A stretch of DNA of 64,000 nucleotides from Xenococcaceae cyanobacterium MO_167.B27 (GTDB taxonomy: Bacteria > Cyanobacteriota > Cyanobacteriia > Cyanobacteriales > Xenococcaceae). The notes beneath the pieces were generated by a model that was not told where the DNA came from, made no database searches, and was given only the letters and a program-made list of their open reading frames with translations. Location: contig JASJCP010000030.1 in assembly GCA_030065935.1 (NCBI GenBank), positions 1-64,000 on the forward strand, given 5' to 3'. Made by a program: the position numbers and the translations under genes. Positions 1 to 64,000 of the stretch are shown here, in pieces (position 1 is the first letter of the stretch; each line of letters opens with the position of its first letter).

Positions 1-1368
1 CGGGACTTAAACAAAAATTAAGCCCAAACAAACCCACAACTCGCTTTGTAAGCTATAAATACGTTCCGATTTTGGTTGAGCCATTCTACAAAACGGAAAG
101 ACATAGCTGTACGAAATGCCTCTAATGCTTCAGGAAATGTGTTCAAAGGTTTATTAGCCCAACGCCTTCTTAAACCTCCAGTAAGTTTGTGCCAAAGGAT
201 AAACGTATAAGCGGAAAAGACTAAGATAAAATGTCGAATTAAACTTCTTTTTCCTCTAACTTGATATTCCTTTAATCCCAACCATCCTTTGACTTCACGA
301 TAGAATACTTCCACCCAATTTCTTTGGGAATAGGTTGAGACTATCCATTGTGGAGTTACAATATTTGGAGGAACATTAGTAATAAAATAATCAACATCTG
401 TAGCCTGAGAAAAAGTATCTGCATTCATAACGATAGCTATAGTTCTTTCTTCTTCTAAGCGAGATATTTCGACTTCTTTTGTTGCTACCCACACTTTTTT
501 TTCTTTATCTAAATTTAGTGTTACTTCTGTAAAATCCTCTTTTGATAAACTTTCTGCTAATTTATCTATTCGCATGGATGCACTATTACCATGTTCCTTA
601 ATAGTTATATTTCTATTTTTAGCTATTCCACCTATATAATTTAATTTTCTTTTTTCTAGTTCAAGTAAAAAACTTGTATTATTTCCATATCCTGAATCTA
701 TTAAGACTATCCCTGGTCTATAATCTCTTTTTAAACTTTTGTCTATCAATTCTAAGGCTAGTTCTGGTTTTTTCTTGAATTTTGGGTCTTTTTTTCCTTC
801 TGGTAATGAATTGCCGTGTTGATATAATTCTATGTCTAGAGGTAAGCTTTTTTTTCCATCATATAAATGAGTTGTTACTACAACATTTCCATTATCAGTT
901 TTACCAATTTCCCCGATATACTGCCTTCCCACTCCTGCCGTAAAATTCCCACTTTTCCTATGTCCTGAGTCGTCAATAATTAGACTAAATCCCCGACTTA
1001 TTCTAGTTTGGTTGGATTTACTCATTACCTCCAAACGACGCTCGTTAATATTGTCTGCTTCCCAAGTTGCCTCAGTCAAAAAATGATGTAATTTGTGGTA
1101 TGTGACCTCTACTGAGTCTCTCGCCATTTGAGATAAATTTTTTCTCTCACTTTCCCCCAATAATCCCCCTAAATAATGTCTAAACTCCCTTTTTTGAGCT
1201 TTACTCCTAAGTAAATCATCAAATTTTTTACACCATCTATCAAAACAAGGAGGCATTGCTGCGGGAGTGGTTTCTTTCATTAATGGCGATCGCTATACTT
1301 TATAATGTTCAAGTCACTTATCACAAGTATCATACCTTATTATCGCTGCCAAAATTGTTTAAGTCCCG
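1..1368 (-). mobile_element. IS701-family insertion sequence
   Basis: Perfect 14-bp terminal inverted repeats CGGGACTTAAACAA are seen at 1-14 and, inverted, at 1355-1368, enclosing one transposase gene. The four bases after the right end are TTAG (1369-1372), which matches the YTAG target duplication known for IS701. The left duplication would lie just outside the window, so the left boundary is inferred from the inverted repeat. The ends and the transposase both look intact, so the copy may be active. Confidence 0.9.
18..1280 (-). CDS. IS701-family DDE transposase
   Basis: A 420-residue transposase that would catalyse cut-and-paste movement of the surrounding element. The DDE catalytic triad is recognisable: Asp103/104 in SLIIDDSGHRKSG, Asp195 in IVLIDSGYG and a Glu near 329 in FYREVKGWLGL, the typical IS701 signature. 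Length and layout fit the family. The start ATG is the only upstream start inside the element, and the stop lies 17 bp from the left inverted repeat. No frameshift is visible. Confidence 0.93.
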   Translation of the reverse strand: MKETTPAAMPPCFDRWCKKFDDLLRSKAQKREFRHYLGGLLGESERKNLSQMARDSVEVTYHKLHHFLTEATWEADNINERRLEVMSKSNQTRISRGFSLIIDDSGHRKSGNFTAGVGRQYIGEIGKTDNGNVVVTTHLYDGKKSLPLDIELYQHGNSLPEGKKDPKFKKKPELALELIDKSLKRDYRPGIVLIDSGYGNNTSFLLELEKRKLNYIGGIAKNRNITIKEHGNSASMRIDKLAESLSKEDFTEVTLNLDKEKKVWVATKEVEISRLEEERTIAIVMNADTFSQATDVDYFITNVPPNIVTPQWIVSTYSQRNWVEVFYREVKGWLGLKEYQVRGKRSLIRHFILVFSAYTFILWHKLTGGLRRRWANKPLNTFPEALEAFRTAMSFRFVEWLNQNRNVFIAYKASCGFVWA

Positions 1369-1375
1369 TTAGTAA

Positions 1376-1579
1376 AAAAGTAAAACTTTTAATCATACCA
1401 CAAAATATTTTTGCAAGAGTTCTTATGATTTAGCTCGTAGTTATGGGATTGTTATTGGTTGTCGGGAAGAAGATGGGGTAATGATGGTGCAAGAGAATAC
1501 TGGTAATTGGTATCAGTTTGAAAAGTTTTCTAGTAAGTGGACTTTGGAGTATTTAAAGCAGAGACAAAATAAAAGATAA
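1376..1579 (+). pseudogene. 3' remnant of an unknown gene cut off by the IS701 element
   Basis: An open frame of about 67 codons without a start codon runs from just after the IS701 target duplication to a TAA at 1577-1579. It reads like real protein (for example SYGIVIGCREEDG and QFEKFSSKWTLEYLK), but an in-frame TAA at 1373-1375 separates it from the element. It is probably the C-terminal piece of a small hypothetical protein whose 5' part lies beyond the IS, or has decayed. The family is not recognised. Confidence 0.35.
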
Positions 1580-1599
1580 CGTTAATCAAAAAAGCTTTA

Positions 1600-4500
1600 C
1601 TATTTTTCTAACACTGTTGGGTTTGACGACATAAAAGCTTTAATTCTTTCTGTTTCTAATAACTTCTGAGTGTCTGCTAGTAGTTTTTCGCCCCAGAGAT
1701 TGTCTTTGAGAAATTCTACATTCGCTAATCGTTTTTCCTGTCTTAGAGCTAGTTCTGCGAATTCTAATCCCTCTTCCTGCTCGCCCTCAGTATATAAAAC
1801 AACTGCGAAGGCTAGCAATGGTTCTGCGCTCTCAATTATAAGCCTAAATTCTTCCTTCTCTATGTTTGAGATTTGGACTGCTTGGTATAACATATCTTTA
1901 CCTTCTTTAGTTTTTTGTTGGAGTAATTCTTGATATTCTTGTTGGAGTAATTCCAGTTTATTGGCGTTAATTATTATCGCTTCACGCCATTGCTCAAAAG
2001 CTTCCTCCTTATCTCCAATTTCATAGTTAATTAAACCAATGTTATTTAGTACTAACAATAATTTATTATCTATAGCAAGTGCTTGATTGTAATCCGCTAA
2101 AGCTTTTGGATAATCTTTCAATTTATGATAAATAGTTCCTCTATATCCGTAGATATAGGCCGTTTTAGGTTTAAGCTTAATAGCTTGGTTTAAATCATCT
2201 AAAGCCTTATTGTAGTCTTCTAAAAAAAAGTAAGCTTGAGATCGACTTATGTAAGCATCGAAACTATTAGGCTTAAGTTCAATAACTCGGCTAAAAGCAG
2301 CAATTTCTTCCTTTGCTTCATTTTTTTCTATCGATTTATCTTCTTGGTTAACTTTTGAAGGCTCAGTTTCATTTCCTTTACAAATATGTTTGTCGCTTTC
2401 AATGATATTAGAGTTATTCTCTATATAATCACGTACCCAATCACAACCTCTTATCATTAGTCGATCTATATCCAAACTCCAAAGTTTTATAGTTTGATCA
2501 ATGCTGCTAGAAACAAGAGTTTTTCCATCAGAATTGAAACTAACACTATTCACACTATCTTTATGTCCTATAAGAGTTTGAAGTAACTTACCTTTTAAGT
2601 TCCAGAGTTTAATTGTATTGTCATCACTACCAGAAGCAATTAGCTGGCCATTGGGGCTGAAACTGACACTATTCACAAAATTTGCATGCCCTCTAAGTTC
2701 GGCTATTGGTTCTCCATTTAAATTCCAAAGTTTAATTGTTTTGTTATTCTTAGCAGAAGCTATTACTTTTCCATCAGGGCTAAAAAAGAACTTATCACCC
2801 TCAATGGTAGTTATTTGCTCTCCATTTAAATTCCAAAGTTTAATTGTTCCGTCATTATTAGCAGAAGCAATTATGTTTCCATCGGGACTGAAACCTGCGT
2901 TATATCCTTTAAGAGTAATAAGCAATTTTCCGTTTAAACTCCAAAGCTTAACTTTATTGTCATAGCCAACAGAAATAATATTCTGTCCATCGGCACTAAA
3001 ACTAATACTTCGTAAAGTCCCTGTATGTCCTACAAGAGTAGTGATTAATTTTTCTTGTTCTAAGTTCCAGATTTTAATAGTATTGTTATTACTGACAAAA
3101 GCTATTGTTTTACTGTCAGCACTAAAACTAAATGTCTTCTTATTAATAAGATTCAAAAGTTTCCACAAACTGAGACTAGTTCCATCACTAGCAAGCTCAT
3201 AACGCTTTTTCCTACTTAAGTTAGGGACTCTATAATCTTCGAGAATTTGGAGTAATTCACCCTGTAAATTCCAGAGTTTTACGGTATTGTCATAACTAAC
3301 AGAAACAATAATCTGTCCATCGGGACTAAAACCGATATCAATAACTTTGCTTGTATGTCCTCTAAGCGTTTGAAGTAACTCACCCTTCAAGTTCCAGAGT
3401 TTAATTTTGTCCCCTTTGCTAACTGAGACAATCATTTCTCCATTAGGGTTCAAACTGAAATTATTGCCATCCACTATGTTAGTTTGAAGAAAAAGCAACA
3501 GTGGTTTTTTTAGATTCCAAAGCTTAACGGTATTGTCACTACTAGCAGAAGCAATAATCTGCCCATCTGGACTGAAACTAACGCTACTAACCATAGCTTC
3601 ATGCCCTGTCAAAGTTTGGTCTAACTCTCCCTTTAAGTTCCAGAGTTTAACGGTATTGTCACCACTACCAGAAGCAATCATCTGTCCATCGGGACTGAAA
3701 CTAACGCTACTAACCATAGCTTCATGCCCTGCAAAAGTTTGGAGTAACTCTCCCTTTAAGTTCCAGAGTTTGATTGTATTGTCATTACTACCAGAAGCAA
3801 TCATCTGCCCATTGGGACTGAAACTAACGCTACTAACCCTAGCTTCATGCCCTGCAAAAGTTTGGAGTAACTCTCCCTTTAAGTTCCAGAGTTTGACTGT
3901 ATGATCATTACTACCAGAAGCAATCATCTGCCCATTGGGACTGAAACTAACACTACTAACCGGAAATTCATGCCCTGCAAAAGTTTGGAGTAATTCTCCC
4001 TTTAAGTTCCAGAGTTTGACTGTATGATCAGCACTACCAGAAGCAATCATCTGCCCATCGGGACTGAAACTAACACTACTAACCGAAGCTTCATGCCCTG
4101 CAAAAGTTTGGAGTAACTCTCCCTTTAAGTTCCAGAGTTTGACTATATGATCATTACTACTAGAAGCAATCATCTGCACATTGGGACTGAAACTGACAGT
4201 ATCCACATGATCTCTATGTCCTGTAAAAGTTTGAAGCAACTCACCTTTTAAGTTCCAAAGTTTGATAGTGTTATCATAGCTAGCAGAAGCAATTATCTGC
4301 CCATCGGGACTAAAACTGACATCCCAGACCAAATCTTGATGACCTGAAAACCTATTAAACTCTCTAACCCTATAGAATGAATTTTGTAGCGCACTAATAA
4401 CTTGAATTCGAGTCTCAAAATCAACTCCAAAAGTATTTTGTGCCTTTTTCCCAGCCCTCAGACTTGCCATCAAAGCTTCAAACTCTTGATTTGATACTAA

Positions 4501-6135
4501 GTATGTTTCTACCGATGCCGTAATGGTGTTAATCTCTTCAATTAATGCTTTTTGCCATTGTCGCAAAGCTAATCCAGTCAAGCCCAAGGCTACTATCAAA
4601 CCACCAGTAAGCCAAGAAATAATTTGTAGTTGTCGACGTTTCTCCTTCTTTTTTTCCTTATCTCTGAATGCTGAACTTTGCCGAATAAAATTTCGTTCAG
4701 CTTGACTTAGTTCTTCTCCTCGTTTTTTCTGCCACTCTTCTGCTTCTAGCAATAGTAAGCCTCGCAATAATGCCCCTTCATCATGCTTCGCATTTTCCCA
4801 TTGATGCAAAACTACTCTTAGTTGCTCTTGCCAAACCCGAAAACTGCGGTCTGTTTCCATCCATTGTCGTAGTTCACCCCAATTCCGAATCAGCGCTTCA
4901 TGGACAACCTCTACTGTTTCTTGATCCGCAGGATTACGACTAGTAACCACTAATCGCGCATCCGCCAACTTTTTGATCAATCCCCAGCTTTCTTCACCCA
5001 ATTCCGCTTTAATTGCCAGTCGTCGCGTATCCTCCGTTCCTTCCCCCGGACGCACCAATTGGATAAAAATATGGTGTACTTGCTGTTGCTCAACCAAACT
5101 CAACTTGCCATAACTCTCATCTGCATGACGAGCAAGGGCACCTTGTACCTCACCAATTGCCTCATAAGCTGCATGAGTTAATTGTTTGCCCGTTCGCCGT
5201 TTCCACAACTCCGTCAAAGCAAACTCCAACAGAGGCAAATTACCCGGCTCATCTTCCACATCATCCAAAATGCGTTCCACCAGTCCCTCTTGAAAAGTCA
5301 CCCCCAACTTCTGAGCAGGCTTGACAATTACCTGCTCAAGTTCAGAGTGGTTCATCGACCGGATTTTGACATCGGCGTATCGCAATAAATCCCCAAACGG
5401 AGGATAGGAGAGGGCATTTCCCAAGAAATCCACCCGCATGGTTGCAACTAGCACATTAGGAGATTGGGATTGAGAAGGAGAGGATTGAAAGCTGGCTAAT
5501 AAAGTATCTAGGAAACTACGGCGAATTTTCTGATCCCCACACAAAGTATAAAGTTCTTCAAACTGGTCAGCAATCAACAATACCCGCTCCGTGGGGTGGT
5601 TTTGGTGAATCTGAGCAAATACATCAGCCAGAGGAACAGTACCTTCACAAAAGTAACCTGCTAATTGACGAGCTTGAGCTATCCGTTCAGTAGCATTCAA
5701 ATCGGGAGTATAAAGGGGAACTAGCGCCAAAGCCAGAGCATGGAAAGGGTCGGAACCGGGACGGAAGTGAGTAAACAGCCAGTGACCTGCTTGTTGCAGT
5801 TTGGGCACCAGTCCCGCCAGAACTACTGAAGATTTACCACTTCCCGACGCACCCAAAACGGTTATAAAATTAAGGGTTTGAGTCGCAGCAAATAGTTCTT
5901 CGACAAATACCTCACGCCCAAAGAAAACCTCAGCATCATCGGGACCAAAATGAAACAAACCCCGATAAGGACAAGGGAGTTTTTCCTCAGCAGCAGTTTC
6001 TTCAGACTCGACTGGTTTACCCCTTACATCTTCCCTATAGTAGAAGTAATTGTAGACAATGTTTTTTTCGCCAACTACAGCACTCTTTACTTCATCTTCA
6101 AACGTTGGATTGTATTTGGGACGATCTTCAGCCAT
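1600..6135 (-). CDS. nSTAND NTPase-WD40-TPR receptor (NLR-like) with N-terminal amyloid motif
   Basis: A 1511-residue signal-transduction ATPase. Residues 16-31 ([16 protein letters not shown]) resemble a RHIM/BASS amyloid-signalling motif. A novel-STAND NTPase follows from about residue 54, with Walker A GASGSGKS (95-102) and Walker [11 protein letters not shown] (185-193). One hydrophobic helix near 505-525 is followed by about 15 WD40 repeats (roughly 590-1235), several nearly identical, and by TPRs near 1290-1400. The gene lies 19 bp downstream of the small Bell-like gene, whose C-terminus carries a matching motif, so the two form an operon. By analogy with NLRs, the WD40/TPR part probably senses a ligand, the NTPase oligomerises and the N-terminal motif seeds the partner. 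The architecture is clear; the immune role is inferred. Confidence 0.9.
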
Positions 6136-6154
6136 CTAGACACTCCAGTGGCTT

Positions 6155-6523
6155 TTAGCCAAATTTATTCTCTTGTATGTTGCGATCTCCTACTTGAATT
6201 CCCTTAACTTCACCTTGAAAAACCACATTGTACTTACCTGCTTTTGATTCTTCAGGTTTTAATTGTTTCAGCAATTCCTGAGCCGCCTTAATAATTTCCT
6301 CATCTTTATCAGCTCCAGCTTCAGCTAATTTCTTTTTCAGTGCTGCTTCATAGGTTTCAGGATCTGTTTCATGTTCTTCCAAAACCATTTCTGCTTTTGG
6401 ATCACCACTAAACTTACGTTTAATTAAAGTCTTCAAGCCATTGTAAGCATCTGGGGCTGCATCACCAGCAGCTTTTGCTGCTCCAGCAACTAGTGCAGCA
6501 ATAATAAGAGAAATAGGCTCCAT
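6155..6523 (-). CDS. Bell-like cell-death executor with C-terminal RHIM-like amyloid motif
   Basis: A 122-residue protein. The N-terminal 90 residues are helical, beginning with a hydrophobic segment (LIIAALVAGAA, residues 6-16) and followed by charged amphipathic helices, as in bacterial Bell domains, the analogues of fungal HeLo/HELL pore-forming domains. Residues 106-121 read VKGIQVGDRNIQENKF, a glutamine/asparagine/glycine motif of the BASS/RHIM kind. The receptor encoded next in the operon has a related motif (V-K-x3-V-G-[DE]-[RK]-N-I-x2-N-x-F is shared). The likely role is a membrane-disrupting effector triggered by amyloid templating from the receptor. Domain identity rests on pattern recognition and function is inferred. 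Confidence 0.82.
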   Translation of the reverse strand: MEPISLIIAALVAGAAKAAGDAAPDAYNGLKTLIKRKFSGDPKAEMVLEEHETDPETYEAALKKKLAEAGADKDEEIIKAAQELLKQLKPEESKAGKYNVVFQGEVKGIQVGDRNIQENKFG

Positions 6524-6832
6524 AGTTCATCCTCTATTATTGGTACTAGGGGAAAATGGCTGTTGTATTATTCCAGCATCATCCATATTATTCATCCTAA
6601 CTATCAGAACATTAACCTCTCTGCGAATGTCATGAAAATTAATTATCTAATTATCGTCCTTTAATATCTACACAACGTCAATCTATGGAATTATCTAATT
6701 TATAGACGTTGCGTTAAGCATAACAACTTGAAATCCACACCTGGATATAATGAAGCCCCTTTCCACCACTGTATTCGCTAGAATCAGTGTCGGTACATTA
6801 GGTATCATATATAGGCTGTATCTCAACTTTCT
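6524..6832. other. Intergenic region, divergent promoters
   Basis: This 309-bp gap separates the start of the Bell/NLR operon (leftward) from the APH/kinase gene (rightward), so it should hold both promoters. It is A+T-rich. No clear repeat, RNA or open frame with coding character was found. Confidence 0.5.
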
Positions 6833-8365
6833 ATGATGGAAATTTCTGCTCTTATTTCTCAGATGCAACAGTCGGAGTTTTATCCCCATCCAGTAGCCGA
6901 CAATATCGAATTAGTACAGACTCATGTATCCTACGTCTTGTTGACAGGAGACTATGCTTATAAATTGAAAAAATCGGTAAACTTTGGCTTTCTCGACTAC
7001 TCCACTTTAGAAAAAAGAAAGCATTTTTTAGATGCAGAAATTTCCTTAAACAGTGCGATCGCACCAGAATTATATTTAGAAGTTCTACCCATTACCCAAG
7101 AGGGAGAAAAATTTATTTTAAATGGCTCAGGTGAACCTGTAGCTTATACTCTCAAAATGCGTCAGTTTCCTCAAGAAAATCTGTTTATTAATCTATTTGA
7201 TGCTGGCAAACTATCCATTGAAAAAATGGAAGAATTGGGTAAAATAGTAGCTGAATTTCATAAAAATGCCGTCACTAATGAATATATCAGTAGTTTTGGC
7301 AAAGTCGAAAAAATCCGCCAAGCATTTGATGAAAACTATGCTCAAACTCAAGGCTATATTGGAAGAGCGCAAACCCAAGAACAACTCACAGCCACTCAAG
7401 CTTATACAGATAACTTTTTTGCAGAACGAGAAGACTTATTTAATAGCAGAATAAACAATAATAAAATCAAAGAATGTCACGGAGATTTACACCTCAAAAA
7501 TATCTGTTTGTGGCAAGATAAAATTCAACTCTTTGATCGCATCGAATTTAACGAACCCTTCCGCTTTGTAGATGTGATCTACGATGTTGCTTTTGCCATG
7601 ATGGATTTAGAAGCAAAGGGAAAACAAGATTTTGCCAATGCTTTTCTTAATACTTATTTAGAAGAAACAGGAGACTGGGAAGGCTTACCCCTCTTACCTT
7701 TGTACCTCAGCAGACAAGCTTATGTGCGAGCCAAAGTAACATCTTTCCTCCTAGACGATCCTGCTATTCCTGAAACAGTTAAACAAGAAGCAAGTCAGAC
7801 TGCCACAAACTATTACAAACAAGCTTGGGAATATACCCAACGTAAGTCAGGAAAACTAATATTAATGTCTGGTTTATCAGGTTCTGGTAAAACCACCGTC
7901 GCTAAAACTATAGCAAGAAACACAGGTGCAATACATATTCGTTCTGATGCAGTTCGCAAACATATCGCAGGTATCGCTCTAGAAGCAACAGGAAGCGACA
8001 GTATATATACTCCCCAAATGAATCAAAAAACTTATGACCGTTTATTAGAATTGGGTGTGATGTTGGTACAAGAAGGCTTTACCGTAATTCTCGATGCTAA
8101 GTATGATCGCATTGATTACCGTCACAAAGTTATAGATGCTATCAAGTTACACAATATTTCCTTACAGATTATACATTGCACCGCACCCCTAGAAGTATTA
8201 CGCGATCGCCTGAATCAACGTAGTGGTGACATTTCCGATGCTACTGCTGACTTACTCACTACTCAACAAGCAAAAGCGGAAGCTTTTACCCAAGAGGAAC
8301 AAGTTTATGTCACTACAATAGATACTTCTAATACAGATTGGAAATCATTGAAAGCTATTAGCTAG
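6833..8365 (+). CDS. Bifunctional APH-like kinase / P-loop kinase fusion
   Basis: A 510-residue protein with an N-terminal aminoglycoside-phosphotransferase-like domain and a C-terminal AAA_33/zeta-type P-loop kinase. Seen directly: HGDLHLKNI at residue 216 onward (catalytic loop of the APH fold), FDRIEFNEPFRFVDVIYD (metal-binding segment) and Walker A GLSGSGKT at 347-354. This fusion is widespread in cyanobacteria and proteobacteria and is usually annotated as phosphotransferase/ATP-binding protein. The substrate is unknown, and antibiotic resistance should not be assumed. Two adjacent ATG codons can serve as start, and the first is used here. Confidence 0.88.
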   Translation: MMEISALISQMQQSEFYPHPVADNIELVQTHVSYVLLTGDYAYKLKKSVNFGFLDYSTLEKRKHFLDAEISLNSAIAPELYLEVLPITQEGEKFILNGSGEPVAYTLKMRQFPQENLFINLFDAGKLSIEKMEELGKIVAEFHKNAVTNEYISSFGKVEKIRQAFDENYAQTQGYIGRAQTQEQLTATQAYTDNFFAEREDLFNSRINNNKIKECHGDLHLKNICLWQDKIQLFDRIEFNEPFRFVDVIYDVAFAMMDLEAKGKQDFANAFLNTYLEETGDWEGLPLLPLYLSRQAYVRAKVTSFLLDDPAIPETVKQEASQTATNYYKQAWEYTQRKSGKLILMSGLSGSGKTTVAKTIARNTGAIHIRSDAVRKHIAGIALEATGSDSIYTPQMNQKTYDRLLELGVMLVQEGFTVILDAKYDRIDYRHKVIDAIKLHNISLQIIHCTAPLEVLRDRLNQRSGDISDATADLLTTQQAKAEAFTQEEQVYVTTIDTSNTDWKSLKAIS

Positions 8366-8466
8366 TAGTCTGTCAATCAAAAAATGAGGTGTAAGCTATG
8401 GTGTAAAAGCAATTTATTTTTAACAGATGGGTACTCTAACCATAGACTATGTTTTTGTAGTGAGTA

Positions 8467-10230
8467 ATGAAAATGGGAGAGTACCTCAAAAAATTAACCG
8501 TAGCTACTGCTATTTCTTTGTTAAGTTTAGGAACAGTGGAAGCCAATAAAGCTTATGGTGCTACTTTATTCCTAGGGAAGTATTACTCTTTGCTTGATTC
8601 AATAAAATTTTCTGATTCAATTCAACAGAGTAATTTACCAACTTCGACCCTAGCAAGAAGAAGAGGTTATTTATTAAATAATAGTGTATCTGCCCAAAGT
8701 TCTTATTTTAAAGATAATGTTGATTCTGTATTGATTGATAGTATATCTGCTCAAAGTTCCGCTAGTAAAAATAATATTGATTCTGCAACCCAAAATAAAT
8801 TACTCACTCAACAATTAGAGCAAAAGTTAGATAGTCTCCCTGAAGTAGAAAAATTAAATCAACAGATCCAAGATTACTATCAAAGCTTTCTTGACGATCC
8901 TAATGCAGCACCACAAGACTTAGAACAACTAGAATCTAATTTAGCAAATGAATTCAGCAACTTAACAAACCCAGATGTAATAAATCAAGATATACAAGAA
9001 ATATATCAAGGATTAGTTGAGCCAGAAACAGAGCAGTTAAGTATGTTAGCTGCTCGTAAGTTATTTCTATCCACAGACAATGAGATTAATACAGAATTTA
9101 ACTCTGGTGCATTAGATGCAGCGCAAATGCAGGAAACAATGGCATTACTGCAATCTCAGGGTTGGATTGACGAAATACCAACTCAACCAAAAGAAACTAT
9201 TAGGTTTCCTTTACCTTTAACCATTGGCATTTTACTATTAATTGCTTGGCGAGCTTACTATATTGTTATTCCTTTATTAAAAGCTTTAGGTTATTCCATC
9301 GATCAAGGTATTGGTGAAGATTTGCGAGAAAAATATGGTAATCCTAAAGTTCCTGATAAAGCAGTATTATTACACGATCGCACTTTCAAAGAGTTAAGAA
9401 GTTTGGCGAATAAAGCTGAAAGAATTGCCAGTGAAAAGTTTGGTAGTGAAGAATTTATGCTCTATGTCAGATTAAAACAGCAAGTAGGGCGAGGTATCGG
9501 AGAATATAAAAAAATTGGTGATAGTATTAAACTTCTCGAAGTGGCGATCGCTGCTCAAAGTAGCTTCTTAAAACTTGAGTCAACAGAGTTACGTTATCGG
9601 AGTAGAAAACAACAAGAGTTTTATCGTTTTGTAGCTGATAATCTGGAAGAAGACATTGATAAAGATGAATTCCGTAATAAAATTAAACGGAAACTTGCAG
9701 AAATTATCCCACTATTGAATTCAGAAGAAGGAAGGGCTGCTCTACAATCTTATCTGAAAGAAGTTAATGCAATTTCTCAGCACAGTCTCGGATTAAAATT
9801 ACTGGCTTTGTTTAAAAAATATCAGCTTGCCGATTTCACAATTTTGAGAACCATCTCAGATATTATCAAACAATTAGAAGCTAGAGACTTATTATCCTAC
9901 AAAAGTTTAGTAGTATTAATTCTGGAGTATTTAGAAGTTTTTGAAAAACTAGCTCCTATTATTGGCATTTCAGAACAAGAAAATTCTCCTGATACTCACG
10001 CTAAAATGATGCAGTATATGGGTTTAGTTCATCGTCATGATACTGCTTATGATGAGTTTGCTAGACTCATGAAAATTCTTAAAAAGTGGCAGAAACCTTA
10101 TCGCTCTTTATTAGCAATTCGTGATGAATATCCTGCTGACAAATACAGATTACCTAAAGAATTTACTACAGATCTCCCTGGTTTAGCTGTGTTTAAAAAA
10201 TATGAAAAACATTTAGACTCTGTAGAATAA
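8467..10230 (+). CDS. Unknown membrane protein with signal-like N-terminus
   Basis: A 587-residue protein of unrecognised family. The N-terminus resembles a signal peptide (LTVATAISLLSLGTVEANKAYGA). Residues near 75-110 hold a short imperfect duplication around the motif SAQSS (NSVSAQSS, then DSISAQSS, each followed by a K-N-N/D-N-x-DS-like stretch). A Q/L-rich helical section is followed by one strong transmembrane helix near 248-275 (LPLTIGILLLIAWRAYYIVI). The remaining 300 residues are charged and helical and probably cytoplasmic or peripheral. A GTGAG stretch lies before the start. It is transcribed alone, followed by a palindromic repeat. No function is proposed. Confidence 0.7.
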   Translation: MKMGEYLKKLTVATAISLLSLGTVEANKAYGATLFLGKYYSLLDSIKFSDSIQQSNLPTSTLARRRGYLLNNSVSAQSSYFKDNVDSVLIDSISAQSSASKNNIDSATQNKLLTQQLEQKLDSLPEVEKLNQQIQDYYQSFLDDPNAAPQDLEQLESNLANEFSNLTNPDVINQDIQEIYQGLVEPETEQLSMLAARKLFLSTDNEINTEFNSGALDAAQMQETMALLQSQGWIDEIPTQPKETIRFPLPLTIGILLLIAWRAYYIVIPLLKALGYSIDQGIGEDLREKYGNPKVPDKAVLLHDRTFKELRSLANKAERIASEKFGSEEFMLYVRLKQQVGRGIGEYKKIGDSIKLLEVAIAAQSSFLKLESTELRYRSRKQQEFYRFVADNLEEDIDKDEFRNKIKRKLAEIIPLLNSEEGRAALQSYLKEVNAISQHSLGLKLLALFKKYQLADFTILRTISDIIKQLEARDLLSYKSLVVLILEYLEVFEKLAPIIGISEQENSPDTHAKMMQYMGLVHRHDTAYDEFARLMKILKKWQKPYRSLLAIRDEYPADKYRLPKEFTTDLPGLAVFKKYEKHLDSVE

Positions 10231-10261
10231 TCGAACTTTAGATCTCACGCTCCAGAAGCAT

Positions 10262-10280
10262 CCCCCCTTAATAAGGGGGG
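10262..10280. repeat. Palindromic repeat
   Basis: CCCCCCTTAATAAGGGGGG is a near-perfect 19-bp palindrome found identically at 42982-43000. It lies 31 bp after a stop codon and could act as a transcription barrier, but no T-run follows, so it is called a repeat rather than a terminator. Confidence 0.75.
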
Positions 10281-10375
10281 TAGACCCAGAGGGATTAAGA
10301 GATGTCCTTATTTATATTAGTTAAACCCCTTTATATCTCTCACTACTTTAGCAAATTATCATGAGTTTTTTTATT

Positions 10376-10591
10376 CTAATAGACTAAGCAAAAAGTATTT
10401 TCTTCATCTACATCATCTAACATTTCACAAGCTAAATCTAAAGTATTAACTTGTTGCTGTAATTTTTCTGTTTCTTGATTACTATTTCTTAAACGGGAAT
10501 CAACCTTACAATATAAAGCAAATAAGATGTCTTCTACAGAATATTTATCTAGTAAAGTAGCGACGGAATTGTTTAGATTGTTATTTGCCAT
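10376..10591 (-). CDS. Small hypothetical protein
   Basis: A 71-residue acidic protein with a heptad-like helix in the middle (SNQETEKLQQQVNTLDLACEML). A GGAG Shine-Dalgarno sits 7 bases before the ATG, which supports real translation. No family is recognised. It stands alone between repeats and could be a short coiled-coil regulator or adaptor; that is speculation. Confidence 0.6.
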   Translation of the reverse strand: MANNNLNNSVATLLDKYSVEDILFALYCKVDSRLRNSNQETEKLQQQVNTLDLACEMLDDVDEENTFCLVY

Positions 10592-11006
10592 TTTTCTGCT
10601 CCAAGTTGAATTAATTTGCGGTTGCTTAAATTAAAAGTAACAAGTTAAAGAAAAGGTTGTCAGCTAGATTTTCTAGACTTTATTGAAACAATAAACTAAT
10701 TTTGACTCTCAATTGTCTGACTTTTCCCCTTGTAAGACAAAGAAAATACGATAATTGGGGTGTTTTCTAACATATACAGATTTGATACATTTTCCTCAAG
10801 TCCTTGTAAAGTTAATAGAAAGAGGAGTTATACAGTCAAAATAGGCAGTAAAAAAGAATACTACTAAGATCGACATTGTTACACAGATAATTTAACTGTT
10901 TTTCCCAAAAAGTCAGTATTATCTAGTAAAGCCTCAACTTTCATGATGAGGAATCAAGCATAAAGGATGAAGGATTGGGGAGATCAACGCTCGTCGCTTC
11001 GCGAGT
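10592..11006. other. Intergenic region without recognised gene
   Basis: About 415 bp of A+T-rich sequence upstream of the small hypothetical gene. It probably carries that gene's promoter, near 10600-10720. No coding frame, RNA fold or long repeat was recognised until the dispersed repeat beginning at 11007. Confidence 0.45.
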
Positions 11007-11132
11007 GGGGCACCGAAGGAGACTTCATTACAAAGTCGATACGGACATCTTACGGTGAGCCGTCGCACGGCTCACCCGTGTCCTCCTCTTTTGGGTTCAA
11101 TACCTAGATTTATTAAGTCTCTTCCCGGGGGG
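11007..11132. repeat. 126-bp dispersed repeat, copy 1
   Basis: Nearly identical (three differences) to 61161-61286, some 50 kb away. It contains a strong hairpin at 11054-11076 (GGTGAGCCGT, loop CGC, ACGGCTCACC) inside an outer stem GGACA/TGTCC. A third copy at 61056-61136 lacks the 45-bp hairpin section. It has no coding capacity and looks like a small non-autonomous element. Confidence 0.85.
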
Positions 11133-11181
11133 ATTGGTGATTAGGGATTGGTGATTGTTGATGGATAAAAAGGTGAAGCTG

Positions 11182-11212
11182 TGATAACTGATAACTGATA
11201 ACTGATAACTGA
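11182..11212. repeat. Heptamer tandem repeat (TGATAAC)x4
   Basis: Four perfect head-to-tail copies of TGATAAC followed by TGA. Short heptamer tandem repeats of this kind are common between cyanobacterial genes. Related imperfect arrays occur near 61420-61455 and 63720-63745. Confidence 0.85.
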
Positions 11213-11226
11213 CCCTACACACCCCA

Positions 11227-13854
11227 CTAGATAGGACTACGGACAATAATCACTGTGGTATCAGTTTTACGAGCGATCGCTTCAGGGATATTACCGCGAA
11301 TAGCATTTTGTAGTAAGCTTTCGCTACTAGCTCCAAGGATAATTAAATCGTATTCTCGCTCATAATGGAGACGGAATACCGCATCTGGGACAGAATTATC
11401 ACGGATCAATAAGGTAGAGACAGGGCGATCTACTTGATCAGCGATCGCATAGGCTGTAGGTTTAAGCCGATCAAAGTTTTGCTTCTGACCCGTAGAGTTA
11501 TATACTTGACACAATTCGATTTGAGGATAACTAGGCTGAGTATAGAGATCCGCTAAAGCTGGTAAAAATTTCATAGCTCTTTTAATATTGCTACCACCAG
11601 CAGTAGGAATTAACCATCTACCTTTTCCTGCTAGATTTAGGGGGAAAGAATGAGGTGTTGTTCCTAGTTTCACCAACATTAATTCACAAGAAGCTTGAGC
11701 AATCATAGTATCAACTACATTACTAAAGATGCTCTCCGAACTCAAAGTCTCACCCTTCCAACCCATGAGCAGCAAGTTAATATGTTCTTGACCAATAGTT
11801 TCTAAAATTGCTCCTGCTGTATCGTTAGCAACTCTGACTTGAGTATGGAGAGGAATGTTATGTTTTCTACCCCATCTCTCTAAACGATGCATTAGTTGAC
11901 GACTAGGGGTAATATCCACTGTAGCTTGACTGGGACAGATGTATTTTGGTACACAGATCACTTGCAGACATTGAATCTCGTATTTTTGGCAACGAGCGAT
12001 CGCTGTAGCCAGAGTTATTAAACTAGTAGCATGATGGGGATTAGAAATGGGTAATAAAATGCGCCCTCTTCCTGTGGCAGGACAGCGAGTTTGATAGACA
12101 ATATAAGAAGGTTCTCGTTTTACAGCCGTATCGCGATCACCTGTCAGTCGCTTAGCTTCCGCCTTAATAATGTCGCTACGGGTAATAATTCCCACTAACT
12201 TATTTCCCTTAACCACAGGTAAACGAGATAGTTGGTAACGGTTTAATAGATACAAGACATCAGTCAAAGGAGCAGTAGGATTTACGGTAATGGGTTGAGG
12301 AGTCATAATATCCCGTAACAGAGTATGGCTTTGTTTTTGACTTGCACTAGCAATATCAGATTGAGTAACAATTCCCACTAACTGTCCATCTTCTACCACA
12401 GGAAAACCGCGATGGTGAGAACGAGACATGGCTTTGATCAACTCTTCCATTGTCAGGTTACTAGGCAAACTTTCCACACGAGATTCCATCACATCATTAG
12501 CTGTCAGTTGAGAGAGAAAATCATGGCTAACAGTTTCCTCCTTCAGTTCAATACCACTAACATTTAAAAGATGCTCATACAAAGAGCCAGGGAAAAAACT
12601 TTCTGCTACGATATAAGCCACCGCCGAACTAATCATCAACGGTAATACCACATCAAAATCTGCTGTCATCTCAAACACAATGACAATAGCTGTCACAGGA
12701 ACTCTCACTACTGCGGTAAAAAATGCTCCCATTCCTGCTAAAGCAAACAAATAAGAATGTTCATTACCAACAACGAAAAGTTCTAATGTTCCCACTAAAT
12801 CCCCCAAAGCAGAACCCAAAACTAAAGCAGGAGCAAACAAACCACCAGGCGCACCAGTGCTATAAATCAGAATAGTTAGGCAAAAATGAGCCACAAAAGC
12901 TAAAGCTGTGGTTTGCCAATCTAGGTCGTATGCTACTAAAAATTCCTTTAAACCTGTATTATTTTGGAAAAAATTGGGTAAATAAACCACAAATAGCCCT
13001 GATACTAACCCTGCTATCCCAACACGCCAAGACATAGCTAAAGGAAAGCGACGACTCCAAGCCATAGCATTGATAATTCCACGGTTAAATAATCCTCCTA
13101 ATAATCCTGCGAGGATTCCTAACAGCAGATAAAAAGGTATTTCTACAAGAGTAAAGCTCTCATTAGGATAATTAGTAGCAACAACAATATCGTGTACATT
13201 CAAATTGGCAAACTCAAAAATACGGGAAACCACTGCACCAGTAAAAGAAGCAATGATGGCAATTTCCAGAGTCAAACCCGAAATATCTCGCATCAACTCC
13301 TCAATAACAAATAACACTCCAGCAATAGGAGTGTTAAAACCTGCTGCTAAACCTGCTGCTGCTCCTGCTGCAATCATCTGACGGCGATTTGTCGGAGAAT
13401 TGGGTATCCAACGACTGAGTTGTGCTGCTAAAGCTGCGCCAATATGGACAGTAGGACCTCTTCGTCCTAAAGCTAAACCAGCACCTAAAGTTAGAATTGT
13501 CCCCAAAGTCTTCACCACCACAACCCGTAAATTGAGCATAATGGGATATCTTGCTAGGGCTGCTTTGACTGGAGGAATACCACCTCCTGCTGCTGCTGGG
13601 GCGAGTAGTTCAACTAGCCAACCAGCCAAAAATCCCAAACCAAAACCCACTAAAGGTAAAGATAAGTGTGGATCATAGAGGTAGGTAACTTTGGTGCGCC
13701 AATCTTCTAACCAGCTAATACCCTCTTTGAGTAATAAAGCTGCAAAGGCGGAAAATAAACCAATTAAACAAGCTTCTAGTAGAGCATATCTAGTATCTAC
13801 AGATGTTGTTGCTAATAGTCTTGATGTCCACTGACTAGGGAGCAACTTTTTCAT
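11227..13854 (-). CDS. ClC-family chloride channel with CBS pair and two Usp-like domains
   Basis: An 875-residue integral membrane protein. Residues 25-440 form the ClC core, with GGGIPP (90-95), GRRGPTVHIG (130-139) and GAPGGLFAP in the expected order. Two CBS domains lie at about 455-565 and two universal-stress-protein-like domains at about 600-870. Two signature residues differ from classical ClC exchangers: the serine of GSGIP is Gly91, and the gating glutamate of GxEGP is Arg132. Loss of that glutamate is known to uncouple Cl-/H+ exchange in characterised ClCs, so a passive anion pathway is likelier here. The CBS and Usp domains suggest nucleotide or stress control. It is a single-gene unit. 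Confidence 0.93.
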   Translation of the reverse strand: MKKLLPSQWTSRLLATTSVDTRYALLEACLIGLFSAFAALLLKEGISWLEDWRTKVTYLYDPHLSLPLVGFGLGFLAGWLVELLAPAAAGGGIPPVKAALARYPIMLNLRVVVVKTLGTILTLGAGLALGRRGPTVHIGAALAAQLSRWIPNSPTNRRQMIAAGAAAGLAAGFNTPIAGVLFVIEELMRDISGLTLEIAIIASFTGAVVSRIFEFANLNVHDIVVATNYPNESFTLVEIPFYLLLGILAGLLGGLFNRGIINAMAWSRRFPLAMSWRVGIAGLVSGLFVVYLPNFFQNNTGLKEFLVAYDLDWQTTALAFVAHFCLTILIYSTGAPGGLFAPALVLGSALGDLVGTLELFVVGNEHSYLFALAGMGAFFTAVVRVPVTAIVIVFEMTADFDVVLPLMISSAVAYIVAESFFPGSLYEHLLNVSGIELKEETVSHDFLSQLTANDVMESRVESLPSNLTMEELIKAMSRSHHRGFPVVEDGQLVGIVTQSDIASASQKQSHTLLRDIMTPQPITVNPTAPLTDVLYLLNRYQLSRLPVVKGNKLVGIITRSDIIKAEAKRLTGDRDTAVKREPSYIVYQTRCPATGRGRILLPISNPHHATSLITLATAIARCQKYEIQCLQVICVPKYICPSQATVDITPSRQLMHRLERWGRKHNIPLHTQVRVANDTAGAILETIGQEHINLLLMGWKGETLSSESIFSNVVDTMIAQASCELMLVKLGTTPHSFPLNLAGKGRWLIPTAGGSNIKRAMKFLPALADLYTQPSYPQIELCQVYNSTGQKQNFDRLKPTAYAIADQVDRPVSTLLIRDNSVPDAVFRLHYEREYDLIILGASSESLLQNAIRGNIPEAIARKTDTTVIIVRSPI

Positions 13855-14179
13855 GAGGTGTATAAAAATAGGTTGTGTTTTACTATCAAGTATCTATTTT
13901 CTCTCAAGATGCCCAGTTTTTGTTTTTAGTAATTATCAAGCCAATTATAAAAATTATATATTCGTAATTGAGAAATTTTTTCTATAGTCATCTTCAATTA
14001 AGTAAGAGATTTAGTTTAATAATTATCACAACTTCAATAAAACTTCTATAGAGATTTATAAGGTACATCTAGTATTAGGCTCAAGGAAATCAACAACAAT
14101 AGGGAAATATCAACTTTTCATCAAAAACCAAGGTGTTTAACTTTACCTCACTCAAATGAGAACCCTATAAAATAAATAG
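13855..14179. other. Intergenic region
   Basis: A 325-bp A+T-rich stretch between two leftward genes. It should include the ClC gene promoter. No repeat, RNA or small coding frame was recognised. Confidence 0.4.
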
Positions 14180-14719
14180 TTAATAATTTAATTGCTTCAG
14201 TCCTCCCAAAACTAATAACCAAATAATCACAATTAACCAATGAATTGCTACTGGTATCCACAAAGACCCACTTTGTAAATAAGAGATACTACATATAAGA
14301 CCTAACAAGAAAGCAAAAAATAAAAATACTGGATTATAAAAAGTTCGACGAGCCACGGGAAAGAACAAGTAAGCATTAAGAGGATGATAAACTACAAAAA
14401 GAACTAAGCCCAAAAATATTAAACCAAATAAAAAGATTAAATCAAGCTTTTCTGAAGGGTGAGGTAGTATTAAAATCCGAAAGAATATTTCTTCTAAAAT
14501 AGCTGGTGCAAATAAAGACGTAACGGTAATTTGTAAGATTTTTTGCCAATTTGTGACTATTTCAAATTCTAAGAATTTTAGATAAAATCCTAGAGGTAAT
14601 ACAATTAGACCATAAATTAATAGCAAAATTATGGCATATACTATAGCTTTTTGATCTGGTAAAGTAAATATAGCTTTGATTAAGGGGTTACAAATGTTAC
14701 GAAAAATTGCATCTAACAT
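14180..14719 (-). CDS. CPBP-family (Abi) intramembrane protease-like protein
   Basis: A 179-residue protein with four to five hydrophobic helices. The family motifs are visible: EEIFFR (EExxxR) in the middle, a histidine in YHPLNA and a further histidine in IHWLIVIIW, the presumed metal or catalytic residues of CPBP/Rce1-like proteases. The substrate is unknown. It diverges from the AGE-family gene, with 42 bp between the start codons, so the promoters must overlap. Confidence 0.8.
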   Translation of the reverse strand: MLDAIFRNICNPLIKAIFTLPDQKAIVYAIILLLIYGLIVLPLGFYLKFLEFEIVTNWQKILQITVTSLFAPAILEEIFFRILILPHPSEKLDLIFLFGLIFLGLVLFVVYHPLNAYLFFPVARRTFYNPVFLFFAFLLGLICSISYLQSGSLWIPVAIHWLIVIIWLLVLGGLKQLNY

Positions 14720-14761
14720 TATTAGAAACCAAAATCATTATTTATTTAATTTGCTGGATTT

Positions 14762-16099
14762 ATGAGTTCTCAATTTAAAGATTTAGCTAACTTATACAAA
14801 AAAAATTTACTACAAGATGTCATTCCTTTTTGGGAAAAATATTCTTTAGATCTAGAGCATGGAGGATATTTTACTTGCTTAAACCGAGAGGGGAAAGTGT
14901 ATGATACAGATAAATTTATTTGGTTACAAAATCGTCAACTTTGGATGTTTTCTTTGCTATATAATCAAGTAGAAACCAGAGAAAATTGGTTAAAAATATC
15001 ACAATTAGGAGCAGATTTTCTAGGTAAAAATGCTAGAGATGCAGAGGGTAATTGGTACTTTTCTCTCAACCGAGAAGGAAAACCCCTAGTGCAACCCTAT
15101 AATATCTTTTCTGACTGCTTTGCTGCTATGGCATTTAGTGAATACGCCCTCGCTTTGCGCCTCGCCGAAGGGGAGACCACATCTGGATCTGGCTCGGAAT
15201 CAGCTAAAAAAATCGCCTTACAAGCTTACAAGAATGTTTTACGTCGTCAAGAAAACCCGAAGGGACAATACAATAAAGCTTATCCAGGGACAAGAAATTT
15301 AAAAACTCTTGCTGTACCAATGATTCTAGCTAACCTATCCCTAGAAATAGATTGGTTATTAAAAAGCGATCACAGCAAAGCTGAGGTACTAAGTGAGGAT
15401 ATAGACTCTATCATAGATTCTACTATTCAAGAAATAATGGGAGAGTTTTTAGATCGAGATACAGGCTTAGTATATGAAAATGTTACACCCGAAGGAGAGC
15501 ATCTAGATTGTTTTGCAGGAAGACTTATTAATCCTGGTCATACCATTGAAGCAATGTGGTTTATCATGGATATTGCCCAAATTCGCCTGAAGACTGACAA
15601 GGAAACAGAAAAACAAGGAGACAGGGAGCAACAAAATACTGATAATTCTCCAATTGTCTCAGAATTTAGCAAAGCTGATGAGGATTTAATTAATCTGGCA
15701 GTAGACGTTATCTTAAATACTCTAGAATTTGGTTGGGACAAACAGTATGACGGTATTTACTACTTTCTAGATATTAAAGGACATCCTCCCGAACAACTAG
15801 AGTGGAATCAAAAACTTTGGTGGGTACATCTAGAAACCCTAGTAGCCTTACTGATGGGTTACAGATTAACAGGACGTGAGGAATGTTGGCAATGGTATCA
15901 AAAAGTTCATGACTATACTTGGAAACATTTTGCTGATCCCGAATATGGAGAATGGTGGGGGTATTGCGATCGCCGTGGTGAAGTATTATTAAATCTCAAG
16001 GGTGGTAAATGGAAAGGCTGTTTTCATTTACCTCGCGCCCTATATCTTTGTTGGCAACAGCTAGAAATGTTAAGTTCAAAAGAAAAAGCTGTTAGCTAA
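14762..16099 (+). CDS. AGE-family sugar epimerase (N-acylglucosamine 2-epimerase-like)
   Basis: A 445-residue (alpha/alpha)6-barrel protein of the N-acylglucosamine 2-epimerase/cellobiose 2-epimerase family. Family landmarks are [25 protein letters not shown], the [12 protein letters not shown] segment and [11 protein letters not shown] near the end. It is longer than usual for cyanobacterial homologues (about 390) because of two low-complexity insertions: [15 protein letters not shown] (nt 15153-15197), which coincides with a palindrome-type repeat, and a K/E/Q/D-rich stretch at nt 15592-15670. Both keep the frame. The exact sugar substrate cannot be read from sequence. Confidence 0.88.
15150..15185. 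repeat. Repeat-derived insertion inside the AGE-family gene
   Basis: The sequence CGCCTCGCCGAAGGGGAGAC and its flanks resemble the G+C-rich palindromic repeats seen between genes in this window (for example near 36283 and 61320). It adds about 15 codons to the epimerase without breaking the frame, and its base composition differs visibly from the surrounding gene. Confidence 0.5.
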
Positions 16100-16165
16100 C
16101 TTCTGCACAAGAGCTTCGATTAAGATCGAGGTAATTATCAATTATCCCGCTATCAATTGGCAAAG

Positions 16166-17080
16166 ATGGATTTAACTGCTGCTTTTCCCACCTTTATTAT
16201 CACCCTGCGAGAAGGCTTTGAAGCTGCGCTAGTAGTAGGGATCGTCATGGCTTGTCTGCAAAAAGCCCAACAAACACAATTATATCGTTGGGTATATCTT
16301 GGTATTGTCGCAGGTATTATTGCCAGTATTGGAGTAGGAGCTTTACTTGCTAATAGCGTCAAAGGGATCGAAAATGCAGGGGGGATTTATGGAAATGTTC
16401 TCAAACAAGTCTTAGCTGGAAGTTTTGGCTTATTGGCGATCGCCATGTTAAGCTGGATGTTGCTCTGGATGACTCAACAAGCTAAATCCCTCAAAGGAGA
16501 AGTAGAATTAGCAATTTCTGATGCTTTAAATCAAAACAATGCAGGTAAAGGAATATTCTTACTAATCTTTATTGCAGTATTACGAGAAGGCTTTGAAACA
16601 GTATTATTTATCTTGGCAAAATTTCCCCAACAACTATTACTACCTACTCTTGGTGCAGTAGCAGGTTTAATTGTAGCTGCTGTGATGGGTTATTTTCTTT
16701 TTGCTTTGGGTATCAAAATTAATATCCGTCTTTTCTTTCAGATTATGGGAATATTCCTTCTCCTAATAGTGGGAGGATTAGTCTTAAGTGCCTTGTATCA
16801 TTTAGACAAAGGTGTATTACTATTTTCCCAACTATCTCATACTAATTGGTGCAATATTAACAGTGAATCTTGTCTTCTCGGAGCGCAAGTTTGGGATGGC
16901 TCGACATTACTGCCAGATAAACAATTTCCTGGCATTATCTTAAAAGCTCTTTTTGGTTATCGCCAAACTCTTTATTTAGGACAAATCATTGCTTACTTCT
17001 CTTTTCTCATCACAGTTGGAACATTGTATTTCCAGAGTTTAACTAATAGCTCGGTTAAACCCTCCGTCAAAAGCAGCTAG
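16166..17080 (+). CDS. FTR1-family iron permease
   Basis: About 304 residues with seven predicted membrane helices. Two REGFE motifs are present: REGFEAALVVG in helix 1 and REGFETVLF in helix 4, the iron-binding REXXE signature of Ftr1/EfeU permeases. It probably imports iron across the plasma membrane. No multicopper oxidase or EfeO-like partner lies nearby. The ATG at 16166 is chosen; an in-frame TTG at 16157 would add three residues, and no strong ribosome-binding site distinguishes them. It starts 66 bp after the epimerase and could be co-transcribed. Confidence 0.9.
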   Translation: MDLTAAFPTFIITLREGFEAALVVGIVMACLQKAQQTQLYRWVYLGIVAGIIASIGVGALLANSVKGIENAGGIYGNVLKQVLAGSFGLLAIAMLSWMLLWMTQQAKSLKGEVELAISDALNQNNAGKGIFLLIFIAVLREGFETVLFILAKFPQQLLLPTLGAVAGLIVAAVMGYFLFALGIKINIRLFFQIMGIFLLLIVGGLVLSALYHLDKGVLLFSQLSHTNWCNINSESCLLGAQVWDGSTLLPDKQFPGIILKALFGYRQTLYLGQIIAYFSFLITVGTLYFQSLTNSSVKPSVKSS

Positions 17081-17081
17081 C

Positions 17082-17132
17082 TAATAAGTAATAAGTAATA
17101 AGTAATAAGTCAGGGGCGCAAGGCTTGCGCCC
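17082..17132. repeat. Heptamer array (TAATAAG)x4 plus hairpin
   Basis: Four perfect TAATAAG copies (17082-17109) begin two bases after the FTR1 stop codon. They are followed by a hairpin, GGGCGCA/TGCGCCC (17114-17132). The hairpin may help end transcription, but no T-tract follows. Confidence 0.75.
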
Positions 17133-17204
17133 TTCGTGATGTCTTGATGTAATAACTAGCAAGTGTAAACCAACTATCAACTATTAACCACCAACAACTA
17201 ACCA

Positions 17205-17333
17205 TTAAAACTTATATCGAACACCCAACTGAACAGAGTTTGAGCCTCCCTCAACCCCATTAAAAAGCCCCCACATACCCGATCTATTCCCATAAATTTC
17301 TTTACTTAGGTTGAAATTGAAAAAATGCGATCG
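17205..17333 (-). pseudogene. C-terminal remnant of an outer-membrane beta-barrel protein
   Basis: The minus strand reads NLSKEIYGNRSGMWGLFNG followed by VEGGSNSVQLGVRYKF and TAA (17205-17207). Alternating hydrophobics and a terminal aromatic RYKF are the classic C-terminal signature of outer-membrane barrels. No start codon or upstream body is present; a stop occurs about 50 bp upstream. Two HIP1 sites at 17325-17335 and 17349-17361 form an inverted pair at the upstream edge. It is probably the end of a deleted porin-like gene. Confidence 0.5.
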
Positions 17334-17487
17334 CCCAACCCTCGAAAATTGGCGATCGCATCTTGTGACTTTCTGATACTATGATTTACTCAGTCTATTT
17401 TGAAGCATAGTAAAAAATATTACTATTATATTTTAAAAATTTGAAGTGCAATCTCTTCTGTATTCAAAATTCACCCTCGCACTAGAG

Positions 17488-18516
17488 CTAAATTTTTCTG
17501 TGCCATATATCAATAGCATAATCAATTATTTCTTCTAAAGAATTAGATTTATCTTTTATTTCTTGGTATGCTTGGGTACATTGTCTATTTTGTAACCAGC
17601 TTTTATATAATTCAAACTTCATTGCGATCGCAGATTTACGATAAGGATTGACAGTAAATTTTTTTTTAGGAATTAGACTTTTTAATTTATATTCTTGCCA
17701 AGTTATCATACTTCCTAGTCCTTTTGGTATATGACCAATATCAGTAATAACTTTCCAATCTGTCCAGATTCGCATTCTTCCAACCGAATACTTTTTATTT
17801 ACTAGAGGTAGCCAGATAAATAAAGCAAGATTATTCCTTTTAGAATCAAATCGTATTTCTGCAATAAATTTATGGTTATTTTTACCATAAATTACTTTAG
17901 TTGTACTAGAGATTTCTTCAATATTATAGTCAACACTAAAAATATATTTGCGTATCTTTAAAAATTCGTCTTTTTCTTCTTGGCTACATTTAGATAAAAT
18001 ATTTAGTAATGCTCTCGGTGGATTAGGGATACTGAGATTATCTTCAGGTTTTTGATAAGGGATTATTACTTTTTTTTCTTTCTTACTGGTTAATGCTATA
18101 AGCTGAAAATAAAATTTTTCTTGTTGATGAATAATCTTAAATTTCCATAACTCAAAATTAAGCGTGTGATATTTAATATCTATAAAATTATCTCTATGAA
18201 AACTAGGAGTGATAGCAATTAAACTGACTGACTGCTGATAATCAATTTTGTCTGTAAAAGGCTTTTCTTTGATTAAATCATCGTAATATCGCGTAAGTTG
18301 TTGAATAATATATCTATTTTCTGTATTTTTTAACTCCAATATAATTAACTGGCGATTATTATTGACAGCTAAAATATCACATATTTGATTATTAGAGGTT
18401 CTATATTGTCTTGCTATAGGCAATAAATTGAATAGTATATCTAAGTTTTGCTATACAAAATCTTCTAAAATAGCTTCACTTTCAAAGTGCCAATATTTTC
18501 CTACTTGCATTAACAT
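17488..18516 (-). pseudogene. PD-(D/E)XK (DUF91/NucS-like) nuclease with in-frame amber stop
   Basis: Read from an ATG at 18516, the frame encodes MLMQVGKYWHFESEAILEDFV, then TAG (18451-18453), then QNLDILFNLLPIARQYRTS and on for about 320 residues. The nuclease core is ICDILAVN...LIILELKN, that is D-x(n)-E-x-K. The N-terminal helix before the stop belongs to the same family domain, so the gene is interrupted by one nonsense codon 22 codons in. A TTG start at 18423 would give a 311-residue product lacking the first helix. It may be dead or translated from the internal start. No neighbour suggests a partner. Confidence 0.7.
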
Positions 18517-18937
18517 CACATTACTAAATACTCAATGAAAATAAACCAGAATTATAACCAACAAAAATAACTCCTCTGCGTCCTTCTTTGCGACTTTGCT
18601 AGGTGCGCGTTCCCAAGCCAGTCCGTTGGGCGGGTTTCCCGACTTGAAGGAACTGGCGTTTGCGTCTGTCGCCGACGCGGGGGTGGATAGGGGGGACTTT
18701 TCTGGTTTGATGTTTTGCTTCCCACAGTTGATTGTAGTTTGTTGAAGTCCCCCCATCCCCGCGCACCTCTTTGCGCGAAATAAAAAACAACAAAACCATA
18801 ATCAGTATAAATAACCTCTCTGCATCTCTCTCTGCGCCTCTGCGACTCTGCGCGAGACAAAAAACATCACCAAACTCTAAAAAACTCCATAGTCCATAAC
18901 CGGCAATCCTCGATACATTAAAAGAAAATAGATTATC
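18517..18937. other. Intergenic region with G+C-rich repeat debris
   Basis: This gap contains G+C-rich patches (around 18600-18770) and stretches such as CTGCGCCTCTGCGACTCTGC that recur in cyanobacterial intergenic DNA. Overlapping minus-strand open frames here are products of the base composition and have no protein-like character. Confidence 0.5.
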
Positions 18938-19034
18938 TTACTCCCCTCCCCAATATAAAAAAACTATTCCTTACTCCTCCCTAATATAAAAAAACTATTC
19001 CTTACTCCTCCCCAATATAAAAAAAACTATTCCT
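18938..19034. repeat. Three tandem copies of a ~34-bp unit
   Basis: The unit CTCCTCCCCAATATAAAAAA plus ACTATTCCTTA occurs three times head to tail upstream of acnB. There are no spacers and the units are too few for CRISPR. It may influence the acnB promoter, which must lie between here and 19160. Confidence 0.75.
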
Positions 19035-19176
19035 GTGTCTTCCCCCCTGTAGAGGGGATAGAGGGGGGTGAGGAGGGGATAGAGGGGGTTGGGGGAGAGG
19101 TGTATTATATATTCCCTACCAACAAAGATTTAGGAAGATAGTCTGCAATAAATCTACACATATAGGAGAACACTAA

Positions 19177-21774
19177 ATGCTAGAAGCCTATCGTAAACAA
19201 GCAGCAAAAAGAGAAGCAATGGGGATACCACCTCTTCCCCTAACCGCAGAACAAACATCCCAACTCTGTGAAATGCTCAAAAATCCTCCCGAAGCAGAGA
19301 AAGAGGAATTATTGACACTACTCAAAGATAGAGTACCACCAGGAGTTGATGACGCAGCCTATGTTAAAGCGGGATTTCTTACTGCTATTGCCAAAAAAGA
19401 ACTAAAATGTCCTCTAATTTCCCCCCAAGGAGCAGTAGATTTACTCGGTACAATGGTAGGGGGTTATAACGTTCAGTCTCTAGTAGAGTTACTCAAATCC
19501 AATGATCCTGCTATTGCAGCAGAAGCAGCCAGTGCGTTAAGTAAAACCCTGTTAGTATTTGATGCTTTTAATGAAGTCTTAGAACTATCCGATACTAACC
19601 CCTACGCCAAACAAGTAATAGACTCTTGGGCGAATGGAGAATGGTTTATTTCTCGCCCCAAAGCAGCAGAAAGTATTACTGTTACAGTTTTCAAAGTACC
19701 AGGGGAAACCAACACCGATGACTTATCTCCTGCACCCCATGCTACGACGCGCCCTGACATTCCCCTCCATGCCCTAGCAATGTTAGAAGCCAAAATGCCT
19801 GAAGGCTTAGAAACAATTGCTAAGTTAAAAGAGAAAGGACATCCTGTAGCTTATGTTGGGGATGTAGTGGGTACTGGTTCATCTCGAAAATCGGCAATTA
19901 ACTCCGTATTATGGCATTTAGGAAGGGAAATCCCGTTTATACCTAATAAAAAAGCTGGTGGCTACATCTTGGGTGGGAAAATTGCCCCTATCTTCTTTAA
20001 TACCGCCGAAGACTCTGGCGCATTACCCATTGAATGTGATGTTTCTGCAATGAACACTGGGGATGTAATTACTATTCATCCCTACAAAGGAGAAATCACC
20101 AACGAAAACGGAGATGTAATCACAACTTTCAGCCTCAAACCCGAAACTATCTTAGATGAAGTTCGTGCAGGTGGTAGAATTCCTTTACTTATTGGTAGAG
20201 CCTTAACCGATAAAACCAGAGAAGCATTAGGTTTAGAACACTCTACCCTATTTGTGCGCCCCTCTATGCCAGAAGATACAGGAAAAGGCTTCACTCTGGC
20301 ACAGAAAATGGTGGGAAAAGCTTGCGGTTTACCTGGTGTTCGCCCTGGAACTTCCTGCGAACCCATTATGACTACTGTTGGTTCTCAAGATACCACAGGT
20401 CCTATGACCAGAGACGAATTAAAAGAACTGGCTTGTCTTGGTTTCAATGCGGACTTAACCTTACAAACCTTCTGTCATACCGCAGCTTATCCCAAACCCA
20501 TAGACATCAAAACCCATAAAGAATTACCTGATTTCTTCTCTACCCGTGGTGGGGTAGCATTGCGCCCTGGTGATGGTATTATTCATTCCTGGTTAAATAG
20601 AATGTTGTTACCCGACACAGTAGGTACTGGTGGAGACTCTCACACCCGTTTTCCTCTTGGTATTTCCTTCCCTGCTGGTTCTGGTTTAGTAGCTTTCGCA
20701 GCAGCATTAGGGGTCATGCCTTTAGATATGCCAGAATCAGTATTAGTGCGTTTCACTGGAGAATTACAACCAGGAGTAACTTTACGAGATATTGTTAATG
20801 CTATTCCTTGGGTAGCCATTCAAGAAGGTAAACTCACTGTTGCCAAAGAAAACAAGAAAAATGTTTTCAACGGGCGCATTATGGAAATGGAAGGTTTACC
20901 CGACTTAAAAGTAGAACAAGCCTTTGAACTTACCGATGCGACAGCAGAACGTTCTTGTTCTGGTAGTACCATCAAACTTAGTGAAGAAACTGTAGCAGAA
21001 TATTTACGTTCTAATATTGCCCTACTAAAAAATATGGTAGCGCGGGGTTACAGTGATGCTCGTACTCTCATGCGTCGTGTCGCTAAGATGGAAGAATGGT
21101 TAGCTAATCCTCAATTAATGTCTGCGGATGCAGATGCAGAATATGCAGATACCATCGAAGTTAACCTCAATGAAATCAAAGAACCCATCGTTGCTGCACC
21201 TAACGACCCCGACAACGTCAAATTAATGTCAGAATGTGCAGGGGATAAAGTAGATGAAGTGTTTGTCGGTTCTTGCATGACCAATATCGGACACTATCGC
21301 GCTGCTGCTAAAATCCTAGAAGGTGCAGGAGTAGCTAAAGCACGTTTGTGGATTTGCCCTCCTACTCGCATGGATGAAAAACAACTGCGGGAAGAAGGAG
21401 TTTATGGCATTTTTGCTGCTGCTGGTGCGCGTACCGAAATGCCTGGATGTTCTCTCTGTATGGGAAATCAAGCCCGTGTAGAAGATAATTCTACTGTCTT
21501 CTCTACTTCTACTCGTAACTTCAACAACCGCATGGGTAAAGGCGCAAGAGTTTATCTTGGTTCAGCAGAATTAGCTGCTGTCTGTGCTTTGTTAGGTAAA
21601 ATTCCTACAGTGGAAGAATACATGGCAATTGTTAAAGAGAAAATTGCACCATTTGAAGGGGAATTATATCGCTATCTTAACTTCGACCAAATTGTAGGTT
21701 TTGAGGATGAAGGTAGAGTAATTCCTTTAGAACAAATGCCTAAGATTGAGGATATTTTAGGTATGCCAGTTTAA
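19177..21774 (+). CDS. acnB: Aconitate hydratase B (bifunctional aconitase / 2-methylisocitrate dehydratase)
   Basis: An 865-residue AcnB-type aconitase that interconverts citrate and isocitrate in the TCA pathway. The N-terminal HEAT-like domain ([23 protein letters not shown]) and the swivelling domain precede the catalytic domains, the order specific to AcnB. The 4Fe-4S ligands are visible as Cys700 ([13 protein letters not shown]) and Cys758/Cys761 ([14 protein letters not shown]). Length agrees with E. coli AcnB. An AGGAGA ribosome-binding site lies 8 bases before the ATG. A palindromic repeat starts at the stop codon and may terminate transcription from both sides. Confidence 0.98.
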
Positions 21775-21812
21775 CCTCTCCCCCAGCCCCTCTCCTACGA
21801 GGAGAGGGGGGT
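21775..21812. repeat. 38-bp palindromic repeat, left copy flanking the DUF262 gene
   Basis: It contains the hairpin CCCCTCTCCT, loop ACG, AGGAGAGGGG (21787-21809). A copy with two differences lies in inverse orientation at 23695-23732, so the DUF262 gene is bracketed by inverted repeats. A shortened relative sits inside ureC. Confidence 0.85.
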
Positions 21813-21840
21813 AAGATAATTGCAATTACACTATTTTTTA

Positions 21841-23619
21841 TCAATTAAAAAGCTTAGAAATAGCAAGCAGTTCTTTCCCATTTATTTCAACTGTAGAAGA
21901 GTCGTGTCTCGTAAATGCTTTATCTCCGACAAATGAAACCTCATTTTGGATAGGTACAGTAATTCTAATAAGTGTATGACGACTTTTATACAGTACCGTA
22001 TCAAACTTAGTCATTACTTGATTTTTTAATGGGTTGGATAATTCAGAGTTTAAAATTGCATTGGTCAAAATTTTGACATAGTCTTCAATATCTTTTCCTA
22101 GAATTTTTGCTTCTCTATCAATACCTACAATATATCTTTCATTAATTTCAATAGGATTAATATTATCTAGGATTTTGATTTTTTCTGCATCCTGTTTTTT
22201 ATCGACTACCCCAATAAAAATATATCCTTCACTATCTTTTCCTAAGTTTGCTATTCCACAAATAGTTTCTATAATTCGATTAATTAAATTATTATTTATC
22301 CTTCTTTGATTCGACAAGTCAAGCAGTCCTTGTTTACACTCATACCTAGATGTTTCTATACGAGAACGACGTAAAGAATTTTCTATATTTAATAACAATT
22401 CAACACCTTGTCCTAAAGTTGGAGGTTCTTGTCTAGCAAAATAATTTTGAATAAGTCCTTTAGTTTGATTAATATTGTTCTCTCTGTCTCTTATTGTTTT
22501 ATAGTTACGAGTTAGATTTAGTTTTTGTTGAAACCCGTTAAGAGCTTCCATAATTCTTTTAGGTTCTGTAGGAGTCATTTTTTGATTTATCAGTAAGTCA
22601 AAAAAAGCCATGAAAATTGTATAAAAACCACTTCTGATAGGATTTTTAGTTTCAGGATTAACAATATTTCTTAGGCATTTTGATTCTGTACTATATGCCT
22701 CTATTGTTTCTCTAAAAACAGAAAAAGTTTCAATCATATCCTTAATCAGTTTTTGAGGCGTATAAACTGCCAAACTACCTTCTACATTTTTAAAATGTGT
22801 ACTTTCTCTATCATAAATACTATCTAAACGTTTAGAATCAACTGGAAGAGGTTGATCTAGTAATATAGATGCTGCAATATCAGCAATCATTTGTTCGTCT
22901 TCGCTTTCTCGAAGTTGTATAGGTTGCAAGATACCTTGCTTACACCAAAATGTATCTTCAGACTTTATCTTATAATCTTGGCTAGATTGTCTAAAATCAA
23001 TACTTATTTCTGGCATATCAGAAAGACGAAGTACTTTTTGCGAAACATCCCCGCGTAATTCCATTGCAATTTCTCTAACTACCTCTGCAAATGGAGTTGT
23101 GACACCTGCTTGTCTTTTTTCTTGATTACTCAATTGTTTTCCACCAGAATTAACTCTTCCAAAAACTTCAGTGATATCTTCTTCTTCCATTGCAGGATAT
23201 ATAGTCACTGCAAGTTGATAGTCTAAAATTTTGGAACATTCCTCTGGAGAAAGATATAAAGCATTATTATTTATTGGCTGAAAAATCTTGTTTTCTGCAA
23301 GTTGTTTAGCATAAGAATGTTGATTGAGATCGTAATACTTGTCTTGAAAAGAAAAAGAGTTTTCTATAAAGCTAAAAATTGCATTAAGCCTTTGCATTCC
23401 ATCTATAATTTCATATTTACCAATTCCATGTATCTGGGGTCTTTCAGCAAGTAGAAATAAAGGAATAGGATATCCTCTTAAAATACTTCCAATTAATTTT
23501 TCTTTTTCCTCTATTGTCCATACTAATTTTCGTTGATATTTGCGATTAACTAGCAGATTTCCCGAACGATAAAGGCGATAAGCTTCCGTAACCGTCATGC
23601 CACGTGGCGTAATACTCAT
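21841..23619 (-). CDS. DUF262 (GmrS/ParB-like) - AlbA_2/Schlafen fusion protein
   Basis: A 592-residue protein. The N-terminal DUF262 domain shows VNRKYQRKLVWT, YEIIDGMQRLNAIFSF (the IDGxQR signature) and EVFGRVNSGGKQLSNQE, as in GmrSD-type modification-dependent restriction proteins and BrxU. The C-terminal 160 residues resemble an AlbA_2/Schlafen-like domain (EFK-like start YECKQGLLDLS, then TICGIANLGKDSEGYIFIGVVDK). DUF262 uses nucleotide to license an attached effector; here the usual DUF1524 HNH nuclease is replaced. A defence role is inferred. The gene is flanked by inverted 38-bp repeats and diverges from a DUF559 nuclease gene. Confidence 0.85.
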   Translation of the reverse strand: MSITPRGMTVTEAYRLYRSGNLLVNRKYQRKLVWTIEEKEKLIGSILRGYPIPLFLLAERPQIHGIGKYEIIDGMQRLNAIFSFIENSFSFQDKYYDLNQHSYAKQLAENKIFQPINNNALYLSPEECSKILDYQLAVTIYPAMEEEDITEVFGRVNSGGKQLSNQEKRQAGVTTPFAEVVREIAMELRGDVSQKVLRLSDMPEISIDFRQSSQDYKIKSEDTFWCKQGILQPIQLRESEDEQMIADIAASILLDQPLPVDSKRLDSIYDRESTHFKNVEGSLAVYTPQKLIKDMIETFSVFRETIEAYSTESKCLRNIVNPETKNPIRSGFYTIFMAFFDLLINQKMTPTEPKRIMEALNGFQQKLNLTRNYKTIRDRENNINQTKGLIQNYFARQEPPTLGQGVELLLNIENSLRRSRIETSRYECKQGLLDLSNQRRINNNLINRIIETICGIANLGKDSEGYIFIGVVDKKQDAEKIKILDNINPIEINERYIVGIDREAKILGKDIEDYVKILTNAILNSELSNPLKNQVMTKFDTVLYKSRHTLIRITVPIQNEVSFVGDKAFTRHDSSTVEINGKELLAISKLFN

Positions 23620-23694
23620 AATTGCTATTTTAAATTAGATTTTAAATACCTTTATAATCGTCATATTAGTCACGGTCAATATTTAATATTTTTT

Positions 23695-23732
23695 ACTCCC
23701 CTCTCCTAGTAGGAGAGGGGCTGGGGGAGAGG
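23695..23732. repeat. 38-bp palindromic repeat, right inverted copy
   Basis: Inverse of the repeat at 21775-21812, with hairpin CCCCTCTCCT / AGGAGAGGGG around loop AGT (23698-23720). Its last bases, GGGGGAGAGG, sit three bases before the ATG at 23736 and therefore also supply the only purine-rich ribosome-binding site for the DUF559 gene. Confidence 0.85.
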
Positions 23733-23735
23733 TCA

Positions 23736-24203
23736 ATGAAACCAAGCAATATAATAATCGGACAAAAAGTATCACCAGAAAAAATCAAACGCACCAAAGA
23801 ATTGCGCCAAAACATGACCCCAGCAGAAAAAATATTATGGGAACATTTAAGAGCCAAACGCTTTAAGGGTTTAAAATTTCGTCGTCAACAAATTATTGAA
23901 GGATTTATCGTCGATTTTTATTGTCACTCTCTCGGATTAGTAATCGAAGTTGATGGCAAAATTCATGATCGACAAATAGAAAACGATCGCAAACGAGATA
24001 AAATACTATCAGCAAAAAATTTATATGTTCTACGATTTACTAACGAACAAGTAGCAGAAAATATTGAATCAGTTTTAAAAGCAATTACTGAAACAATAGA
24101 AAATATTGAAGACTTAAAAGATTTGAGTCAAGCAAAAACAGGAAGCAAAAAAGAGTCTGATATATATCTTGAAAAAGCACAAAAAATACTGGAATTAAAT
24201 TAA
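23736..24203 (+). CDS. DUF559 (VSR-like) endonuclease-fold protein
   Basis: A 155-residue protein of the DUF559 family, related to very-short-patch-repair endonucleases. Diagnostic segments are RQNMTPAEKILWEHLRAKRF, FRRQQIIEGFIVDFYC and LVIEVDGKIHD, the last holding the D-x(n)-E-x-D metal-binding core. The natural substrate is not established for the family. About 30 residues after the domain are low-complexity and charged. Its ribosome-binding site is part of a palindromic repeat. The stop overlaps the convergent cobO stop by 4 bases. Confidence 0.88.
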   Translation: MKPSNIIIGQKVSPEKIKRTKELRQNMTPAEKILWEHLRAKRFKGLKFRRQQIIEGFIVDFYCHSLGLVIEVDGKIHDRQIENDRKRDKILSAKNLYVLRFTNEQVAENIESVLKAITETIENIEDLKDLSQAKTGSKKESDIYLEKAQKILELN

Positions 24204-24799
24204 AATTCAATTCCTGGTTGCGCTTTAATTCCTTGCTCTTTGAAAGGATGTTTTACTAGAGTCATTTCTGTTACTAAGTCAGCTTTCTCAATTAATTCTG
24301 GGGGTGCGCCCCTTCCTGTTAAGATGACGTGAGAATCTGCTGGTTTTTGTTCTAATCCTGTAATGACGGTTGCTACATCTAGATAGCCTAGTTTCAAAGC
24401 AATATTAACTTCATCCAGTAACACTAACCTATATTCTGGGTCAATAATATATTCTAGTGCTTTTTCCCAAGCTGCGATCGCCTTTTCTGTATCTCTTTCT
24501 CGATCTTGAGTTTCCCAAGTAAAGCCTTCTCCCATAGCATGAAATTGTAGCTGTCCTTGCCATTTTTCCAAAACAGCTTTTTCTGCTGGTTCCCAAGCAC
24601 CCTTGATAAATTGTACAATAGCGACTTTATAACCGTGACCCAGAGAACGAAGCACCATTCCTAACGCGGAGGTGGTTTTTCCTTTCCCATTTCCCGTATT
24701 AACGATAATTAAACCTTTTTCTTGAGTTTTTTCTGCAAGACGTTGTTCTTGAATTTCTTTACGTCGCTGCATCTTTTGTTTGTATTGTAGGTTATCCAT
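24200..24799 (-). CDS. cobO: Cob(I)yrinic acid a,c-diamide adenosyltransferase
   Basis: A 199-residue CobO/BtuR enzyme that transfers the adenosyl group of ATP to corrinoid cobalt in cobalamin synthesis or salvage. The P-loop GNGKGKTTSALG near residue 38 is diagnostic, followed by VAIVQFIKGAW, RLVLLDEVNIALKLGYLD and VILTGRGAPPELIEKADLVTEM. The ATG at 24799 is preferred because GAGGAG precedes it by 5 bases; a TTG twelve bases upstream is in frame but overlaps that site. No other cobalamin genes or B12 riboswitch are seen here. Confidence 0.95.
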   Translation of the reverse strand: MDNLQYKQKMQRRKEIQEQRLAEKTQEKGLIIVNTGNGKGKTTSALGMVLRSLGHGYKVAIVQFIKGAWEPAEKAVLEKWQGQLQFHAMGEGFTWETQDRERDTEKAIAAWEKALEYIIDPEYRLVLLDEVNIALKLGYLDVATVITGLEQKPADSHVILTGRGAPPELIEKADLVTEMTLVKHPFKEQGIKAQPGIEF

Positions 24800-24934
24800 G
24801 TTGCTCCTCAAATATCTTTAGGAAATATCAAGACCATAGGATAGTTAAGATAGGCTATAATTCCTTTGCTTACAAGACTATCAATATATAGCAATCCCAA
24901 TTTAGCTCTCAGAAATTATACAACTAACCGAATC

Positions 24935-26656
24935 ATGGCAGGAAATCAATCCCAGAATAATCAACCCAACAAATCTACACTAGAAGAAATCCGCGCAAAC
25001 CGCATTGAGAAAGTACAACAAATTAAAGATTTGGGATTGAACCCTTATGCTTATAAGTGGGAAGTAAGTCACTACGCACAGCTATTACAAGAAAAGTACG
25101 CAGAATTACCTGATGGAGAAGAAGTAGCAGATGAAGTATCTGTTGCGGGAAGAATTATGGCGCGTCGCGTCTTTGGTAAGTTAGCTTTTTTTGAATTACA
25201 AGACGAAACTGGCAAAATTCAACTATATTTAGATAAGAAAAAAATTAACAGCACTATGTCGGATTTGACTGGTGCATTTAATCACCTCAAAAAATTATCT
25301 GATACAGGAGATATCTTAGGAGTAAAAGGTACTCTCAAAAGAACGGAAAAAGGGGAACTTTCAATCTATGTTAGGGAGTTTGCCATCCTAACTAAATCTT
25401 TATTACCCTTACCTGATAAATGGCACGGTTTAACTGATACCGAAAAAAGATATCGTCAAAGATATGTCGATTTAATTGTTAATCCTCAAGTTAGAAACAC
25501 TTTTCGCATTCGGGCTAAAATCACTGCTGGAATTCGTCGCTATTTAGAACAGCGCGATTTTTTAGAAATAGAAAGCCCCGTTTTACAAAGTGAAGCTGGT
25601 GGTGCAGAAGCTCGTCCCTTTATCACTTATCATAATACTTTGGAGATGGATTTATATCTCCGTATCGCTACAGAATTACATCTCAAAAGATTAATTGTTG
25701 GCGGTTTTGATAAAGTCTTTGAGTTAGGAAGAATCTTCCGTAATGAAGGTGTTTCTACCCGTCATAATCCTGAATTTACGATGATAGAAGTCTATCAGGC
25801 ATACGCGGATTATAATGATATGATGGCGTTAACAGAAGATTTAATTAGTAGCGTCGCTCAAGAAGTTTTAGGCACAACTAAAGTTACCTATCAAGCAGAA
25901 GAAATTGATCTTACTCCTCCTTGGCGTAGGGTAACTATGCAGCAAATTGTGCAAGAAACAACAGGAATAAACTTTGCTCAATTCGACAATTTTGAAACAG
26001 CAAAATCCGCAGCCAAAGAAGCAGGAATTGAAGTACCAGAAGATTGTAAAACTATTGGTAAACTGCTTAATGAAGCCTTTGAACAAAAAGTAGAAGAAAG
26101 TTTAATTCAGCCTACTTTTATAATTGACTATCCTATAGAAATATCTCCCTTAGCCAAACCCCATCGCAATAAACCAGGTTTAGTAGAAAGGTTTGAATTA
26201 TTTATCGTAGGAAGAGAAACAGCTAATAGTTTTTCCGAGTTAACCGATCCTTTAGATCAAAGAGAAAGACTAGAAGCACAAGCAGCAAAAAAAGAAGCAG
26301 GAGATGTGGAAGCTCATGATGTTGACGAGGATTTCTTAGCAGCATTAGAATACGGTATGCCTCCTACTGGTGGTTTAGGAATTGGCATAGATCGTCTGGT
26401 AATGCTATTAACAGATTCTCCTAGTATTCGCGATGTTATTGCTTTTCCACTACTAAAAAGTCAGAGTGTTGCTGTTAAATCTTTTGACTATGATGCAGAG
26501 AAACAAATACTCAAAATTGAGTTCAATAATGGCAGTATCTATAAATATTTAGATGTACCAGAATCTATCTATAAAGAATTAAAAGAAACTCCCTCTGTAG
26601 GTAAGTATTTTAATAGTCATATCAAAGATAAATTTGGCTTTGATAGGGAAGTTTAA
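24935..26656 (+). CDS. lysS: Lysyl-tRNA synthetase with C-terminal KTSC domain
   Basis: A class II lysyl-tRNA synthetase of about 573 residues that charges tRNA-Lys. An N-terminal OB-fold anticodon-binding domain ([21 protein letters not shown]) precedes catalytic motifs 1-3, including [18 protein letters not shown] and [14 protein letters not shown]. The usual end ([11 protein letters not shown]) is followed by about 65 extra residues, [20 protein letters not shown] onward, a KTSC domain known as an appendix of some bacterial LysS. The ATG at 24935 matches family starts. A TTG at 24866 would add 23 unlikely residues. Confidence 0.97.
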
Positions 26657-26963
26657 AATATAACACATTGATTGAGGTGGGCGAAAACATGAAGTTTAAT
26701 GGCTTCAATTGATGTTGAATCTTTGCCCAACCTAGGAATTGCGATCGCAATAATTATTGATTTTGATCAACATTTTTAGAAAGCTTACTAGTTTAAAGAA
26801 ATGTGAAAAAAAAATCAAGAGAAAGTAAGGCATTGTATTTTTTAGCTAAGATTTAGTATCTTAGCGTATTGCGATCGCTTATTTGTAAGATGAGCAAATT
26901 ATTACAATTAGAAAAATTAATTGATCCAACAAACTCAGATAATAAAGCGATTATTAAATTTTC
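26657..26963. other. Intergenic region
   Basis: A 307-bp A+T-rich gap between lysS and the end of the toxin gene. A 44-codon plus-strand frame starting at 26899 overlaps the toxin gene on the other strand and has no recognised relatives, so it is not annotated. A weak inverted match GGTGGGC / GCCCAACC near 26677-26751 could help terminate lysS. Confidence 0.35.
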
Positions 26964-27293
26964 TCATTGCAAAATAGCAATAATCTTGTTGATTACATCC
27001 TTTAGCTTATCCGCTTTTAATTGACCTACTTTGTAGAGAATGATTCCTTGATCGGCGGTAAATAATCGGTTGGGACGAATATTGCTATTTTGATTTAATC
27101 TGCCAGTTGCAAAGTCAATGTCACTAATAGCCACAGCATAATTATCTTTCACTGCTTGACTAGTAATCTGACAGAGAATTAAATCATCTCCTGTTAAATT
27201 AGCAACAATTAAGGCTGGACGGCGTTTAGCTTGGCTTAAATCAGAAAAAGGGAATGGTACAACTACAACATCTCCTCTTACAAATTTTGCCAC
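26964..27293 (-). CDS. MazF/PemK-family endoribonuclease toxin
   Basis: A 109-residue type II toxin. Family features are the opening VRGDVVVVPFPFSD, the KRRPALIV segment and the conserved NSNIRPNRLFTAD strand-loop. Members are sequence-specific mRNA interferases. The start overlaps the end of the upstream antitoxin gene by 16 bp, the usual coupled arrangement. Cleavage specificity cannot be read from sequence. Confidence 0.9.
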   Translation of the reverse strand: MAKFVRGDVVVVPFPFSDLSQAKRRPALIVANLTGDDLILCQITSQAVKDNYAVAISDIDFATGRLNQNSNIRPNRLFTADQGIILYKVGQLKADKLKDVINKIIAILQ

Positions 27294-27472
27294 GCTTCAT
27301 CCTCCTCTGAAGTTAACCAATCTTTAGCTAATACTGACTCACTAAGTAAAGCGGTTTCTGGTTTTTCTTGTTGATGTTTGTATTTGAGAAACTGAACAAA
27401 GTTCAACACTTCTGGTAAGAGAGATTCTGGTATTTGTTCTATTTCTTGAAAGAGAGATTTTTTCAGGTTCAT
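27278..27472 (-). CDS. DUF2281-type antitoxin
   Basis: A 64-residue protein with the DUF2281 signature (EIEQIPESLLPEVLNFVQFLKYK) and an acidic, probably disordered C-terminus (WLTSEEDEAWQNL) that would bind and neutralise the toxin. It precedes and overlaps the MazF-like gene on the same strand, which supports a toxin-antitoxin pair, probably autoregulated. lepB lies just upstream on the same strand. Confidence 0.87.
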   Translation of the reverse strand: MNLKKSLFQEIEQIPESLLPEVLNFVQFLKYKHQQEKPETALLSESVLAKDWLTSEEDEAWQNL

Positions 27473-27488
27473 AGCTTGTGCTAATTAA

Positions 27489-28052
27489 CTAGACATTACC
27501 AATTCTATTGAGGGGCCAAAAGCGAAATACTGCACGCCCTATAATATTATCTTCAGGTAAAAATCCCCAAATATGGGAGTCATTACTGTTGTTGCGGTTG
27601 TCTCCCATAACAAACAATTTTCCTTGTGGAACAGTAACAGGAATTAAATTGTAGTTAGGCAATTGAGCAATATAATTTTCTGTTAGTGGTCGATCGTTAA
27701 CATAAACAATTCCATCTTCAACTTTTACCGTCTCCCCCGCAGTTGCGATCGCCCGTTTAATAAAAGCTTGGTTAGGCTCGTATCCCTGTACCTGTAGCTG
27801 CTGTGGTGGTTGAAACACTATAATATCGCCTCGTTGAACAGAATTAAAATTATAAGAAACCTTTTCAATTACTAAGCGATCGCCTATAAATAGAGTAGGA
27901 TACATAGACTCAGAAGGAATATAACGAGGTTCAGCAATAAAAATGCGAATAACCAAAGCTATTGCGATCGCAATTCCCATTGTTAGAGTATTTTCTTTAA
28001 TATTGTGCCAAATACTTGCTTTTTCTGATGTTTCTGGTTCTTCTAATTTCAT
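27489..28052 (-). CDS. lepB: Signal peptidase I
   Basis: A 187-residue type I signal peptidase that cleaves Sec/Tat signal peptides at the outer face of the plasma or thylakoid membrane. One N-terminal transmembrane helix (TLTMGIAIAIALVIRIF) is followed by the catalytic serine box YIPSESMYPTL, the lysine box FIKRAIATAGE and the family motif MGDNRNNSNDSHIWGF. The ATG at 28052 is preferred; a TTG two codons earlier is possible. It is the first gene before the antitoxin/toxin pair but is likely independent. Confidence 0.96.
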   Translation of the reverse strand: MKLEEPETSEKASIWHNIKENTLTMGIAIAIALVIRIFIAEPRYIPSESMYPTLFIGDRLVIEKVSYNFNSVQRGDIIVFQPPQQLQVQGYEPNQAFIKRAIATAGETVKVEDGIVYVNDRPLTENYIAQLPNYNLIPVTVPQGKLFVMGDNRNNSNDSHIWGFLPEDNIIGRAVFRFWPLNRIGNV

Positions 28053-28088
28053 ATACAAATAATGAGAGATAAAGGATTAAGGAATAAC

Positions 28089-28153
28089 TTGACACTCTCT
28101 TAGCTGCGTTTGATTGCGCTTTCGCTCCATCAAACTAAAGCAAAGAGATTCTT
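28089..28153 (-). mobile_element. Probable right-end remnant of an IS200/IS605-type element
   Basis: The order TTGACACTC (28089-28097), imperfect hairpin (GTTTGAT/ATCAAAC), GATTCTT (28147-28153) matches the right end of the tnpB element at 57932-57965 read in reverse: TTGACACTC, hairpin, GATTCTT. No transposase frame is left beside it. Part of the 500 bp to the right may be decayed element sequence. Confidence 0.4.
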
Positions 28154-28659
28154 TAGAAGAAATTGAACGCAGTTCAATTTGACCCATACTTACCTCAACG
28201 TACCACGATGTCTTTTGTACGGATAGCAAAAACCACCCAGAACACAGCAGCTCACGTTTACAGTTTTCTGCATCAAGGCGTTGCCAATTGCCTCTGCTCT
28301 CTCGCCTCTAAAAAGAGGTCTGAGCATACTTTTATCTTTTGGTTATTGCTAGTTAGATTTATCAGTTTTGTTTCACTCGTTTTGAAAGCTTTGTTTGCAA
28401 AGGCTAGGTCTGGAGTGTTTGACACCAAGTTTTGGTTTTCCCGCAACTATCTTTTAACCAGAGTGTCCATATACAGGGAGTCTCACCCACAATTCAAAAG
28501 TCATTGTGACTTACTAGCTAATATCTATAGTACAGGACTTCAAACCCTTGCTATATAAAGATTATGTTTCGATTTTATATATTTCACGGACAGCTTATTA
28601 CTGTCTAACTGTTTTTCCTCCTCGGTCTAAAGACGCGAGGTTTCCAAACTGCGTATATC
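28154..28659. other. Non-coding region with mobile-element-like debris
   Basis: A 131-codon open frame here (28163-28558) does not look like protein and is not annotated. A perfect inverted repeat AATTGAAC/GTTCAATT occurs at 28161-28179. A 34-bp segment at 28539-28572 recurs with four changes at 41321-41354, in a similarly gene-free stretch. A small hairpin CCTCG/CGAGG lies near 28621-28641, shortly before the phosphorylase gene. Confidence 0.45.
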
Positions 28660-29325
28660 ATGATTGATGCTATTGTAGTTCCCCAAGGAGCAGAGTATAA
28701 AGCAGTTTGTCGCGGTGTCAAAGATAGCGGTAGTGCTTCGCTCCCTATATTATCTATTCCCATGGGCTTTCATCAGATAGAAGCAGAAAAAGCCATCTCC
28801 CATCTTAAAGCCTTAAACATCCAAAGAATAGTAATAATGGGGTTGTGTGGTAGTTTATCCCAGAAATATTCTGTGGGGGATATCTTACTGTATCAAAGTT
28901 GTTTCGATCCCCATCAACAAATTACTTTACAGACAGATAACAAATTAACTACAAATCTTGAACATCATTTAGGTAAAGTACAACTAGTAAGCAGTTTAAG
29001 TTGCGATCGCGTTATCAATTTAGCCTCAGAAAAACAGCAACTTTACCACACCTATAAAACCGATGTTATAGACATGGAAGGATTTGGTTATTTACAAATA
29101 TTACAAGATAATAATATTGCAGTTGCCATGTTGAGAGTAGTTAGTGATGATGCCAGATATAATATACCCGATCTAACTCAGACTATAGGCGATCGTGGTA
29201 AACTAAAAACCTTCCCTTTAACTATTGCGATGCTCAAGCAACCCTTAGCAGCAATAAGATTAATCAAAGGTAGCTTGCAAGCATTACAAACATTAGAAAA
29301 AACAGCTAAAAAATTATTTAGCTAA
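28660..29325 (+). CDS. Nucleoside phosphorylase-superfamily protein
   Basis: A 221-residue protein of the PNP_UDP_1 superfamily. Typical segments are IVIMGLCGSLSQKYSVGDILLY (the ribose/phosphate-binding G-x-C/A-G-x-L strand) and VIDMEGFGYLQ, with the Met-Glu pair that binds the nucleoside ribose. It is shorter than MTA/SAH nucleosidase and resembles the cyanobacterial phosphorylase group sometimes linked to hopanoid or adenosine metabolism. The exact nucleoside is not identifiable. It is a single-gene unit. Confidence 0.8.
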   Translation: MIDAIVVPQGAEYKAVCRGVKDSGSASLPILSIPMGFHQIEAEKAISHLKALNIQRIVIMGLCGSLSQKYSVGDILLYQSCFDPHQQITLQTDNKLTTNLEHHLGKVQLVSSLSCDRVINLASEKQQLYHTYKTDVIDMEGFGYLQILQDNNIAVAMLRVVSDDARYNIPDLTQTIGDRGKLKTFPLTIAMLKQPLAAIRLIKGSLQALQTLEKTAKKLFS

Positions 29326-29509
29326 TTGTTAATTGTTGATTGATACTTGCTAATTCAAATTATTATACTAAATCCGATTCTCATAGCCCCTTTATTCTTT
29401 TAGTCTAGACTTTGTTTTATAGCACCAGGTTTCAACCTGTAAATTCTAAGTGAGCTTTAACTTTTAAGTAATTATGCAGAATTAATTACCATTATTGTAT
29501 TTCTGTTGG
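29326..29509. other. Intergenic region
   Basis: A+T-rich sequence between the phosphorylase gene and the three-hairpin element. One small inverted repeat (AGGTTTCAACCT near 29427) is the only structure noticed. Confidence 0.35.
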
Positions 29510-29715
29510 CTATTGCAAGAGTGTCTATTACTCAGATATTGCACCTCGATCCCCTACCGCCTAAAACTCAAGTTTCAGGCTAAGACAATAAGTCTATTAA
29601 AATAGACTATAACTTTTATTAAAACTACATCAGAGTCCTCTTGAGAGGACTTTTCTGTATTAGCCAAGAAATTAATTTCTTGGTGAAAATCGCGCCTATT
29701 GCAAGAGTGCCTATT
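29510..29715 (-). repeat. Three-hairpin dispersed element, copy 1, with flanking direct repeats
   Basis: The element core spans 29531-29685. Read on the minus strand it has hairpins CCAAGAAATTAATTTCTTGG (29664-29683), GTCCTCT/AGAGGAC (29635-29650) and AGTCTATT/AATAGACT (29591-29608), then a conserved tail GGCGGTAGGGGATCGAGG. It matches 56371-56553 over most of its length. Direct repeats of 20 bp (CTATTGCAAGAGTGYCTATT) flank it at 29510-29529 and 29696-29715. No coding capacity. Confidence 0.85.
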
Positions 29716-29797
29716 GCCTCTCTACACCAATGAATTTAATTTTGCTTTTGAATTAACACAAAAAGTTGATCAGATTTATCCAAAAGATTTATTGTTT

Positions 29798-30097
29798 TTA
29801 TACACCATCTAACTCTAAAGTTTCTGTTTGCTGAGGTTGAGATTCAATTTCATAAGGTTTCTTGGTTAAGCCAAATCTATTCAGAACAATCATTAGAAGT
29901 AATGCTAAAACCAATCCTAATCCGACACCAAAACCAATTAAATAGATAAAAAGTTTTTCTAGTTGTTTCTTGCGCTGAACCAGACTTTTTGTAGATAAAT
30001 TATTAAAATTATTTTCATCTGTAAGCTCTTGATTAGAACTATCATTATTTAAGTCATCATTAGCTTCAAAATCGAAATCATTGGGAGACTGGTACAT
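29798..30097 (-). CDS. Small single-span membrane protein, hypothetical
   Basis: A 99-residue protein with an acidic, Asn-rich N-terminal 35 residues, a basic stretch (VQRKKQLEK) and one long hydrophobic helix at about 49-72 (LFIYLIGFGVGLGLVLALLL), then a short tail. The positive-inside rule is ambiguous. No family is recognised and the start lacks a good ribosome-binding site. It is likely a genuine cyanobacterial membrane protein of unknown role. Confidence 0.55.
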   Translation of the reverse strand: MYQSPNDFDFEANDDLNNDSSNQELTDENNFNNLSTKSLVQRKKQLEKLFIYLIGFGVGLGLVLALLLMIVLNRFGLTKKPYEIESQPQQTETLELDGV

Positions 30098-30233
30098 GGG
30101 TTTCGGACAAGACTAAATAAACTTCTTGTTATCATAGCAGCCCTAAGCTATATAACCAGTACTATAACTCCTAATTCCTGTACGGACATAGTATGCTAGA
30201 TGTCCCGCACTGACTCCTAGAATGAGAAGAGAT

Positions 30234-33200
30234 TTAAAACCCACCACACTTAAAAGAATGTTGCCAAAAAGTTTGATAAATTGATTCAGGTGCATAGCTA
30301 ATCAGTTCTATATTACCCTTATCATTCAACATCCATCCTTTTGCTTCAACAATAGAAGTTTTCTTATTGTTTCTCTCAACATTAGAAATAGAGTTATTAG
30401 TTTCTACTTCCTCAGAGATAGCAACTAAACGTAAATCTTGCCAAACAGATTGACCCCTGAGACTTTGCTGAGGATTATCAGGGTATCCACCTTTCCCAAC
30501 AATCGCCATAACGTTTTCTCGATTTACAGGACAACTAGCAGTAATTAATTGGGTGGGATTAGTGATAGTATCTGGTAGTTGAGTCAGACCAAATTGTTTT
30601 TCCGTATCAGGATTGTTAATCTCAACAACACCATCTAAACCAAATTCGGAACTAGCATCAATATCGCTACTAGGGGAAGTAAAGATAACTTCTGTATCAA
30701 TATTAATATTACCTCCAGAACCCAAGACCGCATTAGCACGAATATCGCTATTATTAGCAGCTAAAACCACATCACTATCGATCGCGATATTACCACCACC
30801 ACCAGTACTATCTAAAACACTAGTGCTTACCAAACTATTATTTTGCAGTTGGATAAAATCTGTAGTGAGGTTGATATCTCCACCACCAGTTTGTTCAGAA
30901 GTAGCTGTAATTAAACCTTGATTAGATTGAATGCGATCGCTTTCTATATTAATATTACCAGCTTGACCTGTTCCTGTACTGTTAGTGGTAATTTTTCCTT
31001 GAGTAGAAATATCCAGCAAATTACTTGTGACAGATATTGTTCCTCCATCTCCTCCTGCAACAGTACCACTACTTACCATTGCACCAGTATTGAGGTTGAA
31101 ATTTTCTGTTGTAATCTGAATCGAACCTCCAGCCCCATTTCCCAGAGTTTCCGCCGTTATTTGACTCCCATTTGTTGCGGTAAGAGTATTACTATTTAGC
31201 ACAATATTGCCTCCACTACCAGCAAAAGTGGCAGCCGTAATACTAGCAGGAGTATCAGCATCTATTCCATCTAGTTCAATACTATTAGCATTAATCTCAA
31301 TATTTCCTGCCTCACCCAAACCAGGCGGTACATCAGCATTAGTAGTCAAGAAATTACTCCCACTAATAGTTGCGCCATCTTTAACAGTTAATTTATCCGT
31401 TGTTAAAGCTATATTCCCCCCGTCTCCATCACCAAACACTGCGCTAGAAAATAAACCGCTACTACCACCCCCTGCTTCAATAGCATTACCCATCAATTCG
31501 ATTGAGTCGGATGCTGTTACCATTAGATTACCTGCCGAGCCAGAGCCACCAGTACTAACAGCAATTTGCGCTCCTTCTGAGACTCTTAAATTGTCAGTAG
31601 TAATTGTCAAATTCCCACTATTGCCTGTTGCACCTGGAACAACCGATGCAAATATAGCAGTGGGACTATTTTCTCCAGTGGAAAATCCAGTTAAATCGAT
31701 TTCTTGGGCTTTAATGGTGATATTTCCCCCATTTCCAGAACCAAAGACACTAGAATTAATTTTTGTTCCATTAGTCAGGGTTAAGCTGTTAGTCTCAATA
31801 TTAATATCACCCCCAACCCCTGTAGCTTGGTTGTTGTCTATGGAAGCTGAAATTTGACTGGGATCTTCTAAAGAAGCAAGACCTTTTAATTCGATAGTAT
31901 TAGCCTTAATGTTGATATTTCCTGCTGTTCCCAAACCACTAACTGTAGAACCAATATCAGCCCCATTTGCGATCGCTAAATCACCTGTATCAATAGTTAA
32001 ATTACCCCCATCACCATCGGCAAAAGTATTACTAAATAAAGCACTAGGAGAACCATTGGGAGAAGTCCCATTGAGTTCAATCTCTTGTGCCTTAATATTA
32101 AAATCTCCTGCTTTACCACTACTTAGTGAAAGGGTAAAAGCTTGCGCCCCTCCCGCTACTAACAAGCTGTCTGTTTCTATATTAATATCACCCCCAACCC
32201 CTGTAGCTCCTGGCACAATAGGAGCAAAAAGACCACTAGGTCCAGCTAAGGGTGAACCCGAAATTAACTCTACTTGCTCCGCGTTGACACTTAAAGTTCC
32301 TCCCTCTCCACTGCCAAAAACGGCACTGGCTACTTGCGCGCCTCCTGCTACCAGTAAATAACTGGTGTCAATGGTTAAATCTGCTCCTGCACCTGTTGAA
32401 CCTGTTGTGGTATCTGTAGAAACATAGGTAACAAAAGGAATCTCGTTTTGAGAAACCCCTGTAATCATGACTGACTCTGCACCTTTGAGAGTAATACTTC
32501 CTGCTGTGCCATCTCCTGAAGTATTAGCAAGAATTGCCGAAGCATCAGCTAGAGCGATATTTTGTCCTCGAACATTCACCGTACCACTACTATTTCCACT
32601 TACTTCCACTGAAGCTGCATTAACCAAATCAATATCTTGAAAGCCAGCTACTTCTTGATAATCAAATGTCCAGATTCCATTATCATTAGCCAGTTTAACC
32701 AGCCCTTCTCTTACACCTCCTAATTCAATATGCCCTTCTGCTGCGGTGAGATTTCCCCCATCTAAAGCAATATTGCCCCCGACTAAAGCTATAGTATTTC
32801 CTGACTCAACTTGTAATCCAGAAGGACGAAAGTTTTTAATCAGAGAAAAATCATTAGCACTAGGGTCAGCAAAACCAGTATTATTACCAATCCCTTGAAC
32901 TAAAATATTGCCAGCATCATCACCATATTGCAGACCGATAGGAATATTAATTGTTAGTAAAGGCGGAGCTTGAGGATCAACTGCACTATAAAAACTCCCA
33001 TCACTAAATTGAATACTGTTTGCTGTACTACCAATAAAAGAACCACCAATATTAAGAGTCGCATTCTCACCGAATATAATTCCGTTGGGGTTAATTAAGA
33101 AGAGATTAGCTGCACCATTAGCCCGAATTATCCCTTCAATATTGGAAACTGAACCACCAGTGACACGACTAAAAATATTTTCAATAGTCAATCCATTATC

Positions 33201-33467
33201 AAAAAAAGCTGTTTGACCATTGAGAACCGAAAATTCCTGAAAACTATGAAATAGATTATTGCCTACTGTTGTTCCCTCTGTAATCTGGATGATATCTGCA
33301 TTAGGAATCACCACAGAGTTATTGGGCAATGTAGCATCTGGTGTTATTTGTGCCGTAGCCTTTAAGCTATTAGCTAAACACAAAAAATATATTACACATA
33401 AAGCCAATCCCTTGGGGTTTCGTCTTGTTTCCAACTGTCGCAACAACAAATTAATAGGACTCAGCAT
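30234..33467 (-). CDS. Filamentous-haemagglutinin-type two-partner-secretion exoprotein
   Basis: A 1077-residue secreted TpsA-like protein. A long signal peptide (GLALCVIYFLCLANSLKATAQ) precedes the TPS domain (about 40-290), with its conserved FLINPNGIIFGENATLNIGG. The body (300-960) is a right-handed beta-helix built from repeats such as GAGGDINIETDSLLVAGGA. The C-terminal section includes two cysteines, SCPVNRE and a final FKCGGF. No TpsB/ShlB transporter gene is near, so its exporter is elsewhere. Probable roles are adhesion or an outer surface layer. It is a single-gene unit. Confidence 0.92.
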   Translation of the reverse strand: MLSPINLLLRQLETRRNPKGLALCVIYFLCLANSLKATAQITPDATLPNNSVVIPNADIIQITEGTTVGNNLFHSFQEFSVLNGQTAFFDNGLTIENIFSRVTGGSVSNIEGIIRANGAANLFLINPNGIIFGENATLNIGGSFIGSTANSIQFSDGSFYSAVDPQAPPLLTINIPIGLQYGDDAGNILVQGIGNNTGFADPSANDFSLIKNFRPSGLQVESGNTIALVGGNIALDGGNLTAAEGHIELGGVREGLVKLANDNGIWTFDYQEVAGFQDIDLVNAASVEVSGNSSGTVNVRGQNIALADASAILANTSGDGTAGSITLKGAESVMITGVSQNEIPFVTYVSTDTTTGSTGAGADLTIDTSYLLVAGGAQVASAVFGSGEGGTLSVNAEQVELISGSPLAGPSGLFAPIVPGATGVGGDINIETDSLLVAGGAQAFTLSLSSGKAGDFNIKAQEIELNGTSPNGSPSALFSNTFADGDGGNLTIDTGDLAIANGADIGSTVSGLGTAGNINIKANTIELKGLASLEDPSQISASIDNNQATGVGGDINIETNSLTLTNGTKINSSVFGSGNGGNITIKAQEIDLTGFSTGENSPTAIFASVVPGATGNSGNLTITTDNLRVSEGAQIAVSTGGSGSAGNLMVTASDSIELMGNAIEAGGGSSGLFSSAVFGDGDGGNIALTTDKLTVKDGATISGSNFLTTNADVPPGLGEAGNIEINANSIELDGIDADTPASITAATFAGSGGNIVLNSNTLTATNGSQITAETLGNGAGGSIQITTENFNLNTGAMVSSGTVAGGDGGTISVTSNLLDISTQGKITTNSTGTGQAGNINIESDRIQSNQGLITATSEQTGGGDINLTTDFIQLQNNSLVSTSVLDSTGGGGNIAIDSDVVLAANNSDIRANAVLGSGGNINIDTEVIFTSPSSDIDASSEFGLDGVVEINNPDTEKQFGLTQLPDTITNPTQLITASCPVNRENVMAIVGKGGYPDNPQQSLRGQSVWQDLRLVAISEEVETNNSISNVERNNKKTSIVEAKGWMLNDKGNIELISYAPESIYQTFWQHSFKCGGF

Positions 33468-33883
33468 AAGCTTCTTATTATAAGGTAGTTAGAATTACCC
33501 TAAGTCAGAGATCACTACAAAAACAATTTCTGGCTCTGACCGTTGGTAAATTTGAGATTAATAGATTGAACCAATCCTCCTCTCAATATCATTCCCAAAA
33601 TGAGCTTAAAACTTATTGATGTCTCATAATTGTCGAGATTATGAAGCGTAAAAGAGTAATTCTAGAGCGAGGATTAAAATCTCAGGAAATCGGGGATGAT
33701 ACTGATGTCATCAGTTTAAATTCGCAACTACACTGCTAATTGAAAAAGTGTAAAAAAACGTAGCAGGCACCTATGTCAATGCAACGTAAGGGAAATTTTC
33801 CAGTTACCTGTCCAGGTACTTATCCCTCGCGATCCAAGCGGGGCAACGCTCAAAATGAAAATTGTGAAAATTGCTGATTCAGC
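33468..33883. other. Intergenic region, divergent promoters
   Basis: A 416-bp gap between the haemagglutinin-like gene (leftward) and the dioxygenase-ATP-grasp gene (rightward), carrying both promoters. From about 33780 the composition becomes more G+C-rich, like the gene that follows. That may mark the left edge of transferred DNA. An inverted repeat GATGATACTGATG/CATCAG near 33696-33713 is weak. Confidence 0.4.
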
Positions 33884-36115
33884 GTGAAAATATTGCCTAT
33901 TCCGACACTTGAAATTACTCAGTTTTCCACAGGTTTGGGAAAAGAGGAGATAGCAGACCTCCAGGAACTCGCCCGCTCCATCTGTGCAGCATTGAGTGCT
34001 TATCCTCACTTCGTTGTCGTCAACGGCTACCCTCCCCTTGAAGACCGCACCAACCTGGTCAATATGTCCCGAGCCATTTGTGCCATTGGTTCAGGGCAAT
34101 CTCTCTTGGGCTTTGGCTCTCAAAACCAACTGAAGCTCTCTTTTACACAAGTTCGGATCGATCGGGCAAAGGCTATGGCTAGGGGAAAAGTCACCCAATA
34201 CAGCCGAACTCACCTGCCTTTAGCACCTCACACCGATTCATCCTACATGACCAGACCTCATGAATTGGTTGCATTTCAGTGCATTGTAGCGGATAACATG
34301 GGCGGTGAATCCATCATTATTCCTGTAGAAGACATCTTGTCACGGATTGATAGTGATACCGTCGAGCTATTGCGAGATTCAGTATTTCGGTTTGGCAACA
34401 ATCAATCCCCTATTCTTTTTGGTGCAACAGGGGATGAGCAGATTCGTTACTATCGATCGCAAATTGACCAAACACTGAAAGCAGAAACCTCTGCTTTGTC
34501 TGACAAATATTACGCTGCTATTGAGACTCTAGATTCTGTGCTTCAGCAACCTGCTCAATTGATTCAGTTTCCTCTGCAACCAGGGCAAATTCTGTTTATG
34601 CACAATAGAAAGGTGCTGCATGGACGAACGGGATTCTCTCCAGAAAGCGATCGCCTGCTTTATCGAGTGCGTCTTCATGTAGATAGTTTTGAATTTGGGA
34701 ATTCAACCGAGACATCGAACTGTACTAATGCTTCGACAACAGCAAGTTCCAATGGTCAGGGTAGCAATGAAGATCTGGCTACTGCTAAAGCCCATCCGCC
34801 ACTTGCCAAGGAACTGAAGGGTTTGTCTGGCTTTGAAGAACTATTCAAACTTAATCTTCACCCTAGTCAATTACCCCCTAATCCTGCAACCAGGCTCAAT
34901 ATCTATGGTCAATTCTTACTAAGCAGGGGGCAGTTTGCTGAGGCAGCCCAAGCTTTTCTCAATTGCTTAAAAATTTCTCCTGACCATTACGAAAGTGGTC
35001 TTGCTTTATCTAGTCTCGCTGATGCTCGCGGGGATTATAAGGCAGCCCGTGCCATCATGAACCAGGTTGCCAGACGGCATCCTGTGATCTGGGAAGGAAA
35101 ACCCGAGCCTCAGAAGCCAACCCTATTAAGAATTCGAGGGTTAGAAGGATCGGCTTATAGCATTGTCCAAAAATCTGACGGCACTTACCAGAACTTATTG
35201 GGAGGCGGTCATTTTTCGGTTCGGGATTTGGTAAATCGGAAACAATATAACTTGATGATTCTCAATCTGTTGGAAAACAATATTGATGGGTTAAAGGATA
35301 TTCCTAAATTTGATTTACTTCTCAATACAATTGCCTGTCCAGATCGCAAACGAGTGTCACTAATTGCTGCTGCCAGATTTGTGGATCGCTATCCCAACAT
35401 TCCCGTTATCAATGATCCCCGTCGTGTTCTCGAAACGACTCGGGAACGCAATGCCCTTCGCCTTAACATGATTCCAGGGGTCTGTTTTCCAAAAACAGAA
35501 AGACTGAGGTGGGATGGTATCTCTTCAGATGCGATCGCTAAAGAAATCTTTGGTTTGGGGTTTGTTTTCCCCTTTATCGTCCGTCAAGTAGGTTCGCAAA
35601 CAGGCTCTAGTGTTAAGCTTGTTAACAATAAACAAGAGCTTTGCTCCCATTTCCAAAATAGTCCACCCAACATAGAATACTACATCATCCAATTCCAGAA
35701 TTACCGCAATGGGCGGAATGTTTTTAACAAAACGCGAGTGTTTTTTATCGACGGTAATTTCTATCCCGTTGCCAATTTATTCAATGATTCCTGGAATGTT
35801 CACTCGGGCGATCGTTATAGTGTGATGGATAAGACTCAATGGATGCAGGATGAAGAAAAGTCTTTCCTCAATGACCCTGTTAGGTATCTCGGCACGGCAA
35901 ACCTTGACAAACTCTACAAAATTCGTGATGTTGTTGGTCTTGATTTCTTTGGAATTGACTTGACAATTCTCCCAGACGGAACTCTATTTATCTTTGAATT
36001 GAACGCTGCTATGAGGCATAACTTCGATCATGCCAAGAATTTTCCTTATACCGAACCCCACTTAAGGCGAATATCCAAGGCTTTCGAGGTGATGATCCAA
36101 CACCGTTTACAGTGA
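33884..36115 (+). CDS. TauD-like Fe(II)/2OG dioxygenase - TPR - ATP-grasp fusion enzyme
   Basis: A 743-residue three-module protein. Residues 1-270 form a TauD/TfdA-type dioxygenase with metal ligands His116 and Asp118 (PHTDSSY), His246 (VLHGRTGF) and a 2-oxoglutarate arginine near 257-263. Residues 330-400 are TPR-like (ATRLNIYGQFLLSRGQFAEA). The C-terminal 300 residues are an ATP-grasp ligase-like domain (FPFIVRQVGSQTGSSV, then FFGIDLTILPDG and metal-binding FIFELNAAM). The combination suggests oxidation plus ATP-dependent amide or peptide bond formation in a small biosynthetic route; the substrate is unknown. GTG at 33884 is the first possible start, since a stop lies just upstream. The gene is visibly more G+C-rich than its neighbours, suggesting transfer. 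Confidence 0.85.
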   Translation: MKILPIPTLEITQFSTGLGKEEIADLQELARSICAALSAYPHFVVVNGYPPLEDRTNLVNMSRAICAIGSGQSLLGFGSQNQLKLSFTQVRIDRAKAMARGKVTQYSRTHLPLAPHTDSSYMTRPHELVAFQCIVADNMGGESIIIPVEDILSRIDSDTVELLRDSVFRFGNNQSPILFGATGDEQIRYYRSQIDQTLKAETSALSDKYYAAIETLDSVLQQPAQLIQFPLQPGQILFMHNRKVLHGRTGFSPESDRLLYRVRLHVDSFEFGNSTETSNCTNASTTASSNGQGSNEDLATAKAHPPLAKELKGLSGFEELFKLNLHPSQLPPNPATRLNIYGQFLLSRGQFAEAAQAFLNCLKISPDHYESGLALSSLADARGDYKAARAIMNQVARRHPVIWEGKPEPQKPTLLRIRGLEGSAYSIVQKSDGTYQNLLGGGHFSVRDLVNRKQYNLMILNLLENNIDGLKDIPKFDLLLNTIACPDRKRVSLIAAARFVDRYPNIPVINDPRRVLETTRERNALRLNMIPGVCFPKTERLRWDGISSDAIAKEIFGLGFVFPFIVRQVGSQTGSSVKLVNNKQELCSHFQNSPPNIEYYIIQFQNYRNGRNVFNKTRVFFIDGNFYPVANLFNDSWNVHSGDRYSVMDKTQWMQDEEKSFLNDPVRYLGTANLDKLYKIRDVVGLDFFGIDLTILPDGTLFIFELNAAMRHNFDHAKNFPYTEPHLRRISKAFEVMIQHRLQ

Positions 36116-36640
36116 ATGAAGCTAGGGGCCCTCATGCTCCGTTTCTCGGTAAAGCTGTTGAACTGTTATATCAAATCACTTTTAATATGCTATATATTAA
36201 TCTCCGCGTCACCGCGTCCCCCCATCCCCCCGTCAATCATCTGTAGCAAGCTTAAAGGGAAATCATATTATGCTCCCTTCCTTGCGTAGCGAGACCACTA
36301 GGAAGGGAGCGATTAATTTATATCGGGATGCTGGGTTTTCAAATATGGCTTAGGTGAGGGAGAAAATGCCAATTTGGACTAGAGTATATTTGATCACTTT
36401 TTAAAATGAAATAGTCCTGTATTTATACTGGGATTTAGCTTTATTTGAGGAATTATTTAACTCCGTATTAATACTGAATAACACTTATTTTTTTTAGCAA
36501 AAATATATCTTATTTTTATGAAATATTGATTGTATCTTTACGGTCATTAACCCCATAAGTCCCATAATATATACATATATGAAACATCTCATATATAGAA
36601 TATTATTCATTTTATTAACCAACAATCGAACATCCTTACT
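36116..36640. other. Intergenic region with palindromic repeat and promoter
   Basis: A 525-bp gap. It contains a repeat-like stretch around 36205-36240 and a strong hairpin at 36272-36310. The A+T-rich 36380-36640 half should include the promoter of the RTX protease gene. No gene is recognised. Confidence 0.45.
36272..36310. repeat. Palindromic repeat with 11-bp stem
   Basis: Perfect stem GCTCCCTTCCT (36272-36282) and AGGAAGGGAGC (36300-36310) around a 17-nt loop TGCGTAGCGAGACCACT. The loop belongs to the G+C-rich repeat family seen elsewhere in the window. It may end transcription of the upstream dioxygenase gene. Confidence 0.7.
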
Positions 36641-39600
36641 ATGGTCAAGATTAATTTTATTTACACCTCTGATGTCAGTGTCGAACAAATGATTGGTTAT
36701 GAGATGGCAGCAATCATTTGGGGTAAATTATTTACTGACGATATCGATGTCAATATTCTAGCAAAAACTACCAACGAGCTAGACTCCAACGTTATCGGTG
36801 GGGCAATTCCTGAATTTCACGAACAACACTACGCCTTATTTCTTCAATATTTTGAAGCAGATATCACCTCAGCAGAAGACCAAATAGCTTACGATGCTCT
36901 ACAACAAGGCAATACGGTTGATTTTCTTCTCAATGGAGACTTAGTCAGTGGCAATACTAAACTCAAATTGACCACTGCTTTAGCTAAAGCTCTAGGGATG
37001 GACGAAGCCATTAGTCTTGATCGCTACATCCTAGACGAAGAGACTCACTTCCTCGATGGTACTATTATGATGAACCAGAATTTTGCCTGGGACTTCAACT
37101 ATCTACGGGACAGTGCAGCAGCAGAAAATACCCTAGATTTCTTGAGTGTCGCTCTCCACGAAACAGGACATATTTTAGGTTTTACCAGCAGTTTAGACTT
37201 CGCCCTTCAACAAGATACTCTCTATTCTGGTCGTACAGAGTTAAGTAATTTTAGTCCTCTGGACTTATTCCGTTTCTCCGCAGAAAGTTTAGCTCAAAAT
37301 AACCCTGATGGTACTGTTAATGACTTATCCATTGGAGGAGTAACTTGGTTTTCTACCGATGGTGGAGAAACCCTCAGTGCCAAGATGTCCACAGGAAAAG
37401 AAGGAGATGGTTATCAAGCTAGTCACTGGGAAAGACGCTATGACCCATTAGGCATTATGGATCCCACTCTCTGGTATCAAGAGCGAGCATCCATTACTGA
37501 TTTGGATGTGTTGGCTTTTGATATTATGGGCTATGACTTAAGCCAAAATGCTGGTGACGTAGAACAGTTATTTACCACCGAAGGATTAGAACTATTACTA
37601 GCAGAAGCTAAACTCCAATTAGCGAATAAGCTTGATGTTTCTGTTCAGTGGTTAGAAGATAATTCAAATGTACCAATATCTTCTTTGGACTTGATAGGAC
37701 AGATAGAAGCAGCAATGGCAGAAGCTGCACTCGCTCCCACAGAAACTACTCCAGAAACTACTCCAGAATCTAGCTCCACAGAACCTACTCCAGAAACTAG
37801 CACCACAAACGACTTCATCAAAGATTTAGGTGACATGATGAAGGAAATCTCTAAATGGTGGTCGAAGAATAATGATCAAAATAATAATGATCAAAATAAT
37901 GGTGAAAATGACAACCAGGGTTCTTCCTCGCAAGAATTCTATGAATGGTGGTCACAAAATAACCAAGGACATGGTTCTTCCTGGCAAGAACTCTATGAAT
38001 GGTGGGCGCAAAATAACCAAGGACATGGTTCTTCCTGGCAAGAACTCTATGAATGGGGGGCGCAAAATAACCAAGGACATGGTTCTTGGTGGCAAGAACT
38101 TTACGAATGGTGGGCGCAAGATAACCAAGGACATGGTTCTTGGTGGCAAGAGGTATTCTTCGCTAGTAAAGGTGAAGTTGCTTTAGAAAATATCGAATTG
38201 CCAGGAGAGAAAAGCAACCCAGTTGATAATACTTATAAAGAAATTGCTGGTGGCAGTCAAGATGACATCATTGGCGGAGATATCACCAATGATAAAATTA
38301 TCGCTGGTGACGGGGATGACCTCATTGATGGTGCTGGTGGAGATGACACTATTGCTGCTGGTGATGGTTACGATACTATCTTTGGTTTTGATGGTAATGA
38401 TTCCATCATGGGTGAAGAAGGGGATGATTTAATTTCAGGAGAATCTGATAATGACGTTCTCTTGGGACAAGATGGTTCTGATGTTCTCTTTGGTGGAGAC
38501 CACGATGATTATCTAGATGGAGGAGCAGGTAGGGACTTTCTCAATGGTAATACAGGACACGATGTTTTAGTAGGAAGGGCGGGGAATGACGCTCTAGAAG
38601 GAGAAGCTGGTAAAGACCTCTTAATTGGAGGTGCAGGTCAAGATATTGGTAATGGCGGTAGTGGCAATGATTTTATCTTCGGGGATGAGTATTCTGCAAG
38701 TTTACAACAAGCCTTTGGCAATAATTTAAGTCCTCTAATCAATCTCTTTACTCCTACTACTGAAACTACCACTACAGAAACTTCTACTACTGAAGAAGTC
38801 ATTACGGTCGAGCTTGGGCAAGACCCAGTAAGAGTTGAAGCAGAAAATATGACCTTGTCTGGGAACTATAGCCTAGCTTCTGGTGGGACTCTAGTTCAGA
38901 CTAATTCTACGGCTAGTATTAGTACCTTGTTTAATGGAGAAGCAGGACTTTACAACATTGTTATCGGCTACCACGATGTTTATGGTAATGCTAGAATCAC
39001 AGCCTCTTTAGGAGCAAGTACCATAGATGACTGGTATCTAAATCAATCTTCAGGAAGTACATCTCCCAGTGGTTCAAACTTTAACACCAGAACTATTGCT
39101 AGTGAAGTTAGTCTCAATGGTGGTGAGTCTCTAGTTCTAGATACAGTTGTTTACGCAACTAGTAGTGGCGATGATGACGATGATGGTGGTGTTGTATATG
39201 ATAAGGGTTACATCGACTATGTTGAGTTTGTTCCCATCGTTGATAATACTAATAATGTAGTTCTAGAGCCAGACCCTACTACTACTGATTCAACTAATAC
39301 TGATACTTCTAATACTACTGATTCAACTAATACTGATACATCTAATACCCTACCTTCTGGAGTAGCACTAGGAGCAAATAGCGACATCCTCAGAGGTGGT
39401 AATGGTAATGATGGTATTGATGGTGGTGAAGGTAACGATGTTATTTTCGGAGAAGATGAGTTAAATGATTCAAGTAATATTGCTCCGATTAATATTGCTG
39501 GTAGTTTTAACTACGGTCGGAGTACTTATATATTAAGTCAGGCTGGTAGTTGGCAAGAAGCACAAGCTGAAGCTGAAAGTTATGGCGGTAATTTGGTCAC

Positions 39601-40981
39601 AATCAACGATGCTGCGGAAAACCAATGGCTGAAAGATACCTTTGGTACAACAGAGGCTCTCTTTATTGGTTTCTCTGATGCGGAAACCGAAGGAACCTGG
39701 AAATGGTCTAGCGGTCAAGTTGTAGACTGGGTTCTCAGTAACAGCGGTGATGCTATTTATACTGATTGGGCTCCTAACCAACCAGATGATTATCAAGGAG
39801 ATCAAGACTACGCTATCTTGAGTCATATCTGGGATCCAAATACGGATAAATGGGATGATGTAACCTTAAAGTATTCATCTTTCCGAGGCATCATTGAGAT
39901 TGACTGGTCTAGTGTTGGTGGTAATGACACTATCATTGGTGGTGCAGGAGATGACCAAATTTACGGTAACTCTGGTAACGATTTAATCTACGGTGATGAT
40001 ATAAATATTGGTGATGATATAAATATTGTCAAAACTCTTCAAACCTTAACCTTCCAGCAAGGAATTAATGGCTACAACGGCACGGTTGATACTCAACTTA
40101 ATGGATACAATTCGAATACAAGTTATGGTAGTGCAACTTCCCTCAATATAGATAATGATGACTTGGGATCTCCCGCTCAGACTTTGATTCGCTTTGAAGA
40201 TATCTTTGGCAGTCAAGCAGGTCAAATTGCTGTAGATGAAAACATCGAATCTGCATTCCTGGAAATTAATGTTTCTAACCCAGGTAATAGTTTTAAGGTT
40301 TACGAACTCCTACAAAACTGGTCAGACACTAGTACTTGGAACTCTTGGGGTAATGGAATTCAAACTAACGGTGTGGAAGCAGCAAGTACATCAATTGCCA
40401 CTACTGACTGGGTAAATACAGGTATTCTAAGAATTGATGTAACAGCAAGTTTGCAAGCTTGGCAAGCAGACCCCACAACTAATTATGGATGGGCTTTCTT
40501 ATCCACAGGTATTGATGGGATTGATTTTGACTCTGCCGAAGGGATTAACGCTCCTCGCTTGGTAGTCAATGTTAATCAAGCTTCATCTAGTTCTGGAGCA
40601 GGTAATGATATCATTACTGGAAATGGTGGTAATGATACTATCTCTGGTGGTGCTGGTGACGACATTATCAATGGTACTGATGAAATAGTTGCTGGCTACT
40701 ATGAAAAAGATGTCTTAATCGGTGGTGCTGGTGCAGACAAGTTTATCTTAGGAAATGCTAACCAAGCCTACTACGCTACTGCTGGCAATCAAGATTACGC
40801 ACTGATTGAAGACTTTGACTCAAATCTGGATACTCTACAACTTTATGGCTCTGCGGTCGATTATCAACAACAGCAGCAAGGAAATGATGTTTTCCTCTCT
40901 CGCAATGGAGATTTGATAGTGATTCTAGAGAATACTAGTACTTTGAATCTCAATGGTAGTAGTTTTGAGTATGTGGTGTAA
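36641..40981 (+). CDS. Secreted RTX metalloprotease with CBM-like, C-type-lectin and DNRLRE domains
   Basis: A 1446-residue modular exoprotein. Residues 1-310 form a zinc metalloprotease with VALHETGHILGF (His173, Glu174, His177) and a Met-turn-like LGIMDPTLWY, like the NF038122 group. After a Thr/Pro/Glu linker come five 18-residue W-rich repeats (about 425-505), RTX calcium-binding nonapeptides (about 545-685), a carbohydrate-binding-module-like domain (721-867), a C-type-lectin-like domain (about 955-1085), a DNRLRE/CBM96-like domain (1130-1318) and a final RTX block. There is no Sec signal; the C-terminal RTX pattern indicates type I secretion. It probably processes or binds extracellular polymers. 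No T1SS genes are nearby. Confidence 0.9.
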   Translation: MVKINFIYTSDVSVEQMIGYEMAAIIWGKLFTDDIDVNILAKTTNELDSNVIGGAIPEFHEQHYALFLQYFEADITSAEDQIAYDALQQGNTVDFLLNGDLVSGNTKLKLTTALAKALGMDEAISLDRYILDEETHFLDGTIMMNQNFAWDFNYLRDSAAAENTLDFLSVALHETGHILGFTSSLDFALQQDTLYSGRTELSNFSPLDLFRFSAESLAQNNPDGTVNDLSIGGVTWFSTDGGETLSAKMSTGKEGDGYQASHWERRYDPLGIMDPTLWYQERASITDLDVLAFDIMGYDLSQNAGDVEQLFTTEGLELLLAEAKLQLANKLDVSVQWLEDNSNVPISSLDLIGQIEAAMAEAALAPTETTPETTPESSSTEPTPETSTTNDFIKDLGDMMKEISKWWSKNNDQNNNDQNNGENDNQGSSSQEFYEWWSQNNQGHGSSWQELYEWWAQNNQGHGSSWQELYEWGAQNNQGHGSWWQELYEWWAQDNQGHGSWWQEVFFASKGEVALENIELPGEKSNPVDNTYKEIAGGSQDDIIGGDITNDKIIAGDGDDLIDGAGGDDTIAAGDGYDTIFGFDGNDSIMGEEGDDLISGESDNDVLLGQDGSDVLFGGDHDDYLDGGAGRDFLNGNTGHDVLVGRAGNDALEGEAGKDLLIGGAGQDIGNGGSGNDFIFGDEYSASLQQAFGNNLSPLINLFTPTTETTTTETSTTEEVITVELGQDPVRVEAENMTLSGNYSLASGGTLVQTNSTASISTLFNGEAGLYNIVIGYHDVYGNARITASLGASTIDDWYLNQSSGSTSPSGSNFNTRTIASEVSLNGGESLVLDTVVYATSSGDDDDDGGVVYDKGYIDYVEFVPIVDNTNNVVLEPDPTTTDSTNTDTSNTTDSTNTDTSNTLPSGVALGANSDILRGGNGNDGIDGGEGNDVIFGEDELNDSSNIAPINIAGSFNYGRSTYILSQAGSWQEAQAEAESYGGNLVTINDAAENQWLKDTFGTTEALFIGFSDAETEGTWKWSSGQVVDWVLSNSGDAIYTDWAPNQPDDYQGDQDYAILSHIWDPNTDKWDDVTLKYSSFRGIIEIDWSSVGGNDTIIGGAGDDQIYGNSGNDLIYGDDINIGDDINIVKTLQTLTFQQGINGYNGTVDTQLNGYNSNTSYGSATSLNIDNDDLGSPAQTLIRFEDIFGSQAGQIAVDENIESAFLEINVSNPGNSFKVYELLQNWSDTSTWNSWGNGIQTNGVEAASTSIATTDWVNTGILRIDVTASLQAWQADPTTNYGWAFLSTGIDGIDFDSAEGINAPRLVVNVNQASSSSGAGNDIITGNGGNDTISGGAGDDIINGTDEIVAGYYEKDVLIGGAGADKFILGNANQAYYATAGNQDYALIEDFDSNLDTLQLYGSAVDYQQQQQGNDVFLSRNGDLIVILENTSTLNLNGSSFEYVV
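37912..38153 (+). repeat. 54-bp tandem coding repeats in the RTX protease gene
   Basis: Five near-identical units encode NQGHGSSWQELYEWWAQN with small changes (SS/SW, WW/WG). The first unit lacks two codons and the last is cut short. High identity at DNA level suggests recent expansion by slippage or recombination. The Trp/Glu-rich product is probably an extended or self-associating linker. Confidence 0.85.
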
Positions 40982-41561
40982 TAGACATCTTGAACCTCCC
41001 ATCGGTAAACCGAGGGATTCCCATATAGACTCTTATCTAGTCTGCTTTGGTACAAGCGATATACTGTCTCCCAAAGTTTAAGACCCCGACATACCGCCAT
41101 TACTGGGCTGTTTGTTTAACGTTCACGGGCGCACCGACCGCAAACGGAGCTAAATTCTATTTATTTTTTTTTGGCTGTGCGTCACCGCTAAACCTAATCT
41201 ACCAGTCGCGTCACCATTACATTTTCGCTTGGCGATATTTGTCCCGACGATCTGAGGTAAGGGAAGCCAATCCCCTAAATGTTTTTATGCGCTTTACCGC
41301 TATCCAATAGTGTACAACGATTCAAACCATTGCTATGTGAAGATTATGTGTCGAAACTTTAAACACACAAACCCTGTCCGTGATTCATCCCGTCGGCATA
41401 GCCGAGGGTCTTCTCACGGCGGAAAGATAAAAACACCACGGGTAGTAGTAGGGTGGGTAATGTCCACCCTACTGAATGTTGATGTATCTTTGACGAACTC
41501 AAGAGAGATAGAGAGCAATATTGCTTATGATGAAATAAGATACAAAACTTAAACAATATTT
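40982..41561. other. Gene-free region with element debris
   Basis: About 580 bp with no convincing gene. Short open frames here (41047-41310, 41310-41552) lack protein character. It includes the 34-bp segment 41321-41354 shared with 28539-28572 and a hairpin GTAGGGTGG/CCACCCTAC at 41448-41472. The promoter of the BT1 gene should lie at 41475-41555. Confidence 0.45.
41448..41472. repeat. Palindromic repeat GTAGGGTGG...CCACCCTAC
   Basis: A 9-bp stem with a 7-nt loop. A related hairpin (GGTGGGC/GCCCACC) occurs at 54526-54542. This G+C-rich palindrome type is common in cyanobacterial intergenic DNA. Confidence 0.7.
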
Positions 41562-42899
41562 ATGACCGTCTCATCTTCATCTATTGAGTTCAAGAATTTT
41601 AAACAACTTTTACAAGACAAAATTTTATTTGGTTACAAACCTACTCCTGAACTAGCAGCTATTCTCATAGTCTATTTTGTACAGGGAATACTAGGTCTAG
41701 CTAGATTAGCGGTGAGTTTTTTTTTAAAAGACGATTTGGGTTTAAGTCCTGCGGAAGTAGCAGCTTTGACTGGTATTGCATCTTTACCCTGGGTGATTAA
41801 ACCTTTATTTGGTTTTATGTCTGATGGTTTACCTATTTTTGGTTATCGTCGGCGACCTTATTTAATACTTTCTGGGTTACTGGGGGCGGTATCCTGGGTT
41901 ATGTTAGCTACTGTGGTGGATAGAGGTTCGACTGCAACTATTGTAATTCTGATGACTTCTCTTTCTGTTGCTATTAGTGATGTGATTGTAGATTCTTTGG
42001 TAGTAGAAAAAGCCAGAGAAGAATCTTTAGGACAAGCAGGTTCGATACAATCTTTGTGTTGGGGTTTTTCGGCTTTGGGAGGATTAATTACAGCCTATCT
42101 CAGTGGATGGTTACTGGAACATTTTAGTAATAGTGCTGTGTTTGAAATTACTGCTACATTTCCTCTTTTTATTTCCGTGGTTGCTTTGTTGATTGTGGAA
42201 GAAAAAATAGATCCGAAAAAAGCTCAGAAATCTATTGTAGCAGAACAAATTAAGCAACTTTTTACAGCATTAAAGCAAAAATCTATTTTACTACCTACTG
42301 CCTTTCTGTTTATCTGGCAAGCTACTCCTACTGCTGAGTCGGCTTTTTTCTTTTTCACTACCAACGAATTAGGATTTGAGCCAGAATTTCTGGGAAGAGT
42401 CAGACTTGTTACTAGTTTGGCTTCTCTTGTTGGTATTTTAGTCTTTCAAAAATTTCTGAAAAATATTCCCTTCCGTCAAATCCTCGGTTGGAGTACAGTT
42501 ATTGCTGCTAGTTTGGGGATGACTACATTATTACTAGTAACTCATGCTAACCGTGCTATTGGGATAAGCGATCGCATCTTCAGTCTAGGAGATAGTCTAA
42601 TTTTAACAGTTATGGCACAAATTACTTGGATGCCAGTATTAGTTTTATCTGCTCGCTTGTGTCCTAAAGGAGTAGAAGCTACTTTATTTGCTCTTTTAAT
42701 GTCTATTTGGAATCTGTCTCTACTACTATCCCATGAAGTTAGCGCAGTATTAACCTCTTGGTTGGGGGTAACAGAAACTAATTTTGATAACTTGTGGTTG
42801 CTAGTAATTATTACTAATCTTTCTACTCTCTTACCTTTACCTTTTCTGGGTTGGCTACCTGTAAGTGATCCCCAACAAAGGGATTCTTTAAAAATCTGA
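41562..42899 (+). CDS. BT1-family folate/biopterin transporter
   Basis: A 445-residue major-facilitator protein with about 12 helices. BT1-family signatures are visible: PWVIKPLFGFMSDGLPIFGYRRRPY between helices 2 and 4, the acidic segment VAISDVIVDSLVVEKAREESL and GSIQSLCWGFSALGG. Family members move folates and pterins across the plasma membrane, and cyanobacterial relatives transport folate. The start ATG is the only reasonable one. A terminator-like hairpin lies 180 bp after the stop. Confidence 0.92.
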   Translation: MTVSSSSIEFKNFKQLLQDKILFGYKPTPELAAILIVYFVQGILGLARLAVSFFLKDDLGLSPAEVAALTGIASLPWVIKPLFGFMSDGLPIFGYRRRPYLILSGLLGAVSWVMLATVVDRGSTATIVILMTSLSVAISDVIVDSLVVEKAREESLGQAGSIQSLCWGFSALGGLITAYLSGWLLEHFSNSAVFEITATFPLFISVVALLIVEEKIDPKKAQKSIVAEQIKQLFTALKQKSILLPTAFLFIWQATPTAESAFFFFTTNELGFEPEFLGRVRLVTSLASLVGILVFQKFLKNIPFRQILGWSTVIAASLGMTTLLLVTHANRAIGISDRIFSLGDSLILTVMAQITWMPVLVLSARLCPKGVEATLFALLMSIWNLSLLLSHEVSAVLTSWLGVTETNFDNLWLLVIITNLSTLLPLPFLGWLPVSDPQQRDSLKI

Positions 42900-42981
42900 T
42901 TCAACACAATTAAATTACTTTTTGTTAATAAGGGAGGGGTTCGCGCAAAGACGCAAAGACGCAAAGACCAATCCCCCCCAA

Positions 42982-43000
42982 CCCCCCTTAATAAGGGGGG
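42982..43000. repeat. Palindromic repeat, second copy
   Basis: Identical 19-mer to 10262-10280. Preceding bases (AAAGACGCAAAGACGCAAAG near 42949) are a typical short tandem repeat. Confidence 0.75.
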
Positions 43001-43082
43001 AGAAGTACGCTAACAAGAAAATGATAAATTTTAGTACAACTTGGAATGATTCCCTAATCTTTGGTTAACAAATTAGTGAATA

Positions 43083-43126
43083 AGCTGGAGCTATTTAATT
43101 TAACTCCAGCTATTTTATTGCTTTTT
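43083..43126 (+). terminator. Intrinsic terminator-like hairpin
   Basis: Stem AGCTGGAG (43083-43090) and CTCCAGCT (43104-43111) with a 13-nt A+T loop, followed by a T-rich run ATTTTATTGCTTTTT. It would end rightward transcription from the BT1 gene. Confidence 0.55.
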
Positions 43127-43190
43127 CAAGACATCTATCAGGTTTATTTTTGCTTTTTGCAAGTCTTGTAAGTCTTCAATATCTTCTCTT

Positions 43191-44251
43191 TTATCTGCGA
43201 TCGCATTTTAAGCTAATTTGTTCGTTATATTGAGCTTCTCGTTTCATTACTTGAGATAATTTTCTTAAATTTAATTTTTTAAGTAACTCAATGGTAATTG
43301 GTCTTTTATTATCCCAAAAAATCATTGATTGAAAAAAATCATAGGCTACTGATGAATTTAAAATTTCTGATAAAAAGATTGCTTCTGCTTCAGTTTTACA
43401 AGATAAAAAATAAACTGTATCATCAATGAATCTTGTCCTTGTAAATGTTTGGTTTTTTGATATAGGGTCGTATTTGCTATTAATTGTGAATCTTGATAAC
43501 TAAAAATGTTAGATTGTTCTTTACTATCTAAATCATGATAATACCAACATTGTTTTTTAGATTTGTTTTTATTAGATTTGATAATCAACATACAAGCATT
43601 TACGGAAGCATTAAAATACTTAGCAGTATTTATTTGATACATCTTACTATCATCAATATCATAATTATGTTTCCAAGCGTAGGTTAATACTTTACGTGCT
43701 ACCGAAGTTTTACACAGCATACCTATTGTACCTGGATATTTTTTCAGCCATTGTAAATGTTGCAGTAGCATCCATTCTGAAATATCAAAATTACTTTTTC
43801 CTGTTAATACTTCTAATCCTTTATATCCTTGAAAGTTAGATTTTTTAGGTAAATTATTACTGTGAATATTTCCTAATTTAGAATTTGTGATCTAAGGAGG
43901 ATTACCTAAAATCAAAAATGGCTTAGGTATTGCTTCTAAGATTTGATTCCAGTCAAGCTCAAAGAAACTATCATTAATAAGATTGACTATAGATGACTTT
44001 TGATGATGTGTAAGATTATTAGACAATTCTTGAAGATGTGCTGAGTTAATTTCTACTCCTATACAACTTTGTAGTTCATCAAAAGTGTTAAGAGCCGATA
44101 AAATAAAATTACCTTTGCCACAAGTTGGCTCTATTATAGACTGAGGATTAATATCAAGATTTTTCAGGAGTCGCGAGATTTTTTGAGTTAATTCATAAGG
44201 CGTTTGAAAATCCCCAAATTCTTGTTTTTTATATTGATTTTTTTGTCTCAT
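43191..44251 (-). pseudogene. N6-adenine DNA methyltransferase, broken by amber stop and frameshift
   Basis: The reading frame starts at 44251 and shows motif I (SIIEPTCGKGNFILSAL) and motif IV (LGNPP). The next codon is TAG (43892-43894) exactly where NPPW is expected; the following ITNSKLG fits NPPWITNS. The frame then continues for 137 residues to about 43440, where a frameshift moves it to FIDDTVYFLSCKTEAEA and on to a TAA at 43191-43193. The intact protein would be about 350 residues. It would methylate the site of the adjacent restriction enzyme; both genes are dead. Order on the minus strand is enzyme then methylase, 14 bp apart. Confidence 0.85.
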
Positions 44252-44265
44252 ATTTGCACTAATTA

Positions 44266-44919
44266 TTATCTAATTTTATAGATACCATCAACTTCTCCTG
44301 CTTGCTGAATAACACGACGGTATTGCAGCCTCCACTGTAAAGCATTTGATATAGTTAAATAACCTTGTTGAGGAGGATTATTTAGTATAGCTTCTGCTAT
44401 ATTGCTAGCTTCTATTTCATCTACTGGTAAATTGCGGTCAAACATAAAAGCCATCAAATCATCTTGATTACCATCTCTTGCTAATATTTCTAATATTCCG
44501 CGAGTCATCTGATAGTCTGCGGTACGTTCTTTACTAACAAATATCGTATTCTGGATTAATAGCTGAGATGTCTTGCTTTCAGAATCATCTTGTTTCTGAT
44601 AAACAAAAATTAGTAAATTATATCCTAACCCATAAATTTTTTGACAAGCAGATTTAAAAGGACAAGAAGACTGAGGCTGTCTAATACTGGTAACTTTCAT
44701 ATCTACATCCAGACTAGGAAAATCAATTCCTGATGCTGCATTACCAATCTCGTATTGATAAGATTATTTACAATAATCTTTGAATTTTTTTTCTAAATAA
44801 GTACCAACAGCTTTACCATCAGTAATCCCATATAAAGATAGTTCATTGTGTTTATTTTCTGCTTCGGAAAAAATTGCAGCTTCTTGAATCAATATTTCTG
44901 TTGTTAGCTCTGGATTCAT
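44266..44919 (-). pseudogene. Type II restriction endonuclease, interrupted by ochre stop
   Basis: From an ATG at 44919 the frame reads MNPELTTEILIQEAAIFSEA to KKFKDYCK, then TAA (44764-44766), then SYQYEIGNAASGIDFPSLDVDMKVTS and on to 44266, about 217 codons. GIDFPSLDVDMKVTS has the D-x(n)-D-x-K pattern of a PD-(D/E)XK nuclease. It sits directly upstream of the methyltransferase. A start at 44700 (MKVTSIRQ) would remove the catalytic aspartates, so no active product is expected. Specificity is unknown. Confidence 0.8.
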
Positions 44920-45021
44920 AATTATTAATTATTATTAATTCCCTCTGCGACTCTGCGACTCTGCGTGATAATAAATAAAAAATAGGTACAATTAATTAAT
45001 CAATTATCCTGACAAGTTAAA

Positions 45022-46734
45022 CTAAAACAAGAAATACCTTTGCGCCATAGGTAATTCTGATGCAGGTTCGCAGGTTAAAAGCTCCCCATCTGCTCTTACT
45101 TCGTAGGTTTCTGGATTAACTTCAATATGGGGTGTAGCTTCATTTAATTTTAAATCTGCTTTGCTTAAATTGCGAGTATTACTAACAGCAACCACAGCAT
45201 TTTGTAAGCCTATTTGTTGGGGAATTTCCGCCTCTAAACTAGCTTGAGAAACAAAAGTTAGGGAAGTAGCAGCGATCGCACCCCCGAAACTACCAAACAT
45301 AGGACGCATATATACAGGTTCAGGTGTAGGAATACTAGCATTAGGATCCCCCATTTGCGACCAGGCGATCGCACCTCCTTTAATAACTATTTCTGGTTTA
45401 ACCCCGAAAAAGGCTGGTTTCCAGAGACAGAGATCGGCGAGTTTCCCTGCTTCTATTGAACCAACATAGTCAGCAATACCGTGGGTAATAGCAGGATTAA
45501 TGGTGTATTTCGCAATATAGCGTTTAGCGCGGAAATTATCTGACCTCTCCCCCACAGGAGAGGGGAGTACGCCTCGTTGTAGTTTCATTTTATGGGCAGT
45601 TTGCCAGGTGCGGATAATGACTTCTCCCACTCTTCCCATAGCTTGAGAGTCGGAAGCAATCATACTGAATGCCCCTAAGTCGTGTAAGATATCTTCGGCT
45701 GCAATGGTTTCTCGACGAATACGGGATTCGGCAAAAGCCACATCTTCAGGGATGTTTTTATCTAGATGGTGACATACCATCAACATATCGAGATGTTCTT
45801 CTAAAGTATTAACGGTAAAGGGGCGAGTGGGGTTAGTGGAAGAAGGTAACACATTACTCTGTCCGCAGACTTTAATAATATCTGGGGCGTGTCCTCCTCC
45901 TGCACCTTCGGTATGATAAGTATGAATTACTCTGTCTTTAAAAGCAGCGATCGTATTTTCTACAAAACCAGCCTCGTTAAGAGTGTCGGTATGAATGGCT
46001 ACCTGAACATCATATTCATCTGCGACAGATAAACAAGTATCAATAGCAGCAGGAGTTGTCCCCCAGTCTTCATGGAGTTTTAAACCCATCGCACCAGCTA
46101 AAAGCTGTTCAACTAAGGCTTCTGGTTTGGCACTATTTCCCTTACCTAAAAAGCCCAAATTCATTGGGAAAGCATCCGCAGCTTGTAACATCCGCCACAT
46201 ATGCCATGCACCAGGAGTACAGGTAGTAGCATTTGTTCCTGTTGCTGGTCCTGTACCACCTCCTATCATAGTAGTAATGCCAGATGCGATCGCCGTTTCG
46301 ATTTGTTGGGGACAGATAAAATGAATATGGCTATCAATACCTCCAGCAGTCAGGATCATTCCTTCTCCAGCGATGATCTCTGTGGAAGCACCGATAATAA
46401 TATCCACATTATCTTGAATATAGGGGTTTCCTGCTTTCCCAATTTTAAATATCTTTCCGTCTTTAATTCCTACATCCGCTTTGACAACTCCCCACCAATC
46501 TAAGATTAAAGCGTTGGTAATTACCGTATCTACCGCCCCATCTTCTCTAGAGATAGGAGATTGTCCCATTCCATCGCGGATTACTTTACCACCACCGAAC
46601 TTTACTTCATCCCCATAGGTAGTATAGTCCCGTTCTACCTCAATAAATAATTCCGTATCTGCTAATCTTACGCGATCGCCTGTCGTTGCGCCATAGGTAT
46701 CTGCGTAAGCACTACGCTTCATACGATAACTCAT
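45022..46734 (-). CDS. ureC: Urease subunit alpha
   Basis: A 570-residue catalytic subunit of urease (urea to ammonia and carbamate, cytoplasmic, nickel-dependent). Nickel and active-site segments are SHIHFICPQ, the carbamylated lysine in [39 protein letters not shown] and the flap [22 protein letters not shown]. The start is placed at MSYRM (46734), as in homologues; an upstream ATG at 46785 would add 17 residues. The loop [17 protein letters not shown] is encoded partly by a palindromic repeat. No other ure genes are in the window, consistent with the scattered urease genes of many cyanobacteria. Confidence 0.97.
45543..45567. repeat. Shortened palindromic repeat inside ureC
   Basis: CCTCTCC (45544-45550) pairs with GGAGAGG (45557-45563). 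The sequence is an internally deleted form of the 38-bp repeat at 21775-21812. It lies in frame in a surface loop of urease alpha and encodes LPSPVGER. Confidence 0.65.
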
Positions 46735-46847
46735 AATGTTCAGCCTATTGTTTTTTGTCTTTACCAATGTATCCGCCAATGACATTTTGCCTAATAAATG
46801 TAAGTTAAGGCAAAAGACCGCGATTAATGGTACTAGATCGGAATATA

Positions 46848-48848
46848 TTAAGGATTTAGGGAATCATCTTGATTAATGGAATCAGGCTCAATAGGAAGGT
46901 CAAGCTGTTCTGAACTATCACCTTGATTTTGTTTGTTAGTGATTTTGGGTAAAACATAAAATAAGAGACTAGCACTAACTGAAATAATTAATCCTACTAC
47001 AATAAGCTTCCACCAAAGCGATTTAGATTTTTTAGCTACTCTGATGGTTTTTTGTAAGGTTGTTGGGGATTCTTCGACAAAAGGTTTAGTGTCAGGTAAA
47101 ATATCATCATTCAGATTTATCTCACACCACATTATAGATTCTTCTATAGCAGATTCTACTCTTGACCAGGGTATAGGAGTAAGGAAGATGTCAGCTTTAG
47201 GATTGACTTTACAATACATTAGAGCGATCGTGACATTATCGTGACCATTTCGTTCGTTAGCAATTTTGATCAATCTTTGAACCGCTTGTTTAATATCAAC
47301 TTGATCCTTTAATACAGGAACAATGATACTATGCCAATATTGTTCTACTCGATCAAAATCACTCAAACCATCACTACAAAGTAACAAAATACCGTCATCA
47401 TCAATCACAAAATGTTTGCCATTAGGGTGTAACATAGCGGAGTCTCGCATACCCAAAGCTTGAATCAAAGCTCCTGCGGAAGGATATTGAAGAGCATCTC
47501 GATATACTGCATAACCCAGTCTTACTTCTCGTGAGGCTAAATCATCATCTATGGTAATTTGATGACAACTTTTCTTGGTAATCCAGTAAATTCTAGAGTC
47601 TCCCACATGAGTACAATACACTTGATGATTTCTAGCTAAGGTCATTACTAGGGTTGTACCCATTCGTTGTCTTTCTTGACGTTGCTCGCTATCATTACGC
47701 TTACTAATAGCATCATTAGCTTCGTTAATATAACTAGTAAGTTTTTTGAGGATATTTTCTGGGTTGGTGTGGTATTGAGCCAAGGGTAACTCAGCTATAC
47801 GAGATTGTAAGTAATCAATTGTTTCTTGGGAAGCAATTTCCCCCCCATCATGACCCCCAACTCCATCACACACTATTGCTAGAGAGTTATTGTCTTGAGA
47901 AATATTGATCGGGTTCTCACTTACAGGATAAGCAGCATCTTCATTATTATCTCGATTGGGACCCGAATCGCTACAAGCAAAAACTTGATAAGAATATTCT
48001 TGATATTGGCTACAAACTTCTAAGGCTCGATTTAACAGTGCAATCACCTGTTCTATGGTATCAATTGAACCATTTTCTAAACGCTCACACAATTGGGTTA
48101 GGATTTCCTGAATTATGGGGTTGGCTGTTTGGCTCAATTGTGCCCAACAAGTTCCTAATTGTTGAAGAGTTGGTTGAGTTTCCTCGTCAGTTTTCAGTTG
48201 TAGCAGTTGTAGTAAAGAGCCATTGACTTTGAGTAAGAAAGGAGTGAGTAGTGTGGAGGCTACTCCTTTGTTTTGTAAGGGTTTCCACAGTTTAGCGATC
48301 TGTAACAACCAGTTAAGTTGTCTTTGGGGAGTGGCTTCAGACCATACAAAAGTAATCTGTGGAATTAATTGGGGATAGAGTAATCTACCAGATGATTTTA
48401 AAGGAACTGTTCCGTAGTCTAAAAGCCAAATATCAGTGCTATCAAGTTGACCATAGACCTGGGGAATGTGGGGGTAATAGGAAGATAATTTGAGGTAGGT
48501 AGTAATTTCTGGTGATAGTTCTTCAGGAATTTGTGGTAATAATCCTGGTTTAGTATCTATAACAATTCTGTCTGTTAGGGCAAAATAGCGATCGCCAACC
48601 ATTGTACCTGATAATTTCTGTGACCCACTGACTATTTGTGCTTCTGGTTGAAGTTCAATGGGTTTTATTGCCCAAAGATACCGTTTTACTATAGGAGTTT
48701 TGCAACGCTTACAGAAACGACTCTCAACAGCATTAAAAGCTGCACAATGAGAGTTTGAGCATTGGATTTTTAGCTCAGGGTTGGACATAGATATTCTTGG
48801 CTGGTAGTTGCGCTCCATATTTTTTGCGCTAATCTTGACTTTTTTCAT
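46848..48848 (-). CDS. PP2C-family serine/threonine phosphatase with zinc-ribbon and C-terminal membrane anchor
   Basis: A 666-residue protein. Near the N-terminus a CxxxxC/CxxC zinc-ribbon-like segment ([19 protein letters not shown]) is followed by a pseudokinase-like or unknown region to about 300. The PP2C domain (about 300-560) has [51 protein letters not shown] and [10 protein letters not shown], all the metal-binding aspartates. A transmembrane helix near 610-632 ([21 protein letters not shown]) precedes an acidic tail. It probably dephosphorylates proteins at the membrane. Starts at 48818 or 48788 are also possible; no ribosome-binding site decides. Confidence 0.88.
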
Positions 48849-49088
48849 AAACTGGAGGCTGATAGAACCTTAGTCAAGACAAATTAACTTTTATTGATTT
48901 ATATCGGAACTTAAGCCGATATTGTATACTCACCAGTTTATTATGCCTAGAATTCTAATGCCTGAAATTTTCATCTAAATCATCATATCTTTTGATTTAA
49001 CATAATTCAGAGTTTTCCGACCTCGAAAAATAGCAGAGAAAAGCTACAAAATTCCCAGTATCTTCCGGATACCTAATTAGTTCCAGTC

Positions 49089-49808
49089 TTAAGCACTGTG
49101 GGATTGGGCAAGTTCGGGTTCTGTTTCATGGAGTTCTTTTAATCTATAATAAAGGTCTTTGGTTAATTTTTGTGAACTTTGGCGTAGAGAGTTTGTGATA
49201 TATTCCTCCACATTGAGAGGTAAGCCAATATCTACATTGACTTTTGCTCCCCAACTAGGGTAACTCTGACTATATTTAACACTGACGGGTAAAATTTTAA
49301 CTTGATTGCCCACTGCCTCAGATTCTACCCCTAGAGCAATGAGAGCGGTACCTCTTTTGAGATTCTGAACTTTTGTTTCGCGAAAGATACCACCTTCAGG
49401 AAAAATTACTAGCATCTCTTCTTCTCGAAGTAACTCTGCACTATGACGCAAACTATCAATTCCAGGTTTTTCGGTATCAACGGGAAATGCACCCATACGA
49501 CCCATAAACCAGCCTTGTAATCCCTTCACTTCGTTGGAGGAAACCATAAAACGCAAATCTCGACCACTGACTAATCTTCCAACTGCATAGGGAATAATTA
49601 GTGCATCCCAGCGAGAACGATGGGTGGGTGCAACAATTACAGCACCATCCTGGGGTATATTTTCTTGTCCTGTAATTTCAATTTTGTCAAAAAATAGGGG
49701 AAGAACTATATAACTACCCAGAGGATATACTAGACCTGCTAACCAGGGAGATACACGAGAATTTACTTTTTCGTTCCTAATATTAGACGAGGAAGCTGAT
49801 TGAATCAT
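49089..49808 (-). CDS. plsC: 1-acyl-sn-glycerol-3-phosphate acyltransferase
   Basis: About 239 residues of the PlsC/LPLAT family, which acylates lysophosphatidate in membrane lipid synthesis. The catalytic box HRSRWD and the substrate-binding box VIFPEGGIFRE are present with the expected spacing, preceded by a membrane-associated hydrophobic segment (WLAGLVYPLGSYIVLPLFF). The ATG at 49808 is chosen over a TTG four codons upstream. It is a single-gene unit. Confidence 0.93.
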   Translation of the reverse strand: MIQSASSSNIRNEKVNSRVSPWLAGLVYPLGSYIVLPLFFDKIEITGQENIPQDGAVIVAPTHRSRWDALIIPYAVGRLVSGRDLRFMVSSNEVKGLQGWFMGRMGAFPVDTEKPGIDSLRHSAELLREEEMLVIFPEGGIFRETKVQNLKRGTALIALGVESEAVGNQVKILPVSVKYSQSYPSWGAKVNVDIGLPLNVEEYITNSLRQSSQKLTKDLYYRLKELHETEPELAQSHSA

Positions 49809-50062
49809 TAAGAAACTCAAATTATAAGTTTAAATTGATGAACTTTACTATCTTTACCTTAGTTTTTTTTACCCTAGATTTGTTCTATCTCAAGGACAGT
49901 TTTTATAGTGAATACGTTGAGGAAAGGAGGAAGGATCAGGGATGAAGGACTCAGAAAAAAGTAATAAGTAATAAGTAACAAGTAATAAAAATCAATCCCC
50001 CTGACCCCTGACCTCTGACCTATTACCTCACTCCTCATCCCTTTTTGGAAGAAAGTTAATAA

Positions 50063-52510
50063 TCAAGATTTAATTGGTTTTAATAGCAACCCATCACTAT
50101 TACTCAAGGTCAGAGCAGTTAAATCATTGACTACCAAGCCTGGAGATGCGATCGCAACTTCCCATTTTTCTTCATCTATTTCTAATAATTCTAGGAGATT
50201 GAGAGTTATGGGTTCTCCTTCTAAATGGGAAACCATTGCTACTGTTTCTGTCTTGTCAGGGTTGGAACGAACTCCATAAAAAATGGTTCTTTCTGCTTCA
50301 CTAATCTTATCAAAGCGATCGCTGTCTGTAATATTTTCTGCTAACCAAGGATGCTGATGACGAAGCTCTCTCAGAGCTAAGTTAAATTGAGTTTGTTCTG
50401 GATTTAAACTTGAGCCATAATAGGATACGTTGCAAACCTGAAAGCAATCTTCCATAAACATTAAGGCAAAGTTTTTCAGTCTGTCTTCATCTAATTTTTT
50501 GAGAAAACGTACCATTCCGCCTCGACTGAGTTCTTTGAAAGGGGGAATATCAGAGAAGGGGTTTTTTTCGACACAAGAGCGCAATATTTCTACTACATCT
50601 GCTAAAACATGGTCTTGCTGGATCATTGCTAAATTTAGAGCTTGACCAAATTCTTGCAGTTGCTTAAGTTGCCTAAATCCCAATAATTTTAAGCGAGTAA
50701 AGCAATGGGTTTGGCTATACATTTTCGGTGTAATTTGCCAACTCAAAAACCCAATTTCTTCGGAAACTACTTTTACCCCGTACCTTTCGTCAGTGTTGCG
50801 GAAAAATAACCAGGGAGCGTGCATTGTGGCGTTGAGAAAGTCCATAGGTAAGCCTGGACTGAAACCATATACCCATAAAGTTACCGCAGGATTATCGTAG
50901 GCATTAAGGATTACTTCTGGGAGATTTGTCCCGAGATGCCAATTAATTGGCTTGTTTAAGTCTATCTGATTACCTCTTCTGACGGTATCGTGATTACCAC
51001 AACCTGTAATCCAGTGATCGCCCATGGTCATCACTTCTAAAACCCTCGACCATTTACGTTCCCAAAAACCTTTCAAAGAAGGAGTATTATGGGCAAAAAT
51101 TAAAGGTCCCCACTGATAGGATTCTGATTTGAGTTCAATTAATTCTCGATAACGGGATTTTTCTTCCCAACCTTCTTCGGGCCAAGGACGACCATCCTCA
51201 AAGATAGTAAATAATAGTCTTTTATAACCTGCGATTTCTTGAACCACATTACTCATCTCTAATAGATAAGCATCATCTTGTTCAACTCTTCCTGAAAGGG
51301 GATTAAAAAAGCGGAAATCTTGACCTCCATCAATCCTAATACCATCAGCCCCCGTATTAATTTTACGTCGCTGCATTTCTAACAAAATAGCCCGCACTAC
51401 TGGAAACTGATGATTCAAGTCCTGACCATACATATTAGGGCCTTTGAGAAACTGATGGGGAATCAATAACTCACTTTGATTATCTGCGTGTCCATAAACT
51501 AAATCGTAGATTACTTCTATGGGGTGATTCGGGAAATTATGGAGAGTCGCAATAAAATCAATTACTTCATCAGGGCGCAAACTACCCAATAGAGCAGGAT
51601 TAGTGGTGCTAGAGCCAATTATTGGCACATCATAGCCCCAATCTTGGGTATGAGGTTTACTGAGTTCAATTTCTACGACTTCTCCTGATTCTTCCTCATC
51701 TTCTTCCACAAATGAGAAAAATTCACTCTCAGCAGTATATTGATCTCGATATTCAATAGTAGGTTCTGTTGGGAGTAATTGAACAGCATCATAGCCCACA
51801 TAATTGCGTTCTGCTGGACTTAGAGGCAGATTCTGGCGAATTTTTTGGGCAATACGTCCATATAACTTAGTCAGCCCTTCCAAAGTTCCTTCTGGGGAAG
51901 CTGTACCAATATGAATCTGCAATATGTTACTGGGTGCATCTACTCTGGGAATCTTTTTCCCTTCTTTCGTCCCAGTACGACGTAAATAGTCTAAGTCCCT
52001 TCGATTTTTTTGCAGACTATCAATATCATAAAGTTCTGCTGGGGCAAAAACTCCGTAAGGAAGAGAATGAGGTAGGATATCTCGAATGGTTTGTAACTTG
52101 TCATTGAGATCGCAATAGCGCAACCAATAGAATGAACCTGCTTGTTCCCTATTTCCTGCTTGCAATCCTGCTACTACACCCCAAAAATATTCTCCTTGTT
52201 GTTCTAAGTGTAGGCGATCGCGTTTAAATTTAACTCTTTGTTCTTTTGCTTGCCAATCTAGAGATTCTAAGGGGGTGAAAATCTCTAAATAAATTTCTCT
52301 TTCGTGTAAAACATCGCCAATTAATCTGGGTACCCAAAAACCAAATTCTGTCAGACCATCAGGACGATAATAAGCTCCTAATCTGCGAGCCAAAGCTTTT
52401 GCTTGTTCTAAAAATGTATTGGTTGATGACTCTAATCCCGATGCCCAGGCTAACATCTTACCTGTTTCTTCGGGTACTAACCTAACAGATTCACTTTGTG
52501 CGATTACCAT
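50063..52510 (-). CDS. gghA: Glucosylglycerol hydrolase (GH13-like)
   Basis: An 815-residue protein matching the cyanobacterial glucosylglycerol hydrolase (Synechocystis Slr1670-type), which degrades glucosylglycerol when salt stress ends. GH13-like landmarks are NTGADGIRIDGGQDFRFF (nucleophile Asp region) and TGCGNHDTVRRG (region IV His-Asp). The N-terminal 200 residues are specific to this family. It diverges from ggpS across 521 bp, so osmolyte synthesis and breakdown are adjacent and probably counter-regulated. Identification rests on recognition of family sequence and this neighbour. Confidence 0.9.
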   Translation of the reverse strand: MVIAQSESVRLVPEETGKMLAWASGLESSTNTFLEQAKALARRLGAYYRPDGLTEFGFWVPRLIGDVLHEREIYLEIFTPLESLDWQAKEQRVKFKRDRLHLEQQGEYFWGVVAGLQAGNREQAGSFYWLRYCDLNDKLQTIRDILPHSLPYGVFAPAELYDIDSLQKNRRDLDYLRRTGTKEGKKIPRVDAPSNILQIHIGTASPEGTLEGLTKLYGRIAQKIRQNLPLSPAERNYVGYDAVQLLPTEPTIEYRDQYTAESEFFSFVEEDEEESGEVVEIELSKPHTQDWGYDVPIIGSSTTNPALLGSLRPDEVIDFIATLHNFPNHPIEVIYDLVYGHADNQSELLIPHQFLKGPNMYGQDLNHQFPVVRAILLEMQRRKINTGADGIRIDGGQDFRFFNPLSGRVEQDDAYLLEMSNVVQEIAGYKRLLFTIFEDGRPWPEEGWEEKSRYRELIELKSESYQWGPLIFAHNTPSLKGFWERKWSRVLEVMTMGDHWITGCGNHDTVRRGNQIDLNKPINWHLGTNLPEVILNAYDNPAVTLWVYGFSPGLPMDFLNATMHAPWLFFRNTDERYGVKVVSEEIGFLSWQITPKMYSQTHCFTRLKLLGFRQLKQLQEFGQALNLAMIQQDHVLADVVEILRSCVEKNPFSDIPPFKELSRGGMVRFLKKLDEDRLKNFALMFMEDCFQVCNVSYYGSSLNPEQTQFNLALRELRHQHPWLAENITDSDRFDKISEAERTIFYGVRSNPDKTETVAMVSHLEGEPITLNLLELLEIDEEKWEVAIASPGLVVNDLTALTLSNSDGLLLKPIKS

Positions 52511-53031
52511 TCGGTTTTCCCTTATTCTCTTGGCTACAATCTGCTGATCTAGTTTGACATACTTTTTGCCAAATTGTTATCTATATAAAGTTTCTTTTAA
52601 ATTCAATTAACCCCCTGCTAGTATGACTTTGAGCGGGCGGGATGATAGTTACAGAGGGTAAAATATGTACCAAAAAATAATTCAACCCAAAGCCTATTAG
52701 GTCAAGTTTAGATAACAATACAATTTGCCTAATCTAAAAACACTTTTAAATAGCCTAGAAGACCAATCTTAACTAAAACTCAATAATTTGACGCTGTTTA
52801 ATAAAGATACATAAATAATTGTTTAGTAACTCTGGTAAAGTAGCAATTATTATGAAGTCTAATCTACAAGATGTAGTGAAACAAAGGCTAATTCTCTCAA
52901 ATATAAACTACGAGGCTTTATTGTCAAAGTTAAATTAACAAAGCTTATCAAAAATACAACTTAATTCCCGTCAGAATAATCGTAAACAGATCCCAAAATA
53001 GGGAATTAACACCAAGCAGTCTAATAAAATT
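52511..53031. promoter_or_regulatory. Divergent gghA/ggpS control region
   Basis: This 521-bp A+T-rich stretch separates the two glucosylglycerol genes and must carry both promoters. ggpS is salt-induced in studied cyanobacteria. No exact operator was identified. A 28-codon open frame lies inside (52852-52938), about where Synechocystis has the small regulator gene ggpR. Confidence 0.6.
52852..52938 (+). CDS. Possible 28-residue small ORF upstream of ggpS
   Basis: The frame reads MKSNLQDVVKQRLILSNINY then EALLSKLN and TAA, ending 93 bp before the ggpS start. It lacks a clear ribosome-binding site. Position resembles that of ggpR, the small ORF upstream of ggpS in Synechocystis that affects ggpS expression, but no sequence match can be claimed. 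It may be chance. Confidence 0.25.
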   Translation: MKSNLQDVVKQRLILSNINYEALLSKLN

Positions 53032-54519
53032 ATGAAATCTTCTTTAGTAATTCTTTACCATCGCGAACCTTATGATGAAGTAGTAAAAGATGGTAAAACT
53101 ATCTATATTCGGAAAAAGAGTCCCAACGGTATTGTTCCTACATTAAAAAGCTTCTTTGCTGATGTAAATAGAGGCACATGGATTGCCTGGAAACAAATAA
53201 CCGCCAAACAAAAAGCTAATTTTGAGCCAAAAGTTCAGATAGAAGGGGAAGGAAACTATAATGTATTACGCATCCCCCTCAATGCACAAGAAGTTAAAGA
53301 TTTTTATCACATAACCTCCAAAGAAGCCTTCTGGCCAATTCTACATTCTTTTCCTTTCCACTTCACTTCTGAATCTACTGACTGGGAAAACTTCCAAAAT
53401 ATTAATCGCTTGTTTGCAAACGCAGCTTGTGAAGAAGCAGCAGATGATGCTCTAATTTGGATTCATGACTATAACCTTTGGCTAGCACCACAGTATATCA
53501 GAGAGCAAAAGCCCAATGCACGAATTGCTTTCTTCCATCACACTCCTTTCCCTTCTGTAGATGTATTTAATATCTTGCCGTGGCGGGATAGGATTGTAGA
53601 AAGTCTCTTATGCTGTGATATTGTAGGCTTTCATATTCCTCGGTATGCAGAAAACTTTGTCAATGTCGCTCGCAGTCTGAAACCAGTTAAAGTGTTGAAA
53701 CGAGAATCGGTGACAGAAGGACATATGACTCCTGTAGGAATAGCTTTAGCTGAGCCAGAAGTCACTACCCAGTTAAGCTACGAAGGACAAGTTATTAATA
53801 TAGATGCTTTTCCTGTGGGGACAAATCCTCAATTCATCCAATCAATATTAGCGGAGCCAGAAACCCAAGAAAGATTAACTCAAGTTAAAGAAGAGTTACA
53901 GGGGAGAAAACTAATTATTGCTGCTGGTAGAGTGGATTATGTAAAAGGTAATCAGGAAAAACTAGAAGCTTATGGTCGTTTATTAGAACGTCGTCCTGAT
54001 TTACATGGCAAAATCAATTTTATTATGACTTGTGTACAACCTGCTGCTGGAATGCGAGTTTATAAAACAGCCCAAAGCCAAATTGAGCAAGTAGTAGGTA
54101 AAATTAATGGGCGTTTTGCTAAGTTGGGATGGACACCAATCTTACTCTTTACTCAACCCGTACCTTTAAGAGACTTATTTTGCTACTACAAAGCTGCGGA
54201 TATTTGTTGGACAACCCCTTTAAGAGATGGTTTAAATCTGGTAGCTAAAGAATATGTGGTGGCTCATGAAGGAAAAGATGGGGTTTTGGTCCTATCAGAA
54301 TTTGTTGGTGCTGCGGTAGAGTTACCAGAAGCAATTTTAACCAATCCCTATTCTGTTAACCTTATGGATGAAGCTATTGAAAAAGCTTTGGTGATGTCGA
54401 AAGAAGAACAACAGACAAGAATGGAGAAAATGTATCAAACTGTCACAACTTATGATGTTAAATATTGGGCAGACAGATTACTAGATAAATTCAAGAATCT
54501 CAAACGAGAAAGAGTTTAG
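53032..54519 (+). CDS. ggpS: Glucosylglycerol-phosphate synthase
   Basis: A 495-residue GT20-type enzyme that joins ADP-glucose and glycerol 3-phosphate to make glucosylglycerol phosphate, the precursor of the osmolyte glucosylglycerol. Trehalose-phosphate-synthase-like motifs are visible: IWIHDYNLWLAPQYIRE, FFHHTPFPSVDVFNILPW, AAGRVDYVKGNQEKL and TTPLRDGLNLVAKEYV. The length and the absence of a C-terminal phosphatase domain fit GgpS. A separate phosphatase (GgpP) is needed and is not in this window. It is divergent from gghA. Confidence 0.95.
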   Translation: MKSSLVILYHREPYDEVVKDGKTIYIRKKSPNGIVPTLKSFFADVNRGTWIAWKQITAKQKANFEPKVQIEGEGNYNVLRIPLNAQEVKDFYHITSKEAFWPILHSFPFHFTSESTDWENFQNINRLFANAACEEAADDALIWIHDYNLWLAPQYIREQKPNARIAFFHHTPFPSVDVFNILPWRDRIVESLLCCDIVGFHIPRYAENFVNVARSLKPVKVLKRESVTEGHMTPVGIALAEPEVTTQLSYEGQVINIDAFPVGTNPQFIQSILAEPETQERLTQVKEELQGRKLIIAAGRVDYVKGNQEKLEAYGRLLERRPDLHGKINFIMTCVQPAAGMRVYKTAQSQIEQVVGKINGRFAKLGWTPILLFTQPVPLRDLFCYYKAADICWTTPLRDGLNLVAKEYVVAHEGKDGVLVLSEFVGAAVELPEAILTNPYSVNLMDEAIEKALVMSKEEQQTRMEKMYQTVTTYDVKYWADRLLDKFKNLKRERV

Positions 54520-54525
54520 AAGTAG

Positions 54526-54542
54526 GGTGGGCAATGCCCACC
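54526..54542. repeat. Palindromic hairpin between convergent genes
   Basis: GGTGGGC, loop AAT, GCCCACC, directly after the ggpS stop codon and 9 bp before the end of the convergent dehydratase gene. It probably works as a bidirectional transcription stop; related to 41448-41472. Confidence 0.65.
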
Positions 54543-54551
54543 TTAGAAGTA

Positions 54552-55016
54552 TTATTTTGCTAACTGAGAAATAGTCTCTGCTAGAGCAAAGTCTTTATCA
54601 GTTAGCCCTCCTGCATCATGAGTAGTCAGACTAATTGTTACCTTGTTGTAAGATATGTCAATATCAGGGTGGTGTCCTGCTGCTTCTGCTGGCTCAACTA
54701 GTTTATTGACAAAATCAATAGCAGCGATGAAGTCAGAAAATTGGAAAGTGCGAGTAATTTCTTTACCGTTCAGAGTCCAGTCTGATAGTATCTTAATTTT
54801 TTCGCTGATCTGAGTTTGTGTAAGTACCATAGAATTTAGTTCGATATTTTGAGCTATAGTCAGGTTTGCGGTTAGCAACATCAAAGCTATTCCCCCTAAA
54901 GCACAGCAACTCACACACCAAAAATGTGATTTCTTCCAGGGAGTATGTAATGAATATCTTATCGTTTCTTGAAAAAATTTTTTTGGGTTAAGAGCTATCT
55001 GAATTACTAAAATCAT
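54552..55016 (-). CDS. Pterin-4a-carbinolamine dehydratase with N-terminal membrane/signal segment
   Basis: A 154-residue protein. Residues 63-154 are a complete dehydratase domain (MVLTQTQISEKIKILSDWTL, then EPAEAAGHHPDIDISYNKVTISLTTHD), with the catalytic His pair in GHHPD. Residues 1-62 add a basic stretch, a hydrophobic helix (FWCVSCCALGGIALMLLTANL) and an AQ-type cleavage-like site, as in an exported protein. The alternative start Met63 (54830) would give an ordinary cytosolic dehydratase. The family recycles tetrahydrobiopterin; cyanobacteria may use it on other pterins. Which start is used is undecided. Confidence 0.82.
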   Translation of the reverse strand: MILVIQIALNPKKFFQETIRYSLHTPWKKSHFWCVSCCALGGIALMLLTANLTIAQNIELNSMVLTQTQISEKIKILSDWTLNGKEITRTFQFSDFIAAIDFVNKLVEPAEAAGHHPDIDISYNKVTISLTTHDAGGLTDKDFALAETISQLAK

Positions 55017-55156
55017 GATGAAGTCGAGGAGATGATGCTATCTATTGCTTAGTTTAGGACTAGAAATATCGGAAAAACTAAGAATTAGTCCAGTATTAAT
55101 CTTTCTTGTATCCGTTACAATATGCCATTGGTCTTTTTACAGAGTTAACAAATATT

Positions 55157-56362
55157 ATGGGTCGCGCAGAAAAAGTTGTATTAGCCTATTCAGGGGGTGT
55201 GGATACCTCTGTTTGTATTCCTTACCTCATTCATGAGTGGGGAGTTAAGGAAGTTATTACCCTTGCAGCAGATTTGGGACAAGGGGAAGAATTGAAACCA
55301 ATTCAAGAAAAAGCTTTAAAATGCGGTGCAGTAGAGTCCTTGGTGGAAGATGCTACTGAAGCATTCGTTAAGGATTATGTTTTCCCTGCAATTCAAGCTA
55401 ATACTTTATACGAAAACCGTTATCCTCTTTCTACTGCCTTAGCTCGACCGTTGATTGCTAAATTATTGGTAGATGCTGCGGAAAAATATGGTGCAGATGC
55501 AGTAGCTCACGGCTGTACAGGAAAGGGTAATGACCAAGTTAGGTTTGATGTGGCTATTATGGCACTCAATCCTAATCTCAAAGTTTTAGCCCCTGCTAGG
55601 GAATGGGGGATGAGTCGGGAAGAAACTATCGCTTATGGAGAAAAATTCGGGATTGAGTCTCCTGTGAAAAAATCCTCTCCTTACAGTATTGACCGTAATT
55701 TGCTTGGTCGTAGTATTGAAGCAGGTCCCCTAGAAGACCCAATGACCGAGCCTCCAGAAGAAATTTATGCTCTGACTAAGGCTATCGCGGATACTCCCGA
55801 TGAGCCAGAATATGTGGAAATTGGCTTTGAAAAAGGGATTCCTGTAAGCATTAACGGCAATTCTTTACAGCCAGTGGCTCTAATTTCCCAACTCAATGAA
55901 ATTGTAGGTAATCATGGGGTAGGAAGAATCGATATGATTGAAAACCGCGTCGTCGGTATTAAATCACGAGAAATCTATGAAACTCCAGCTTTATTAGTAC
56001 TGATTCAAGCTCACCGAGATTTAGAAAGCTTGACTCTCACTGGGGATGTTACTCGCTATAAACGAGGGATTGAACAAACTTACGGTGAATTAATTTATCA
56101 AGGATTGTGGTACTCTCCTCTGAAACAGGCTCTAGATGGATTCATTGAAAAGACTCAAGAAACTGTATCTGGTATTGTGCGAATCAAACTCTTTAAAGGT
56201 AATGCTGTAATTGTAGGTCGTAAATCTGATAATTCGATTTATACTCCTGATTTAGCTACCTATGGGGCAGATGACCAATTTGATCACAAAGCTGCTGAAG
56301 GATTTATCTATATTTGGGGCTTACCTACTAAGGTATGGTCACAAAAAACCAGAGGGTTTTAA
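55157..56362 (+). CDS. argG: Argininosuccinate synthase
   Basis: A 401-residue enzyme that joins citrulline and aspartate with ATP in arginine synthesis. The N-terminal PP-motif [19 protein letters not shown], the citrulline/aspartate-binding [13 protein letters not shown] and [22 protein letters not shown] are diagnostic. The ATG at 55157 (MGRAEKVVL) matches family starts; an in-frame ATG at 55106 would add 17 unconserved residues. The three-hairpin dispersed element begins 8 bp after the stop codon. Confidence 0.97.
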
Positions 56363-56370
56363 GGGCGATA

Positions 56371-56553
56371 AATCACCAAGAAATTAATTTCTTGGCTAAT
56401 AGCTTAAGTAGGGGTAAGGAGATGCCAAACCCCTACTTAAGAGGACTCTTATGTAGTTTTTATAAAATTTATAGTCTATTTTAATAGACTTATTGTTTAA
56501 TCCGCGAAACTTCAGTTAATGGCGGTAGGGGATCGAGGTGCAAGATATGAGTA
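56371..56553 (+). repeat. Three-hairpin dispersed element, copy 2 (exchanged middle hairpin)
   Basis: Same order as the copy at 29531-29685: CCAAGAAATTAATTTCTTGG (56376-56395), a middle hairpin, AGTCTATT/AATAGACT (56473-56490) and the tail GGCGGTAGGGGATCGAGG (56521 on). The middle hairpin is not the GTCCTCT/AGAGGAC of the other copies but an unrelated perfect 12-bp stem, CTTAAGTAGGGG (56403-56414) and CCCCTACTTAAG (56430-56441). It sits between argG and the tnpB element. Confidence 0.85.
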
Positions 56554-56681
56554 TAGCTACTGATCTTTCTACTAGGATTTTTTTGACCCTTGTGAGCATG
56601 GGTTCAAGCCCCGCCCTTTAGGGCGACCAGTTTATTATATTGTATTTGGTGTTATAATGACGCTAGTAAATACAGCGTCAA

Positions 56682-57950
56682 ATGTTTGTCCTAGAGTTCA
56701 AAGTTCGTAAACCAAAACCTCGGCAATGTCTAGCCATAGAAGAGGCAATTAAAACGGCTCAATTTGTCCGCAACAAATGTCTCAGATATTGGATGGATAA
56801 TCGGGGGGTGGGAAAGTACGATATCTACAAATACAATACTCAGCTTAGAAAAGAGTATCAGTTTGTAAGAGATTTAAACTCTCATGCAACACAATGCGCT
56901 GTAGAAAGAACCTGGTCTAGTATCAGTCGCTTTTTTGATAACTGCAAGAAAAATATTCCTGGAAAGAAGGCTTATCCAAGATTTAAAAAACATTTTCGTT
57001 CAGTGGAATACAAAGTCTCTGGATGGAAATTATCTGAAGACAGAAAACAAATAACCTTTACCGATAAAAAAGGAATAGGAACGCTCAAACTGATAGTAAG
57101 TAGAGACTTGAATTATTTTCAGTTAGAACAGTTTAAAAGATGCAGAATCATTAAGCGTGCTGATGGATATTACGTTCAATTTGTTTTAAAACTTGATCCT
57201 AGAGATACGGTCAAGCCGTTTCCTGTTACGCAAAAATGCTTGGGAATTGATGTGGGCTTGAAGGAATTCTACGCCGACTCAAATGGATACACTGAACCAA
57301 TTCCTCAGTTTTACAGAAAAGCTGAAAAGCAGCTAAATAGAGCTAACAGGAAAAAGTCTAAAAAGTATCAAAAGGGTAAACCACAACAGCGCGATTCTAC
57401 AAGCGGAGGAAACCTCCGCGTAGCTCGCGCTCAATCTCAAAATTATCACAAAGCTAGAATTCGATATGCGCGGAAGCATTTAAAAGTAAGTAGGCAACGT
57501 CAAGAGTATTGCAAGAGAGTAGCATACTGCGTAATCCAATCTAACGATTTGGTCGCCTATGAAGATTTAAATGTTAAAGGTATGGTTAGAAATCGAAAGC
57601 TGGCTAAGTCGATAAGTGATGCAGGATGGTCAACATTTAGGCAGTGGCTAGAATATTTTGGTCACAAGTATGGAAAAGCAACGGTAGCAGTTCCACCGCA
57701 CCATACAAGCCAAATCTGTTCTAATTGTGGTGCAGTAGTTAAAAAATCTCTTTCTACTAGAACCCATATTTGTGGGTGTGGATATATTGAGGATAGAGAC
57801 GTTAATGCTGCTATCAACATTCTGCAAAAAGGATTAAATACGCTAGGGCATAGCGGAATCTACGCTTGGGGAGAGACTCCCTCTTGGGCAGTTGGAGCAA
57901 TCCTGCTGTCTAACGGAGACTCGTTGAACCAAGAATCACCGCACTTTTAG
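56682..57950 (+). CDS. tnpB: TnpB RNA-guided nuclease
   Basis: A 422-residue TnpB, the IS605-family ancestor of Cas12 that cuts DNA with an element-encoded guide RNA. RuvC residues are visible: Asp190 in CLGIDVGLKEF, Glu294 in LVAYEDLNVKG and Asp373 in IEDRDVNAAINI. The zinc ribbon has Cys346/Cys349 (ICSNCG) and Cys364/Cys366 (HICGCG). All key residues are kept, so the nuclease may be active. Between KGKPQ and SQNYHKARIRYARKHL lies an in-frame insertion of about 16 residues, encoded by a palindromic repeat at 57391-57437. The stop codon lies inside the right-end hairpin. Confidence 0.92.
   Translation: MFVLEFKVRKPKPRQCLAIEEAIKTAQFVRNKCLRYWMDNRGVGKYDIYKYNTQLRKEYQFVRDLNSHATQCAVERTWSSISRFFDNCKKNIPGKKAYPRFKKHFRSVEYKVSGWKLSEDRKQITFTDKKGIGTLKLIVSRDLNYFQLEQFKRCRIIKRADGYYVQFVLKLDPRDTVKPFPVTQKCLGIDVGLKEFYADSNGYTEPIPQFYRKAEKQLNRANRKKSKKYQKGKPQQRDSTSGGNLRVARAQSQNYHKARIRYARKHLKVSRQRQEYCKRVAYCVIQSNDLVAYEDLNVKGMVRNRKLAKSISDAGWSTFRQWLEYFGHKYGKATVAVPPHHTSQICSNCGAVVKKSLSTRTHICGCGYIEDRDVNAAINILQKGLNTLGHSGIYAWGETPSWAVGAILLSNGDSLNQESPHF
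57403..57419. repeat. Palindrome inserted inside tnpB
   Basis: Perfect stem GCGGAGG, loop AAA, CCTCCGC, followed by GTAGCTCGCGCT, which is typical of G+C-rich cyanobacterial palindromic repeats. It is in frame within tnpB. Confidence 0.7.
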
Positions 57951-57966
57951 GGCGGTGAGTGTCAAT

Positions 57967-59151
57967 TTAAGAGCGATAGACAGGTAAGGTAAAGTGGAAA
58001 CAACTACCACGATTTGGAGAACTATCTACCCAAATTTGACCATAATGGGCGCGAGCAATTTTACGACACAGAGAAAGCCCTAAGCCATATCCTTCCTGCT
58101 CTTCATCCCGTTTCAAGCGAAAGTGTCCTTCAAAAATATGTTCTTGTTTTTCTGGGGGAATACCAGGCCCAGTATCACAGACACTTACTTGTACTTTTTG
58201 ACTAGTACGGTGCAAGACGGATAGGGATATTTGACCACCTTCAGGGGTATATTTAATGGCATTATCCAGAAGATTAACGAGTAACTGACGGACTAGTTCT
58301 TCATCTACATAAACAGAAGGGATATCTTGGGGTATGTCTTTTGTGAGGGTTTGGGATTTGGCTTTTAGTTGTTTGCTCATTAGAGCGATCGCATCTTGGC
58401 ATAAATGTTTTAAATCCATTTTGCGGGGTTCGACCTCTAGTTTAGCACTGACACTGCGAGATGCTTCTAGCAAGTCTCCAATCATGCGTTTCATAATCCC
58501 AAACTGACGGCGAGACTGTTCATATAGTTGGTTTCTCAATTCCCCTCTCTGGGCTTTATCTTTCTGGGTTTCTGACAATTCTAAAGTTTCCATTGCCAGA
58601 GATGCTGCGGTCAGAGGACTCCGAAGATCGTGAGCCAGCATTGCCAAAATTTGATCTTTAAATTTTAATTGTTCGGATAATTCTTCTTTTTCTCGCTGCA
58701 AACTAAAAATCTCATCAGATAGGCGAATTAACTCCTCAGAGTATTGTACGGGATTAGTTCTGGACGAAGATGATAATGGCTTTGACTTTCCTGTATTGTG
58801 GGAATTGTTGTCAGATTGTTTTTTTAAGGATGCTTGCCATCTGGGCCACCATTCCTCTAACTGAGAAATTAGATTACTTCCTGCTAGGGTTTGCTGGGGG
58901 CTAGGGGATATCTTGACCAGAGCAGGAGTCGCTATAAGCTTGAAATATTCTACTAAATGGGGCTGCTTCCCAATATCTATGACATCTAACTTAAAATTGT
59001 TAGTAGCTTTCAAGTTTTCTAAAAATACTCGAATTTGCCGTGTATTTTCCTGGGACGTGGGGCGTTCATTAACGAACAATAGTAGTTGGAGAGAATTTTG
59101 TCCAGAAACCTCTTGCCAATAATCTTCTTGATTATTATACAACTGCAACAC
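57967..59151 (-). CDS. sasA: Circadian clock output sensor histidine kinase SasA
   Basis: A 394-residue kinase. Residues 18-105 form the KaiB-like thioredoxin-fold sensor (LQLLLFVNERPTSQENTRQIRVFLENL; PALVKISPSPQQTLAG) that binds KaiC. The linker is followed by the H-box MLAHDLRSPLTAAS and a complete HATPase: NLLDNAIKYTPEGG, DTGPGIPPE, GYGLGLSLCRKIA. SasA passes the KaiC state to the response regulator RpaA. It starts at GTG 59151 (TTG 59148 is an alternative). The tnpB element abuts its stop codon without changing the coding sequence. No kai genes are in the window. Confidence 0.95.
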   Translation of the reverse strand: MLQLYNNQEDYWQEVSGQNSLQLLLFVNERPTSQENTRQIRVFLENLKATNNFKLDVIDIGKQPHLVEYFKLIATPALVKISPSPQQTLAGSNLISQLEEWWPRWQASLKKQSDNNSHNTGKSKPLSSSSRTNPVQYSEELIRLSDEIFSLQREKEELSEQLKFKDQILAMLAHDLRSPLTAASLAMETLELSETQKDKAQRGELRNQLYEQSRRQFGIMKRMIGDLLEASRSVSAKLEVEPRKMDLKHLCQDAIALMSKQLKAKSQTLTKDIPQDIPSVYVDEELVRQLLVNLLDNAIKYTPEGGQISLSVLHRTSQKVQVSVCDTGPGIPPEKQEHIFEGHFRLKRDEEQEGYGLGLSLCRKIARAHYGQIWVDSSPNRGSCFHFTLPVYRS

Positions 59152-59418
59152 TAGAGATAAAACTAAGCTAATTTAAGAGTCGATTTTCCTAAGTTTACAT
59201 TTTATGCGATTGTCACATAAAAGAAGCCTAGGTGTTTATTACTTCTTGATTGATAGTTGGCACAAATATAAACTCTGAATAATACACCTAAAGATTTATT
59301 ACCCTAAATTTTAACTTTATGTTTTTGAATAAACTTTTTTGGTGGATAATCTTAAGATATCATAAACTTTACCAAAATTGCTTCAACCATTAACTAACAA
59401 AGTTGCGGAAATATTATC

Positions 59419-61008
59419 ATGGCTCTTGGTTATCTTGCTTTAGTTCTTCATGCCCACCTACCATTTGTAAGACATCCAGAAAGTGATTATGTCTTAGAAG
59501 AAGAGTGGTTATTCGAGGCAATTACTGAAACTTATGTCCCCTTGCTGCAAGTTTTTGAAGGCTTAAAGCGAGATGGCATTGACTTCAAAATGACAATGAG
59601 TATGACACCCCCTTTGGTGTCGATGTTGAGAGATCCACTGTTACAGGAGCGTTATGATGAGCATTTAGCTCTATTGCAGGAGTTAGCGGAAAAGGAAATT
59701 GACCATAATCAACACAATGGTCACGTTCGTTATCTTGCGGAGTACTATGCTAACTCATTCAGTCAGATTCGTGAAACTTGGGAAAGTTACGACTGTGACC
59801 TAGTGACAGCTTTTAAACAGTTTCTTGATAGTAATAATCTCGATATCATTACCTGCGGTGCAACTCACGGTTATTTACCGCTAATGAAAATGTATCCCCA
59901 AGCTGTCTGGGCGCAAATTCAGGTGGCTTGTGAACATTATGAAGAAAACTTTGGTCGTCCCCCCAAAGGAATCTGGCTACCTGAGTGTGCTTATTATGAA
60001 GGCTTGGAAAGGATGCTAGCGGATGCTGGTCTGCGCTATTTCTTGATGGATGGTCATGGGCTTTTATATGCTCGTCCTCGCCCTCGTTTTGGTAGCTATG
60101 CTCCAATTTTCACTGAAACAGGTGTTGCTGCTTTTGGTCGAGATCACGAATCTTCTCAGCAAGTGTGGTCTTCTCAAGTAGGGTATCCTGGCGACCCTGA
60201 ATATCGGGAATTTTACAAAGATTTGGGTTGGGAAGCAGAATATGAGTATATCAAGCCCTATATTATGCCCAATGGTCAAAGGAAAAATACTGGAATCAAA
60301 TATCACAAGATTACTGCTAGGGATGGAGGATTATCTGAAAAAGCTCTCTACGACCCCTATTGGGCGAAAGAAAAAGCAGCAGAACACGCAGGGAACTTTA
60401 TGTACAATCGAGGTCAGCAGATTCAGCATTTAGCTGGATTTATGCACCGTCCTCCCATTGTGGTTTCTCCCTACGATGCGGAATTATTTGGTCACTGGTG
60501 GTATGAGGGTCCTTGGTTTATTGATTTTCTCTTCCGTAAGAGTTGGCACGACCAAAATACTTATGACATGACTCATCTTTCTGATTATCTCAGAGGCAAT
60601 CCTACTCAACAAGTATGTCGTCCTTCCCAGTCTAGTTGGGGTTATAAAGGTTTCCACGAATATTGGTTAAATGAAACTAATGCTTGGATTTATCCCCATC
60701 TACATAAAGCAGCAGAAAGAATGATTCAGTTAGGTTCACGAGAACCAGTAGATGAATTGGAATGGAAAGCTTTGAATCAAGCTGCAAGAGAATTGTTACT
60801 GGCGCAGTCTTCTGATTGGGCATTTATTATGCGTACTGGCACAATGGTACCTTATGCAGTAAGAAGAACGCGATCACATTTACTAAGATTCAATAAGCTG
60901 TATGAGGATATCTTAATCGGCAAAATAGATTCTGGCTGGTTAGAGAAGGTAGAGAAGATTGATAATATCTTCCCCAGTATCAACTACCGTGTCTATCGAC
61001 CCTTGTAA
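59419..61008 (+). CDS. GH57 family 1,4-alpha-glucan branching enzyme-like protein
   Basis: A 529-residue GH57 glycosidase. The opening YLALVLHAHLPFVRHPE, the nucleophile region GIWLPECAYYEG and the acid/base region VSPYDAELFGHWWYEGP are the family's conserved blocks, and the C-terminal helical DUF1957 domain (HLHKAAERMIQL to NYRVYRPL) is typical of branching enzymes. It probably adds alpha-1,6 branches to glycogen. Cyanobacteria commonly carry this in addition to GH13 GlgB. It is a single-gene unit, divergent from sasA across 267 bp. Confidence 0.93.
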   Translation: MALGYLALVLHAHLPFVRHPESDYVLEEEWLFEAITETYVPLLQVFEGLKRDGIDFKMTMSMTPPLVSMLRDPLLQERYDEHLALLQELAEKEIDHNQHNGHVRYLAEYYANSFSQIRETWESYDCDLVTAFKQFLDSNNLDIITCGATHGYLPLMKMYPQAVWAQIQVACEHYEENFGRPPKGIWLPECAYYEGLERMLADAGLRYFLMDGHGLLYARPRPRFGSYAPIFTETGVAAFGRDHESSQQVWSSQVGYPGDPEYREFYKDLGWEAEYEYIKPYIMPNGQRKNTGIKYHKITARDGGLSEKALYDPYWAKEKAAEHAGNFMYNRGQQIQHLAGFMHRPPIVVSPYDAELFGHWWYEGPWFIDFLFRKSWHDQNTYDMTHLSDYLRGNPTQQVCRPSQSSWGYKGFHEYWLNETNAWIYPHLHKAAERMIQLGSREPVDELEWKALNQAARELLLAQSSDWAFIMRTGTMVPYAVRRTRSHLLRFNKLYEDILIGKIDSGWLEKVEKIDNIFPSINYRVYRPL

Positions 61009-61055
61009 TACCATTTCTATTTAAGTTTGGTACAGATGGGGGGGATTGGGGGATT

Positions 61056-61136
61056 GGGGCACCGAAGGAGACTTCATTACAAAACCGATCTATTTTGGGT
61101 TCAATACCTAGATATATTAAGTCTCCTCCCGGGGGG
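61056..61136. repeat. Dispersed repeat, internally deleted copy
   Basis: Same ends as the 126-bp repeat (GGGGCACCGAAGGAGACTTC to CTCCTCCCGGGGGG) but lacking 45 bp that contain the hairpin. It lies 24 bp before a full copy. Confidence 0.8.
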
Positions 61137-61160
61137 AATGGTGATTGGGGAATGGTGATT

Positions 61161-61286
61161 GGGGCACCGAAGGAGACTTCATGACAAAGTCGATACGGAC
61201 ATCTTACGGTGAGCCGTCGCACGGCTCACCCGTGTCCTCCTCTTTTGGGTTCAATACCTAGATATATTAAGTCTCCTCCCGGGGGG
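61161..61286. repeat. 126-bp dispersed repeat, copy 2
   Basis: Full-length copy, 123 of 126 bases identical to 11007-11132, with the hairpin GGTGAGCCGT/ACGGCTCACC at 61208-61230. The gene-free region 61009-61513 is made almost wholly of such repeats, poly-GGGGACTTGGG stretches, a TCGCTTCGCGA palindrome near 61332 and CTGATAA-type heptamers near 61420-61455. Confidence 0.85.
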
Positions 61287-61513
61287 ACTTGGGGACTTGG
61301 GGACTTGGGGGATTGGGGGAGACCTTCGGTAGTCGCTTCGCGATTGAGGAATTGGGGAAATAAGGCTGATTACTTATTCATCCGCAAATCTTTCATCTCT
61401 CATTCTTTCTGTTCACTCTCTACTGATAACTGATAACTGATTACTGATAACTGATTACTTCCTCATCCTTTATCCCTCATCCTTCATCCTTCATCCCTGA
61501 TATATCCTTCATC

Positions 61514-61723
61514 TCAGATGCTTTCTTGATGTACATCACTGGATATAACCAAGTAAATAATATTTTTGGCTACTTCATAAGCTTCTTCCCAAGTTTTATA
61601 CAAGTCGTAGGGTTGAAATAAGCTACCGTCATGGAGCATAATACTGTATCGCCAACCTATAGTAGGGGTGCGATAAACCACTACAAGATAGTTGTGAATG
61701 CTGCCAAAATACTTAATTGTCAT
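61514..61723 (-). CDS. Small hypothetical protein
   Basis: A 69-residue protein with tryptophan and tyrosine spacing typical of a small beta-alpha fold (YLVVVYRTPTIGWRYSIML, then TWEEAYEVAKNIIYLV). It resembles short uncharacterised cyanobacterial proteins, but no function is known. A GGAAAG lies about 16 bases upstream of the ATG, too far for an optimal site. A real gene is probable, not certain. Confidence 0.5.
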   Translation of the reverse strand: MTIKYFGSIHNYLVVVYRTPTIGWRYSIMLHDGSLFQPYDLYKTWEEAYEVAKNIIYLVISSDVHQESI

Positions 61724-61941
61724 ATCAAAAATTAGAAACTTTCCTTTCTAATAGCTGCGGTCTTCATAATTTCCGAGCTTAATAGTATAACTTCTCTTCA
61801 TAGCACCACATCCCGTAAAATAACTATTTTTCTTGTATCTTTATTAGCTCTTACATCACAGAGATATTACGGAGATCGGTTAAATCAGCATCAACTTATT
61901 TAAAAAAATGTAAAAAATTTATTCTAATCGAGATTTGTATG

Positions 61942-62823
61942 TTAATTAAGCTGATAATTTTGGATGCACTCAGCTTCTAATAAATACAAATTGTTACTGT
62001 TTAATAGTATACATTCTTTCTGCGCTATTAATTTGGTGAGTTCTAATGCTTCGGCTCTACTGATTTTGGCGATCGCATTTTGGGTAATTTCTTTAAAAGA
62101 GCTATTAATTAACCAATCTTTTTGCTGTAAGTAATCTTTGGTAAAAGCGTCACCATCTAGCAAAAAATAATTGATTTTATACTGAGTGATAATTTTTTGG
62201 ATATCTGTTAAATCAGAACTATATTAGTTGAGAAGAGTTATAAAAATAGTAGCCAGTTGTACTAATAAAATTTGAGGATAGAATAATCCTTGTATCGCCA
62301 TAACTATTAAACTCGGAATCAGCGATCGCTTACTAAAATAATAAAGAAAAGCAGCAAATAAAGGATAAATAAAAGCTCTAGGAGTATCAGAAACTAAATC
62401 ATCATTGAGCCAGATTAATTGATTGAAAAATAAACAACTCCAGAAAGAGCTAATGGGAAGAGGTAAAATCGAGTAAGTGAAGAGAAATAAATAATAAGTA
62501 GCAATAATAGCTAACAATAAAGGTAATATCTTAGCGGTGATAATTGGCTCAATTCCTAATTTAGCTAGTAGCCAATAAAAACTTTTATAACCAATCCGCG
62601 CAACACTGGTAAAATAGTCAGCGATCGCATCATCAGGAAATAAACTAGGATCGACATATCTTTGTAACCAAACTATGTGCTGTCTGGCATCATCTTGAAC
62701 TATATAATCATCATGGAAAGCAAAATATAGAGATATTAGTCCAAAATAGAAAGGAATCAGTAAGCTAATACCAAAACATAACCAGTATGCTTGCTGCTTT
62801 CCCCTTGTTAATTGTTGACTCAT
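61942..62823 (-). pseudogene. Integral membrane protein (glycosyltransferase-like), internal deletion and stop
   Basis: The first 199 codons (from 62823) encode five or so membrane helices, starting MSQQLTRGKQQAYWLCFGIS, with FHDDYIVQDDARQHIVWLQR and a periplasmic-type loop DPSLFPDDAIADYF. A TAA at 62224-62226 follows. In the same frame the sequence continues YSSDLTDIQKIITQYKINYF to LLDGDAFTKDYLQQ and ends at 61942. This reads like the soluble C-terminal tail of the same large cyanobacterial membrane-protein family, so several hundred codons between have been deleted. It is non-functional as it stands, unless the 199-residue piece acts alone. Confidence 0.7.
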
Positions 62824-62829
62824 TAATAA

Positions 62830-63648
62830 ATGAAAAGAATTTTAGGCGGTTTTGGGACAATAGCAGGTGCAACCTATCCTTTAAAAGCGATTGTTGTTTT
62901 TTGGCAAAATCCACGGCTTTGGGGATATATTACTATACCGATTTTAGTTAATTTAGTTGTCGCGATCGCCCTTTATACAGGATTATTTTTGTTTGGGTGG
63001 GAAATTACTTCAGACATTGAAGTAAGTGTGTCTTCTTGGTTAAACCAACTCATTAGTAATCTTCCCTCTTGGTTAGGGGTGCTAGAGTATGGAATTTTAG
63101 TATTAATTTGGCTCTTGCGCTTGTTGTTAACAATAATTTTATTAATTGCTACAGGTTTTATTCTGACTCAATTTGGCGTATTATTAGGCGCGCCTTGGTA
63201 TGGACAATTATCAGAAGAATTAGAGAAAATTCGTACAGGTAAAGTTGAAATTATTGAAGTAAGTATTGTGAGGGATATTGGTAGAGCCATTCTCTATGAA
63301 GTGAAAAAGTTAGTTTTAACTGCTATAGTGGGTATTTTATTGATTATTATCAACTTATTTCCAGGGATTGGAACTTTAGTATCTGGCATTGGCTCTTTTA
63401 CTTTAACAGCAATTATTGTGTGTTTAGATTTTCTCGACTCCGCCCTAGAAAGAAGACGTTTGAAGTTTCGGAAAAAATTAGCTATTGTTTTTAGTAGTTT
63501 GCCAGCTAGTGCTAGTTTTGCTTTAGTATGTCTCGCCTTAATTAGTATTCCACTGATCAATTTATTTACTATTCCTTTATGTGTCGCTTCAGGAACATTA
63601 TTTGTATGCGATCGTGTTTTACCTAAATTAAGTAGCTATGGAAAATAG
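62830..63648 (+). CDS. EI24-family membrane protein
   Basis: A 272-residue protein of the EI24/CysZ-like superfamily with about six helices. Family features are GATYPLKAIVVFWQNPRLWGYITIPILVN at the N-terminus, the APWYGQLSEELEKI turn and LTAIVGILLIIINLFPGIG. CysZ members move sulfate, but the general EI24 role in cyanobacteria is not established, and no cysteine-pathway genes are adjacent. The start is 6 bp from the start of the divergent broken membrane-protein gene. Confidence 0.85.
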   Translation: MKRILGGFGTIAGATYPLKAIVVFWQNPRLWGYITIPILVNLVVAIALYTGLFLFGWEITSDIEVSVSSWLNQLISNLPSWLGVLEYGILVLIWLLRLLLTIILLIATGFILTQFGVLLGAPWYGQLSEELEKIRTGKVEIIEVSIVRDIGRAILYEVKKLVLTAIVGILLIIINLFPGIGTLVSGIGSFTLTAIIVCLDFLDSALERRRLKFRKKLAIVFSSLPASASFALVCLALISIPLINLFTIPLCVASGTLFVCDRVLPKLSSYGK

Positions 63649-63920
63649 ATTACATAGTGAGGAAAGGGAATGGGGAATGGAGAATAGGTAATAGGCAATA
63701 GGTAATAGGGATTGATTGTTATTACTGATTACTGATTACTGATTAGGGATGGAGTTTTAACAAGTAATAATACTGGGATTTAATTTCGCCCACAAAGAGC
63801 AGGTTTTTAAACCAATATTCATCACCCAGTCGTACAAAAATCTTAGTGAATTCTGACTCCTGAGTTCTGAATTTTTCTTCTAATTAAAAGATACAGGTTT
63901 GAAAATCATCCTAGGGTAAA
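63649..63920. other. Intergenic region with heptamer repeats
   Basis: It contains TAATAGG/CAATAGG units (63686-63710) and ATTACTGATTACTGATTACTG (63721 on). No gene is recognised. Confidence 0.5.
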
Positions 63921-64000
63921 ACTCATATCTTGCACCAGAGCGATACATCACCAAGAAATTTATTTCTTGGCTGATACTACCTGTGTCCTCTCAAGAGGAC
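63921..64000 (+). repeat. Three-hairpin dispersed element, copy 3 (cut by window end)
   Basis: It starts with ACTCATATCTTGCACC (63921-63936), the exact inverse of bases near the right end of copy 2, so this copy shows a terminal inverted repeat. Hairpins CCAAGAAATTTATTTCTTGG (63951-63970) and GTCCTCTCAAGAGGAC (63985-64000) follow, then the window ends. Confidence 0.8.

Follow-up and report, generated by a model that had tools for sequence, protein, structure and literature searches.

A conserved single-chain TauD dioxygenase–TPR–ATP-grasp fusion in marine cyanobacteria, proposed as a two-step tailoring enzyme

Introduction

The chemistries of 2-oxoglutarate (2OG) oxygenases and ATP-grasp enzymes are both known, as is their pairing in one route as separate proteins. 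In dapdiamide biosynthesis, for example, the 2OG oxygenase is DdaC and the ATP-grasp enzyme is DdaF. In the E-64 pathway (fungal cp1) and in cyanobacterial mfa, a 2OG oxygenase acts first and an ATP-grasp ligase follows (PMC12568646); that paper also cites DdaF and DdaG of dapdiamide biosynthesis, and describes Cp1B as having no detectable sequence identity with other characterised ATP-grasp enzymes. TPR proteins, for their part, occur in an unclear role at some graspetide loci (PMC8939145). Here we analyse a cyanobacterial gene that carries a dioxygenase, a TPR segment and an ATP-grasp domain in one chain, and which a first-pass annotation had flagged as compositionally foreign and of a layout shared with no known characterised enzyme.

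Results

The fusion gene and its upstream region

The gene lies in a 64-kb window, by which we mean the whole stretch of DNA that was analysed, and comprises the following parts, preceded by a conserved non-coding element:

33695..33722, + strand: conserved non-coding element RATGATACYGATGTCAYNNNNTTAAWTT, 28 bases, upstream of the fusion gene
33884..36115, + strand: TauD dioxygenase–TPR–ATP-grasp fusion gene, 743 aa, GTG start at 33884 (ORF listing and full-length homologues)
33968..34669, + strand: TauD/TfdA 2OG dioxygenase domain, residues 29-262 (Pfam PF02668, E 1.9e-21)
34670..34894, + strand: variable linker, about residues 263-337 (alignment A1 and dN/dS)
34895..35083, + strand: TPR segment, residues 338-400 (Pfam TPR_19, E 7.7e-7)
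35108..36112, + strand: pre-ATP-grasp and ATP-grasp domain, residues 409-743 (AlphaFold2 model, Foldseek and columns of alignment A4)

The open reading frame is exact, with a stop codon that ends at 36115 in the ORF listing, and full-length homologues in independent assemblies rule out an assembly chimera or a frameshift fusion. The GTG-started 743-aa TauD–TPR–ATP-grasp fusion is real, and the original observation is borne out. Its full-length homologues (loci L001, L002, L004, L006, L010 and L011) are 52-81% identical and come from Xenococcus, Mastigocoleus, Richelia and Rivularia, with 80-81% identity in Xenococcus MO_188.B8, 72% in Mastigocoleus testarum, 66% in two genomes belonging to the same genus as the window and 52% in the Richelia and Rivularia MAGs. 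Incomplete copies were also recovered, one broken by a contig end (G654) and one truncated at a contig start (G676); two Mastigocoleus copies of equal size and equal identity to the query, with matching flanking genes, look like an assembly duplicate. The search of other genomes suggested at the outset therefore returned a conserved fusion in several marine cyanobacteria, plus the split pairs described below. The distribution is rare and patchy: the gene was present in 3 genomes of a phylum sample (386) and in 6 of an order sample (391).

Purifying selection acts on each of the three domains, whereas the linkers drift: dN/dS for the domains was 0.10-0.36 in every one of the four pairs, and reached 0.65 in the linker as against 0.10-0.13 in the ATP-grasp domain. 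The variable linker is 34-67% identical between homologues.

The gene's 44.4% G+C (z = 1.7) and 41.3% GC3 (z = 3.0) are the highest values among the 27 genes of the window, and it is indeed richer in G+C than its surroundings. The label "compositionally foreign" holds as a measurement but not as evidence of recent import. Composition and patchiness hinted at recent horizontal transfer; the ATP-grasp tree, however, places the gene with Xenococcaceae genes, and because the Xenococcaceae sequences stand together there, we set this explanation aside and claim no recent transfer.

The upstream element is an imperfect inverted repeat (TGATACxGATGTCA), shows 75-77% conservation ahead of the gene in L001, L040 and L041 (four genomes in all), and is probably regulatory. 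Allowing for up to 3 mismatches, the genome as a whole contains it once, and a regulon acting through it was rejected on the ground that it is unique to the fusion gene. Separately, a stretch of about 100 bp that separates the GTG start from the conserved block upstream (33786-33883 of the window) is absent in the Xenococcus orthologue, where an ATG start directly follows that block; no second copy of this stretch was found in the genome.

The dioxygenase half

The N-terminal domain scores 77.6 bits against PF02668, where the curated cut-off is 27. The metal triad H116-x-D118...H246 is invariant across the seven full-length proteins of alignment A1 and present also in the split TauD gene, in agreement with the annotated TauD-type dioxygenase with an intact HxD...H triad. 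R257 and R261, likewise invariant in A1, are candidate 2OG-binding arginines by analogy with the TauD family. The best profile and PDB sequence matches are TmpA and the trimethyllysine and gamma-butyrobetaine dioxygenases (TMLD and GBBH), and GntD and VioC are also among the nearest characterised dioxygenases, whose substrates are small amines, zwitterions and amino acids. TmpA, TMLD and GBBH belong to the same TauD superfamily, but the fusion's dioxygenase matches the C-terminal part of their profiles only, and its equivalog scores of 48-57 bits fall below the cut-offs of 268-415.

The TPR segment and the ATP-grasp half

Between the halves, the TPR_19 match (residues 345-400) exceeds its Pfam cut-off. 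The detected repeats amount to only about 1.5-2 TPR units: TPRs do join the two halves, as first described, but the plural is slightly generous.

The ATP-grasp domain is faint by profile. Pfam RimK scored 18.4 bits on the whole protein and 21.2 bits on the domain scanned alone, under and at the cut-off of 21 respectively, and the NCBIfam model TIGR00768 (RimK family alpha-L-glutamate ligase) scored 20.4 bits, below its cut-off of 143.4. For this reason residues 409-743 were modelled separately with AlphaFold2 from 14 diverse relatives, giving a mean pLDDT of 83.4 and a pTM of 0.83; a full-length AlphaFold model, with seven sequences only, had a pLDDT of 37. When the separate model was compared with the PDB by Foldseek, the best matches were RimK (top, E 2.7e-11), D-Ala-D-Ala ligases, LysX/ArgX and PsnB, at E 1e-11 to 1e-9, with ITPK and synapsin near the top, and the matched proteins were all ATP-grasp. 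TM-scores were moderate (0.45-0.57), which fixes the superfamily and not the substrate. Modelling thus confirms a predicted ATP-grasp superfamily fold for residues 409-743.

Ten residues never vary in the 14 relatives of alignment A4: R567, G570 and G574, which lie in one loop of the domain, and K616, R618, W637, H640, D692, E705 and N707. By assignment from RimK, we predict that R567, K616, R618, D692, E705 and N707 contact ATP or metal; D692, E705 and N707 fall at RimK's metal-binding positions and are putative Mg ligands. The structure prediction proposed for this pocket therefore yields a RimK-type fold with conserved pocket residues, and the active-site residues on which the annotation of a metal-binding ATP-grasp ligase depended are present throughout the 14 relatives. 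The subfamily also has a signature of its own, ELNAAMRHNFDHAxNFPYT.

The presence of ITPK and synapsin among the fold matches means that ligation is not the sole chemistry the fold allows. The ATP-grasp domain could instead be a kinase or a phospholipid- or sugar-type enzyme that shares a non-peptide substrate with the dioxygenase, as weak Pfam matches to ATPgrasp_ST and inositol kinase models might also suggest. The E-x-N metal motif and the pre-ATP-grasp region of RimK/Ddl/LysX type favour a ligase, and we regard the kinase-type alternative as very improbable.

Uncharacterised TPR/ATP-grasp proteins from Rhizobium, Paraburkholderia and Cupriavidus plasmids share the ATP-grasp core and its HxxDxxxxFPYK signature, but have the metal-motif Asn replaced; no dioxygenase was found fused to these genes or annotated beside them. 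One such relative of the ATP-grasp half, on a Rhizobium tumorigenes plasmid (L038 11602-16353), has a C-terminal extension that resembles a cysteine peptidase by eye only. Downstream of it lie a 514-aa protein of unknown type and then a PLP decarboxylase like diaminobutyrate decarboxylase, and these genes are possibly a small biosynthetic operon.

Split gene pairs and phylogeny

In two related genomes, the same activities are encoded by adjacent genes. G281 carries a TPR–ATP-grasp gene (L059 9492-10889) followed 5 bp later by a same-strand TauD gene, and G698 has the same arrangement with a gap of 92 bp. Over 264 aa, the split TauD shares 35% identity with the dioxygenase of the fusion (E 1e-43), closer than any other non-fused cyanobacterial TauD seen. 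It groups with the fused domains in the dioxygenase tree, with weak support, and in the ATP-grasp tree the split partners form the sister group of the fusion clade, at support values of 100/99 and 99/98. Genes that stay linked whether or not they are fused are a classic sign of a common pathway, and the adjacent split genes in two genomes tie the two activities into one. Gene order and phylogeny therefore support a functional link between the dioxygenase and ATP-grasp activities; this part of the tailoring route first suggested for the gene is strengthened, while tailoring of a small molecule or peptide is something we infer.

The same comparisons bear on a simpler origin, in which chance or convenience brought together two loosely related functions, namely a TmpA/GBBH-type dioxygenase for catabolism or detoxification and an ATP-grasp enzyme acting on something else. 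The dioxygenase's profile matches are catabolic and carnitine-pathway enzymes, and one locus (L005 in G012) has lost the dioxygenase part and kept an intact TPR–ATP-grasp ORF, abutted by a CHASE2-GGDEF gene, so that this half may act alone there. By contrast, the split genes lie side by side in two genomes and the phylogenies of the halves run parallel, which indicates an association that outlives the fusion, and we consider a chance joining quite unlikely.

The gene neighbourhood

Among the ORFs scanned across the 64-kb window, none was a natural-product biosynthetic gene, as the remark on missing biosynthetic neighbours had it, and none was an amide bond synthetase (ANL family). The genes flanking the fusion encode secreted-type proteins instead:

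30234..33467, − strand: TPS-domain (FHA-type) exoprotein, 1077 aa (Pfam TPS, 2e-64)
36641..40981, + strand: NF038122 metalloprotease with tandem 18-aa Trp-rich repeats, RTX, C-type lectin and DNRLRE parts

Both recur near the fusion locus in Mastigocoleus and L005, the metalloprotease alone recurs in L001, and the exoprotein is conserved beside the metalloprotease in L002 and L005. Between its protease and RTX parts, at residues about 425-510, the metalloprotease carries five tandem 18-aa SSWQELYEWWSQNNEGGN repeats (SSWQELYEWWxQNNxGGN); related proteins have a different Trp-rich repeat (YWWGWQG) at the same place.

This neighbour is the obvious candidate target if the fusion is a post-translational modifier, in which the TPR would recruit a protein or ribosomal peptide, the dioxygenase would hydroxylate a side chain and the ATP-grasp domain would add an amino acid, in the manner of RimK, or form a cross-link as graspetide ligases do. 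TPRs usually bind proteins or peptides; the closest fold is that of RimK, which is itself a protein modifier (a poly-glutamate ligase of ribosomal protein S6), and the graspetide ligase PsnB is among the matches. The repeat-bearing metalloprotease adjoins the gene in four loci, and of the 6 family genomes that carry the long metalloprotease, 5 also have the fusion. A C39-peptidase exporter near the Rivularia fusion and, by eye only, the peptidase-like extension of the Rhizobium L038 relative could be read in the same way. Several observations argue against such a modifier, however. The sixth family genome, G008, has the metalloprotease without the fusion, and Richelia has the fusion and no such metalloprotease; Trp-rich repeats occur at the same position in relatives that lack the fusion (G132); and the metalloprotease/FHA pair stands alone in many genomes. 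The flanks of the fusion gene contain no conserved small precursor ORF, and on that ground a RiPP precursor beside it was rejected. We therefore reject the metalloprotease as a dedicated substrate and consider protein modification as a whole unlikely.

The metalloprotease and exoprotein look like a conserved secreted pair in their own right. In many family genomes the NF038122 gene lies directly upstream of the TPS (FHA-type) gene on the same strand, about 0.6-2 kb away, for example in:

G000:C224:14405-19139, metalloprotease/FHA pair
G013:C88:2499-7517, metalloprotease/FHA pair
G016:C7:1803840-1808986, metalloprotease/FHA pair
G006:C15:39437-43982, metalloprotease/FHA pair

We know of no description of this pairing. 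Because it is widespread without the fusion, we treat it as a separate secreted module, and both genes in the window are probably outside the fusion's pathway.

Across the fusion loci, no gene for a substrate, a transporter, resistance or a second tailoring step is consistently linked. Neighbours vary by subclade, and include DUF6817 (G002/G003), a D-lactate-dehydrogenase-like gene (G676) and, in Rivularia, HlyD and the C39-peptidase ABC exporter. In two loci of the window's genus, the DUF6817 gene begins 12 bp downstream of the fusion (L040 18711-19304; L041 234-827) and is likely co-transcribed with it; DUF6817 had no PDB match, and no paper on it was found.

Elsewhere in the window, we noted a class II aminoacyl-tRNA synthetase with a KTSC domain fused C-terminally (24866-26656), and an nSTAND1 NTPase with a long WD40 array and an adjoining transposase (1600-6135).

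Discussion

The conserved TauD–TPR–ATP-grasp fusion is probably a working two-step enzyme. Its dioxygenase kin oxidise small zwitterions and amino acids and most of its ATP-grasp fold kin make amides, so that oxidation followed by amide formation is the simplest joint reading. We accordingly favour, with a probability of roughly 45%, a bifunctional tailoring enzyme independent of NRPS machinery. In such an enzyme, the N-terminal Fe(II)/2OG dioxygenase would hydroxylate or otherwise oxidise a small substrate resembling an amino acid or amine carboxylate; the C-terminal RimK-type ATP-grasp domain, using Mg-ATP, would convert a carboxylate to an acyl phosphate and couple this to an amine through an amide or peptide bond; and the short TPR segment between them may serve as a scaffolding or recruitment module. 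The proposal extends to the action of both sites on one molecule, the sequence of the steps, a free small molecule as substrate, and the product. A more ambitious version is doubtful: that the fusion represents a new single-chain oxygenase–ligase class which, needing no further dedicated gene, supplies marine and partly rock-boring cyanobacteria with a hydroxylated dipeptide or amide, its TPRs acting as a built-in module for substrate channelling.

If both sites do serve one molecule, oxidation and amide formation would be available from one expressed protein, an appealing prospect for biocatalysis. Such an enzyme would also point to a natural product that escapes cluster-based genome mining, since the gene lacks biosynthetic neighbours, and the TPR/ATP-grasp family of cyanobacteria and rhizobial plasmids would gain its first assigned function. 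The split version in other genomes is a naturally occurring control against which the benefit of fusion could be judged.

The first-pass annotation knew of no characterised enzyme with this layout, and our searches concur. Neither Pfam, NCBIfam, the PDB nor the open literature searched contained one, or a characterised homologue under another name; both the single-chain TPR layout and the NAAMRHNFDHAxNFPYT subfamily were absent from the curated libraries and open-access papers searched. The single-chain dioxygenase–TPR–ATP-grasp layout thus appears undescribed in those sources.

Among described systems, the RimK family shares with the fusion its best fold match, a RimK-like Pfam domain and the E-x-N metal motif, whereas the fusion adds an N-terminal TPR and dioxygenase and its own signature. 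Graspetide ligases (PsnB, MdnB/C) share the ATP-grasp fold, with the sequence match of the fusion's ATP-grasp profile to PsnB weak (E 0.26); in the fusion, unlike graspetide systems, the TPR is inside the ligase chain itself, and no precursor gene was found beside it. The dapdiamide route is comparable by description, since there too a TauD-like oxygenase step precedes amide formation by an ATP-grasp enzyme, but uses separate proteins with a carrier protein. The E-64/circinamide type of pathway likewise pairs an Fe(II)/2OG oxygenase with an ATP-grasp ligase in one NRPS-independent route; no Cp1B-like entry was among the PDB matches of the fusion's ATP-grasp profile. There, the E-64 and mfa activities are encoded by separate genes plus an amide bond synthetase, whereas the fusion described here holds oxygenase and ATP-grasp domain in a single chain.
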